In this document: positions 1 through 37,864 of the stretch, in pieces
Layout of the letters: each line of letters opens with the position of its first letter
Position numbering within the stretch: position 1 is the stretch's first letter
IMG/VR virus record: IMGVR_UViG_3300003322_000882
Span: 1 to 37,864 of that record
DNA: 37,864 nt
Strand: one strand, 5' to 3'
From: a virus
Notes under the pieces: generated by a model
What the model was told of the DNA's origin: nothing
Databases searched by the model: none
The model's input: only the letters and a program-made list of their open reading frames with translations
Program-made: the position numbers and the translations under genes

Positions 1-20
1 GGGTGGCGAGGGCGCGGATT
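1..20. repeat. Terminal direct repeat, left copy (circle closure)
   Basis: The first 20 bases are identical to the last 20 (37845-37864). A repeat this short at contig ends is what an assembler leaves when it closes a circular or circularly permuted molecule. The P22-type terminase and portal genes imply headful packaging, which gives circularly permuted ends, so this is probably not a physical phage terminus or a cos site. Confidence 0.9.
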
Positions 21-271
21 TCTTCGGCCAGATGCAGGGCCGCGTCCTCTGCCCCTGACGACCAGCAGCAGGCGCAAATTTCCGTTTCGCACAGCCTCGC
101 AGCTTCTTCCAGTGCAGCCGCCCGCGCTGCCCCAAGCTGGGCGTCGATGTGGGCGATGAACTTGGGTCGCGCCTTTTCGTATGCGAGCGCCGGGCCGCCC
201 TGCAACTCTTTGCGGTAGGCGTCGAGCATGTCGCCCAGCAGGTCGCGGAATTCTTTGGTGTCAATGTTCAT
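1..271 (-). CDS. Hypothetical protein, spans the circle join (N-terminal part)
   Basis: An ATG at 271 opens a minus-strand frame that stays open to base 1. If the ends are joined it continues from 37844 to a TAA at 37807-37809, giving a protein of 102 residues that starts MNIDTKEFRDLL. It is mostly helical and charged, with a Cys-rich patch (CETEICACCW) near residue 68-77 that could bind metal. I do not recognise the family. The leader (GGAACTGAT directly before ATG) is almost identical to that of the gene upstream at 535. The last 20 bases overlap the next gene in another frame. It belongs to the leftward early operon. Confidence 0.7.
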   Translation of the reverse strand, partial: MNIDTKEFRDLLGDMLDAYRKELQGGPALAYEKARPKFIAHIDAQLGAARAAALEEAARLCETEICACCWSSGAEDAALHLAEEIRALAT

Positions 272-283
272 ATCAGTTCCAGG

Positions 284-535
284 TCAGTTCAGTTCGCGGA
301 TGGCGATATCAGGGGCCTCGGTGCTCACTTCATGGAGCGCAGATTCCAGCCAGCCGCGCACGAAGTCATCTCCATGCACCGTGCGCAGCAGCTTGTAGGA
401 GATCGCCAGCAGGGCGCTCAGGTACGGGCCGCGCTCCTCTGGCTTCAGCCTCGGGATGATGCTGACCGCCTTCATCGCCTCCTCGACCATCGCGTTGTCG
501 ATGGCCTTGTTCGGATTTTCAGGGCGCTTCGTCAT
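284..535 (-). CDS. Hypothetical early protein, 83 aa
   Basis: The start is the ATG at 535, preceded by GGGAACTGAT, a leader shared with the next gene. The product begins MTKRPENPNKAIDNAMVEE and is a small, mostly helical, acidic protein without recognisable motifs, membrane segments or cysteines. It sits 1 nt after the stop of the 173-aa gene and 12 nt before the next start, so it is translated as part of the same polycistronic leftward message. The function is unknown. Confidence 0.7.
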   Translation of the reverse strand: MTKRPENPNKAIDNAMVEEAMKAVSIIPRLKPEERGPYLSALLAISYKLLRTVHGDDFVRGWLESALHEVSTEAPDIAIRELN

Positions 536-536
536 A

Positions 537-1058
537 TCAGTTCCCGGTAGTGTTGGTGATCTGGGCGCGGGCGATATATTGATCGCACAGCATGTCGATG
601 CGCGCTGCAGGGCTCTGGCTCGGAGGGACGTTCCGTTCCGTGTTGCTGATCGAGACGTCGCCGGGCCGTACGTTCTGGCGCAACACTCGATAGCGGATGG
701 CATCCTTCTGTGCGCTGGCAAGCTGGGCGCGGAGGTCGTCTATCATGTTCGCGGCGTCCAGCAGCCGGTCCCAATTCAAAACCTCGTTGCGGTGATCGCG
801 GCGCAACCCTTCGGCTAAGTCGGCAGCGGCAACTTGCAAGTCACCAGTCTCGCCTGCTTGCTGCCCGACGCGGGCAAGGGCGCCCGGATCGTCCGCCAGC
901 ATCCCGCGCACCTGCGCCGGCGTCCCGATCGCGATCACGCGGTCGCCGCCCGGGATGGGGATGATGTTCGATGCCGTCTTCGTGCACTGCTGCAGGCCGA
1001 CGGCCGCCGCGATCAGGTTCACGCGCATGGTGTCGCAGGGGTCGATTTTGTTGTTCAT
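537..1058 (-). CDS. Hypothetical phage protein, 173 aa
   Basis: I chose the ATG at 1058 because GAGG lies 6 nt upstream; an ATG 12 nt earlier lacks a comparable ribosome site. The protein begins MNNKIDPCDTMRVNLIAAAV. A middle segment (LLDAANMIDDLRAQLASAQKD) looks like a short coiled coil, followed by AIRYRVLRQN, a pattern common in phage proteins of unknown role. The next genes are an HNH nuclease upstream (12-nt gap) and an 83-aa protein downstream. No catalytic motif is visible. Confidence 0.7.
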   Translation of the reverse strand: MNNKIDPCDTMRVNLIAAAVGLQQCTKTASNIIPIPGGDRVIAIGTPAQVRGMLADDPGALARVGQQAGETGDLQVAAADLAEGLRRDHRNEVLNWDRLLDAANMIDDLRAQLASAQKDAIRYRVLRQNVRPGDVSISNTERNVPPSQSPAARIDMLCDQYIARAQITNTTGN

Positions 1059-1069
1059 GTGGTTCCTCA

Positions 1070-1477
1070 TTAGGCCGCAGCCTGGGCAAGTTGTTGTTCG
1101 TGCACGAAGTTCGCGCGGATCAGGGCCTCGGACACCGGCGGGCGAGCCTTCGTCGCCTTCTCGGTGCGCGAGCGCTGGACGTTGGCGCAGCCGGGCGAAC
1201 AGGTTTTCGCGCGTGCGCGCTTCGTCGGTGCCGGAGTGAACACGGATTGGCACACGGTGCACGTAGCCTGTAGCGCGTGCTTTTGCTTGTGCTCACGCAG
1301 GTGGTCCGCAGCGCGCAGCACTTCGAGGTTTTCAATCCGGTTGTCGTGGCGATCGCCGTTCTTGTGATGCACGTGCTCTTCGGCGGCCAGTGCGCGGCCC
1401 AGGTGCTGCTCCATCAGGTGCCGGTGCAGCAGTTTCGTTTTGCCGCCGATCTTGACGGTCTTATAGCGGTAGGTCAT
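1070..1477 (-). CDS. HNH endonuclease, 135 aa
   Basis: The protein carries a compact HNH motif: HHKNGDRHDNRIENLEVL at roughly residues 37-54. This supplies the metal-binding His pair and the conserved Asn residues of the beta-beta-alpha-metal fold. Behind it comes a C-terminal CxxC...CxxxC zinc-ribbon-like region (CTVC, then CSPGC). The size fits small phage HNH nucleases that cut or nick DNA, some of them mobile homing enzymes. The start ATG at 1477 overlaps the stop of the PP-loop gene as TAATG, so the two are translationally coupled. It could act with that enzyme on modified DNA or be an independent selfish nuclease; the sequence alone does not decide. Confidence 0.85.
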   Translation of the reverse strand: MTYRYKTVKIGGKTKLLHRHLMEQHLGRALAAEEHVHHKNGDRHDNRIENLEVLRAADHLREHKQKHALQATCTVCQSVFTPAPTKRARAKTCSPGCANVQRSRTEKATKARPPVSEALIRANFVHEQQLAQAAA

Positions 1478-2565
1478 TAGATTCCCTGATCACAAAGGCC
1501 ATAGGACGATGAGCAACCCGTCGGCTCATCCAGCTCGGTCAGCAGCGAGAACTGCCGGCCGCCGCGCGTGGTCTGCGCCCATTCGATGACTTGCCAGACC
1601 TGGTTGCGCTGGTAAATTGCCGAAGGTGCGGCGCCAGCCTGGTCGTCGACCTTGTGGAAGAACGTGCTGTATCCGCGCTTGCTGGCCATGGACACGATGC
1701 GTTCCCACTCGCTGATACGGACGATGTGGTGCGGCCGGCGCCGGTGGGTCTGGTGGATTTCCTTCTTCTTGGAGTTGATGCACGGCGAGCAGCCCACGCG
1801 GTCGCAGTCCTCCATGTACAGAGGATTCGGCAAGGTGCCGCGCTGCGCGCAGTAAGCGAACACCTGCATTTTGTTCATGTCGACGATTGGCCGGTAAATG
1901 AACATGCCACCGCCCAACGGCTCGAACTTGAGCGCGTCCTTGCGTTGCTCCGACTCGTCGCGGCGTACGCCCTGCCAGCTGACCACCGTGTGGCCCTGTT
2001 CGACCAGCTCCAGCTGGTACTCGACGGCCATGTTGCGCTTCAGCTCTTCGGTGCAAAACTGCGCCTTGCGGGATGGGAACCGGCCCTTCCAGATGCACAG
2101 GTCCAGAAACGCGTTCCCGGTCGGATACAGGACCGATAGCGCGCGACGCTTGGCCTTATTCGACCAGCGCACGCGCCGGCCGCCGCCGACCTTGACGGTC
2201 TTCTGGACTGGCTTGCCTTTCTTGTTCAGGACGATTTCGCCGCGGCCGTTACGTTTCCACACCGGCGTCTTGCCGTCTGCTTCGAACACCGGCTTGGTGT
2301 CGTACTCGCGGCCCACGCGGACGTCGCGCGCCACAAACGCGCGCTTGGCAGCGATCCGCTCGGTGAAGTCGGCTTTCAGGCGGTCGATGCGCACGCCGGT
2401 GACGCGCTCGAGATAGTCCAGATGCTCGTAGACCGCCTGATCCTCGTTGTCGGTGTCGCAAAAGATCGCGCGCACGCGGTGGGCGCCGAAGCGTTCGATC
2501 GCCATCAGCAGCGTGGCCTGGCTGTCGATGCCGCTGGAGACCGATGCAACGTGGATGATGCTCAT
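1477..2565 (-). CDS. PP-loop ATPase, PAPS-reductase/DndC-like family, 362 aa
   Basis: Residues 10-15 (SSGIDS) form the PP-loop that grips the ATP pyrophosphate in adenosine nucleotide alpha-hydrolases such as PAPS reductase, DndC and tRNA thiolases. Further on are CTEELKR and a C-terminal CDRVGCSPC cluster able to hold a metal or Fe-S cofactor, followed by a basic stretch. A Lys/Arg-rich insertion near residues 105-140 is unlike classical CysH. Family knowledge: such phage proteins are annotated as PAPS reductases, but DndC relatives activate sulfur for DNA phosphorothioation. The ATG at 2565 overlaps the stop of the methyltransferase relic (ATGA), and the stop overlaps the HNH gene. A DNA-modifying role is inference. 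Confidence 0.85.
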   Translation of the reverse strand: MSIIHVASVSSGIDSQATLLMAIERFGAHRVRAIFCDTDNEDQAVYEHLDYLERVTGVRIDRLKADFTERIAAKRAFVARDVRVGREYDTKPVFEADGKTPVWKRNGRGEIVLNKKGKPVQKTVKVGGGRRVRWSNKAKRRALSVLYPTGNAFLDLCIWKGRFPSRKAQFCTEELKRNMAVEYQLELVEQGHTVVSWQGVRRDESEQRKDALKFEPLGGGMFIYRPIVDMNKMQVFAYCAQRGTLPNPLYMEDCDRVGCSPCINSKKKEIHQTHRRRPHHIVRISEWERIVSMASKRGYSTFFHKVDDQAGAAPSAIYQRNQVWQVIEWAQTTRGGRQFSLLTELDEPTGCSSSYGLCDQGI

Positions 2566-2705
2566 GCCGTATCTTTCGCGCCGATGTCGACCGGGCGGCC
2601 GAACGCGGCCTCCAGGCCCATCGACGTGCCGCCACCGCCGGCGAAGTTGTCGATGATCAGCTCGTGCCCGAGGTCGAGCTGCAGGGTAAATGCGTCGCGC
2701 TTCAA
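2562..2705 (-). pseudogene. Truncated DNA cytosine methyltransferase (motif I only), 47 aa
   Basis: A TTG at 2705 with GGAG 7 nt upstream opens a 47-codon frame whose centre reads LIIDNFAGGGGTSMGLEAAF. This is the S-adenosylmethionine-binding motif I that stands at the N-terminus of phage C5-cytosine methyltransferases. The frame then ends at GRPVDIGAKDTA, exactly where full-length enzymes go on to the rest of the SAM pocket and the catalytic Pro-Cys motif. Neither motif IV nor any other downstream motif occurs nearby. The TTG overlaps the preceding stop (TTGA) and the stop overlaps the next start (ATGA). It is most simply an internal deletion product that kept its translation signals; a small SAM-binding peptide is a remote alternative. 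Confidence 0.75.
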
Positions 2706-2953
2706 GCTTGTTCTCCTATCAAATCCATCTGCCTCGGATCCACGTCCGTGGCCACGTAAATCACGACTTCGCCGAACTGGTCGACCGCGTCGCAGTCGCG
2801 CAGGCCCCGCTTCATCGCCTCGGCGGCCGCTGCCCGGCACACGCGCGCCGGCTGCCGGTTGAACATGCAGCCGTGGCAGTTCAGGCCGCGGTTGTCGTCG
2901 TCCTCGATGAGCGGCCGCTCCTGCTGGCGGAACTGGATGCGCGCCGGGTCCAT
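2702..2953 (-). CDS. Small Cys-rich phage protein, 83 aa
   Basis: The start ATG at 2953 overlaps the previous stop as TGATG. The protein has a cysteine cluster, CHGCMF, then VC and DC about 12 and 26 residues later, compatible with a single zinc site (CxxC...C...C). The rest is acidic at the N-terminus and hydrophobic near the C-terminus (EVVIYVATDVD). Similar short CxxC proteins are common in Burkholderiales phages and have no known function. It lies in a run of tightly overlapping genes. Confidence 0.75.
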   Translation of the reverse strand: MDPARIQFRQQERPLIEDDDNRGLNCHGCMFNRQPARVCRAAAAEAMKRGLRDCDAVDQFGEVVIYVATDVDPRQMDLIGEQA

Positions 2954-3174
2954 CACGATGCGTCCTGCTGGTATTTCAGGTACGCGCGCCGGATACGCTC
3001 ATCCCAGCGCGCATGCGCGGCCGCGTCGCGGTTCAGCTCGGCGCGCGAGGTGATCTCGCAGACTTCCTTCACACGGCGCGCCGCGGCGGCCTCGCCGTCG
3101 ACGCCAAGGAACTGCTGGAAGTCCTGCTGCTTGCAGTGCAGGACCGTCCACAGGCACGGGCGCTGGCCGGTCAT
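2953..3174 (-). CDS. Hypothetical early protein, 73 aa
   Basis: The ATG at 3174 overlaps the previous stop (ATGA). The product starts MTGQRPCLWTVLHCKQQDF and continues as charged helices (RRVKEVCEITSRAELNRDAA). No known domain is seen. Its place in the overlapping recombination/early gene run suggests an accessory DNA-metabolism or host-takeover role, which is inference only. Confidence 0.7.
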   Translation of the reverse strand: MTGQRPCLWTVLHCKQQDFQQFLGVDGEAAAARRVKEVCEITSRAELNRDAAAHARWDERIRRAYLKYQQDAS

Positions 3175-3410
3175 GGCGCCACCTCGAACTGGCGGACGAT
3201 CTCCGCATAGTTGGTCGGCACGTGCGCGTCGTCCAGCTTCACGACGACCACGCAGTCCTCGCCCAGCCCCCAGCGAATCGCCAGGAAGCAGCCGGGCTCG
3301 ATCGCGCCGTCGGTATATGTGCTGTGCTTCGGCTCGCGGGCGAAGTGAGCGGCAGCCTTGCGTGCAAACGCCAGCTCGTCCTCAATCTGGCCGGTGTAGA
3401 CCGTGCGCAT
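3171..3410 (-). CDS. Hypothetical early protein, 79 aa
   Basis: The ATG at 3410 overlaps the upstream stop (TGATG), and the stop at 3171 overlaps the next ATG. The sequence MRTVYTGQIEDELAFARKAA is followed by a beta-rich half (CFLAIRWGLGEDCVVVVKLD). An open frame continues upstream of the ATG but runs through the neighbouring genes, so the coupled start is preferred. The function is unknown. Confidence 0.7.
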   Translation of the reverse strand: MRTVYTGQIEDELAFARKAAAHFAREPKHSTYTDGAIEPGCFLAIRWGLGEDCVVVVKLDDAHVPTNYAEIVRQFEVAP

Positions 3411-3616
3411 CACGCGGCCTTCGTCTGGGCCACGGTGCTGATGTGCCGCTGCAGCGCCGCGCAGATGCCGAGGAAGTCCGACTGGCGATACAGCTTCGCG
3501 GACTTGTCCGTCGCCACCGGCGCAAAGCCGAGCCGCGCAAGGCCGTCGGCCGTAAGCGCGATCGGCGCCAGGCGCTCGTTGATCTGGCCCAGGCGCAGGG
3601 TGGGCGCGGCGATCAT
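3410..3616 (-). CDS. Small early protein, 68 aa, possible DNA-binding fold
   Basis: Starts at ATG 3616, overlapping the stop of the annealing-protein gene (ATGA). The middle reads ITADGLARLGF-type sequence (LTADGLARLGFAPVATDKSA), followed by KLYRQSDFLGICAALQRHI. This is a short helix-turn-helix-like arrangement seen in many small phage proteins linked to recombination modules. No direct evidence of DNA binding is available from sequence. Coupling to the annealing protein suggests a helper role in the recombination module. Confidence 0.7.
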   Translation of the reverse strand: MIAAPTLRLGQINERLAPIALTADGLARLGFAPVATDKSAKLYRQSDFLGICAALQRHISTVAQTKAA

Positions 3617-4503
3617 TGCGCACCACCCAGTTCAGCGCGGCGATCGAGGGCCAGCGCTTCCAGCTTCGTGCGCTCGTTGCCCGCTGCCATGGCGCGCAGT
3701 TCGTCGACCAGGATGTCGAGCACGTCCAGGTCGCCGCACTGGGCAATGCGGCTAAACATCAGGTCGTAGTCGACCGCCGCTTCGGCGCCGCTGCCCTGCT
3801 CGGTCTTTGCCGGCTGCGCCGCGTCGATCGGCTGCACCTGCTCGGCCGGCCGCGCCTCGGCCGCGCGCAACGATTCGGTCGTGACGGTGTAATTGCCGTC
3901 GTGGTCGACGTCGATGATGTCGGCCATCTCGTCGGCCGTGGACAGGCCCATCGAGAGCTCCGGCGCGTACGCGCGGGTCCACCACGACGCGGCGCGGTAC
4001 ATCAGCATCTGTTGCGGGATCGACTTCCACTTGCTGCCGTTCTTGCCGAACCAGCCCTCGGCCTTCGCGATCGCGATCGTCACATCGGTGCCGATCAGCT
4101 TCTCGCCCGAGGCCTTCTCGACCGCCCAGGCGCGGCAGCCCCAGTCGTCGGAGCCCGGCGTGCCGAAGAACTCGTAGCGCAGCGCGGAGAAGCGGCCGCA
4201 CGTGTTCACGGTGGCGATCAGGAACTGGGCCGACCAGGTCGGTTTGCCATGCACGATCACGAGGTTCTGCATGACCATCAGCGGGTCGGCACCGACCCGC
4301 GACGACATGTTCAGCGCGATCACGCAGTTCGGCAGGTTGCCCTGGTATTCCTTCGGCACGAGCGTCGACGACGCGAGCAGCTTGGCCGCGCGCTGGGCCA
4401 GCTCGAAGCCCTGCGAATCGGTCAGACCGACGGCGTAGCGCTGCGGCGCCTGCTCCTGCGGCGTGCGCAGCTGAGCGAGGGAAGTGGTGTGGGGTGCGTT
4501 CAT
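3613..4503 (-). CDS. RecT/Red-beta superfamily single-strand annealing protein, 296 aa
   Basis: The core (about residues 30-200) has the pattern of phage RecT-like recombinases: LPNCVIALNMSSRVGADPLM, then MVMQNLVIVHGKPTWSAQFL, and a C-terminal core with MLMYRAASWWTRAYAPEL ending in STADEMADI. Such proteins coat single-stranded DNA and anneal complementary strands. The last 90 residues are a low-complexity Ala/Glu linker and a small helical tail that may bind partners such as SSB. It is 3 nt downstream of the nuclease gene, which would produce its substrate, so the two form a Red-type exonuclease-annealase pair. Assignment to RecT rather than another annealase subfamily is less certain. Confidence 0.78.
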   Translation of the reverse strand: MNAPHTTSLAQLRTPQEQAPQRYAVGLTDSQGFELAQRAAKLLASSTLVPKEYQGNLPNCVIALNMSSRVGADPLMVMQNLVIVHGKPTWSAQFLIATVNTCGRFSALRYEFFGTPGSDDWGCRAWAVEKASGEKLIGTDVTIAIAKAEGWFGKNGSKWKSIPQQMLMYRAASWWTRAYAPELSMGLSTADEMADIIDVDHDGNYTVTTESLRAAEARPAEQVQPIDAAQPAKTEQGSGAEAAVDYDLMFSRIAQCGDLDVLDILVDELRAMAAGNERTKLEALALDRRAELGGAQ

Positions 4504-4506
4504 GTT

Positions 4507-5304
4507 TCAGCGTCTCCAGAAGCAGGTGTTGAAGGATGGGCAGTACCGGTTGTGGCACATCATGGATTTCGGGTTCCCCCAGGCGGGGATTTCGCCGTGC
4601 ACGAGCTTGGCCGCGGTCACGAGCAAGCCGGTGTTCTCGTCGTTGCCCAGCAGCACGTCCTTGGCGCCGACGATCTCGCCAGTGCCGATGCGCTGCTTGT
4701 CAGGCGTCTGGTTCGTCTGCAGGCCGATGATCTGGGCCGGCGCGCGCATCGGCAGCCCGAGCGCGGCCTCGGCCACCAGCTCGTACACGCCCATCTGCGC
4801 GGCGTGGCCCTGCGTCTTCGCCTTGCCGTCCGTGCCGACGGCCTGCTTTCCGCTCTTGATGTCGCGGATCCCGTTGCCCTCATCGGTGCGCTCGACGCGG
4901 TCTGTCGTGCCGCACAGGATGATCCCGAGGTCTTCGATCAGCAGGCTCTCGACGGAGGCCTCGACGGCGATGTAGTCGTGCTTCGGGCTCTCCTCGACGC
5001 AGTACTTGCGCGTCAGGCTACGGGCGACGCCTTCGGCTTTCGCCTGCTCGCCCTCCCAGTCGGTTTCCTCGCGAGGCATGCGCAGCGACTCGATCGCGGC
5101 GTCCTCGGCGGCGGACAACGACGGCACGCGGCCGGCGAGACGTTCGGCATCGAAGGCCGCCGTGCCTGCGTGCAGGCCGGTGCCCAGCGCGGCGATACCG
5201 GTTTGCGGCACGCGGCGCCCTTCCAGGTGGATCGCGATCCAACGCGCGGGACAGTCGAACAGGCTGCCGAACGAGCTGGCGCGGATGGTGATGGGCGGGC
5301 GCAT
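4507..5304 (-). CDS. PD-(D/E)XK exonuclease, Cas4/AddB-like with Fe-S cysteines, 265 aa
   Basis: The fold of RecB-family nucleases is visible: His45 in GTGLH, Asp135 in GTTDRVE, the Asp148-x-Lys150 pair in RDIKSGK, and the QxxxY motif (Q170, Y174). Four cysteines frame the protein, Cys18 in LFDCPA and Cys250, 255 and 261 in CHNRYCPSFNTC. That spacing is typical of the 4Fe-4S cluster in Cas4 and AddB nucleases. The predicted job is 5' or 3' end resection of linear DNA to feed the annealing protein encoded next. No CRISPR array or Cas1 is present, so this is not CRISPR adaptation machinery. Confidence 0.88.
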   Translation of the reverse strand: MRPPITIRASSFGSLFDCPARWIAIHLEGRRVPQTGIAALGTGLHAGTAAFDAERLAGRVPSLSAAEDAAIESLRMPREETDWEGEQAKAEGVARSLTRKYCVEESPKHDYIAVEASVESLLIEDLGIILCGTTDRVERTDEGNGIRDIKSGKQAVGTDGKAKTQGHAAQMGVYELVAEAALGLPMRAPAQIIGLQTNQTPDKQRIGTGEIVGAKDVLLGNDENTGLLVTAAKLVHGEIPAWGNPKSMMCHNRYCPSFNTCFWRR

Positions 5305-5306
5305 GG

Positions 5307-5411
5307 TCAGAAGCCGAACACGTAAGTGCGCACGGCGCGCGTGATTGCCTTGCGCGGCGCGAAGCCGGCGCGCAAGGACAGCAGGTACTGGTTACGGATG
5401 TGGCGGATCAT
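5307..5411 (-). CDS. Very small basic protein, 34 aa
   Basis: An ATG at 5411 follows a good ribosome site (GAGGAACCC) and opens a 34-codon frame, starting MIRHIRNQYLLSLR and ending in VRTYVFGF. It is strongly basic with an amphipathic look. The position exactly fills the gap between the 68-aa gene and the nuclease start (stop 2 nt before the next ATG), which supports it as a real gene despite its size. The function is unknown. Confidence 0.6.
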   Translation of the reverse strand: MIRHIRNQYLLSLRAGFAPRKAITRAVRTYVFGF

Positions 5412-5431
5412 GGGTTCCTCGTGTGGGTGTA

Positions 5432-5638
5432 TTACCAGTTGCGAATCTCGTTGCGGCGGCCGATCAACTGCACGGTGCGCTCGCGCTGGCGGCGCTCCAT
5501 GGGCCCGGCCGACCGGCGCAGGTGCATGTAGAAGTCGGCCTGATCCTCGGCCTCGCGCAGCGCGCGGTCCGTCCACCACAGCACGACCGGCTTGACGATC
5601 TTGCGCACGAGGCGGCGCGCGATGCGGGCGGCGGTCAC
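5432..5638 (-). CDS. Basic hypothetical protein, 68 aa
   Basis: Starts at GTG 5638, overlapping the previous stop as GTGA. The product begins ARIARRLVRKIVKPVVLW and has a helical middle (DRALREAEDQADFYMHLRR) and a basic C-terminus ending in RRNEIRNW. The pattern, a short basic helix followed by EAEDQADFYMHLRR, is typical of small phage early proteins of unknown role. The frame stays open far upstream but only as antisense or out-of-frame sequence of the neighbour, so the coupled GTG is chosen. Confidence 0.65.
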   Translation of the reverse strand: MTAARIARRLVRKIVKPVVLWWTDRALREAEDQADFYMHLRRSAGPMERRQRERTVQLIGRRNEIRNW

Positions 5639-6021
5639 GACGTCACCTCGACTTGGCCTTCGCCATCGCAGTCCGGGCAGTAGCCGTCCTTCTCGACATG
5701 CGCGCCACCTTCGTATGCAGCGATCATCGTTACGCCAACGCCTTCGCAGGTCTCGCACAGGCGGCAGCCGTCGTCGGCCTTCGTCAGGTTGGCGGCGACC
5801 GGGCCGCGCTCGCGCGCCTCGTCCGGCACTTCGATGTGCTTGCGGCCGTCGCGCAGCAGGCCCTGCAGGCGGTGGTACGCGGCAATGCCGTCTTGGATCG
5901 CACCGCGGCGACTGCGCACGATGTCGTGCCCGTCGATGCTGCGCACCCAGGTCGACAAGGCCTCGTTGCTGGCCTGCGCCGCCATCAGGGCGTCGTAGAT
6001 GTCGCTCATTTCCCTGCTCAT
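5635..6021 (-). CDS. Zinc-binding (DnaJ-like CxxC repeat) phage protein, 128 aa
   Basis: The ATG at 6021 has GAGGAG 7 nt upstream; an internal ATG at 6009 is the alternative. The C-terminal third has CRLCETCEGVGV and YCPDCDGEGQ, i.e. two CxxCxGxG-type knuckles like one zinc unit of the DnaJ Cys-rich domain. The first part (SDIYDALMAAQASNEAL) is helical. Such single-unit DnaJ-zinc proteins are widespread in early operons and may bind nucleic acid or unfolded partners. The frame remains open upstream to 6231 but codon use there is poorer and no better start signal is seen. Confidence 0.72.
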   Translation of the reverse strand: MSREMSDIYDALMAAQASNEALSTWVRSIDGHDIVRSRRGAIQDGIAAYHRLQGLLRDGRKHIEVPDEARERGPVAANLTKADDGCRLCETCEGVGVTMIAAYEGGAHVEKDGYCPDCDGEGQVEVTS

Positions 6022-6393
6022 CCTGCTGCTCCTCGTTCTGGCCGGCGCCGCCGGCGGTTGTTGTTCGGTGCCGGTTACGTCTCCGGCGCGGGCTGGGTAC
6101 CGCCGTATCGCACTGCTGCATGGCTTTGCCTTTACGCGGAACTGTGTTGCTCCATGCTTCCCCGCGGCCGGTCTCCCCCGGCTGCCACCGATCTCTGCAC
6201 AGGTTCGGTATCGCTGGTCCTTCGTGGACATTTAGAGACCGTCTTGAAGGGCGAAGTCATCCAGTCTTTCGGCACTGCTGCTGTTCGTGCCGTCTGTTCC
6301 GGCTGCCAGGGCATTCGAGCTCCCACTCCCTCAATTTGCTGACCCGAGTGCAGGGCAAGCCGCGCGTTGAAGGGGCGCGGCGCTCCTATTCGG
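6022..6393. other. 372-bp stretch with no convincing gene
   Basis: This gap interrupts an otherwise gapless leftward operon. Two minus-strand frames pass through it, one in phase with the zinc protein (from an ATG at 6231) and one ending at 6132 with a possible ATG near 6311. Both have less regular third-position GC than the neighbours, no recognisable motif and no good ribosome site. A plus-strand frame with a hydrophobic start (5999-6235) is antisense to the zinc-protein start. It may be untranslated leader, a decayed gene or a small RNA; I cannot tell which. Confidence 0.5.
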
Positions 6394-6789
6394 TCAGGCC
6401 GGCAGGTGATGCGCAAAGAAGTGTTCGAACACGCGCTGCTCGATGCGCTGATCGCGCGCGGCGTCGGCCCGGCGCTGTTCGGTGTCCGCCAGATCGGCCT
6501 GCGCCAGCGGCAGGACGTACGCGTAGATGGCGTAGTTCACGACCTCGGCGATGCGCGCGCCGACCAGCGTCGACTTGCCCAGCACCGCGGCGCGCACCAG
6601 CGCTTCGGCCTCGTCCTCGTCGCAGTTCAGGCTGCGGTCGCCGTGCTGCTCGCCCGCCTTCTCGGCCACGGCGCGCACGATCGCCATGCGGCCGGCCAGG
6701 ATGTCGTTTTCGGTTGCGTGGATGCGGGCGTCGATCAGGCGCTGCAGCTGCTGCTCGCGCGCCTCGGCGTCGTAGGGGAAACGGTCCAT
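6394..6789 (-). CDS. Hypothetical early protein, 131 aa
   Basis: ATG 6789 lies 1 nt behind the stop of the first operon gene. The product starts MDRFPYDAEAREQQLQRL and is almost entirely helical. Two charged helices (residues 5-50 and 95-125) flank an Ala/Val-rich segment (LVGARIAEVVNYAIYAYVLP) that could be a buried helix or a weak membrane segment. No family is recognised. As the second gene after the leftward early promoter it is expressed at once after infection, a usual place for host-takeover or antitermination functions; it lacks the Arg-rich motif of N proteins. Confidence 0.7.
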   Translation of the reverse strand: MDRFPYDAEAREQQLQRLIDARIHATENDILAGRMAIVRAVAEKAGEQHGDRSLNCDEDEAEALVRAAVLGKSTLVGARIAEVVNYAIYAYVLPLAQADLADTEQRRADAARDQRIEQRVFEHFFAHHLPA

Positions 6790-6790
6790 G

Positions 6791-6958
6791 TCAGGCCTCG
6801 ACGACAGCGCGGATGGAAACGATGGTGTCGTGCACGACGCCGGCAGCCTCGCACTGGTCGATAAACAGTTCTTGTGCTGCGTCAGCGTCGCGGGCCTCGA
6901 CAGCCACGGTGCTCAGGGCGCCGTTTACGCGGTGGGTGATCTTGAAAAGTTGGCTCAT
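6791..6958 (-). CDS. First leftward early protein, 55 aa
   Basis: I chose the ATG at 6958 (GGAG 6 nt upstream) over one at 6970 with a weaker site. The sequence MSQLFKITHRVNGALSTVAV predicts a beta hairpin followed by a helix (DADAAQELFIDQCEAAG), a compact alpha/beta mini-domain. Transcription from the promoter at 7002-7030 would start near 6995, leaving a leader of about 37 nt. Its position corresponds to lambda N, but it is acidic and has no arginine-rich RNA-binding segment, so it is not an N homologue by sequence. Confidence 0.65.
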   Translation of the reverse strand: MSQLFKITHRVNGALSTVAVEARDADAAQELFIDQCEAAGVVHDTIVSIRAVVEA

Positions 6959-7001
6959 CGTGGTCTCCATCTGCCCTGCTGGGCTCGGTTGCGATGGAGA
7001 C

Positions 7002-7030
7002 ACTATACGATTGCGTATTACGAATGTCAA
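7002..7030 (-). promoter_or_regulatory. Leftward early promoter (PL analogue)
   Basis: On the minus strand TTGACA (7030-7025) and TATAGT (7007-7002) are separated by 17 bp, a near-consensus sigma70 promoter. Transcription would start near 6995 and enter the leftward operon. The bases before and through the -35 box share 18 of 19 positions with the rightward promoter, and repressor half-sites lie in the spacer and directly upstream. Confidence 0.85.
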
Positions 7031-7074
7031 TGCGAAAACGTATAATTTTTCGCGCTGTCGATGTGCATTCGTAT
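7005..7074. promoter_or_regulatory. Left operator cluster OL1-OL3
   Basis: Three inverted repeats of the form ATRCG-N4-CGYAT occur. OL1 at 7005-7018 is a perfect ATACG-ATTG-CGTAT in the promoter spacer and -10. OL2 at 7030-7043 is ATGCG-AAAA-CGTAT and touches the -35 by one base. OL3 at 7061-7074 is ATGTG-CATT-CGTAT, a weaker match. Centre spacings are 25 and 31 bp. The same motif at the right operator argues that these bind CI and/or Cro. Names are by analogy with lambda. Confidence 0.78.
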
Positions 7075-7104
7075 CAAACGGGGGGATGGGGTTATGAGGG
7101 ACGT

Positions 7105-7127
7105 AAAAAAGCCCGCACGCGGCGGGC
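7105..7127 (-). terminator. Terminator of the cI/lipoprotein operon
   Basis: On the minus strand GCCCGC and GCGGGC form a 6-bp GC stem with a 5-nt loop, followed by six T residues (7110-7105). It lies 20 nt beyond the lipoprotein stop codon and just before the left operators. It separates repressor-operon transcription from the leftward early promoter. Confidence 0.88.
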
Positions 7128-7146
7128 CTGTTGTGGGTACGTTGTT

Positions 7147-7776
7147 CTACTGGACTTGGACGCTACTTGGACAGGTCCCGACGAACGTTCGCCAGAACGT
7201 CCTGCCAGCGTAGTTATACTCGCATGTCCAGCCGAACTGGTTCGTTACGGTCTGGACCTGTTGCTGCTTCCCAGTCCAAAAGGCTGAGACGCCTTGATTG
7301 ATCGTCGAGGGAGTGGACGGACTGGGCGCAATTGCCGGCAGAGGTGCCAGCGTCAAAGGTTTGGGCTGCATGGCTTGCATCAGCTGGACTGCCTGCATTG
7401 TGCGTGCCTGTTGTTGAATCTGTTCAGCCTCAGCAGTTCGCTGTAATAAGGTTCGCTGTTGCGCTGAATTATCCCGCTGTTTAAATTGGAACTCTTCCTG
7501 CGAAATCTTACCGCTCTCAAATTGCTGAGAATTCCAAATCATTTGATTAAGCAAGGCCAAGTATTCGCCTGGGAAATTTGCGTCGACCGCACGCTGATAG
7601 CCCCCAGAATAATAATCCGACCATTTGATCTGACCGGCCTCAGCCCTCGGGCGGTTTGCGGAAACGTAATTTCTGAATTCCACCACTCTCGGGTCGGGAC
7701 TAGAAACTTGGGTAGGAGCGGCGCAACCGGACAATACGGCGGCTGAGATTAGAGCCGCGAATAGGATTTTAAGCAT
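7147..7776 (-). CDS. Lipoprotein in the cI operon, 209 aa
   Basis: The N-terminus MLKILFAALISAAVLSGCAA is a typical signal peptide with lipobox LSGC (Cys18), so the mature protein should be anchored to a membrane from the periplasmic side. The body is rich in Gln and Asn, with a coiled-coil-like Gln-rich stretch (residues about 90-125), a Pro-rich linker, and a C-terminal Trp/Tyr-rich domain (WTCEYNYAGRTFWR) with two cysteines. Base composition is visibly more AT-rich than its neighbours, a sign of separate origin. As last gene of the repressor operon it should be made in lysogens. Superinfection exclusion or a change of the host surface is inferred from that, not seen in a known family. Confidence 0.82.
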   Translation of the reverse strand: MLKILFAALISAAVLSGCAAPTQVSSPDPRVVEFRNYVSANRPRAEAGQIKWSDYYSGGYQRAVDANFPGEYLALLNQMIWNSQQFESGKISQEEFQFKQRDNSAQQRTLLQRTAEAEQIQQQARTMQAVQLMQAMQPKPLTLAPLPAIAPSPSTPSTINQGVSAFWTGKQQQVQTVTNQFGWTCEYNYAGRTFWRTFVGTCPSSVQVQ

Positions 7777-7790
7777 GCAGTTCTCCTGAT

Positions 7791-8048
7791 TCAGAAAGGT
7801 ATTTCCGATTCCACCGGCAATTCAAACTGGCGCCATTCCAGATCTTCGCTGGTAAGCATTTCTTCCGGACACGGATGACCGAGTTTTATACAGCGAGCTT
7901 GCTCGTCCCACGCGACGAGAACTACGGGTCGCATGAAGTGAATCTCCAGGCGATCGAGCAGTTCAGCGGCCGCCGAGCCAGCCACCTGTTCCGCTTCAAC
8001 CTGTACGGCGACGATCGGCTGCGCCAAGGGTATGATCGCGTTGAACAT
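7791..8048 (-). CDS. cI-operon protein B, paralogue of its neighbour, 85 aa
   Basis: ATG 8048 overlaps the previous stop (TGATG). The protein begins MFNAIIPLAQPIVAVQVEAE and contains PVVLVAWDEQA and SEDLEWRQFELP. These match PVMLVARDSEG and VRDIEWAPLRR of the gene just upstream, so the two arose by tandem duplication. Hydrophobic strands alternating with charged helices suggest a small soluble alpha/beta domain. No known family is recognised. Expression from the repressor promoter in lysogens is expected. Confidence 0.72.
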   Translation of the reverse strand: MFNAIIPLAQPIVAVQVEAEQVAGSAAAELLDRLEIHFMRPVVLVAWDEQARCIKLGHPCPEEMLTSEDLEWRQFELPVESEIPF

Positions 8049-8323
8049 CAGACTCCCTCTGCCTCGCAGCGTCGACGCAACGGCGCCCATTCGATGTCGC
8101 GCACGCCCAGCAATGCGTAGATATACGGCTCGGGGTCGAACTCCGCGCGTGCGCGGATCCCCAACCAGCCTTCGCTATCGCGCGCCACAAGCATCACAGG
8201 GGCTGAAAGTTCTTCTTGCAGCTGCAGGAGCAGGCCGCTGGCTCGGGGTTCGGAAAGCGCGCGTCTCTCCACCAACACTACCGCCACGCGCTCGTCGCAC
8301 AGGCGTTGGATCGAATACATCAT
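8048..8323 (-). CDS. cI-operon protein A, paralogue of its neighbour, 91 aa
   Basis: ATG 8323 overlaps the cI stop as TGATG, so translation is coupled to the repressor. The product starts MMYSIQRLCDERVAVVLVER and shares with the next gene the order: beta strand VAVxxVE, Leu-rich helix, PVxLVAxD, then (D/E)(L/I)EW near the C-terminus. A longer acidic/aromatic insert (FDPEPYIYALLGV) is specific to this copy. An upstream in-frame start near 8383 is inside cI and not needed. Function unknown; candidates are repressor modulation or an immunity/exclusion role. Confidence 0.72.
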   Translation of the reverse strand: MMYSIQRLCDERVAVVLVERRALSEPRASGLLLQLQEELSAPVMLVARDSEGWLGIRARAEFDPEPYIYALLGVRDIEWAPLRRRCEAEGV

Positions 8324-9033
8324 CAAAACCGCTCGCTTTCCTTCCGCACGACGCGGCCAATGATCTTCGTGCTTTCGTCGCACGTCCTCCTGTAGTAGCG
8401 ACGCTGGTCCGGATTATCGGACGTCAGCCACCACTGACCGGCGTCGCGTGTGAGGCGTTTCACCACCGGCTCTCCCTCATAGTTGATCGCATATACAGCC
8501 CCGTCGACCAGCTTTTGATCCGCCGTGTTCACGACGACCAGGTCGCCCTCGTAAAAGGTCGGTTCCATACTCTCACCGCGCACCATGATGGCGATCAGCT
8601 TGCTGCGGTCGTACCCATTGCGCTCGATCCAGTCCGTCGGAACCGCAGCAGTCGTGCCGTCGAACGGCTCGGGTTCGATCTCGAACCCGCTGATACCGGC
8701 AGTGAGCCGCAAGCGCACCTTGGGGATGAGGGTAAATCGCGGGTCACCCTGTCCGGCTTCCTCGACACGCATATAGGACCCGGCCTTCAATCCAACGAGC
8801 GCGTCCTGCGGCGCCGACAAATCGCGTTCGCGCAGCTCGGCCACGGTCACGCCGAAATAGTCCGCCAGCGGCTGCAGCGTCTTCGTCCGCGGATCGCTGC
8901 TCTCGCCTGTCTGGATGCGATGGATGGTCGGCTGCGGCACCCCAGTGACGCGCTGCAGTTCATACGGGTTCGTTTTCCTCTGGGCCATCAGCCACTCGAG
9001 GTTCTTTTGAACTAGGGAAACAGGATTGCTCAT
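8323..9033 (-). CDS. cI: CI-type phage repressor, S24/LexA-like peptidase, 236 aa
   Basis: Residues 1-65 form an XRE helix-turn-helix (PYELQRVTGVPQPTIHRIQT). The C-terminal half is a LexA/UmuD-type S24 self-cleavage domain with nucleophile Ser155 in GESMEP and general base Lys192 in VVKRL, 37 residues apart as in LexA. A cleavable Ala-Gly is likely at 112-113 (LTAGIS). RecA-stimulated autocleavage should therefore trigger induction. I start at ATG 9033, where homology begins; an in-frame ATG at 9060 would place the OR3 operator inside the gene. The ribosome site is weak (GCAGG touching the ATG), so the message may be nearly leaderless, as for lambda cI from its maintenance promoter. Confidence 0.92.
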   Translation of the reverse strand: MSNPVSLVQKNLEWLMAQRKTNPYELQRVTGVPQPTIHRIQTGESSDPRTKTLQPLADYFGVTVAELRERDLSAPQDALVGLKAGSYMRVEEAGQGDPRFTLIPKVRLRLTAGISGFEIEPEPFDGTTAAVPTDWIERNGYDRSKLIAIMVRGESMEPTFYEGDLVVVNTADQKLVDGAVYAINYEGEPVVKRLTRDAGQWWLTSDNPDQRRYYRRTCDESTKIIGRVVRKESERF

Positions 9034-9042
9034 CCTGCAAAT

Positions 9043-9110
9043 ATGCGTCAACGCATACATAATCGCAATTCCTTATACGGTTTCGCATTGACACCGATAC
9101 GCTTTCGTAT
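9043..9110. promoter_or_regulatory. Right operator cluster OR1-OR3
   Basis: Three inverted repeats match the left operator: OR1 9097-9110 (ATACG-CTTT-CGTAT, perfect) in the spacer of the rightward promoter, OR2 9075-9088 (ATACG-GTTT-CGCAT) touching its -35 by one base, and OR3 9043-9056 (ATGCG-TCAA-CGCAT, perfect) just upstream of the cI start. Centre spacings are 22 and 32 bp. OR3 is placed where Cro or excess CI could shut off cI. A clear -35/-10 for the maintenance promoter is not obvious. Confidence 0.82.
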
Positions 9111-9115
9111 AGAAT
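9088..9115 (+). promoter_or_regulatory. cro: Rightward early promoter (PR analogue)
   Basis: TTGACA at 9088-9093 and TAGAAT at 9110-9115 with a 16-bp spacer. OR1 fills the spacer and OR2 abuts the -35, so repressor binding would block polymerase. Transcription would begin near 9122 and read cro at 9143. Confidence 0.82.
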
Positions 9116-9142
9116 GTCCAGAAACAACCACCGAGACCTGCC

Positions 9143-9373
9143 ATGCAACTGCAAACCCCGCAAGCGTACGTTCAGTTCCTGATCGAGCGCGGCCAGTCCC
9201 AAGCGGCAATCGCGAAACGCGCTGGCGTATCGCAACCGACAATCAGCCGGATCCTGTCCGGTGACCACGAGGACCCGAAGAGCTCGGTCCTCATCAACTT
9301 GAGCCGCTTTGCCGAGGAGGTCGCGGCAGCCGCCGCAGCAGCGCCGTCCCAACCCGAATCCCAGCCGCAGTAA
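9143..9373 (+). CDS. cro: Cro-like XRE-family regulator, 76 aa
   Basis: Residues 15-45 form a helix-turn-helix (QSQAAIAKRAGVSQPTISRI) followed by LSGDHEDPKSS and an Ala-rich tail. It is the first gene from the rightward promoter and diverges from cI, the standard position of cro. It probably binds the same ATRCG-N4-CGYAT operators, since its recognition helix (VSQPTISRI) resembles that of CI (VPQPTIHRI). Its 3' end forms half of a terminator hairpin. Assignment rests on position plus fold. Confidence 0.87.
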   Translation: MQLQTPQAYVQFLIERGQSQAAIAKRAGVSQPTISRILSGDHEDPKSSVLINLSRFAEEVAAAAAAAPSQPESQPQ

Positions 9374-9389
9374 ATCCTGCGGCTTTTTT
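9365..9389 (+). terminator. Terminator overlapping the end of cro (tR1 position)
   Basis: CCGCAG (9365-9370) pairs with CTGCGG (9377-9382) across a 6-nt loop that contains the cro TAA, and seven pyrimidines with six T follow. It would limit expression of the right early operon unless read through. It occupies the position of lambda tR1 between cro and cII. No N-like gene or clear nut site was found. Confidence 0.85.
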
Positions 9390-9487
9390 GCGCCTCGAAA
9401 GTTGCGCCCAGGCAGTTGCCCACCGGCCTTTGGCCTGAATCACCAGATGTCCAACCCTAGCAAACCCGCACCACCAAGGAGAAACAC

Positions 9488-9742
9488 ATGAGCTTGAACC
9501 CCGCAACCCGCACCGAAACCGTCGAGGTGCTGTTCAACCCCGGCGAGCTGGCCGGCCTGGACGCGATCCGCAAATTGTTCGGGATCGGACGAAGCACGTT
9601 CCTGCGCGGCCTGAGCAATTCCGTTGTGCAGTCGCATGGTACGAACCCGCCGCGCCGTGGGGAATCCCGAGGATGTCGGGGTGTCGGCCGCCCGGCCAGC
9701 CGTGCTGGCGGTGCGAAGGGCGCCGTGCGGAGGAATCTTTAA
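9488..9742 (+). CDS. Ribbon-helix-helix-like regulator in cII position, 84 aa
   Basis: Strong ribosome site (AAGGAGAAACAC before ATG 9488). Residues 9-48 (TVEVLFNPGELAGLDAIRKL, then GIGRSTFLRGLSN) look like a ribbon-helix-helix: a short beta strand, a helix, a Gly-x-Gly-Arg-Ser turn and a second helix. The remaining 35 residues are Arg/Gly-rich and probably disordered; they could contact DNA or RNA or be a non-conserved tail. By position after tR1 it may replace CII as the lysis-lysogeny or early regulator. No CII similarity is seen. Confidence 0.65.
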   Translation: MSLNPATRTETVEVLFNPGELAGLDAIRKLFGIGRSTFLRGLSNSVVQSHGTNPPRRGESRGCRGVGRPASRAGGAKGAVRRNL

Positions 9743-9811
9743 CGGCTTCCGGCTGCGTTCGGAAATAGGAACCGGCCCCGCCACCAGCTGGGCAAAACAG
9801 GAATCAGAACC

Positions 9812-10012
9812 ATGACAACACAGACCCAAGAGCCCGACGTGACGAAGTTGCTGTCGATGACCGACAACGTCGTCATCCGGGATCGGAAGTACGGGGCCGC
9901 TCGTAACTCGGGCAATGAGAACCGGGAATACGGTCGGCTCCACAAGAGCATCAACGAGCTGGCGAAGGAGGCGAACAAGTTTCGCAAGCCTGTAGACCAG
10001 ACGGAGGCGTGA
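9812..10012 (+). CDS. Hypothetical protein, 66 aa
   Basis: ATG 9812 follows AGGAATCAGAACC. The protein starts MTTQTQEPDVTKLLSMTDN and is hydrophilic, with an Asn/Arg-rich centre (DRKYGAARNSGNENREYG) and a charged helix at the end. It overlaps the next gene's start (TGATG), showing operon membership with the replication genes. No recognisable domain. Confidence 0.65.
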   Translation: MTTQTQEPDVTKLLSMTDNVVIRDRKYGAARNSGNENREYGRLHKSINELAKEANKFRKPVDQTEA

Positions 10013-10218
10013 TGGACAACATCGTCTCCCGCGAAACAATCCGCCAGCGCGCCCGCGATGCGTTCGCCCGCGGCGCCGGCCGTGACGACCACTGCATGAA
10101 CTGGTTCGCGCCGGCCGTCGTCGACTGGCAGGCCGAGTGGGACCGCTGCGCAGCTGCCGAAGCGGCCGTGCTGAAGGTCAAGCCGATGCTGGCCAAGGCT
10201 GGAGCGAATCCGCCATGA
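10012..10218 (+). CDS. Hypothetical protein, 68 aa
   Basis: GGAGG 5 nt before ATG 10012 and TGATG coupling with the upstream stop. The product (MDNIVSRETIRQRARDAFAR ...) is basic at the N-terminus and carries the stretch NWFAPAVVDWQAEWDRCAAA. Its stop overlaps the replication-protein start (ATGA). Short proteins of this type accompany DUF1376 replication genes in other phages; the role is unknown. Confidence 0.68.
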   Translation: MDNIVSRETIRQRARDAFARGAGRDDHCMNWFAPAVVDWQAEWDRCAAAEAAVLKVKPMLAKAGANPP

Positions 10219-11255
10219 CGGCTCCCGCCCCGCTCACCCCCTCCGACTGCAACCTGCAGGACTTCGCGTTCATGCCGTTGGACGTCGCTCGATTGCGCGA
10301 CAGCGACATGGCCGCGTACGAATCCCCCGAGGCGTGCTGGGCCGCCGTGCTCCTTTGGAGCGTCGCGTGGCACCAGGTGCCTGCCGCCTCCCTTCCTGAC
10401 GACGATCGCTTCCTGGCCAAAGCCGCGGGCTACGGCCGCGTCGTCAAGGAATGGATGAACGTTCGCTCTGGCGCCCTGCATGGCTGGGTGAAGTGCGCGG
10501 ACGGCCGCCTCTATCACCCTGTCGTCGCGGAGAAAGCCAACGAATCATGGCGCGCGAAGCTCCACCACGCGTGGAAGAAAGAGTGCGACCGCATCCGGAA
10601 AGCCAACAAGCAACGCGAGCAGGAAGGCAAGACGTCGCTACCTTTTCCGCCGGAACCGTTCACCGAATCCGCAGACGTTCCGCCGGAAGTTGCGGAAATT
10701 CCAACGGAAACGCCGTCTCCTTCCAGCGGAAGCGATAAATCGGACGATGGAAATCCACCGGAAAACGCTCTTAAGGGACAGGGACAGGGAGAGGGACAGG
10801 GAGAATTAAAACCTAACCCCTTGGGACACCGCGCATCTGCTCAACCGGAGTTGAGCGCGGAACCCATCTGCCCGACGCCCGTCGGCCACCTGAGCAAGGC
10901 CATGCGCGACCTCGGGATCATGGGGCAGCCCGGCGACCCACGCCTGATCGCCCTTGCCGACCAGGGCGTCTCCGTCGAGACCATGCGCGCCGCCTGCGAG
11001 GACGCGAAGCGTTCGAAGCCGAACGAGCGAATCGCCCCGGCATACGTGTTCGCCATTCTGGAGCGCTGGGCCCGCGAAGCCGCGGAGCTGAACGCCAACG
11101 GCGCCACCGCGCCACGCCCGAACACCCGCCAATCCTCAACCGACCGCGCCGTCGAATGGGCCGCAGGCCTGACCGGAAGGAACCGCAATGACCGCAATGA
11201 CCGACGTGACGAACCCGAGTTCATCGACCTTAACGCCGCTCCAGGCATGGGTTGA
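10215..11255 (+). CDS. DUF1376-type phage replication protein (O-like), 346 aa
   Basis: The N-terminus (FAFMPLDVARLRDSDMAAYE, CWAAVLLWSVAWHQVPAASL) matches the DUF1376/YdaU winged-helix domain found at the front of phage replication initiators. A disordered Pro/Glu/Ser linker with a Gly-Gln repeat (residues about 140-215) follows, and then a helical C-terminal part (APAYVFAILERWAREAAE) that probably recruits the helicase loader. The linker DNA holds five iterons and a purine-rich tract, as lambda ori lies inside gene O. The next gene overlaps its end by 68 bp. The predicted function is origin recognition. Confidence 0.82.
   Translation: MTAPAPLTPSDCNLQDFAFMPLDVARLRDSDMAAYESPEACWAAVLLWSVAWHQVPAASLPDDDRFLAKAAGYGRVVKEWMNVRSGALHGWVKCADGRLYHPVVAEKANESWRAKLHHAWKKECDRIRKANKQREQEGKTSLPFPPEPFTESADVPPEVAEIPTETPSPSSGSDKSDDGNPPENALKGQGQGEGQGELKPNPLGHRASAQPELSAEPICPTPVGHLSKAMRDLGIMGQPGDPRLIALADQGVSVETMRAACEDAKRSKPNERIAPAYVFAILERWAREAAELNANGATAPRPNTRQSSTDRAVEWAAGLTGRNRNDRNDRRDEPEFIDLNAAPGMG
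10645..10763 (+). repeat. Five phased iterons, probable replication origin
   Basis: Five copies of the 11-bp inverted repeat TTCC-N2-C-GGAA lie at 10645, 10678, 10699, 10721 and 10753 (the last starts ATCC). Start-to-start distances are 33, 21, 22 and 32 bp, i.e. whole numbers of helical turns, so bound initiators would face the same side. Directly downstream (10773-10812) are GGGACA/GGGAGA hexamer repeats and an AATTAAAA patch suited to melting. This reproduces the layout of lambda ori inside the initiator gene. Function is inferred. Confidence 0.72.
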
Positions 11256-11889
11256 AAAGTTGCTGCACTACCAGCTCATCTGCTACGGGAAGCGGTTCAC
11301 CGACCAGTGGTGCATGACGTCCACCGCGGAGCTGATCGACGTCTGGGCCGATGAGCTTCAGGGCATGACGCACGCCGAGCTCAAGCGCGGGAAAGAGGCG
11401 CTGAGCACGCGCGACTGGCCACCCACGCTACCCGAGTTCAAGCGCATGTGCAGGCCGCCCGTCGACGCGCTCAAGGCGTACTACGAGGCCGTCGCCGGTG
11501 TCCAGGCCCGCTTCGCCGGCGAGCACGGCACCTGGTCGCACTCGGCGATCTACTGGGCCGCGATGCCGATGGCCGTCGAGCTGCGCGAGCAGCCGTACAG
11601 CGCCGTCAAGGCACGCTGGGAAAGCGCGCTCGCCGACCAGCTGGGCCGCGGCGAATGGGAGGACATCCCGGCGCCGATGCTGCAGCTCACGGCGCCCGGC
11701 CAGTCGACCACGAGCAGCGCGAAGGCGCGCGAGGCGATCAAGCACCTGGTCGGCAACGTCGTGAACCGGCCGGCCGACGGCAACCCGAAGGGCTGGGCGC
11801 AGCGCGTGCTCGATCGCGCCGAAGCCGGGCAGAAGGTCACGCCCACGATGCTGAGCATGGCGCGGGAGGCACTGCGGGCCGAAGCCTGA
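11188..11889 (+). CDS. P-like helicase loader / replication protein, 233 aa
   Basis: Begins at ATG 11188 (AAGGAACCGCA upstream), inside the end of the DUF1376 gene. The N-terminal half (QAWVEKLLHYQLICYGKRFT, then WADELQGMTHAELKRG and TRDWPPTLPEFKRMCRPP) follows the pattern of lambda P-type replication proteins that load host DnaB. The C-terminal half is helical and basic. Its position after the O-like gene supports the call. No ATPase motif is visible, in keeping with P rather than DnaC-type loaders. Confidence 0.7.
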   Translation: MTAMTDVTNPSSSTLTPLQAWVEKLLHYQLICYGKRFTDQWCMTSTAELIDVWADELQGMTHAELKRGKEALSTRDWPPTLPEFKRMCRPPVDALKAYYEAVAGVQARFAGEHGTWSHSAIYWAAMPMAVELREQPYSAVKARWESALADQLGRGEWEDIPAPMLQLTAPGQSTTSSAKAREAIKHLVGNVVNRPADGNPKGWAQRVLDRAEAGQKVTPTMLSMAREALRAEA

Positions 11890-11945
11890 CGAGACCATTT
11901 CGCGCGCGAGCGCACCAACCCCACCACCAGAACGAAGGGAAAAAC

Positions 11946-12542
11946 ATGCAACCGACCCACATCGCGAAACCCGTCCTCGTGCACGCCGCCGTCATCCTGG
12001 CCGTGGCGAATGAGGGCACGAACAGCACGCGTCTCGACCTGGACGACGGCAGCAAGTTCACTGCGCCGCCCGAGCTGACCGCGCGCTACGTGCCGCAGGC
12101 GGGCGACCTGCTCGTGACGCAGGAGGACGGCTACCAGTACGTGAACCCGCGCGACGTGTTCGAACGGAAGTACCGCGAGATCGGCATGCAGGACCTGATG
12201 CCGGGCGCGATCACCTCCGCGACAGCGCCGGACGTCACGGTCGACCTGCACGAGCCCACCGAGCAGGCGCGCCTGCTGCTGGCCGACGACCACTGGCTGA
12301 CCCAGCCGGGCGACAACGTGCTGCCGGCGCCGGTGCTGAAGGCCACGAACGACAAGAAGCGCACCGAACTCGTGACCGCGATCCGCGACGCCGGCATGTT
12401 CGCGCTGCGCACCGTCAGCGAGAACGGCCGCGTGGCCACGTTCGATCCGGACGCGCTGCTGCAGAACCTCGTGCTCGCGCTGCTGGGCGAGGCGCCCGCG
12501 GCAGCTGCGGCCGACACGAACACGGCAGGCGCTGCGGCCTGA
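11946..12542 (+). CDS. Hypothetical phage protein, 198 aa
   Basis: Good ribosome site (AAGGGAAAAAC). The product starts MQPTHIAKPVLVHAAVILAV. A central block, YVPQAGDLLVTQEDGYQYVN followed by PRDVFERKYREI, resembles the PGD(Y/W) beta motif seen in many phage proteins. The last 20 residues are Ala-rich. It lies in the early right operon between replication and recombination genes. Function unknown. Confidence 0.72.
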   Translation: MQPTHIAKPVLVHAAVILAVANEGTNSTRLDLDDGSKFTAPPELTARYVPQAGDLLVTQEDGYQYVNPRDVFERKYREIGMQDLMPGAITSATAPDVTVDLHEPTEQARLLLADDHWLTQPGDNVLPAPVLKATNDKKRTELVTAIRDAGMFALRTVSENGRVATFDPDALLQNLVLALLGEAPAAAAADTNTAGAAA

Positions 12543-12550
12543 CCACCACC

Positions 12551-12569
12551 CCGCCCGGCCGCCGGGCGG
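12551..12569 (+). other. GC-rich hairpin before gene at 12600
   Basis: CCGCCCGG and CCGGGCGG form an 8-bp stem with a 3-nt loop between two early genes. No T tract follows, so it is not a usual terminator. It may stabilise or punctuate the mRNA. Confidence 0.6.
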
Positions 12570-12599
12570 CAACAACAACGACACGGGAGAACCTGAACG

Positions 12600-13145
12600 A
12601 TGAAACGAATCCACGAACTGAAGCAGCGCGCGGCGCTGGCCCTGCGGATCCTGCGTGACCGCGACGGCAACCTGGTGCAGCACGCGCGCACCGAACTGGA
12701 CGCCGCCGGCTATTTCGACGGTGAGACCATGAACGCCCACATGGCCGCCGACCTGATCGACCTGGTGCGCGTGTTCTCGTCGCAAGGTCACAGCGGCTTC
12801 AGCGCGCCGTTCGCGATCCGCGTGTTCCGCGAGGTCGCCAGCTTCAAGCCTTTGGGCCCGCTGACCGGCGCCGACAACGAGTGGATGGACGTCGCCGAGG
12901 TGTCCGGCATGCCGATGTGGCAGAACAAACGATGCGGGCATGTGTTCAAGGACGGGGACGGCCACGCCTATGACATCGACGCCGTGATCTTCGAAGAGCC
13001 GAGCGGCGCGCGCTTCACCGGCTGCTATAGCCGCCAGTTCATCACGTTCCCGTACACGCCGCGCTCGGTCATCGTGCACGTGCCAGACGACGCGACGGAC
13101 CTCGACAAGCAGCTGGCCGCCCAGGCCGCATGGAGCCAGGCATGA
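12600..13145 (+). CDS. Hypothetical phage protein, 181 aa
   Basis: ATG 12600 follows GGGAG. The protein begins MKRIHELKQRAALALRILRD. The N-terminal half is helical (ADLIDLVRVFSSQGHSGFSA) and the C-terminal half is beta-rich, with NEWMDVAEVSGMPMWQNKRC, HVFKDGDGHAYDIDAV and RQFITFPYTPRS. Proteins with this WxDV...WQNxRC...VFKD pattern recur in many phages near nucleotide and recombination genes, without known function. The stop overlaps the resolvase start. Confidence 0.72.
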   Translation: MKRIHELKQRAALALRILRDRDGNLVQHARTELDAAGYFDGETMNAHMAADLIDLVRVFSSQGHSGFSAPFAIRVFREVASFKPLGPLTGADNEWMDVAEVSGMPMWQNKRCGHVFKDGDGHAYDIDAVIFEEPSGARFTGCYSRQFITFPYTPRSVIVHVPDDATDLDKQLAAQAAWSQA

Positions 13146-13624
13146 ACATCCTCGCCATCGACATAGGCACGCAAACCGGCTGGGCCCGCAGCTCACGCGC
13201 CGGCACCGTCGCAAGCGGCAGCGAATCCTTCGCGCCGCGCCGCATGGAGGCGGCCGGCCAGCGCTGGCTGAAGTTCCGTGCCTTCCTCAACGAGCAGCGC
13301 GTCGCCGGCGACGAGATCCACGCGATCTACTACGAGGACGTGAAGCAGCACGCCGGCACGCTCGCCGCGCATGTCTACGGCGGCTTCCTCGCCTGCCTCG
13401 AGATGTGGTGCGCAGCGAACAACGTCCCGCTCAAGCCGGTCGGCGTGGGCGTCGTGAAGAAGCACTGGACTGGCAAGGGCAACGCGGACAAGGCCGTGAT
13501 GTGCGAGACCGCACGCGCACGCGGCTTCCATCCGAAGGACAACAACGAGGCCGACGCGTTGGCGATCCTGTCGCTGGCCCAGCACCTGGAAGGCGTGGCG
13601 GCGCCAGCTGCGGAGGCGGCATGA
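13142..13624 (+). CDS. RuvC-like Holliday-junction resolvase, 160 aa
   Basis: ATG 13142 overlaps the previous stop (ATGA). The RNase H-like fold is indicated by MNILAIDIGTQTGW with Asp7, YYEDV with Glu65, and NNEADALAI with Glu136/Asp138. These acidic residues would bind the two metal ions. The length is close to RuvC (about 170 residues). Phage RuvC-like enzymes cut branched DNA before packaging, which suits a phage with its own annealing recombination. It lies at the place of lambda rap/ninG in the right operon. Confidence 0.82.
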   Translation: MNILAIDIGTQTGWARSSRAGTVASGSESFAPRRMEAAGQRWLKFRAFLNEQRVAGDEIHAIYYEDVKQHAGTLAAHVYGGFLACLEMWCAANNVPLKPVGVGVVKKHWTGKGNADKAVMCETARARGFHPKDNNEADALAILSLAQHLEGVAAPAAEAA

Positions 13625-13959
13625 TCTCGCACTCCTTCCCGACGCTCCTGTTCCTGCTCGTGGCTGCGCACGCACTCGCCGACTACCCGCTGCAGGGTCC
13701 GTTCCTGTCCGAGGCCAAGAACCGGCACACGGCGATCGGCAAGACGTTCTGGCCCCATGCCCTGACTGCGCACGCCATGATCCATGGGGGCTTTGTGCTG
13801 GTCCTGACCGGATCCCTGGTGCTGGCCCTCGCCGAGGTGGCCATCCACTGGCTGACCGACTTCCTCAAGTGCGACGACATGATCACGCTGAACACCGACC
13901 AGTTCATCCACCTCGCCTGCAAAGTCGTATGGGCCCTGACCGCCATGGTGATCGCATGA
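13621..13959 (+). CDS. DUF3307-type membrane protein, 112 aa
   Basis: Starts at ATG 13621 within the previous stop (ATGA). Three hydrophobic segments (FPTLLFLLVAAHALADY, MIHGGFVLVLTGSLVLAL, HLACKVVWALTAMVIA) and the polar signature HALADYPLQG, HAMIHGG, EVAIHWLTDFLK match the DUF3307 family of small integral membrane proteins. Conserved His and Asp in the membrane suggest a metal or enzymatic site, but the family has no assigned role. It is unusual to find a membrane protein in the middle of replication and recombination genes. Confidence 0.78.
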   Translation: MISHSFPTLLFLLVAAHALADYPLQGPFLSEAKNRHTAIGKTFWPHALTAHAMIHGGFVLVLTGSLVLALAEVAIHWLTDFLKCDDMITLNTDQFIHLACKVVWALTAMVIA

Positions 13960-14132
13960 CGCCCGAGCAAACCGCCCTCGCCTGCGCCGCCTGCTTCGCC
14001 GCGGGCTTCATCGGCGGGTTCGCCGGCGGCTTCCGCGTCGCGGCCATGATCATGCTCGCGGCACGCAAGGTGCGTGGCGCCCGGCTGCGGGTCGCTGCGT
14101 CCGATGGGGAGCTGCAGGAGGACTTCGCTTGA
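13956..14132 (+). CDS. Small glycine-zipper membrane protein, 58 aa
   Basis: ATG 13956 overlaps the DUF3307 stop. One transmembrane helix contains FAAGFIGGFAGGF, a Gly-spaced zipper that favours helix packing, followed by a basic cytoplasmic-type segment (AARKVRGARLRVA). It may associate with the preceding membrane protein. No family is recognised. Confidence 0.68.
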   Translation: MTPEQTALACAACFAAGFIGGFAGGFRVAAMIMLAARKVRGARLRVAASDGELQEDFA

Positions 14133-14509
14133 CCGAACGCCGCGACATCGGATGGAGGCTGGAGAACTGGGCGCGCTGGGCAACCGCGCGCGTCCCCCGC
14201 GGCGCTGACTGCATGACGGGCGCCATCTGCGAAAGCCTCCGCCGCTCCGCTCTGGGCGATGTCTGGTCCGGGCACCAGGTTGGCGATGGGCGGATCGACC
14301 CGAAGGACGCAGCGCGGATCCAGCTGGCCATGCCGCGTATTCCGTTCGCGCAGCGGCTGCTGCTGAACTGGTGCTACATCGAGCAGGCCCGGCCGGAGAT
14401 CGTCGCGCGCAAGTGCTCGTTCCCAGTGCGGGAATTCAAGGAACGGTTTTACGCGGCTCAGGCCGCAATCGAAGATGCAGCAGACGACCTGGAGGATGGA
14501 AATCGATGA
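14129..14509 (+). CDS. Q-like late antitermination protein, 126 aa
   Basis: Starts at TTG 14129, overlapping the previous stop as TTGA. The RLENWARWATARVP segment near the N-terminus and the C-terminal helical block (IPFAQRLLLNWCYIEQARPE, then FPVREFKERFYAAQAAIE) follow the arrangement of the phage antitermination Q family. That block resembles a sigma-4-like helix-turn-helix. The position is decisive: last but one gene of the early right operon, 217 nt before a promoter whose transcript meets terminators before any gene. Q would modify RNA polymerase at that promoter. Similarity is moderate, so another late activator is possible. Confidence 0.7.
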   Translation: MTERRDIGWRLENWARWATARVPRGADCMTGAICESLRRSALGDVWSGHQVGDGRIDPKDAARIQLAMPRIPFAQRLLLNWCYIEQARPEIVARKCSFPVREFKERFYAAQAAIEDAADDLEDGNR

Positions 14510-14751
14510 ACACGTTGACCACGCCGCAGGAAGCGGCGCGGAGCATGATGGACAGCATCCGGCGCGTGGCCGCCGAGGAGAACGTTCCCGAAAGCGCGGT
14601 GGCCGTGATCGCCGCCGGCATTCTCGGTGCGGCGATTGACCCGGATACCCTGCGATGGGCCGCCGACGAGATCGCGCGGGCCAAACGATTTTGCGACACC
14701 TCGGCCGATTCCTCGTCGAAACTTCTTGACAGCAGGAAAGCTCAGCAGTAA
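14506..14751 (+). CDS. Hypothetical protein, 81 aa
   Basis: ATG 14506 overlaps the Q-like stop (ATGA), with GGAGG upstream. The protein (MNTLTTPQEAARSMMDSIRR ...) is helical; its centre VAVIAAGILGAAIDP is hydrophobic but contains a break, so membrane insertion is doubtful. The late promoter -35 lies inside its last codons and the -10 overlaps its stop. Function unknown. Confidence 0.65.
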   Translation: MNTLTTPQEAARSMMDSIRRVAAEENVPESAVAVIAAGILGAAIDPDTLRWAADEIARAKRFCDTSADSSSKLLDSRKAQQ

Positions 14752-14754
14752 ATT
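14726..14754 (+). promoter_or_regulatory. Late promoter (PR' analogue)
   Basis: TTGACA (14726-14731), 17-bp spacer, TAAATT (14749-14754). Transcription would start near 14761, giving a leader of about 75 nt before the first terminator. This is the arrangement of the Q-dependent lambda late promoter, whose transcript also stops at a nearby terminator without Q. Confidence 0.75.
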
Positions 14755-14834
14755 CCCGCCAACAACTTATTTCCGTCCCTCAAGACGCGTTCGGGTTCCC
14801 AGATGGGAGCCCGAGGCGCGCCCGGGACCTGCGA

Positions 14835-14867
14835 AGCCCCGCTGTCAGCGATGACGCGGGGCTTTTT
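14835..14867 (+). terminator. Leader terminator 1 (tR' analogue)
   Basis: AGCCCCGC (14835-14842) pairs with GCGGGGCT (14856-14863); inside it GTCA pairs with TGAC around a GCGA loop, and T residues follow. A second hairpin (14789-14813, CGGGTTCCC with GGGAGCCCG) lies upstream in the same leader. This strong terminator would stop late transcription unless antiterminated. Confidence 0.88.
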
Positions 14868-14952
14868 GCTTTGGACTGACGTTTGACGGCCGGGAACAGC
14901 ACCGGCACCAATTCCCGTTGTCTCCGGCTCGTGGCTTCCCAGCGCGAGTTTT

Positions 14953-14975
14953 GCCCGCCTCGTGCGGGCTTTTTT
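14953..14975 (+). terminator. Leader terminator 2, just before the co-chaperonin gene
   Basis: GCCCGC and GCGGGC with a CTCGT loop, followed by six T (14970-14975). It ends 15 nt before the ATG at 14991, so the first late gene lies directly behind a second barrier. From 14868 to 14952 nothing coding is seen. Confidence 0.88.
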
Positions 14976-14990
14976 ATTTCTGGACCCGCC

Positions 14991-15392
14991 ATGCTCAAAC
15001 CCACCGGCAACCGCATCGTCGTTCGTCTCGACGAGAACCTCCCCACCGGCATCGCCGGCTTCGTGCTGCCGCCGAAGACCGACGCGTACCGCGCGAAGGA
15101 CGGCGCGGTCGAGGGCATGAATCGCGGGACCGTCATCGCCGTCGGTCCGGGCGCGCGCCACCCGAAGACCGACAAGCTGCTGCCGATGTCCGTCCAGGTG
15201 GGCGACGTCGTGCGCTTTTCCGAGTTGCAGTACCACACGTTCGACAAGGACGGGCACAAGCACGTGCTCATCAGCGAGATGGACGTGCTGGGCGTCGAGA
15301 TGCCGCACCCGACCGAGGCCATCCGTTCGGCCGTCGACGAGGCGCTGGAGCGCCCGACCGCGCTGACCGCCGCTATCGCGATGGTGGCCTGA
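14991..15392 (+). CDS. GroES-like co-chaperonin, 133 aa
   Basis: The protein starts MLKPTGNRIVVRLDENLPTG and shows the Cpn10 layout. A first beta strand is followed by a glycine-rich mobile loop (TGIAGFVLPPKTD) that would contact GroEL, then RGTVIAVGPGARHP, VQVGDVVRFSELQYHTFDKD and HVLISEMDVLGV. GroES is about 97 residues; this one has an extra C-terminal tail of about 30 residues and an insertion after the mobile loop. Phage Cpn10 proteins such as T4 gp31 replace host GroES to fold the coat protein. It is the first late gene, next to the packaging and head genes. The ribosome site is weak. Confidence 0.82.
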   Translation: MLKPTGNRIVVRLDENLPTGIAGFVLPPKTDAYRAKDGAVEGMNRGTVIAVGPGARHPKTDKLLPMSVQVGDVVRFSELQYHTFDKDGHKHVLISEMDVLGVEMPHPTEAIRSAVDEALERPTALTAAIAMVA

Positions 15393-15408
15393 AGGAGCGA
15401 GTTCGAAG

Positions 15409-15831
15409 ATGTCCGGATACGACCCAGAGCTGGCAGCGAACTTCTGCGCCGCGATGGCCTCGACGACCGAAAGCATTGCCACGATCTGTAAACGCAAGGG
15501 CATGCCCAGCAAGGCCACCGTGTTTCGCTGGAAGGCGGAGAACGCGATGTTCGCCGCGATGTACGACGCGGCCAAGAGCGCCCAGATCGATACGCAGTTT
15601 GACGAGATCGTGGAGATCGCGGACAACTGCAAAACCGACAAGGATTCAGTGGCCAAGGCCAAGCTGCGCATCTACGCCCGCATCGAGGCCGCGCAGCGCC
15701 TGAAGCCGAAGCAGTATGGCCTGAAGGTCGCGCACGGCGGCGCCGAAGACCTGCCGCCGATGAAGACCGAAGCCACGGTGACTGTCACCGCCGAAGAGGC
15801 GTACAAACGGATGCTCGATGGCAGCGCCTGA
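15409..15831 (+). CDS. terS: Terminase small subunit, 140 aa
   Basis: AAGGAGCGAGTTCG precedes ATG 15412/15409 region; the frame opens MSGYDPELAANFCAAMASTT. Residues 20-50 (ESIATICKRKGMPSKATVFR) form the helix-turn-helix used to recognise the packaging site, and the rest is a helical oligomerisation core. The following gene overlaps its last 14 nt and is a clear large terminase, which fixes the call. The pac site may lie in this gene, as in P22. Confidence 0.85.
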   Translation: MSGYDPELAANFCAAMASTTESIATICKRKGMPSKATVFRWKAENAMFAAMYDAAKSAQIDTQFDEIVEIADNCKTDKDSVAKAKLRIYARIEAAQRLKPKQYGLKVAHGGAEDLPPMKTEATVTVTAEEAYKRMLDGSA

Positions 15832-17347
15832 GTGGTTCGATTTCCGCGCTCCGAATTACGAGCGCGTGTACCAGATGCGCGCCGAGCGGCTGCAGCGGAT
15901 ACGCACCGATCCTGGCCTGTTGCCGGGCCTGCGCGAACACTACAAGGCCAACCCGGTCGACTTCATCAACGACTGGGGCATGACGTTCGATCCGCGTAAC
16001 GCCGAGATCGGGCTGCCGACGGTCATTCCGTTTCTGCTGTTCCCGAAGCAGGCCGAGTTCGTCACCTGGGTGCGCGAGCGCTGGCTGGGCCGTGAGGACG
16101 GCCTGGCCGAGAAGTCCCGCGACATGGGCATCTCCTGGCTGTCCGTCGGCATCGCCGTCTGGATGTGGACGTTCTATCCAGGCGTCGTCATCGGCTTCGG
16201 CAGCCGCAAGGAGGAATACGTCGACAAGCTGGGCGACCCGAAATCGCTGTTCTGGAAGGTTCGCCAGTTCATCAACCTGTTGCCGGCGGAGTTCCGCCCG
16301 AAGGGCTACATCGAGGCGCGGCACGCGCCGCACATGCGCATCCTGAACCCGGAGAACGGCGCGGCGATCATCGGCGAGGCTGGCGACAACATCGGCCGCG
16401 GTAACCGCACGTCCATCTACTTCAAGGACGAATCGGCGTTCTATGAGCGCCCGGACGCGATCGACGCTGCGCTGTCGCAGACATCGAACTGCAAGATCGA
16501 CCTGTCCACGGTCAACGGCAACGGCAACCCGTTTTACCGGAAGCGGCACAGCGGCAAGGTCAAGGTGTTCACGTTCCACTGGCGCGACGATCCGCGCAAG
16601 GACGACGCCTGGTACCAGAAACAGCGCGAAAGTCTCGACCCCGTCATCGTGGCGCAGGAAATCGACATCGACTACAACGCCTCGACGTCCGACGCCTGGA
16701 TCCCGGGCGACCTCATCGCCGCTGCACAGGGCAACGGTCCGGCCGACGTGGAAGCGTTGGGAGGCTGGAACGTCGGCGTCGACGCTGCGCACTTCGGCGA
16801 CGACGAGAGCGTGATCCACAAGCGGCGCGGCCGCCTGAACCTGCCGCAGGTCACGCGCCGCGGCGTCGACGGCCCCGGCCTGGCCGCCGTGGTCACGTCG
16901 GAGTGCGACGACCTGGTCGCGGCCGGCGGCGAGATCGCCGCGATCGTGATCGAGCTCGATGGCCCGGGTGTGTCGTGCTATGACCAGCTCAAGGCCGGCA
17001 AGTACGCCGCCATGGTTGTCGGCATCCACACGGGAGCCCGCCTCACCGATGGCAAGAACTACAACATCAAGGCGCGTATGTGGCGCGATGCTCGCGACTA
17101 CCTGGCCAGCCCGCCGGTGTCGATGCCGAACTGCGGCGAGCTGCGCTCCCAGGTCGCCTCCGTGAAATACAAGTACAAGGACGGTTTGCTGCTGATGCAA
17201 TCGAAGAAGGAATACAAGGCCGTGTATGGGAAATCCCCTGACCGTGCCGACGCCTTCGTGCTGACCTTCGCGGCGAACGTGAAGCCGAAGAAAGTCCAGA
17301 CCGCCGCGCCGCAACAGCAATTTCACCCGCAGGGATGGATGGGATGA
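15818..17347 (+). CDS. terL: Terminase large subunit, 509 aa
   Basis: The packaging motor shows a degenerate Walker A (AEKSRDMGIS, residues 97-106), a Walker B (SIYFKDE, Asp204-Glu205) and an RNase H-like nuclease with Asp322 (VGVDAA), Asp381 (IELDGPG) and Asp475/478 (DRADAF). The length is close to P22 gp2 (about 500). It starts inside terS and its stop overlaps the portal start (ATGA). It would translocate DNA through the portal and cut headful lengths. Confidence 0.93.
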   Translation: MAAPEWFDFRAPNYERVYQMRAERLQRIRTDPGLLPGLREHYKANPVDFINDWGMTFDPRNAEIGLPTVIPFLLFPKQAEFVTWVRERWLGREDGLAEKSRDMGISWLSVGIAVWMWTFYPGVVIGFGSRKEEYVDKLGDPKSLFWKVRQFINLLPAEFRPKGYIEARHAPHMRILNPENGAAIIGEAGDNIGRGNRTSIYFKDESAFYERPDAIDAALSQTSNCKIDLSTVNGNGNPFYRKRHSGKVKVFTFHWRDDPRKDDAWYQKQRESLDPVIVAQEIDIDYNASTSDAWIPGDLIAAAQGNGPADVEALGGWNVGVDAAHFGDDESVIHKRRGRLNLPQVTRRGVDGPGLAAVVTSECDDLVAAGGEIAAIVIELDGPGVSCYDQLKAGKYAAMVVGIHTGARLTDGKNYNIKARMWRDARDYLASPPVSMPNCGELRSQVASVKYKYKDGLLLMQSKKEYKAVYGKSPDRADAFVLTFAANVKPKKVQTAAPQQQFHPQGWMG

Positions 17348-19449
17348 GCGAAATCATCAACGAAATGCGCCGTCGGCTGAAGCTTGCCCGCGACGCCGAG
17401 GGCGGCAATCGCGCCGATCAGCTCGAGGACATCCGTTTCTCGTTCGGCAACCAGTGGCCAGCCGCCATGAAGCTGGCCCGCCAGCAGGAAGGTCGCCCGG
17501 CACTGACCATCAATAAGACCGACACGTTCGTCCGCTCGGTCGTGAACAACATGCGTGCCGCGCGCCCACGTCTTCGGGTGCATCCGGTTGCGGATGGCGC
17601 CTGCGTGAAGAAGGCCAACGTCATCGAAGGACTGATCCGCCACATCGAGGTCAACAGCAACGCCGATCTCGCCTATGACACTGGCGCCGAGTCCCAGGTG
17701 CGCGCCGGAGAAGGCTACTGGCGCGTGTGCTCGCGCTACGTCGCGGACGACAGCTTCGACCAGGAGCTGTACATCGATCGCATCCGCAACCACTTCACCG
17801 TGTACATGGACCCGTCGGCCACGATGCCGGACGGCTCGGACGCCGACTGGTGCATCATCACGTCGTCGATGAAGAAGGCCAGCTTCCGCAAGAAGCACCC
17901 GCGCGCGAAGATCGCCGACGTGAAGGACCTGGGCCCGGGCGATGACAAAGCTGTGTGGGCCAGCGCCGAAGACGTCGTCGTGGCGGAGTACTACCGCTTC
18001 GAGGAGATGCCGGATACATTGTGCCTGCTGTCGAGCGGCGTGCGCATGTTCAAGTCGCGCATCGACATGGAAGCGCTGCAGTACCTGCGCGTGACCATCG
18101 TGCACACGCGCCCTACCGTGCGCCGTCAGCTGAAATGGTCCCTGTGCACTGCCGTCGAGGAACTCGACAAGCGCGACCAACCAGGCAAGTACATCCCGGT
18201 GGTGCGCGTCGTCGGCGCCGAGATGATCGACGACGGCAAGACGATCCGTTTCGGTATGGTCCGCCAGCTGAAAGACCCGCAGCGCATGTACAACTACTGG
18301 CGCACGCAGGAGACGGAATTCGTCGCGCTCGCGCCCCTGGCGCCGTGGCTGATGGCCGAGGGGCAGGACGAAGGGTACGAGAACGAATGGCAGAACGCCA
18401 ACCGCAAATCGTACTCGCGCCTGAAGTACAAGCCGGTGCGCGACGAGGCCGGGAATCTACTGCCGCCGCCGCAGCGCCTGACGCCTCAGGCCATCCCCGC
18501 CGCCAGCGTGAATGCCGCCATGGCTGCGAGCGAAGACCTGAAGGCCGTTGCCGGCATGTTCGACCCTGCGCTCGGCGCGCCCGGCCAGGAGACCTCCGGC
18601 AGGATGGTCCAGGCGCGCCAGGGCCAGTCGGACATGTCGAACTACCACTTCTACGACAACCTGACCCGCGCGATCCGTCACACGGGCGTGATCCTGCTCG
18701 ACCTGATCCCGCATTACTACGACACGCAGCGCGTCATCCGGATCCTGGGCGTCGACGGTGTGCCGCAGACCACCACCATCAACGAAAAGGTGCGCGACCA
18801 ATTCGGCGCGATCCGGCAGGTCCTGAACGACGTCACGGTCGGAACTTACGACGTGGTGATGGACACGGGCCCGGGCTACCAGACGAAACGCCAAGAGAAC
18901 AGCGATATGCTGCTGGGCCTCCTCAAGACCATGCCGCAGGTCGCGCAGACAGCCGGCGACCTCGTCGTGCGCCAGATGGACTTCGAGGCTGCGCAGGACG
19001 TGGCCGATCGCCTGGCCGCTGCAAACCCGCTCGCGATGGCCGAGAAGAAGCTGCCGGACGACTTGCCGGACGACGTCAAAGCATTCATCGCTCACCTCAT
19101 GGGTGCGAACCAGCAGATGCAGCAGGCGCTGCAACAGGCCGAGCTCGAGCGCAAATACCGCATGGGCGTCGAGCAGGTTCGCCAGCACGGCAAACTCGCG
19201 TCCGACCAGCTGTGGGCCGACCATGAGATGCGGCACGAGGAGGTTCGCCAGCAGGGAGAAAACCGCCGCGCCCTGGCGAAGGAACACGGCCAGAACATGC
19301 GCGCACAGATCGCCGCCGAGACGAAGCTGCACGACACGGCCATGCGGACCGACGAATCCTGGCGCGAGGCCCAGCTGGACGCCCGCACCGACATGGAGCT
19401 CGGCCAAGACCGCGGCCCGAACAACGAATTCCACCGCGAGCACGCGTAG
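17344..19449 (+). CDS. P22-type portal protein, 701 aa
   Basis: ATG 17344 lies in the terL stop (ATGA). Typical portal features are the N-terminal DQLEDIRFSFGNQWPA and RPALTINKTDTFVRSVVNNM, and the C-terminal barrel-forming helices rich in Gln, Glu and Ala (ANQQMQQALQQAELERKY). The length is near P22 gp1 (about 725). A dodecamer of this protein would form the DNA channel and the docking site for the gp4-like protein. Confidence 0.88.
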   Translation: MSEIINEMRRRLKLARDAEGGNRADQLEDIRFSFGNQWPAAMKLARQQEGRPALTINKTDTFVRSVVNNMRAARPRLRVHPVADGACVKKANVIEGLIRHIEVNSNADLAYDTGAESQVRAGEGYWRVCSRYVADDSFDQELYIDRIRNHFTVYMDPSATMPDGSDADWCIITSSMKKASFRKKHPRAKIADVKDLGPGDDKAVWASAEDVVVAEYYRFEEMPDTLCLLSSGVRMFKSRIDMEALQYLRVTIVHTRPTVRRQLKWSLCTAVEELDKRDQPGKYIPVVRVVGAEMIDDGKTIRFGMVRQLKDPQRMYNYWRTQETEFVALAPLAPWLMAEGQDEGYENEWQNANRKSYSRLKYKPVRDEAGNLLPPPQRLTPQAIPAASVNAAMAASEDLKAVAGMFDPALGAPGQETSGRMVQARQGQSDMSNYHFYDNLTRAIRHTGVILLDLIPHYYDTQRVIRILGVDGVPQTTTINEKVRDQFGAIRQVLNDVTVGTYDVVMDTGPGYQTKRQENSDMLLGLLKTMPQVAQTAGDLVVRQMDFEAAQDVADRLAAANPLAMAEKKLPDDLPDDVKAFIAHLMGANQQMQQALQQAELERKYRMGVEQVRQHGKLASDQLWADHEMRHEEVRQQGENRRALAKEHGQNMRAQIAAETKLHDTAMRTDESWREAQLDARTDMELGQDRGPNNEFHREHA

Positions 19450-19464
19450 TGCACCCCACGCCTA

Positions 19465-19482
19465 CCGATGGGCATTCATCGG
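19465..19482 (+). other. Hairpin upstream of the scaffold gene
   Basis: CCGATG and CATCGG form a 6-bp stem with a 6-nt loop, 21 nt before the scaffold ATG. No T tract follows. It belongs to a series of hairpins in front of late genes. Confidence 0.55.
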
Positions 19483-19503
19483 GTTCAATCCGTGAGAGAC
19501 CTC

Positions 19504-20403
19504 ATGTCGACTGTTGACCAGGGCACTGCCCAACCGACCACTGCACGTCACGCAGAGCGCGTCCAACCGAACGTTGTGACGAGCGAAACCATCGCCGCCA
19601 TGTATTCCGGTGCTTCCCCGAAAGCGGAGCCGCCCAAGGAAGAGCCGAAAGGCGATGCCCCGGGTGCAGAACCTGGCGCTGACGGTGACAAGGGAGAGAA
19701 GCGCGCCAAGAAGCCGTTCTCGGAACGCATTTCCGAAGTGGTGACCCAGCGCCGCGAAGCCGAGACCAGGGCGGAGCGCGCCGAACGTGAGCGCGACGAG
19801 CTGCGTGCTCGTCTCGACGCGATGTCGGCCCAGGCCGCACCGGTGAAGGAAACGCCACGCCCGGACCGAGCGAAATTCGCGAACGACGAGGAGTACATCG
19901 AGGCGGTCGCGGAATGGAAGGCCGACGAGCGGCTGGCCAAGCGTGAACGTGAGCAGGCCGAGGCGAAGGCCAAGGCCGAGCGCGAGCAGCTCACCACGAA
20001 CTGGCAGAAGGCGCAGGAGCGTGCGAAGGCCGAGATCGACGACTATGAAGCCGTCATCAAGGCGTCGGACGTCCAGCTGCCCGGCCATCTGCACCAGGCC
20101 ATTCTGGAAAGCGACGTCGGCCCTCACCTGGCGTACTACTTCGCCAAGCACCCGGACGAGGCCAAGCGCTTCGCCGGCATGTCCGCGACGACCGCGCTGC
20201 GCCAACTCGGGAAGCTGGAAGACCGCCTGGCAGACGAAAGCGACGACGAGCCCGCACCGAAAGCCTCTCCCGCACCCGCAGTCGAAAAATCCAAGGCACC
20301 CGCCCCGATCACCCCCGTCAAGGACGGCCGCGCCGTCGACCCGGGCCCGGCCAACTCGTTCGACGAGTACCGTGCCCGCCGTCGCGCTGAGCGCAAGGGA
20401 TAG
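19504..20403 (+). CDS. Scaffolding protein, 299 aa
   Basis: I start at ATG 19504 (GAGAGACCTC upstream); an earlier in-frame ATG at 19468 falls within the hairpin. The protein is highly charged with a Pro/Lys/Glu-rich N-terminus, a long coiled coil (RREAETRAERAERERDELRA; KREREQAEAKAKAERE) and a small basic C-terminal end (FDEYRARRRAERKG). A helical protein with a basic C-terminus that binds coat is typical of P22 gp8 (about 303 residues). Order portal-scaffold-coat supports it. Confidence 0.83.
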   Translation: MSTVDQGTAQPTTARHAERVQPNVVTSETIAAMYSGASPKAEPPKEEPKGDAPGAEPGADGDKGEKRAKKPFSERISEVVTQRREAETRAERAERERDELRARLDAMSAQAAPVKETPRPDRAKFANDEEYIEAVAEWKADERLAKREREQAEAKAKAEREQLTTNWQKAQERAKAEIDDYEAVIKASDVQLPGHLHQAILESDVGPHLAYYFAKHPDEAKRFAGMSATTALRQLGKLEDRLADESDDEPAPKASPAPAVEKSKAPAPITPVKDGRAVDPGPANSFDEYRARRRAERKG

Positions 20404-20425
20404 CGAGTCGCCACCCACCTCATAG

Positions 20426-20448
20426 GCCCGCCCTGTGCGGGCTTTTTT
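20426..20448 (+). terminator. Terminator just upstream of the coat gene
   Basis: GCCCGC (20426-20431) and GCGGGC (20437-20442), followed by TTTTTT (20443-20448). It ends 13 nt before the coat ATG. It would have to be read through by Q-modified polymerase to express head and tail genes. Confidence 0.87.
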
Positions 20449-20461
20449 ATTGGAGCAAACC

Positions 20462-21775
20462 ATGCCCGGCAATACCCTGCTTACCATCAGCGACATCACC
20501 AACGAAGGCCTGATGATCCTGGAAAACGAACTGTGCTTCGCCAACCAGGTGAACCGCGAATACGACGACCGCTTCGGCATCGACGGCGCGAAGATCGGCT
20601 ATACCGTGAACGCACGCCGCCCGGCGCGCTTCAAGGGTAGCACCGGCCCGGCGTTGAACATCGAGGCATTCACCGAGGGCAGCGTCCCGGTCACGCTGAC
20701 GACCCAGTTCCACGTCGATACGCAGTTCAACACTTCCGATCTGCTGCTGTCGATGGACGACTTCAGCAAGCGCGTGCTGCAACCGCAGATCGCCACCATC
20801 GCCAACCGTGTCGACTTCGACGGTGCCCTGATGGCGAAGAACAACACGTTCAATGTCACCGGCACCGCCGGCACGGCCCCGAACGCCGTCGCCCCGTTCC
20901 TGCAGGCCGGCGCCTGGCTGGACTCGGAGGCCGCGCCGCGCGACGGCAACCGCTCGGTGATCCTGGACCAGTGGTCGATGGCCTCGATGGCCGGCGCCCT
21001 GACTGGCCTGTTCAACCCGCAGGTGAAGATCAGCCAGCAGTACGAGAAAGGCCTGCTCGGCAAGAACACGCTCGGCCTGAACTGGATGCAGGACCAGAAC
21101 GTCGCAACGCACACGTTCGGCTCCGGCGCCGGCGCGCCGAAGTTCGACGCCACCGGCGTTTCGTCGGCGGTCATCACCACCGGCTGGGCTGCCTCGGGCA
21201 CCCTGGCGACGAAGGGCTGGACGGCTTCCACCGCCGTGGTAAACGTCGGCGACATCATCTCGGTCGCGAACGTCGGTGCCGTCAACCCGCAGAACCGCCA
21301 GCCGGTGGCCGGAAAGCCGCGCTACGCCGTCGTGCTGCCGCCAGTCGGTACCCCGTCGAACGGCACGTTCGTTCCGGTGACGGATTCCGCCGGCGTGGTC
21401 GTGGGCGGCACGTACACGTCGGACGGCGCAGGCAAGCTGCAGCTGACTGTCGCCAACGCCTTCATCGTCAGCGACGCGTTCCAGAACTGCACCGCGGCGC
21501 CGGTGGACAACGCGAACATCACCATGTTCTCCACGAGCACCTCGTCGCCGCAATCGATGGCGTTCCACCGCGATGCGTTCACGCTGGTGTCGGCCGACCT
21601 GCCGCTGCCGGGCGGCGTCGACATGGCGGCGCGCGCGTCCCACAAAGACATCGGTATGTCGTTGCGCATCGTGCGTCAGTACACGATCAACAACGACGCT
21701 CTGCCGAGCCGTATCGACGTGCTGTATGGCTGGGCACCGCTGTACCGCGAGCTGTCCTGCCGCGTCGCCGGCTAA
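20462..21775 (+). CDS. Major capsid protein, P22 coat family, 437 aa
   Basis: ATG 20462 with GGAGCAAACC upstream. The N-terminus (NTLLTISDITNEGLMILENE) and the RVDFDGALMAKN and FQNCTAAPVDNAN regions follow P22-type gp5 coat proteins, and the size (437) matches gp5 (430). An inserted domain (about residues 220-345, rich in Gly, Thr and Val) corresponds to the telokin-like I-domain region. HK97 fold assembling into the icosahedral head is expected. Confidence 0.88.
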   Translation: MPGNTLLTISDITNEGLMILENELCFANQVNREYDDRFGIDGAKIGYTVNARRPARFKGSTGPALNIEAFTEGSVPVTLTTQFHVDTQFNTSDLLLSMDDFSKRVLQPQIATIANRVDFDGALMAKNNTFNVTGTAGTAPNAVAPFLQAGAWLDSEAAPRDGNRSVILDQWSMASMAGALTGLFNPQVKISQQYEKGLLGKNTLGLNWMQDQNVATHTFGSGAGAPKFDATGVSSAVITTGWAASGTLATKGWTASTAVVNVGDIISVANVGAVNPQNRQPVAGKPRYAVVLPPVGTPSNGTFVPVTDSAGVVVGGTYTSDGAGKLQLTVANAFIVSDAFQNCTAAPVDNANITMFSTSTSSPQSMAFHRDAFTLVSADLPLPGGVDMAARASHKDIGMSLRIVRQYTINNDALPSRIDVLYGWAPLYRELSCRVAG

Positions 21776-21810
21776 TCGCTGACGGGATCCCCGCAGCTTC
21801 CCCAACCTGA

Positions 21811-21833
21811 CCCCGCTTCAGCGGGGTTTCCTT
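21811..21833 (+). terminator. Hairpin/terminator between coat and decoration-like gene
   Basis: CCCCGC and GCGGGG with a TTCA tetraloop, followed by TTTCCTTT. The T run is interrupted, so termination may be partial. It could lower downstream expression relative to coat. The next ATG is 14 nt further. Confidence 0.75.
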
Positions 21834-21846
21834 TCTGGAGGCCTTC

Positions 21847-22227
21847 ATGGCAAATAGCAACCCGGGGCCGGCCGTTACCTCGTCCGGTCCCAATACCATC
21901 CCGTTCGGCAACGTGCAGCAGATCGCGCTTCTGGCCATTGCTCTCTCGCCGGCAATCGTCGCCGCCAATACCACGGCCGAACAAACGTTCACCGTCACCG
22001 GCCTGCAGGTCGGTGACTTCGTCGAGGTCAACAAGCCGACCACCCAGGCAGGCCTGGGCGTCGTCAACGCGCGCGTGAGCGCGGCCAATACGCTGGCGAT
22101 CGCGTTCTCGAACAACACCGCCGCCGGCATCACGCCGACGGCGGCCGAATCGTATCAGCTGATGGTCATTCGTCCGCTCGCGAGCGCCCTGGCCGGTGGC
22201 CTGCCGTCGACGTTGCCGCTGCCTTAA
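21847..22227 (+). CDS. Small structural (decoration/head) protein candidate, 126 aa
   Basis: Strong ribosome site (TGGAGGCCTTC). The product (MANSNPGPAVTSSGPNTIPF ...) is cysteine-free and rich in Ala, Thr, Val and Asn, with FTVTGLQVGDFVEVNKPTTQ and VVNARVSAANTLAIAFSN, a beta-sandwich pattern repeated in virion proteins of many phages. Located directly after coat, it is probably a decoration or head-stabilising protein. P22 itself has no equivalent here. Confidence 0.7.
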   Translation: MANSNPGPAVTSSGPNTIPFGNVQQIALLAIALSPAIVAANTTAEQTFTVTGLQVGDFVEVNKPTTQAGLGVVNARVSAANTLAIAFSNNTAAGITPTAAESYQLMVIRPLASALAGGLPSTLPLP

Positions 22228-22234
22228 TCCACCT

Positions 22235-22257
22235 GGGCCGGGTCCGCCCGGCCCTTT
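22235..22257 (+). terminator. Perfect 8-bp hairpin with UCCG tetraloop before gp4-like gene
   Basis: GGGCCGGG (22235-22242), TCCG loop, CCCGGCCC (22247-22254), then TTT only. UCCG belongs to the very stable UNCG loop class. The short T run makes it a weak terminator or an mRNA-stabilising element. The gp4-like ATG is 14 nt downstream. Confidence 0.7.
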
Positions 22258-22270
22258 CGAATTCCTGAAC

Positions 22271-22993
22271 ATGACCACTGCCTACGACATCATCCACGGG
22301 GCGCTGCGCAAAATCGGCGCGATAGCTGTCGGCGAGACGCTCGCGCCCGAGGACAGCACTACTGGCCTCGAGCAGCTGAACGCGATGCTCGACCTCTGGA
22401 GCACCGAGCACCTGGCCGTGTTCAACAACAACGAGTACTTGCTGCAGCTTCAGGCCGGGAAATCCACGTACACGATCGGCATGGGCGGTGACTTCAACAT
22501 CGCGCGTCCCCTGCGCCTGTCCGGTGCATACACGCGTCTGCAGCCTGCGGGTCAATCGGTCGACTATCCATGCATTGAGATTGACTTCACGCGATATTCG
22601 CGGATCGGCATCAAGTCCCAGCCCGGGCCGTGGCCGAAGGTCATGTACTACGACACATCGTTTCCGCTAGCTCAACTGAACTTTTGGCCCGTCCCGTCGC
22701 AGAATGCGGAATTCCACCTGTGGGCGGACATGGTGTTTTCGCAGTTCGCGAACCTCACGGACACGCTGTCGTTGCCGCAGGGTTACATGCTCGCGCTGCA
22801 GACGAACCTGGCACTGCTGCTGGCCCCAGAGTACGGCACGCAGCCGGCGCCTGAGCTTGTCGAGATGGCGCGCGCCACGAAAAAGTCGATCAAGGCACTG
22901 AACGCCACGCCCACGGCCACCTCGACATACGATGGCGTGCTGATCAGCGACAATGCAAACGACGCGGGCTGGATCCTGACGGGGGGCTTCTGA
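22271..22993 (+). CDS. P22 gp4-like head-tail connector, 240 aa
   Basis: Starts at ATG 22271. The N-terminus MTTAYDIIHGALRKIGAIAV followed by GLEQLNAMLDLWSTE matches the gp4 (tail accessory factor) family that binds below the portal ring. YMLALQTNLALLLAPEYG is also typical of that family. It is longer than P22 gp4 (about 166) owing to an extended C-terminal part. The stop overlaps the gp10-like start (TGATG). Confidence 0.83.
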   Translation: MTTAYDIIHGALRKIGAIAVGETLAPEDSTTGLEQLNAMLDLWSTEHLAVFNNNEYLLQLQAGKSTYTIGMGGDFNIARPLRLSGAYTRLQPAGQSVDYPCIEIDFTRYSRIGIKSQPGPWPKVMYYDTSFPLAQLNFWPVPSQNAEFHLWADMVFSQFANLTDTLSLPQGYMLALQTNLALLLAPEYGTQPAPELVEMARATKKSIKALNATPTATSTYDGVLISDNANDAGWILTGGF

Positions 22994-24429
22994 TGCCCGA
23001 GTTCGCATTCGTCGGGCCGTCCTACGAGGCGGCGAACCCGCTACAAGATGCCCAGCGCCTGATCAACTGGTTCGTCGAAGTCGACCACAGCAGCGATGCC
23101 AAGGCCCCACTCGCGCTGCTGGGTGCGCCTGGATTGGTAACTGTGGCCACGGGACCCGCCGCACCGGTTCGCGCCATGTGGACGCTGCCGGGGAACGCCC
23201 GCGCGGCCGTCGTGATCGGTACCGAAGCGTACCTGTTCGACGGCGCCACGCTGACGAAAATTGGTACCCTGAGCAGCGCAACCGGGCAGGTATGGATCCG
23301 TGACAACGGCTCGGGCAACGTCGTGGCATTCGACGACGGCGCAAACATCTACACGTACAACATCGCAAGCCGGGTATGGAAACCGTTCAATACGGCTGCG
23401 CGAGGCCTTGCTTTTATTGATGGCTGGCTGACGTTCGGCAAGCCTGGAACGCAGCAGTTTTTCACGTCGCCGCTCTACTGGAATGGCTCGGATAACTTCG
23501 ACGCGACGTACTTCGCACTGAAGGACGCAGCGTCCGACAACCTCGTCATCCCGATTGAGCACAACCGGCAGCTCTGGCTGATCGGGGAACGCACGACCGA
23601 AATATGGTACGACGCCGGCAATCAATACTTCCCGTATTCGCGGCTGCAAGGCGCGATGCTGGACGTCGGCTGCCAGGCTCCGGGCAGCGTGTGCCGCACT
23701 GGCAAGGGTCTGATGTGGCTCGGGCGGTCCGAGCGTGGCGAAAACGTCATCGTCGTGTCCAAGGATTACGACTACGAGCCCGTGAGCACGCCGGCAGTGG
23801 CATACCAGATTTCGCAGTACGCGACGCTGAGCGACGCCATCGCCTTCGTCTATAGCGAAGAGGGGCATGAGTTCTACCAGATCACGTTCCCGAGCGCGGA
23901 TACGACGTGGGTGTTCGACCTGACGACCGGCCTGTGGCATCAGCGCGCGAGCTTCGATGCGGCGACCGGTCTGTTCCACCGGCACCGTGCGAACTGCTGC
24001 ATGAACCTGAACGGCAACATCTACGTCGGGGACTACCAGAACGGCATGATCTACCAGATGACCCGCAAAGCGTACGACGATGCTGGAGCGCCTCTGGTAG
24101 CTGTGCGCCGCACGCCGCACGTTTGGGACAAAGGTGAGCGCAACCGCGTGCGCCAGACGTGGATGCAGATCGAATTCACGCCCGGTCAGGGCCTGACGAT
24201 GGGTCAAGGCAGCGACCCGCAGATCATGATGCGCATGTCGAACGACGGTGGCTTCACCTGGGGCAATGAGCACTGGGCGAGCATCGGCCAGATTGGCGAG
24301 TTCGGTCGGCGCGCCATCTACCGCCGCCTGGGGATGGCGCGCGACCGAGTGTACGAAGTCCGCATTTCCGACCCGGTACCGCGCGATGTCGTCGGCGCGA
24401 CGTTGATAGGCATGGGGACGCGAGCATGA
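22993..24429 (+). CDS. P22 gp10-like tail hub / DNA stabilisation protein, 478 aa
   Basis: The N-terminus (FAFVGPSYEAANPLQDAQRL, then INWFVE) is the signature of gp10-type packaged-DNA stabilisation proteins, and the length matches (about 472). The body is a series of beta blades (VWIRDNGSGNVVAFDDGANI, TTEIWYDAGNQYFPYSRLQG, GNIYVGDYQNGMIYQM) that in P22 form the tail hub binding gp4 and the spikes. It ends overlapping the next start (ATGA). Confidence 0.88.
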   Translation: MPEFAFVGPSYEAANPLQDAQRLINWFVEVDHSSDAKAPLALLGAPGLVTVATGPAAPVRAMWTLPGNARAAVVIGTEAYLFDGATLTKIGTLSSATGQVWIRDNGSGNVVAFDDGANIYTYNIASRVWKPFNTAARGLAFIDGWLTFGKPGTQQFFTSPLYWNGSDNFDATYFALKDAASDNLVIPIEHNRQLWLIGERTTEIWYDAGNQYFPYSRLQGAMLDVGCQAPGSVCRTGKGLMWLGRSERGENVIVVSKDYDYEPVSTPAVAYQISQYATLSDAIAFVYSEEGHEFYQITFPSADTTWVFDLTTGLWHQRASFDAATGLFHRHRANCCMNLNGNIYVGDYQNGMIYQMTRKAYDDAGAPLVAVRRTPHVWDKGERNRVRQTWMQIEFTPGQGLTMGQGSDPQIMMRMSNDGGFTWGNEHWASIGQIGEFGRRAIYRRLGMARDRVYEVRISDPVPRDVVGATLIGMGTRA

Positions 24430-25016
24430 GCCAGATTCCACCGTTCACCGTCGCACCTATCGATCCGAAGACGGGCCGCTGGAATCGCGATTGGTGGCTG
24501 TTCCTGAACAACATGTGGACGCAGGCCGGAGGCACGAGCGACGTTACTGATGCCGAGGTGATGGGAATGTCGCGCGGACGGCGCGGCTCCCTCCGTTCGG
24601 TGCCTGAGCTGGCTTCGCCGCGCGCGCCGCGCCCGCGCAGGGGCGATGAGGCCGTACCGCCCCGTCATTCGCTGCCGCGCTTACAGCTGACGAAAGAGAC
24701 GTACAAGCCGCTCACGCTGATACGGCTGTATGTCGGGCTGGCGGCTGATATCCCGGCCGGCTGGCAGCTTGCGGACGGCACGAACACCACGCCGAACATG
24801 AAGGACCTGTTCGTCGTCGGCGCTGGCAACTTATACACGCAGGGCACGACGGGCGGCTCGACGACGATCTCCGCCACGACGACCGCTGTCGCAAGCGGCA
24901 CGGGGACAACGGTCGTCAACGGAATCAATGCTCCCTATCGGCAGCCGTACTACGCCGTGGCCTACATCATCAACACGAGGACCGTCACTATCGTGACGGA
25001 CGCGAAACTGAGGTAA
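24426..25016 (+). CDS. Tail tip/collar-domain protein in needle position, 196 aa
   Basis: It sits where P22 has the gp26 needle. The N-terminus (APIDPKTGRWNRDWWLFLNN) is an adaptor pattern of short-tail fibres. Residues 48-92 are an unusual Arg/Pro-rich segment (SRGRRGSLRSVPELASPRAP). The C-terminal half (GWQLADGTNTTPNMKDLFVV) is a phage tail-collar domain. No long trimeric coiled coil like gp26 is seen, so a plug of different build is likely. It may close the tail or act as a small fibre. Confidence 0.68.
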   Translation: MSQIPPFTVAPIDPKTGRWNRDWWLFLNNMWTQAGGTSDVTDAEVMGMSRGRRGSLRSVPELASPRAPRPRRGDEAVPPRHSLPRLQLTKETYKPLTLIRLYVGLAADIPAGWQLADGTNTTPNMKDLFVVGAGNLYTQGTTGGSTTISATTTAVASGTGTTVVNGINAPYRQPYYAVAYIINTRTVTIVTDAKLR

Positions 25017-25019
25017 TCC

Positions 25020-25361
25020 ATGTCCATCACCTATCAGCGCTTCTTCGCGCCCCAGCAAGTTCCGGCAGCAGACACCGCAATCTACACGGTTCCGTCGACG
25101 CCGACGCAGACGGTATTGAAGTCGATGCGGGTACGTCTGGCGAACACCACGGCGGCGGCCGCCTCGGTAACGCTGTATGCAGCTATCGGCGCGGCCGCGG
25201 GCACTGCCGCGAACACCTGTCTGCCCGCCGTGTCGATCGGCGCGAACGACTACCTCGACGTCGATGTGCCCGACTTGGCTGCCGGTGACACGCTGCGCGC
25301 GCTGGGCGGTACGGCGAACGCCATCACGATCACGCAACTCGACGGCTACCTGAAGGCCTGA
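25020..25361 (+). CDS. Small virion protein candidate, 113 aa
   Basis: GAGG, overlapping the previous stop, serves ATG 25020. The beta-rich sequence (VLKSMRVRLANTTAAAASVT; GANDYLDVDVPDLAAGDTLR) resembles small virion or fibre-associated proteins with an immunoglobulin-like sandwich. The stop overlaps the next start (TGATG). Its exact place in the particle is unknown. Confidence 0.65.
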   Translation: MSITYQRFFAPQQVPAADTAIYTVPSTPTQTVLKSMRVRLANTTAAAASVTLYAAIGAAAGTAANTCLPAVSIGANDYLDVDVPDLAAGDTLRALGGTANAITITQLDGYLKA

Positions 25362-25747
25362 TGAAAACGCGTCTCGACATGTGCGCCGAGCTGCTCCGCG
25401 CGCTTGACGACAGAGTCCCGACGATGACGGCCGCGCAGCTCGAACAGCAGCTGGGCGATTGGTCGCTCGTCGACGTGGGCGGCGCTGTCGTAATGATCCG
25501 CGGCGCCGAGATGCATGTCGGCGCGGTGCCTGAGGCGCGTGGGCGCTGGTTCGGCCGGCGAGCCGTGGCTGTCCTGGCGCACGCGCTCGCGCAGCACGGC
25601 CGCATCGAGACGCTCGTGCAGAAGGATCACGCTCCCGGGCATGCGTTTGCGCAGCGCCTGGGCTTCGAACAAGTCGGCGAAAGCGGGGCCGCGATCCGCT
25701 ACGAACTGAGGAAATTACGACATGCGAAACCATACCGCATTGCTTGA
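25361..25747 (+). CDS. GNAT-like protein in gp14 position, 128 aa
   Basis: ATG 25361 overlaps the previous stop. The region MHVGAVPEARGRWFGRRAVA is followed by a helix, IETLVQKDHAPGHAFAQRLG and FEQVGESG. This matches the second half of the GNAT acetyltransferase fold, including the typical final N/HxxxxxFxxxxGF element. In P22-like phages small GNAT-fold proteins (DUF2824-type) occupy the gp14 position, so it may be a virion assembly factor rather than an active enzyme. The acetyl-CoA loop (RGRWFGRRA) is partly kept. Confidence 0.72.
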   Translation: MKTRLDMCAELLRALDDRVPTMTAAQLEQQLGDWSLVDVGGAVVMIRGAEMHVGAVPEARGRWFGRRAVAVLAHALAQHGRIETLVQKDHAPGHAFAQRLGFEQVGESGAAIRYELRKLRHAKPYRIA

Positions 25748-26540
25748 CCATCCCGTCGGCTTCGCCGTGCGCGACAGGCGCCACTTCGACCCGGTGACGG
25801 CACTCGTGGCCGGCGGCGCCACGCTGCTCGGCGCGAAAATGACCAGTGACGCATCGAAGGACGCGGCCCAAACCGGAGCGGACGCATCACATTACGCGGC
25901 AGACCTGCAGGACCGGAACCTGCAGCAGACGCGCCAAAGCTTGCAACCGTTCATCGATACCGGTTACGGCGCGAACGTCTCGCTCAAGAACATGCTGGGC
26001 ATCGGTAACGTCATCGACAGCGGCACATACGGCGCGCTGGTGAAACCATTCGACGCGCAGACCTTCGAGCAATACAAGGACCCGGGCTATAACTTCCAAC
26101 TGCAGCAAGGCCAGCAGGCACTGCAAAACAGTCAAGCAGCGAAGGATGGCGTGCTGTCTGGCGCCGCGCTCAAGGACCTGATCGGCTTCAATCAGGGCAT
26201 GGCGAATACGGCATACCAGAATGCATTCAGCCGTTACATGAGCCAGAACGACGCGACGTATAACCGTCTTTCGAGCCTGCTGGGTATTGGCGAGAACGCG
26301 GCGGCCGGGGTCGGCAACACTGGCGCTCAGGTCACGTCGAATATTGCGAATACACTCACCTCCGGTGCAAACGCTCAGGCGGCCGGCATTGTCGGCTCGG
26401 CGAACGCAATCAATGGTGGCATCAACAATGCCGCCGGCTACTACGCACTGAGCAATATGCTCGGGGGCAGCGGGAAATCCGGGCAGTTCACGGGCTCAAG
26501 CATGGCGACGCTGGGTGACGGCATGTGGGGAGGTGTGTGA
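25722..26540 (+). CDS. Ejection protein, P22 gp7-like position, 272 aa
   Basis: Begins at ATG 25722 within the end of the GNAT-like gene, with GAGGAAATTACG upstream. A hydrophobic segment (VTALVAGGATLLGAKM) is followed by Gln/Asn/Ala-rich helices (QQTRQSLQPFIDTGYGANVS, FQLQQGQQALQNSQAAKDGV) and a Gly-rich tail. This is typical of DNA-transfer proteins that are ejected into the host envelope. Position and size (P22 gp7 about 229) agree. Confidence 0.75.
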   Translation: MRNHTALLDHPVGFAVRDRRHFDPVTALVAGGATLLGAKMTSDASKDAAQTGADASHYAADLQDRNLQQTRQSLQPFIDTGYGANVSLKNMLGIGNVIDSGTYGALVKPFDAQTFEQYKDPGYNFQLQQGQQALQNSQAAKDGVLSGAALKDLIGFNQGMANTAYQNAFSRYMSQNDATYNRLSSLLGIGENAAAGVGNTGAQVTSNIANTLTSGANAQAAGIVGSANAINGGINNAAGYYALSNMLGGSGKSGQFTGSSMATLGDGMWGGV

Positions 26541-28012
26541 TGGCGCTCGATCCAACTATCGCGCTCCAGGCGCAAGCCCCAAGCTTCGACACCGCGCTCA
26601 AGCCTGTCGCGTCTCTGCTCGGCATTGCGGGCGCGCAGCAGCAGCTGCAGACCGGCCGCCTCCAGCAGACGCAGCTGCAAGGCCAGCTCCAGGAGCGTGA
26701 GAACCTGTCGAAAATCGACTGGAACAAATTTCGCGACCAGGACGGCAACCTCGATCCGATCGCCGCAGGCAACGCCGCGCTCCAGGCCGCGCCAGCCTTC
26801 TACGGCCCCGCCTTGGCGAAGCAGTTAAACGAGGTCGCGAAGGACTCGATCACGATCAAGCAGGGGCTGCAGAACCTGAATAAGTCGCAGCGCGAGGACA
26901 TCGGCGCCGGCCTTGGCGCACTGTCGATGGATCCGCAGATCTCCCCGGGCAAGGTGCTCGACTGGGCATCGCAATACAGCCAACAGAACCCGGGCGCCGC
27001 GCCGCTGCTGTCGACTGCGTTGAAGCACGCGCCAAAGACCGACGACCCCAAGAAATGGCAGCAGTGGCTGATCACCAGCCGCAACAGCGTGATCGCTCCG
27101 TCGTCGCAGACCACGAACACGACGACCGTCAATGACGGCGCCGCCACGCACGTGCTCCAGTCGAGCCCGTACCAGCCAGGCGCCGTGCAGGACGTCGGCC
27201 AGATCGCCAACCAGGTCGCCCCGATGCAGCGCGAGGAGATCCAATCGGATGCGCTGAACAATCGCTACATCGTGCAGCGCGGCGCAAATGGGGCGATCCT
27301 CAACACGCGGCCTGTTCCCGGCAGCTACAACGCCGTCACGAGCGCACCTGGTGCTGGCCCGGCCATGCTTCCGCCGGGCGGCGCGGGCGCCATCGACGAC
27401 GCGCAGAAGGAAGTCACCGCGGCGCGTGCGGCCGCGAACAATGCGCCAATCATGCATGACCTGAACCGCCAGATCATCGCCGAGGCGGACAAGGGGCTGA
27501 ACACCGGTTCCCTCGGCGCGCTCACGCAGAAGATCGCCAGCGCGACAGGTTATAGCCTGGGTGGCCAAAGCGCGACGGATTACAACACGCTCGGCAAGCT
27601 GCTCGAGCGCTCGGCGCTCCAGGCAGCCCAGGGCATGGGGCCGCACACGAACGCCGGCCTCGAGGCGCAGGTGCGCGCCAACGGCTCGCTCGACTACACG
27701 CCGCAGGCCATCCGCAAGATCGCTGTGCTGAACGACGCATTGACGAGCGGTGCCGAGCATTACCGCTCTGGCCTGGAAGCCGCGCTGCAGACCTCAGGCC
27801 AGAACCCGGCGGTGAAACGCACGTTCGACCAGGACTGGGCCAAGAACTTCGACCCACGCATCATGCGCCTGGAGAACGCAGCGGCGGCTGGCGACCAGAA
27901 GGAAATCGCTGACGTGATGAAGGAGCTCGGCGGCCCCAATTCCAAGGCCGTGCGTGACTTGCGCACGAAGGCGGCCAATCTGCAAACGCTGATCTCGAAA
28001 GGGCATCTGTGA
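26540..28012 (+). CDS. Ejection protein, P22 gp20-like position, 490 aa
   Basis: TGATG coupling at 26540 with GGGGAGG upstream. The protein is Gln- and Ala-rich, with long predicted helices (AQQQLQTGRLQQTQLQGQLQ; VTAARAAANNAPIMHDLNRQ) and no enzymatic motif. Size is close to P22 gp20 (471). It probably forms part of the trans-envelope conduit for DNA delivery together with its two neighbours. Confidence 0.75.
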   Translation: MALDPTIALQAQAPSFDTALKPVASLLGIAGAQQQLQTGRLQQTQLQGQLQERENLSKIDWNKFRDQDGNLDPIAAGNAALQAAPAFYGPALAKQLNEVAKDSITIKQGLQNLNKSQREDIGAGLGALSMDPQISPGKVLDWASQYSQQNPGAAPLLSTALKHAPKTDDPKKWQQWLITSRNSVIAPSSQTTNTTTVNDGAATHVLQSSPYQPGAVQDVGQIANQVAPMQREEIQSDALNNRYIVQRGANGAILNTRPVPGSYNAVTSAPGAGPAMLPPGGAGAIDDAQKEVTAARAAANNAPIMHDLNRQIIAEADKGLNTGSLGALTQKIASATGYSLGGQSATDYNTLGKLLERSALQAAQGMGPHTNAGLEAQVRANGSLDYTPQAIRKIAVLNDALTSGAEHYRSGLEAALQTSGQNPAVKRTFDQDWAKNFDPRIMRLENAAAAGDQKEIADVMKELGGPNSKAVRDLRTKAANLQTLISKGHL

Positions 28013-30147
28013 TGGCTGGCCCGCTCGATAACGCGCTGTCGATCCTCGGCGGCGGCCAGGATGCGCCGTCCCCCGCCGCGCGCTCCAACACTGCCGCGCT
28101 GAGCTACCTCAACGACCCGAAGAACCGCGCCGCGATCATGGCCGACGCCGACCACATCGCGGCCATGCGGCCAGACGCTGCCGGTACACCCTCGCCTCCC
28201 GCGTCGGCGCCGACCGACGGGCCGCTATCCGGCGCGCTCGCGATCCTGGGCAGCGCCGCGCAACCGGCTCGCGCCGCAAATGCTGCTCCCGCCGCGGCGG
28301 CCGAGCCTAGCGTGTGGGAGAAAGTCAAAGGCGCGGGCGAAGCCGCCCTGCACTTCGCGTCATCCATCCCGGCCACGATCCCGGCTTCCGTCGCGGCCGT
28401 GTCGCAGATCGTGCGCGGGGATGAGAAATATGGTACTCAAGAGCAGGTCCGCGCCGCCGCCCAGCGCTTCGGCCGGGCCATGGACGACTTCTCGTACACG
28501 CCGCGCACGCAGCTCGGCCAGCAGTACGCACAGGACGTCGGCGAAGCACTCGAGCGCACTGGCGTTCAAGGGTTGCCGGTTCCGGTGCTGAATGAGGCTG
28601 GCGCAGCTCTGCGTCCTGCTGTGTCGGTAGTCACCGGTGGCGCGCGTGCTGGAGCCGCAGCTACGGTCGACGCAATCGGCGCGCGGACGGGCCGCGCAGG
28701 CCAGACCGGCGCGGCTGACGCTTCGATTCCGGCCGCTGCTACACCGAAGCCGCGTATCAAGCTCAACGTCGACGGCACGACCACGCCGATCACGCCCACT
28801 TCGGATGCTGCGCCAGGCAGTGCCGGCGGCGCAACGCGCGCGAGCGCGGCAACCGTAGCCGATGGCCCGCTCCCGGCCGCCGAGCAGGCGCGCCGCGCGC
28901 AGGTGCTGCGCGACGTTGGAATCCAGGATGCACGCCGCAGCGTGATCACCGGCGACCGCAAAAGTGGTGCCACGGATTTCCAGACGTCTCGCCTGGACAG
29001 CCCGGCAGGCCGCCTGCTGGCGTCCAAGTTCGACGAGGAGCGTGCCGCGCTGGAAAATCACGCGGACTCGCTCGTGCGCGGCAGCGGCGGCACTATCGGC
29101 ACGGACCAGTCAGCGCTGTTCGCGCGCGGGAACACGGTCATCTCCCCATTGGACTCCCTCAAACAGTGGTTTGACGACCGCGCGAGCGCGCTTTACCGTG
29201 CCGCCGATGAGCAATCCCAGGGCGTGCCGACATCGCTGGACCGCTTCCGTTCGCTGCTGGCAGACGACTCCGAGATGACGAACTCCGACCGCGTGCACCT
29301 GCGCAGCGCCGTGAACGCATATGCGAAGAAGCTGGGCATTCTGGGCGACCAAGGGGCACTGCAGGGCAACGCGCAGCAGGCAGAGACCATCCGCAAATTC
29401 CTGGGCGAGAACTGGTCGCCCGCAAACGGCAAGTTCGTCGCCAAGCTGAAGGACGCGCTCGACGAGGACGTGATGTCGGCGGCCGGCGGCGATCTGTATG
29501 GGCAGGCGCGTCAGATGTGGGCGCTGCGCAAGCAAACGCTGGACAACCCTAACGGTATCGCGAAGATCATGGACGCATCCGGGCCCGAGGGCATCAACCG
29601 CGCGGTGCCGGTCGAGAAGATCCCTGACGCCCTGGCCGGCATGCCCGTTAAGCAGTTCGGGCACGTGGTCGACACGCTGAAGAATCTTCCGCCCGAGTTG
29701 GCCGACCAGGGGCAGGCCGCGCTGGCGGAGATCAAGGCACAGTTCGCCAACAAGGTGCTCGACGCCGGACGCTCGACGAAGGGGCAATGGAACCAGAAGG
29801 CCGTGCGCGCCTACCTTGCGAACAACGGGGAGCGGATGCAGCAGGTGTTCACGCCCGAAGAAATGGGGAAGTTCCGCACGCTGCTCGATGCCGGCGACAT
29901 TCTAGCCACCGACCAGAGCTACCCGGGCGCCGCCGCGCAGAAACACAACTTGCTGCGCCACGGGACCATGGCAGCGATCAAGAGCGGGAGTGCGTCTGCT
30001 GGTGCAGCCCTCGGCGGCCCGGTTGGTGCGATGGTGGGCGCAGCAGTCGGAGAAAAGGCGGCTGGCGCGCTCGGCGACGCGGCGGCGCTGAAGGCCGCCC
30101 AGAAACGGCTAATCCCGGTCAGCAGTCTGCTCAGCGGCGGGCAGTAG
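28012..30147 (+). CDS. Ejection protein, P22 gp16-like position, 711 aa
   Basis: TGATG coupling at 28012. The N-terminal 110 residues are Ala/Pro-rich. A helical region (VKGAGEAALHFASSIPATIP, then PASVAAVSQIVRGDEKYG) comes next, then a long helical body. Near the C-terminus is a Gly/Ala membrane-like zipper (GSASAGAALGGPVGAMVGAA). Large ejected proteins such as gp16 (609) insert into the inner membrane, fitting this tail. No lysozyme motif is seen. Confidence 0.75.
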   Translation: MAGPLDNALSILGGGQDAPSPAARSNTAALSYLNDPKNRAAIMADADHIAAMRPDAAGTPSPPASAPTDGPLSGALAILGSAAQPARAANAAPAAAAEPSVWEKVKGAGEAALHFASSIPATIPASVAAVSQIVRGDEKYGTQEQVRAAAQRFGRAMDDFSYTPRTQLGQQYAQDVGEALERTGVQGLPVPVLNEAGAALRPAVSVVTGGARAGAAATVDAIGARTGRAGQTGAADASIPAAATPKPRIKLNVDGTTTPITPTSDAAPGSAGGATRASAATVADGPLPAAEQARRAQVLRDVGIQDARRSVITGDRKSGATDFQTSRLDSPAGRLLASKFDEERAALENHADSLVRGSGGTIGTDQSALFARGNTVISPLDSLKQWFDDRASALYRAADEQSQGVPTSLDRFRSLLADDSEMTNSDRVHLRSAVNAYAKKLGILGDQGALQGNAQQAETIRKFLGENWSPANGKFVAKLKDALDEDVMSAAGGDLYGQARQMWALRKQTLDNPNGIAKIMDASGPEGINRAVPVEKIPDALAGMPVKQFGHVVDTLKNLPPELADQGQAALAEIKAQFANKVLDAGRSTKGQWNQKAVRAYLANNGERMQQVFTPEEMGKFRTLLDAGDILATDQSYPGAAAQKHNLLRHGTMAAIKSGSASAGAALGGPVGAMVGAAVGEKAAGALGDAAALKAAQKRLIPVSSLLSGGQ

Positions 30148-30294
30148 TTCCCAGTCGACGCGGATTGGGGCGTCGTCGTTGGGCACTACCGCCAGGGCAG
30201 CGCCGGATGGAGCCGACACGGATCTCGATGCTCCGACGCCACGGAACACCTCGATCAAGAAATAGACGACAAACCACAGCACAAGAAGGGCCAT
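30109..30294 (-). CDS. Small membrane protein against the late operon (immI position), 61 aa
   Basis: ATG 30294 with GGGAA upstream opens a minus-strand frame starting MALLVLWFVVYFLIEVFRGV, a single transmembrane helix, then a polar tail of about 40 residues. Codon usage is compatible with phage genes. It overlaps the end of the gp16-like gene by 39 bp on the opposite strand. In P22 the gap between gene 16 and the tailspike holds the immI region with SieA, a membrane superinfection-exclusion protein. Same position and topology suggest a similar job, but no sequence likeness to SieA is claimed. No clear promoter was found. Confidence 0.45.
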   Translation of the reverse strand: MALLVLWFVVYFLIEVFRGVGASRSVSAPSGAALAVVPNDDAPIRVDWELLPAAEQTADRD

Positions 30295-30310
30295 AACTGG
30301 TTCCCGAAGT

Positions 30311-30362
30311 AAGCCGCCTCGTGCGGCTTTTCTTTTTCCAGCACCCCAAGAGGTGCTTTTTT
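30311..30362 (+). terminator. Tandem terminators before the tailspike
   Basis: The first hairpin pairs AAGCCGC (30311-30317) with GCGGCTT (30323-30329), followed by a T-rich run to 30337. The second pairs AGCACC (30340-30345) with GGTGCT (30352-30357), followed by six T. The spike ATG is 17 nt beyond. Both have A-rich left flanks, so they may also act on minus-strand transcripts. Confidence 0.87.
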
Positions 30363-30379
30363 ACGTCCAGAGGATAAAC

Positions 30380-32296
30380 ATGGCAAGCCTGATGCCTGTC
30401 GCGAAGCAGCAGTATTTCATTCCCGGCACCACGATCCCGCTGATCGGCGGGAAGCTGTACACGTACATCGCAGGGACGTCGACGCCGAAGACGACTTGGC
30501 AAGATGCGGCCGGGACGATCCCGAACACGAATCCTATCACGTTGGACTCGACGGGTTCTGCGCTGATCTTCTGGGACGGAGCATACAAGATCGTGCTCAA
30601 GGACGCGCTCGGGAACACCATCTACACGGTCGACAACTACAATACTGATCCACTCGGTATAAATGACTTCATCGATACGCTCACGGCTCCCGATGGCGTT
30701 GACTTGATCGTCAATGCTGTCGACAAGCGTGACCTGATTGCGGCCACCGGATCAGATGGAGTAGGCCATCAACAAGGATCCCAAGCTGTTGCAACTACTG
30801 TCGGAGCCCAGCTGCGCGCGCTGACATATCGCGGCAACAAGCTCACCGCGTTCGGCGACAGCTACACCTACGGCATCGATTCGAGCGGCAGCTACACGAC
30901 CGAAAACTACATCAACTTCATCTCGCGCGCGACCGGCCTGCCAGTGACGAACAAGGCGATCTCCGGCGGCCTGGTGATCGACCTCGGGTCGAACATCTAT
31001 AACACGATGACGGGGCCGGACGACGTGTTTATTACGATGACCGGCTACAACGATGGGAGGGTGTACGGATCATCGGCAAACGGTCTCGCAACGTACCGCG
31101 GCAGTCTCCGCGCCATGCTCACGTGGCTGGCCCTGCCGGCGAACGCGAAGATCCTCGCCAACTCCCCGGCGATGATCTACACCGGCTCGTGGTCGGTCCT
31201 GGGAAGCGTGTACGCTAACAAGAGCACGAGCAAATTCACCCTTACCGTAGGCTCCACTGCCTTGACTTACGTGAAGGGGGACACCGTCTACATCGGCCAG
31301 ACGCGCAGCACATCGACGCCGGCCGTATTCCGTGTCGAGATCGATGGCCGGGACTACGGCACGTTCACCAATACGGCATGGTCAGCGTCGTCGCAAGGCA
31401 TGACGTATGGCCCGGACGTGATTCGTATCGCCGGCCTGCAAAGCACGAAGCAGCACTCCGTGAAGATCACCCACGTGAGTGGCGGGCAGTTCTACTTGGA
31501 CTACATCGCCGGCAACGGCGGAGCAAATGTCTATTACCCGTGTCCGACCGTATTTTCCGGGAATACCGTGCGCATGCTCGATTATTCGCACGAGCTGAGC
31601 AGCGACGCGGTCGTGGACATGTACAACCAGATTCACCGTGAGGTGTGTGCTGAGCTGGTACGCGATGGGCTGAACATTATGTTCGTGGACGTGTCGAGCG
31701 GTTATGACCCGGCTGCGCACGGCCTAGCGAACAACCCGACGGAAGTGCATCCGACCATCATCGGTGAGCGCTATCTTGCGGACACGTTCCTGCAGGCGAT
31801 GGCCCAGGATTCGAAAGCCGTCGACAAGAACCGTCGACTCCGTCCGTATGAGCCCAACGTAGGTCTTTACTTAGCCAGCCCAACCGTCGAGACAGCAATT
31901 CCGGCCACGAACTTTACGTATATCGATTTCGACTCTTTCTCGGCACCGCCTGGGTGGGTGTACTTGCCAGCGACGGAACGAAGCTATTTTCCGCAACGCC
32001 CGGGAACGGCGGAGATGACAGTGGCGGTCACGTTCAAGGCTCCCATTACGGCTGGACGGTACTACATCGACCTCTACGACTTGGACACTGGCAGCGTCGC
32101 TGCCGTGCTGTTCGACCGTGGGCTTGCAGCTTCCACCGATCCGGCAACCGTGGGCTGCACGCCGGTGATATTGCCGGTAAATGGCGTCGGCACGCGTTTC
32201 AAAGTGCGCGTGTATACCTCGGTGCCGGCAACCGTCAGTGCCGGCAACTCGCTTACACGATTCCAAGCCAGGTTTCTTGGCCCGCAGGGTTCGTGA
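30380..32296 (+). CDS. Tailspike/receptor-binding protein with SGNH esterase domain, 638 aa
   Basis: ATG 30380 follows AGAGGATAAAC. Residues 1-110 are a particle-binding head (MASLMPVAKQQYFIPGTTIP; GGKLYTYIAGTSTPKTTWQD) common to many podovirus fibres. From about residue 155 an SGNH hydrolase appears: nucleophile Ser in AFGDSYTYG, Gly in AISGG, Asn in TGYND (about 220-224) and His in PTEVHPT (about 456). An inserted beta module and a C-terminal beta domain follow. It should bind and de-esterify (for example deacetylate) the host surface polysaccharide. P22 uses an endorhamnosidase beta-helix instead. Confidence 0.83.
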   Translation: MASLMPVAKQQYFIPGTTIPLIGGKLYTYIAGTSTPKTTWQDAAGTIPNTNPITLDSTGSALIFWDGAYKIVLKDALGNTIYTVDNYNTDPLGINDFIDTLTAPDGVDLIVNAVDKRDLIAATGSDGVGHQQGSQAVATTVGAQLRALTYRGNKLTAFGDSYTYGIDSSGSYTTENYINFISRATGLPVTNKAISGGLVIDLGSNIYNTMTGPDDVFITMTGYNDGRVYGSSANGLATYRGSLRAMLTWLALPANAKILANSPAMIYTGSWSVLGSVYANKSTSKFTLTVGSTALTYVKGDTVYIGQTRSTSTPAVFRVEIDGRDYGTFTNTAWSASSQGMTYGPDVIRIAGLQSTKQHSVKITHVSGGQFYLDYIAGNGGANVYYPCPTVFSGNTVRMLDYSHELSSDAVVDMYNQIHREVCAELVRDGLNIMFVDVSSGYDPAAHGLANNPTEVHPTIIGERYLADTFLQAMAQDSKAVDKNRRLRPYEPNVGLYLASPTVETAIPATNFTYIDFDSFSAPPGWVYLPATERSYFPQRPGTAEMTVAVTFKAPITAGRYYIDLYDLDTGSVAAVLFDRGLAASTDPATVGCTPVILPVNGVGTRFKVRVYTSVPATVSAGNSLTRFQARFLGPQGS

Positions 32297-32339
32297 TCGT
32301 TTGCCAACCCACCACCATCACAACATGAAAGTACATAAC

Positions 32340-32768
32340 ATGAGCGAACCCCTCACCACCGGCGCCGGGGCCGCGGCCCTGAAATTCTTCGGCGCCACGG
32401 TGCTCGCCAGCGCGGCCGCCACGGCGCTGGGCTTCCTTTTCCTCTGGCCCAAAACCCTGCGCGAGGCGTTCGTCCGCTTCGCGAGCGCCCTCTTCTGCAG
32501 CTTCACCTTGGGCCCGGCGCTCGCGTTCGCGGCACGCGCGCAGTGGCCCGGCATGTTCGCTTCGGCGCAGGACCTCGGCCAGCTCTACGGCGATCCTCAA
32601 GCCGGAGTGCTGATCGCGGCCGCGCCGTTCCTCGTGTTCGCCGCACTGCCCGCGTGGTGGCTGTTTGGCTGGTTTTACCGCTGGGTCGATAACCGCCGCG
32701 ACAAGGACCTGGGCGAGGTGCTGCAGGACGGCGCTGCGGCCATCAAGGCCGCGAAGGAGATGATGTGA
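32340..32768 (+). CDS. Holin candidate, 142 aa, three transmembrane helices
   Basis: ATG 32340 is chosen; an ATG at 32325 would add five residues. Both have weak ribosome sites, which may suit dual-start holin timing. Three hydrophobic helices (LKFFGATVLASAAATALGFL; FASALFCSFTLGPALAFAAR; VLIAAAPFLVFAALPAWWLF) are followed by a charged cytoplasmic tail (RWVDNRRDKDLGEVLQDG). It stands directly before the endolysin, coupled by TGATG. This topology fits class I holins. Confidence 0.78.
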   Translation: MSEPLTTGAGAAALKFFGATVLASAAATALGFLFLWPKTLREAFVRFASALFCSFTLGPALAFAARAQWPGMFASAQDLGQLYGDPQAGVLIAAAPFLVFAALPAWWLFGWFYRWVDNRRDKDLGEVLQDGAAAIKAAKEMM

Positions 32769-33223
32769 TGCCCCCGAGCGCTTTCATCGGCATGCTGGCC
32801 CAGGCCGCGCAGGACTGCCAGCGCAAGACCGGAATCCCGGCCTCGATCACCCTGGCCCAGGCCGCGCTCGAATCCTCGTGGGGCGCGCGCGCGATCGGCA
32901 ACAACCTGTTCGGCATCAAGGCGGACAAGTCGTGGACCGGCCCGACCGTCAGCTTCGCGACGACCGAGCACCTGGACGGCAAGGATGTCGGCCTCGTCGA
33001 CAAGTTCCGCCGCTACGACAGCTGGCTGGCCAGCATGGTCGACCACGCGCAGTTCCTCCTGAAGAACCCGCGCTACGCGAAGTGCTTCAAGCAGGTCGAC
33101 GGCGCTGGCTGGGCGCGCGAGCTGCAGGCGGCCGGCTACGCCACGGACCCGGATTACGCGAAGAAGCTGATCGACATCATGCGCGGCCGGAACCTGGCCT
33201 TCTACGACCAGGTCCACTCATGA
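32768..33223 (+). CDS. Endolysin, glucosaminidase (GH73/FlgJ-like), 151 aa
   Basis: The sequence SITLAQAALESSWGARAIGN with catalytic Glu35 and NLFGIKADKSW is the GH73 signature, followed by FRRYDSWLASMVDHAQFLLK. The enzyme would cleave the glycan strands of peptidoglycan. No signal peptide is present, so it depends on the holin for access. Coupled to the holin (TGATG) and to Rz (ATGA). Confidence 0.87.
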   Translation: MPPSAFIGMLAQAAQDCQRKTGIPASITLAQAALESSWGARAIGNNLFGIKADKSWTGPTVSFATTEHLDGKDVGLVDKFRRYDSWLASMVDHAQFLLKNPRYAKCFKQVDGAGWARELQAAGYATDPDYAKKLIDIMRGRNLAFYDQVHS

Positions 33224-33729
33224 GCGCGCTGGAACGCCTGCTGGTAGCCGTCGTGCTGGCCGTGCTGCTCGTCGCCGGCGCGTGGATCGGTCTGCGCCAC
33301 TACGGCACCGAGCGGTACGACGCCGGGTATGCGGCTGCCGTCGCCGCCGGCAAGGAAGCGCGCAACAGCGCCGAGACCGCCCATCTCGCCATCGAATCGG
33401 GCCTCCGGGCCCAGTTGCTGGACCGCGACACTGCGGCATTTCGAAAGGAACAGGAATATGCATCGAACCTTGCTGATGCTCAGCGCCGTGTGCGCGCTGG
33501 CGATGACCGGTTGCGCTGCCCAGCGGCCAGCCCCGTACAGCCCGCCTCGGCGGCCGCAGATCGACCCGCTGCCGGCGCGCCTGCAGCTGACGGAGGCGGA
33601 CCGGACCTTGTGCCGGAGGCTGCTGCTGACGTTCTCGGCCACGGAGCGGCAATTGCAGGCCTCGTGCGGCGATACGCCGAAGTCCTTGACGACTTCGAAG
33701 CCTGCCGGGCAGTGAACGCGAAGCCGTGA
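33220..33729 (+). CDS. Rz: Inner-membrane spanin (Rz), 169 aa
   Basis: ATG 33220 overlaps the endolysin stop. An N-terminal transmembrane anchor (LLVAVVLAVLLVAGAWIGL) is followed by a long periplasmic helix (GKEARNSAETAHLAIESGLR) and an Ala/Pro-rich region, the i-spanin pattern. The o-spanin is nested in another frame. Together they fuse the inner and outer membranes at the last step of lysis. Confidence 0.85.
   Translation: MSALERLLVAVVLAVLLVAGAWIGLRHYGTERYDAGYAAAVAAGKEARNSAETAHLAIESGLRAQLLDRDTAAFRKEQEYASNLADAQRRVRAGDDRLRCPAASPVQPASAAADRPAAGAPAADGGGPDLVPEAAADVLGHGAAIAGLVRRYAEVLDDFEACRAVNAKP
33458..33715 (+). CDS. Rz1: Outer-membrane spanin lipoprotein (Rz1), nested in Rz, 85 aa
   Basis: ATG 33458 with GGAACAGGAAT upstream lies in a different frame wholly inside Rz. 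The signal peptide MHRTLLMLSAVCALAMTGCA has lipobox AMTGC (Cys19). A Pro-rich segment (RPAPYSPPRRPQIDPLPARL) follows, typical of Rz1. The C-terminal part would bind the Rz helix in the periplasm. Confidence 0.87.
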   Translation: MHRTLLMLSAVCALAMTGCAAQRPAPYSPPRRPQIDPLPARLQLTEADRTLCRRLLLTFSATERQLQASCGDTPKSLTTSKPAGQ

Positions 33730-33869
33730 TGGATTTCCACGTCATCACACCGGCCGAGCAGCAGCTCGTCATGCAGACGACGGACGGGCGCGTGGTTCGC
33801 GTGCTGCCGGCGCCGTCGTCGTCGCTGCCGCCCGCCGCCGCGCCGGCTCAGCCAGCACCCGGCAGGTGA
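33729..33869 (+). CDS. Small protein after the spanins, 46 aa
   Basis: ATG 33729 overlaps the Rz stop (TGATG). The short product (MDFHVITPAEQQLVMQTTDG ...) has a beta-hairpin-like start and a Ser/Pro/Ala-rich tail. It is the last gene of the late operon. Its 3' part overlaps an opposite-strand gene. Function unknown. Confidence 0.55.
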   Translation: MDFHVITPAEQQLVMQTTDGRVVRVLPAPSSSLPPAAAPAQPAPGR

Positions 33870-33978
33870 GCGCGAAGCCCGCGCCCCGGCTGACCAAGAA
33901 CGCAGCCGCGGTGCGCACGTCGTCTATGTTCAGCGCTTCGTCGACGGCGCTGGCGAGTTCGGTATTCGGGCGGTCCAT
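33769..33978 (-). CDS. Small helical protein diverging from imuA, 69 aa
   Basis: ATG 33978 starts MDRPNTELASAVDEALNIDD, continuing VRTAAAFLVSRGAGFALTCR and VLAEPARRR, then a low-complexity Ala/Thr/Pro tail. The core looks like a compact three-helix domain with a basic end, a type I associate with small Burkholderiales proteins of unknown role. The start lies 68 nt from the LexA box on the divergent side, so LexA may control it too. The tail overlaps the 46-aa gene antisense by 101 bp. The ribosome site is only moderate. Confidence 0.55.
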   Translation of the reverse strand: MDRPNTELASAVDEALNIDDVRTAAAFLVSRGAGFALTCRVLAEPARRRAAATTTAPAAREPRARPSSA

Positions 33979-34045
33979 GCGCCCATCATGCCGTTGACGC
34001 ACGGTACGTCCGTGATGTTGATCAACGTTCAATCCCGACCTTGAT

Positions 34046-34067
34046 ATACTGTACACGCATACAGTAT
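34046..34067. promoter_or_regulatory. imuA: LexA (SOS) box before imuA
   Basis: ATACTGT-N8-ACAGTAT: a 7-bp inverted repeat containing the exact CTGT-N8-ACAG LexA core (34049-34064) of gamma- and beta-proteobacteria. It ends 14 nt before the imuA ATG, with GAGG in between. Binding of host LexA would repress imuA until DNA damage. Confidence 0.9.
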
Positions 34068-34080
34068 TTTTGAGGCAACA

Positions 34081-34821
34081 ATGACAACACTCCCCGATCC
34101 CGAAGCGCTTCACCCGGCGCTGTGGCGAGCTTCCCAGCTGGCGCGCAGTCGCACGCGTTGCGTCGAGACGGGGTATCCGAGCCTATCGAACCAGCTGCCG
34201 GGCGGCGGCTGGCCGATGGGCACGTTGGTCGACCTGCTGCTCCAGCAGAACGGGATCGGGGAAATGCGCCTGCTCGCGCCCGCGCTGCGGACGGTGGCCG
34301 AGCGCCGCGTCGTGCTGCTGCAGCCACCGCACGCGCCGCAGGCAATCGCCCTGGCCGCGCTGGGCCTGCCACCGGAATCGATCCTGTGGATCCGCGCCGA
34401 GCGCACGGGCGACATGATGTGGGCAGCCGAGCAGGTGCTGCGCAGCGGGAGCTGCGGCGCCCTGCTGTTCTGGCCAGACCAAGTCGGCGCGGGCAGTGCG
34501 CGGTACCGGCCCGTGCGCGCCGACAACCTGCGGCGTCTGCACCTGGCCGCGCAGGCCGGCGAGACGCTGTTCTTCATGATGCGCCCGCTGGCGGCCGCCT
34601 CGGACGCGTCGCCCGCGCCGCTGCGCCTGAGCGTAAAGCCGGCGGCGGGCGGGATCGACATCGGCTTCGTGAAGCGGCAGGGCCCGGTGCGCGACGAGCT
34701 GCTGTTCCTGCCCATGCAAATCGGCCAGGCTCGACCGGTGCAGCCGCGGCGCGAAATGGTGCCGGAGCATGCGGACACCGTCATCGCAACCTCCGACGGG
34801 GCGGCGGTCACGGTGCTGTAA
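34081..34821 (+). CDS. imuA: ImuA-like translesion-synthesis accessory protein, 246 aa
   Basis: The sequence follows bacterial ImuA (SulA/RecA-like fold). It starts HPALWRASQLARSRTRCVET near residue 10, then TGYPSLSNQLPGGGWPMGTL, VVLLQPPHAPQAIALAALGL, SILWIRAERTGDMMWAAEQV and SGSCGALLFWPDQ, ending with PLRLSVKPAAGGIDIGFVKR. In bacteria imuA heads an SOS operon with imuB (inactive Y-family polymerase) and dnaE2 (error-prone polymerase), and ImuA bridges them with RecA. Here it is alone: the integrase region follows. It is driven by a perfect LexA box. Possible roles are recruiting or disturbing the host mutasome, or division inhibition. Confidence 0.87.
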   Translation: MTTLPDPEALHPALWRASQLARSRTRCVETGYPSLSNQLPGGGWPMGTLVDLLLQQNGIGEMRLLAPALRTVAERRVVLLQPPHAPQAIALAALGLPPESILWIRAERTGDMMWAAEQVLRSGSCGALLFWPDQVGAGSARYRPVRADNLRRLHLAAQAGETLFFMMRPLAAASDASPAPLRLSVKPAAGGIDIGFVKRQGPVRDELLFLPMQIGQARPVQPRREMVPEHADTVIATSDGAAVTVL

Positions 34822-34867
34822 AATGGTCAGGCACCGAACCACCACCCGGAAACCTGTTTCGGCATTT

Positions 34868-34882
34868 CGCGTAATTTACGCG
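34868..34882. repeat. Palindrome CGCGTAA-T-TTACGCG, left copy
   Basis: A 15-bp inverted repeat, whose 13-bp core GCGTAATTTACGC recurs exactly at 35066-35078, 197 bp away. Candidate arm-type site for integrase or excisionase, or an operator for int. Confidence 0.7.
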
Positions 34883-35061
34883 CGCCACCTCTAAGCTATT
34901 GATATTGCTGGGCTTCGGTTTCCGGCTCCGGGCACCACGATGCCCTCTACCAAATCCCCTCGTCTCGTATCTTTTCAATACAGATCAAGCACTTATGGCC
35001 AAACTCGGCCAGTTTTGAATTCAACCATTTATACCTTTCAACACCTAATTTCACGTAACCA

Positions 35062-35096
35062 TTACGCGTAATTTACGCCATAATTACGCGCGTAAT
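35062..35096. repeat. Palindrome cluster directly upstream of int
   Basis: The 13-bp core GCGTAATTTACGC (35066-35078) is followed at 35083-35096 by ATTACGC-GCGTAAT, a perfect 14-bp palindrome. It ends 21 nt before the int start codon, so a protein bound here would also control int expression. The Xis/AlpA-like protein encoded at the other end of int is an obvious candidate. Confidence 0.7.
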
Positions 35097-35117
35097 GTTG
35101 AGCATGGAGTGGGAAAG

Positions 35118-36149
35118 GTGGCATCGTTTTCGAAAGAAAAGACCGGTTGGCGGGTTCAGGTCGCGATACGGGGCGTGCGCGAATCGCGCACCTTCCCGAC
35201 CAAGGCCGAGGCCAGCACGTGGGCGGCTCAGCGCGAGACGGAGATCCGAACTGATAAAACGGCCGGCGTGCAACGCGGCCGCACCGTCGACGAGGCATTC
35301 CGGCGCTATGAGAAAGAGGTGTCCGTGCACAAGGCCGGCCACGAGAAAGAGGCGATCCGCCTAGCCGCGATCGGGCGCATGCTCATCGACGGCGTGCCCT
35401 TCAAGGACTGGAAGCTGCTCGATGTAACGCCAGAAGTTCTGGGGAAATGGCGCGACCAGCGGCTGACCGGCACCGAGGAAAAGGGGTTCGCCGACAAGGT
35501 GCTGGGCTCGTCCGTGAATCGGGACATGAATCTGCTGTCGCACGTCTTCAACAGTGCCGCCAAAGAGTGGAAGTGGATCGCGAAGTCGCCGACCACGGAC
35601 GTGCGCCGGCCAGCCGATCCACCATCGCGTGATCGCCTGTACAGCGAGGATGAGGTAGAGCGCCTCTGCGCCGCGCTGGGCATAGACGTCGACCAGGCCG
35701 AGCCCGTTGAAACTACCACGCAGCGCGTCGGGATCGCGTTTCTGTTTGCGATCGAGACTGCGATGCGCGCGGGGGAAATTTGTAGCTTGATGCCGGCGCA
35801 GATCGCCGGGCGCGTGGCGACGCTGCCAAAAACGAAAAACGGTACGAAGCGGGCTGTGCCGTTGTCGACGCGAGCGGCCGCGCTGCTGAAGCTGCTGCCC
35901 GAGCCAGAGGAAGGTGGGACCGTGTTCGGCGTCACATCCGCATCGCTCGATGCCCTCTTCCGCAAGGCACGCGAACGCGCCGGGATCGACGGGGCCACTT
36001 TCCACGACACCCGCCATCTTGCGATCACGCGTCTGGCGAAGAAGCTGCACGTGCTCGACCTCGCGCGGATGACGGGGCACCGGGACTTGAAGAAGTTGCA
36101 AATCTACTACAACGAATCTGCCGAGGAGATTGCGGCGCGGCTCGACTGA
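35118..36149 (+). CDS. int: Tyrosine integrase, 343 aa
   Basis: I chose GTG 35118 (GGAG 8 nt upstream, product MASFSKEKTGWRVQVAIRGV); a GTG at 35109 is possible. An N-terminal arm-binding beta domain (1-50) and a SAM-like core-binding domain (55-155) precede the catalytic domain. Its active-site residues are Arg217 (TAMRAGEI), Lys near 238-240, His296/Arg299 (FHDTRH), His321 (TGHRD) and Tyr330 or 331 (LQIYYN). It would insert the phage into the host chromosome. It is convergent with the Xis-like gene, with stops only 18 bp apart. Confidence 0.93.
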   Translation: MASFSKEKTGWRVQVAIRGVRESRTFPTKAEASTWAAQRETEIRTDKTAGVQRGRTVDEAFRRYEKEVSVHKAGHEKEAIRLAAIGRMLIDGVPFKDWKLLDVTPEVLGKWRDQRLTGTEEKGFADKVLGSSVNRDMNLLSHVFNSAAKEWKWIAKSPTTDVRRPADPPSRDRLYSEDEVERLCAALGIDVDQAEPVETTTQRVGIAFLFAIETAMRAGEICSLMPAQIAGRVATLPKTKNGTKRAVPLSTRAAALLKLLPEPEEGGTVFGVTSASLDALFRKARERAGIDGATFHDTRHLAITRLAKKLHVLDLARMTGHRDLKKLQIYYNESAEEIAARLD

Positions 36150-36167
36150 ACCGTCGCCCATGGCTCG

Positions 36168-36437
36168 TCAATGCCGGTCCTGGTACTTTCCGATCCAGTC
36201 GAGCACTTCGGTGGCGCGGTACAGCGGCTGGCCGCGGCCCCCACCAGCTACCGGCAGGCGGATCGCCTTCGGGAAGTCTGGCAGGCAGATCATGCGGTTG
36301 CGCACCTGCGTTTCGCTGCGCTTCAGGACGCGCGCAATGGTGGCGACGTCCCACATGTCGATCTGCACCGGCACCGGCGGCTGTAATTGCGCCGCGATCG
36401 CCGCGGCTACCTGTTGGATCATTTCCTGTTCGCTCAT
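36168..36437 (-). CDS. AlpA/Xis-like DNA-binding protein, 89 aa
   Basis: Start ATG 36437 with AGGAGAAAGACGAG upstream. After a helical N-terminus (MSEQEMIQQVAAAIAAQL) comes a MerR/AlpA-type winged helix: VATIARVLKRSETQVRNRM, then FPKAIRLPVAGG and GQPLYRATEVLDWIGKY. Such proteins act as excisionases or as activators of int. Being the last gene of the leftward early operon and next to int, it is the best excisionase candidate. It would be made after induction from the leftward promoter. Confidence 0.77.
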   Translation of the reverse strand: MSEQEMIQQVAAAIAAQLQPPVPVQIDMWDVATIARVLKRSETQVRNRMICLPDFPKAIRLPVAGGGRGQPLYRATEVLDWIGKYQDRH

Positions 36438-36449
36438 CTCGTCTTTCTC

Positions 36450-36656
36450 CTATTCCTCGCCCGCACCAGGCACGCGGCGCCGCTCGCGCACCGGCGCCAC
36501 CTCGCCCACGCCCGGCCGGATCGCGCCCGGTAGCGTGGCCGACGGCCACTCCAGCGGCACCGTGCACGCGCGCCGGTCAAAGCCGCAGCGCCGTTCATGC
36601 GTCAGGCTGCTGAACCACGCGCGCGACTGGCGCCGGTCTTTCCCTCGTTCGATCAT
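36450..36656 (-). CDS. Hypothetical Arg-rich protein, 68 aa
   Basis: ATG 36656 overlaps the HNH stop (ATGA). The product MIERGKDRRQSRAWFSSLTH, followed by ERRCGFDRRACTVPLEW, is basic with two cysteines six residues apart. The C-terminus is Arg/Pro-rich. Tight coupling on both sides supports it as real. Function unknown. Confidence 0.62.
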   Translation of the reverse strand: MIERGKDRRQSRAWFSSLTHERRCGFDRRACTVPLEWPSATLPGAIRPGVGEVAPVRERRRVPGAGEE

Positions 36657-37081
36657 CCATGTTCTCCTTCAAATAAGTCCGCCACCGCCAGCCGGCCGCG
36701 CCGTGTCGCGCGCGCCGTCTCAGCATGGTGCGCAGCGTCGTGCCGCAGGTGGCAGCGCTGACACCATGCGCGCAGGTTCTCCGGCGCGCAGTTCTCGGGC
36801 ACGTGGTCGAGATGGGCGATCGTGAGCACGATGTCGACCATATTCTTGACTTCGTAGTCGCCCATCCGCACTTGGCCCAGGCTCTCGCCAGTTTCAGCGT
36901 CGAATACTTCCGCGTCGTTGGTCATGTACGTGTCCGTGAACCGGCCGGCACCGCGCGCAACGCGTGCACCGTTCGCCACCTTGCATTTCTCGCAGCAGTT
37001 GCCGGCGCGCGCCAAGATCGCGGCCCGGATGTCCTTCCAGTTAGCCGGGTAGCGGTCGCGGTTCTCAGGTCTAATCGGCAT
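36653..37081 (-). CDS. HNH endonuclease-like protein, 142 aa
   Basis: ATG 37081 has AAGG 8 nt upstream; a GTG at 37090 would add three residues. An N-terminal CxxC knuckle (NCCEKCKV) and the C-terminal IAHLDHVPENCAPENLRAWC followed by QRCHLRHD form the HNH beta-beta-alpha-metal motif with two zinc-binding CxxC pairs. This is the layout of phage McrA-like HNH proteins. It overlaps the DUF551-like gene by 11 bp. Its presence in the leftward early operon rather than near the terminase argues against the packaging-associated HNH type. Confidence 0.82.
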   Translation of the reverse strand: MPIRPENRDRYPANWKDIRAAILARAGNCCEKCKVANGARVARGAGRFTDTYMTNDAEVFDAETGESLGQVRMGDYEVKNMVDIVLTIAHLDHVPENCAPENLRAWCQRCHLRHDAAHHAETARATRRGRLAVADLFEGEHG

Positions 37082-37826
37082 GGTGGCCACCTTCCCTATC
37101 GAGCGGGCAGTGGCGCCCGGTTGCCGCCGGCTCGCCGTCGCGCAGCTGCGGGCATTGCGCGTGACCGCATTCTCCGTCGCGGCCGGCGGCGCAGCGCGTC
37201 AGTGCCTGCGCTACCTGCGCCGGTGCGGCGCCCGGCAGCGCCGGCGGCGGCATCCAGTGCGTCGGCGCTGCGCCCGTCCAGACAGTCGGCTCGTCACCAT
37301 CGAAGTTCAGTTCCGACATGCGTACGTGAGGATATCGGCTGTCCATATCGACAATCAGAACGGATTCGCTGAAGTACCTTTCGCCCCAACGCGGCGGCAG
37401 GCGATCCTTGACACTGACCCATTGCCCATGTGCCGGTGCTGCCGATGGCGCAGGGCTGGCGGCGAGGATGGCCGCGGTCGCGCGCTTCTCGGCCTTGGTG
37501 CTGATCTCGCGCGCCTCGGTGAACTGGTTGCTTGCGCGCTTGATCTGTCGAAGCGCGCGCCGGGCCGCACGCAGTTCGCGCAGCAGATCAGCCTGCACCC
37601 CGCTGCCCTGCGCGGCTTGAGCGCTATGGGCGAGAGAACGGGCCAACTGCCAGCCAGTGAATGCGTCGTCGACAGCCGGAGCATCATACTGGCCCTGCAC
37701 GAATTTTGAGAATGGCAGTTCATCGGGCATCTGGTAGCGTTTGCGCCATGCCGCCTCGAACAGCGCCCGCTCGTCCTGGTCGCTCACGCTTAGTGCTGCG
37801 TCCCGTTTAATCTTTTGCTGCAACAA
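37071..37826 (-). CDS. DUF551-like phage protein, 251 aa
   Basis: The C-terminal half has the DUF551 signature: HGQWVSVKDRLPPRWGERYF, then VLIVDMDSRYP, and WTGAAPTHWMPPPALPGAAP. The N-terminal part (SVSDQDERALFEAAWRKRYQ and FTGWQLARS) is the FEAW...GWQLAR module often fused to it. The frame opens at TTG 37826 directly behind GGGGAG; a GTG at 37787 is an alternative that would give 238 residues and no overlap with the gene crossing the join. The C-terminal end is rich in Cys and His (about 12 in 45 residues). The function of DUF551 is unknown. Confidence 0.8.
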   Translation of the reverse strand: MLQQKIKRDAALSVSDQDERALFEAAWRKRYQMPDELPFSKFVQGQYDAPAVDDAFTGWQLARSLAHSAQAAQGSGVQADLLRELRAARRALRQIKRASNQFTEAREISTKAEKRATAAILAASPAPSAAPAHGQWVSVKDRLPPRWGERYFSESVLIVDMDSRYPHVRMSELNFDGDEPTVWTGAAPTHWMPPPALPGAAPAQVAQALTRCAAGRDGECGHAQCPQLRDGEPAATGRHCPLDREGGHHAD

Positions 37827-37844
37827 CTCCCCAAGAGATGGCTT

Positions 37845-37864
37845 GGGTGGCGAGGGCGCGGATT
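37845..37864. repeat. Terminal direct repeat, right copy (circle closure)
   Basis: Identical to bases 1-20. Bases 37807-37844 complete the minus-strand gene that starts at 271, which shows that joining the ends restores a continuous open frame. Confidence 0.9.

Follow-up and report, generated by a model that had tools for sequence, protein, structure and literature searches.

Why would a temperate phage carry the gene for a single accessory subunit of the bacterial mutasome, directly behind a LexA box, without the genes of its partners? The question is raised by a temperate tailed phage whose sequence is the window analysed here, that is, 37,864 bases of one linear and possibly incomplete virus record (IMG/VR IMGVR_UViG_3300003322_000882). 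Terminase, portal and head genes lie at 15.8-21.8 kb, and an endolysin, an integrase, RecT and a CI-type repressor are also encoded. The gene of interest, imuA, stands in the order endolysin (32765..33223, plus strand; PHROG endolysin, E 8.6e-54), a probable Rz/Rz1 pair (33218-33730, assigned from position), imuA and tyrosine integrase (35109..36149, plus strand; PHROG integrase and PF00589). These gene positions bear out the original prediction that imuA occupies an accessory-gene site between lysis genes and int. Judging from relatives, attP probably lies in the interval between imuA and int (34822-35108).

The imuA reading frame (34081..34821, plus strand) is preceded by the ribosome-binding site GAGG (34072..34075, plus strand), begins with the ATG at 34081 and encodes 246 amino acids up to the stop codon ending at 34821. 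Its product matches the NCBIfam model NF033429 ImuA_translesion with 214.8 bits against a cut-off of 150 (E 8.5e-64), while searches of Pfam and PHROGs returned no family for it. An AlphaFold2 model built with 50 relatives has a mean pLDDT of 82 and a pTM of 0.76, the pLDDT falling below 70 from about residue 211 and below 50 at residues 235-246. When this model was searched with Foldseek, every listed match in the PDB was RecA (best E 1.9e-11, TMq 0.64), and in the viral structure library ImuA was absent among the best listed matches. The protein thus has a RecA fold, and it is without Walker A and B motifs. Because the RecA Walker A region GPESSGKTTL aligns to LQQ-NGIGEMRL in the phage protein, the latter is expected to lack ATPase activity, as ImuA1 proteins do; loss of both Walker motifs is part of the definition of ImuA1 and ImuA2 (PMC12926913). 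At the N-terminus, a helical part in the model (amino acids 7-22, 34099..34146, plus strand; HPxLWRAsQLAR) takes the position equivalent to RecA-NT in RecA, and its E8, H11, P12, L14, W15, A17, Q19 and L20 are at least 95% identical in phage and host ImuA.

How is such a gene controlled? The LexA (SOS) box at 34046..34067, 13 nt before the imuA start codon, reads ATACTGT-ACACGCAT-ACAGTAT and has perfect 7-bp arms. Its exact core, TACTGT-N8-ACAGTA, occurs only once in the window, where 7e-5 occurrences are expected by chance under a first-order Markov model. A CTG-N10-CAG is present within 80 nt upstream of the start in 48/48 different phage-borne imuA genes and in all of the 78 host imuA genes tested. 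Among phages the arms of the box are nearly invariant and the spacer is variable, and host imuA-imuB has the identical box type at a roughly equal distance. From this pattern, phage imuA would be repressed by LexA in vivo. The original prediction also linked the gene to prophage induction through CI cleavage, and here too the window agrees: the CI-type repressor (8323..9060, minus strand; PHROG transcriptional repressor) has an S24 peptidase domain (PF00717), and its translation contains an Ala-Gly site (LTAG|ISG), a Ser in GESMEP and a Lys in VVKRL. It therefore bears the marks of a RecA-cleavable repressor, and SOS-coupled prophage induction is to be expected.

Is the gene really alone? In the 37.9-kb record, tblastn with ImuB and DnaE2 detected neither imuB nor dnaE2, so that the predicted orphan ImuA under a perfect LexA box is what the window holds. 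Two scans of IMG/VR gave 17 and 51 contigs encoding ImuA relatives, the 51 contigs representing 48 different ImuA proteins with the window's own included, and at least 47 related phages or prophages also carry imuA behind a LexA box. The original prediction had pointed to related prophages as the place to look for imuA without imuB, and the orphan state recurs there: both imuB and dnaE2 are missing from all 51 viral loci. A scan of 2.9 million viral contigs with an ImuB profile confirmed no ImuB relative. The possibility that host imuB or dnaE2 is hidden in these phages was therefore rejected, none having been found by tblastn or by the profile scan. Among the 50,697 phage records of INPHARED there was no match to phage ImuA; plasmids gave many matches, mostly below 60% identity. 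Of the features of an imuA-imuB-dnaE2 cassette, the locus has the LexA box and lacks the linked imuB or dnaE2 and the host-type tail, and it has those of an orphan mutasome subunit, namely a temperate phage, a single accessory subunit, a LexA box and no polymerase subunit. We thus place the phage gene in the ImuA family and see its role as that of an orphan mutasome subunit carried by a phage; it does not belong to an imuA-imuB-dnaE2 cassette.

All the relatives except one distant pair (L143 and L145) group with the window's imuA. These two contigs, of 279 kb and 80 kb, encode a separate second orphan ImuA, which is 46-51% identical, has a LexA box and groups with Paraburkholderia ImuA; ParA, a ParB-like protein and an ATP-dependent DNA ligase are encoded around the L143 copy. 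We take these contigs to come from a plasmid or from a very large phage. A contig binned as Xanthobacteraceae (L073), possibly a misbinned mobile element, likewise has an orphan imuA of the phage type, its LexA box being of the beta/gamma-proteobacterial kind.

Beyond imuA, most of the related contigs have no detectable structural or lysis gene in common with the window phage. The next large gene downstream of imuA is a tyrosine integrase in 7 of the 10 contigs tested, and the DNA adjoining imuA contains tRNA-His, tRNA-Val or tRNA-Leu genes or their 3′ ends. From the differing backbones, the downstream integrase and the tRNA genes taken together, it follows that imuA is a shared accessory gene beside attachment sites of different specificity. 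It is also conceivable that such phages integrate into the host imuA locus, imuA serving as an att-repair copy, and this was rejected for these phages because imuA precedes att sites in tRNA-His, tRNA-Val, tRNA-Leu and partial tRNA ends. A DNA search for attB of the window phage in 62 genomes, made without a positive control, gave no match.

Where did the phage gene come from? A careful tree was made of 68 proteins, leaving out long rows (L073, L143, L145 and others). In this tree, all 41 phage-type sequences, including the plasmid orphan L019 and the prophage-like copy L021 from a MAG, are on one side of a branch with a support of 100/96, apart from ImuA of the hosts that have imuA-imuB. In a quick tree including the long rows the support is 93, and L143 and L145 stand apart. 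Because the phage-type genes form one clade separate from host ImuA, phage-type imuA is an old phage lineage; recent capture from a host is rejected by the tree topology. The main new point of this analysis is this old phage-specific ImuA lineage, common to dozens of mostly unrelated prophages. Phage-type imuA is under strong purifying selection: among phages, dN/dS over residues 1-211 is 0.20 (core 0.196), and it is 0.13 in the window phage's own subclade. The C-terminal tail is relaxed, with a value of 0.64.

What, then, has been kept in this lineage and what has been altered? Phage and host ImuA are about 65-75% identical in the core. If a host-invariant position is defined as one conserved in at least 95% of hosts, the commonest phage residue equals the host residue at 82 of the 83 host-invariant positions within residues 1-211. 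The regions facing ImuB and RecA, on whose presence the original prediction depended, are retained. The ImuB-facing stretch (amino acids 99-131, 34375..34473, plus strand) was located by alignment to RecA 112-144, in which ImuA G126 corresponds to RecA D139, each in its own numbering. It appears roughly equivalent to the part of Mycobacterium smegmatis ImuA' that binds ImuB (G97-M144; PMC11791113). In this stretch all of the host-invariant residues (15/15) are kept as the commonest phage residue, and dN/dS among phages is 0.148, the lowest of the regions compared. Such retention together with the low dN/dS is the signature expected of an unchanged partner, and favours one.

Three places differ. 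Directly after the ImuB-facing stretch, at the position of RecA loop L1, a 10-residue insertion (amino acids 132-141, 34474..34503, plus strand) is evident from the phage-host alignment in 30 of 45 phage proteins and in none of 77 host proteins. At positions 100-101, Q-L of hosts is changed to S-[AVI] in most phages. In a low-scoring alignment these positions correspond to RecA 113-114, and 99-104 to RecA 112-117, a surface needed for activation of Pol V (PMC4374754). Finally, the C-terminal tail (amino acids 212-246, 34714..34818, plus strand) is variable and predicted to be disordered, with a phage-host identity of 0.15. Mycobacterial ImuA' no longer bound ImuB in the yeast two-hybrid assay once 40 residues had been removed from its C-terminus (PMC11791113). 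Does the loss of the host-type tail then mean that the phage protein no longer binds ImuB? In hosts, the final 70-76 nt of imuA overlap the start of imuB, and because the host tail codons overlap imuB in this way, tail loss was rejected as proof of lost ImuB binding. Its simplest explanation may instead be that the phage gene was freed from an overlap with imuB.

The possible partners of the phage protein are at hand in the presumptive hosts. Among 62 genomes of the Massilia group, ImuA is found in 60 and ImuB in 61. A phage-type orphan imuA is present in seven of them (G001, G005, G033, G041, G042, G052 and G064); G064 has two copies, and the copy of G042 is 5′-truncated. One more genome, G045, has a plasmid orphan imuA, and by their coordinates all eight carriers also possess a chromosomal imuA beside imuB. 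Co-occurrence with imuB was nevertheless rejected as evidence, because nearly all the Massilia genomes and relatives have imuAB and it is therefore uninformative. Of the cellular copies examined, five have tail tape-measure genes no more than 20 kb away, and one cellular copy is accompanied by an integrase 66% identical to that of the window phage. DnaE2 is present in all of the 22 cellular genomes searched. In Massilia and relatives (G001-G022), dnaE2 is usually not adjacent to imuA-imuB, being about 54 kb away in G005; therefore the cassette is split in hosts too. A second copy in G049 (L205) was considered as another orphan and rejected, as it is a full imuA-imuB-dnaE2 cassette. In Massilia sp. 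Root133 (L207 and L208), the native imuA is split by an insert of about 35 kb with the 8-bp repeat GCTGCTGT at its bounds, and a further imuA-imuB pair lies inside this insert, which resembles a transposon that disrupted the cassette and supplied another in its place.

How might phage ImuA act? We propose, and give an even chance to, phage ImuA being an SOS-induced subunit that acts in trans on the host ImuB-DnaE2 mutasome. The lineage would be lysogenic-conversion cargo near the attachment site, encoding an ATPase-dead RecA homologue of class ImuA1. In a lysogen, host LexA would repress the prophage imuA; DNA damage would lift LexA, and phage ImuA would be made alongside host ImuB and DnaE2, would most likely take the place of ImuA in ImuA-ImuB-DnaE2 through contact with the RecA-NT motif of ImuB, and damage bypass would as a result be raised or redirected for both host and prophage DNA. 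In this scheme, ImuB binding, a gain in bypass or mutagenesis and a benefit to the phage are what we infer. For the phage, imuA on its own takes 0.74 kb, and a full cassette would take about 5 kb more. The original prediction left a choice of boosting, retargeting or poisoning the host mutasome; the comparative data favour use with host ImuB-DnaE2 without proving it, an unchanged partner being favoured by the sequence and boosting and blocking both being compatible with it. Some points speak against a mutasome subunit. The host already makes a LexA-controlled ImuA, so that it is hard to see what a second copy would add. The change at 100-101, the insertion at the L1 position and the lost tail, whose mycobacterial counterpart was needed for ImuB binding, are moreover differences of the kind expected if the partner or the affinity had changed.

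These same altered places are what other readings draw on. The insertion at the L1 position, with the conserved N-terminal helix and the RecA-like core that the phage protein keeps, would suit a modulator that binds RecA by its RecA-like oligomerisation surface, caps or remodels RecA filaments and thereby restrains recombination or tunes LexA and CI cleavage and the timing of induction. In a phage with a CI of the cleavable type, a RecA modulator made under LexA control would complete a feedback circuit, and Myxococcus ImuA is reported to bind RecA and to inhibit recombination (PMC11791113). The Myxococcus protein is, however, an ATP-hydrolysing ImuA3 (PMC12926913), whereas phage ImuA is without Walker motifs; moreover, the phage sequence has no positive sign of RecA contact, and the residues kept are those of ImuB-linked ImuA. 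We consider this modulator unlikely, though well worth keeping in mind. If the ImuB-facing core is kept while the tail, the L1-position loop and 100-101 differ, phage ImuA might also be a dominant-negative decoy, forming an inactive complex with ImuB that lowers host mutagenesis or frees RecA and the beta clamp in phage replication. Yet a decoy needs only a binding surface, and residues throughout 1-211 are strongly constrained; the insertion is missing from 15 of 45 phage proteins, and conservation of the host tail may simply reflect the overlapping imuB frame. In our view a decoy is quite improbable.

Division arrest, another branch of the original prediction, turned out to be its weakest. 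SulA is a RecA-fold relative, and a SulA-like inhibitor could hold septation during damage and induction; the NCBIfam SulA models do match weakly (E 1.8e-5), but their 24.6 bits against a cut-off of 150 (TIGR00623) and 22.7 against 162 are far below the 214.8 bits for ImuA, and the residues invariant in host ImuA are intact, with no drift to another family. We would be greatly surprised by such a function. There is hardly any room left for imuA being a passive hitchhiker or a recent host capture, transduced or decaying and without function. In favour of such an origin, the gene adjoins the attachment site, a place at which a phage can acquire host DNA; against it, the phage-type genes are one clade outside host ImuA (100/96) with a dN/dS of 0.13-0.20, the box is present in 48/48 and the backbones are many and different, and the attachment sites are in tRNA genes, not at imuA. 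A bolder idea, which we put forward tentatively and with some doubt, is that the ImuA lineage of Oxalobacteraceae phages was repurposed as an SOS modulator, rewiring how the host chooses among recombination, ImuB-DnaE2 mutagenesis and prophage induction instead of merely adding host ImuA; it draws on the lineage's own L1-position loop, the altered 100-101 knob and the free tail.

Are there precedents for a subunit of this kind? The closest is HumD of phage P1, which is LexA-controlled. It too is one accessory subunit belonging to a translesion polymerase of the host, and the phage carries it without the polymerase subunit. This UmuD'-like protein is reported to facilitate SOS mutagenesis (McLenigan 1999, as cited in PMC4713147 and PMC7092418). 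HumD differs in that it is unrelated to ImuA and belongs to the Pol V (UmuD'2C) system, whereas the target of phage ImuA would be ImuB-DnaE2; phage imuA, in addition, makes up an ImuA clade of its own that dozens of diverse phages have in common. The chromosomal imuA-imuB of the Massilia group, with its unlinked dnaE2, is alike in LexA box, box distance and invariant residues, but the phage gene has no imuB, another C-terminal tail, in most cases the loop insertion, and a clade of its own. Plasmid imuA-imuB-dnaE2 cassettes such as that of pRalta are also mobile, LexA-controlled mutasome genes, and a new host that receives imuABC on a plasmid mutates more (PMC4151985); they are full cassettes, while the phage has the smallest subunit only. 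Mycobacterial ImuA' (ImuA2) and Myxococcus ImuA (ImuA3) share with it the character of a RecA-fold partner of ImuB, but are other ImuA classes, each with its own ImuB, and that of Myxococcus keeps its ATPase motifs (PMC12926913). In the accessible portion of the open literature on imuA together with phage or prophage, we found no report of a phage-borne ImuA.

ImuA is the least understood subunit of the mutasome. Dozens of LexA-boxed ImuA proteins freed from linkage to imuB make its solo role testable, and the same set makes it testable whether the rate of induced mutation in a host is determined by its prophages. From our analysis it seems that the mutation machinery of the host is supplied or steered by lysogenic phages upon DNA damage; were phage ImuA active, the mere state of lysogeny would alter evolvability during such damage.

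Some minor observations are also to be described. A plasmid counterpart, an orphan imuA of the phage clade in Massilia putida (NZ_CP019036; L019, 5599-6702), is 64% identical, has no imuB and lies near a Tn3 transposase. Apart from being plasmid-borne, it differs in that the LexA box stands ahead of a small gene which itself comes before imuA, and therefore the small gene and imuA may form an SOS operon. In 18 loci of viruses or prophages, imuA is preceded at a distance of 0.25-2.9 kb by a PHROG 704 'DNA repair exonuclease' gene; these loci have numbers above L100, include L110, L113, L116, L119, L120, L121 and L198, and in some cases repeat the same contig. The exonuclease gene has no strict LexA box in the loci checked, where the box is at imuA only. 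In the early region of the window itself, 1477-2565 on the minus strand encodes a protein with a PAPS-reductase domain.
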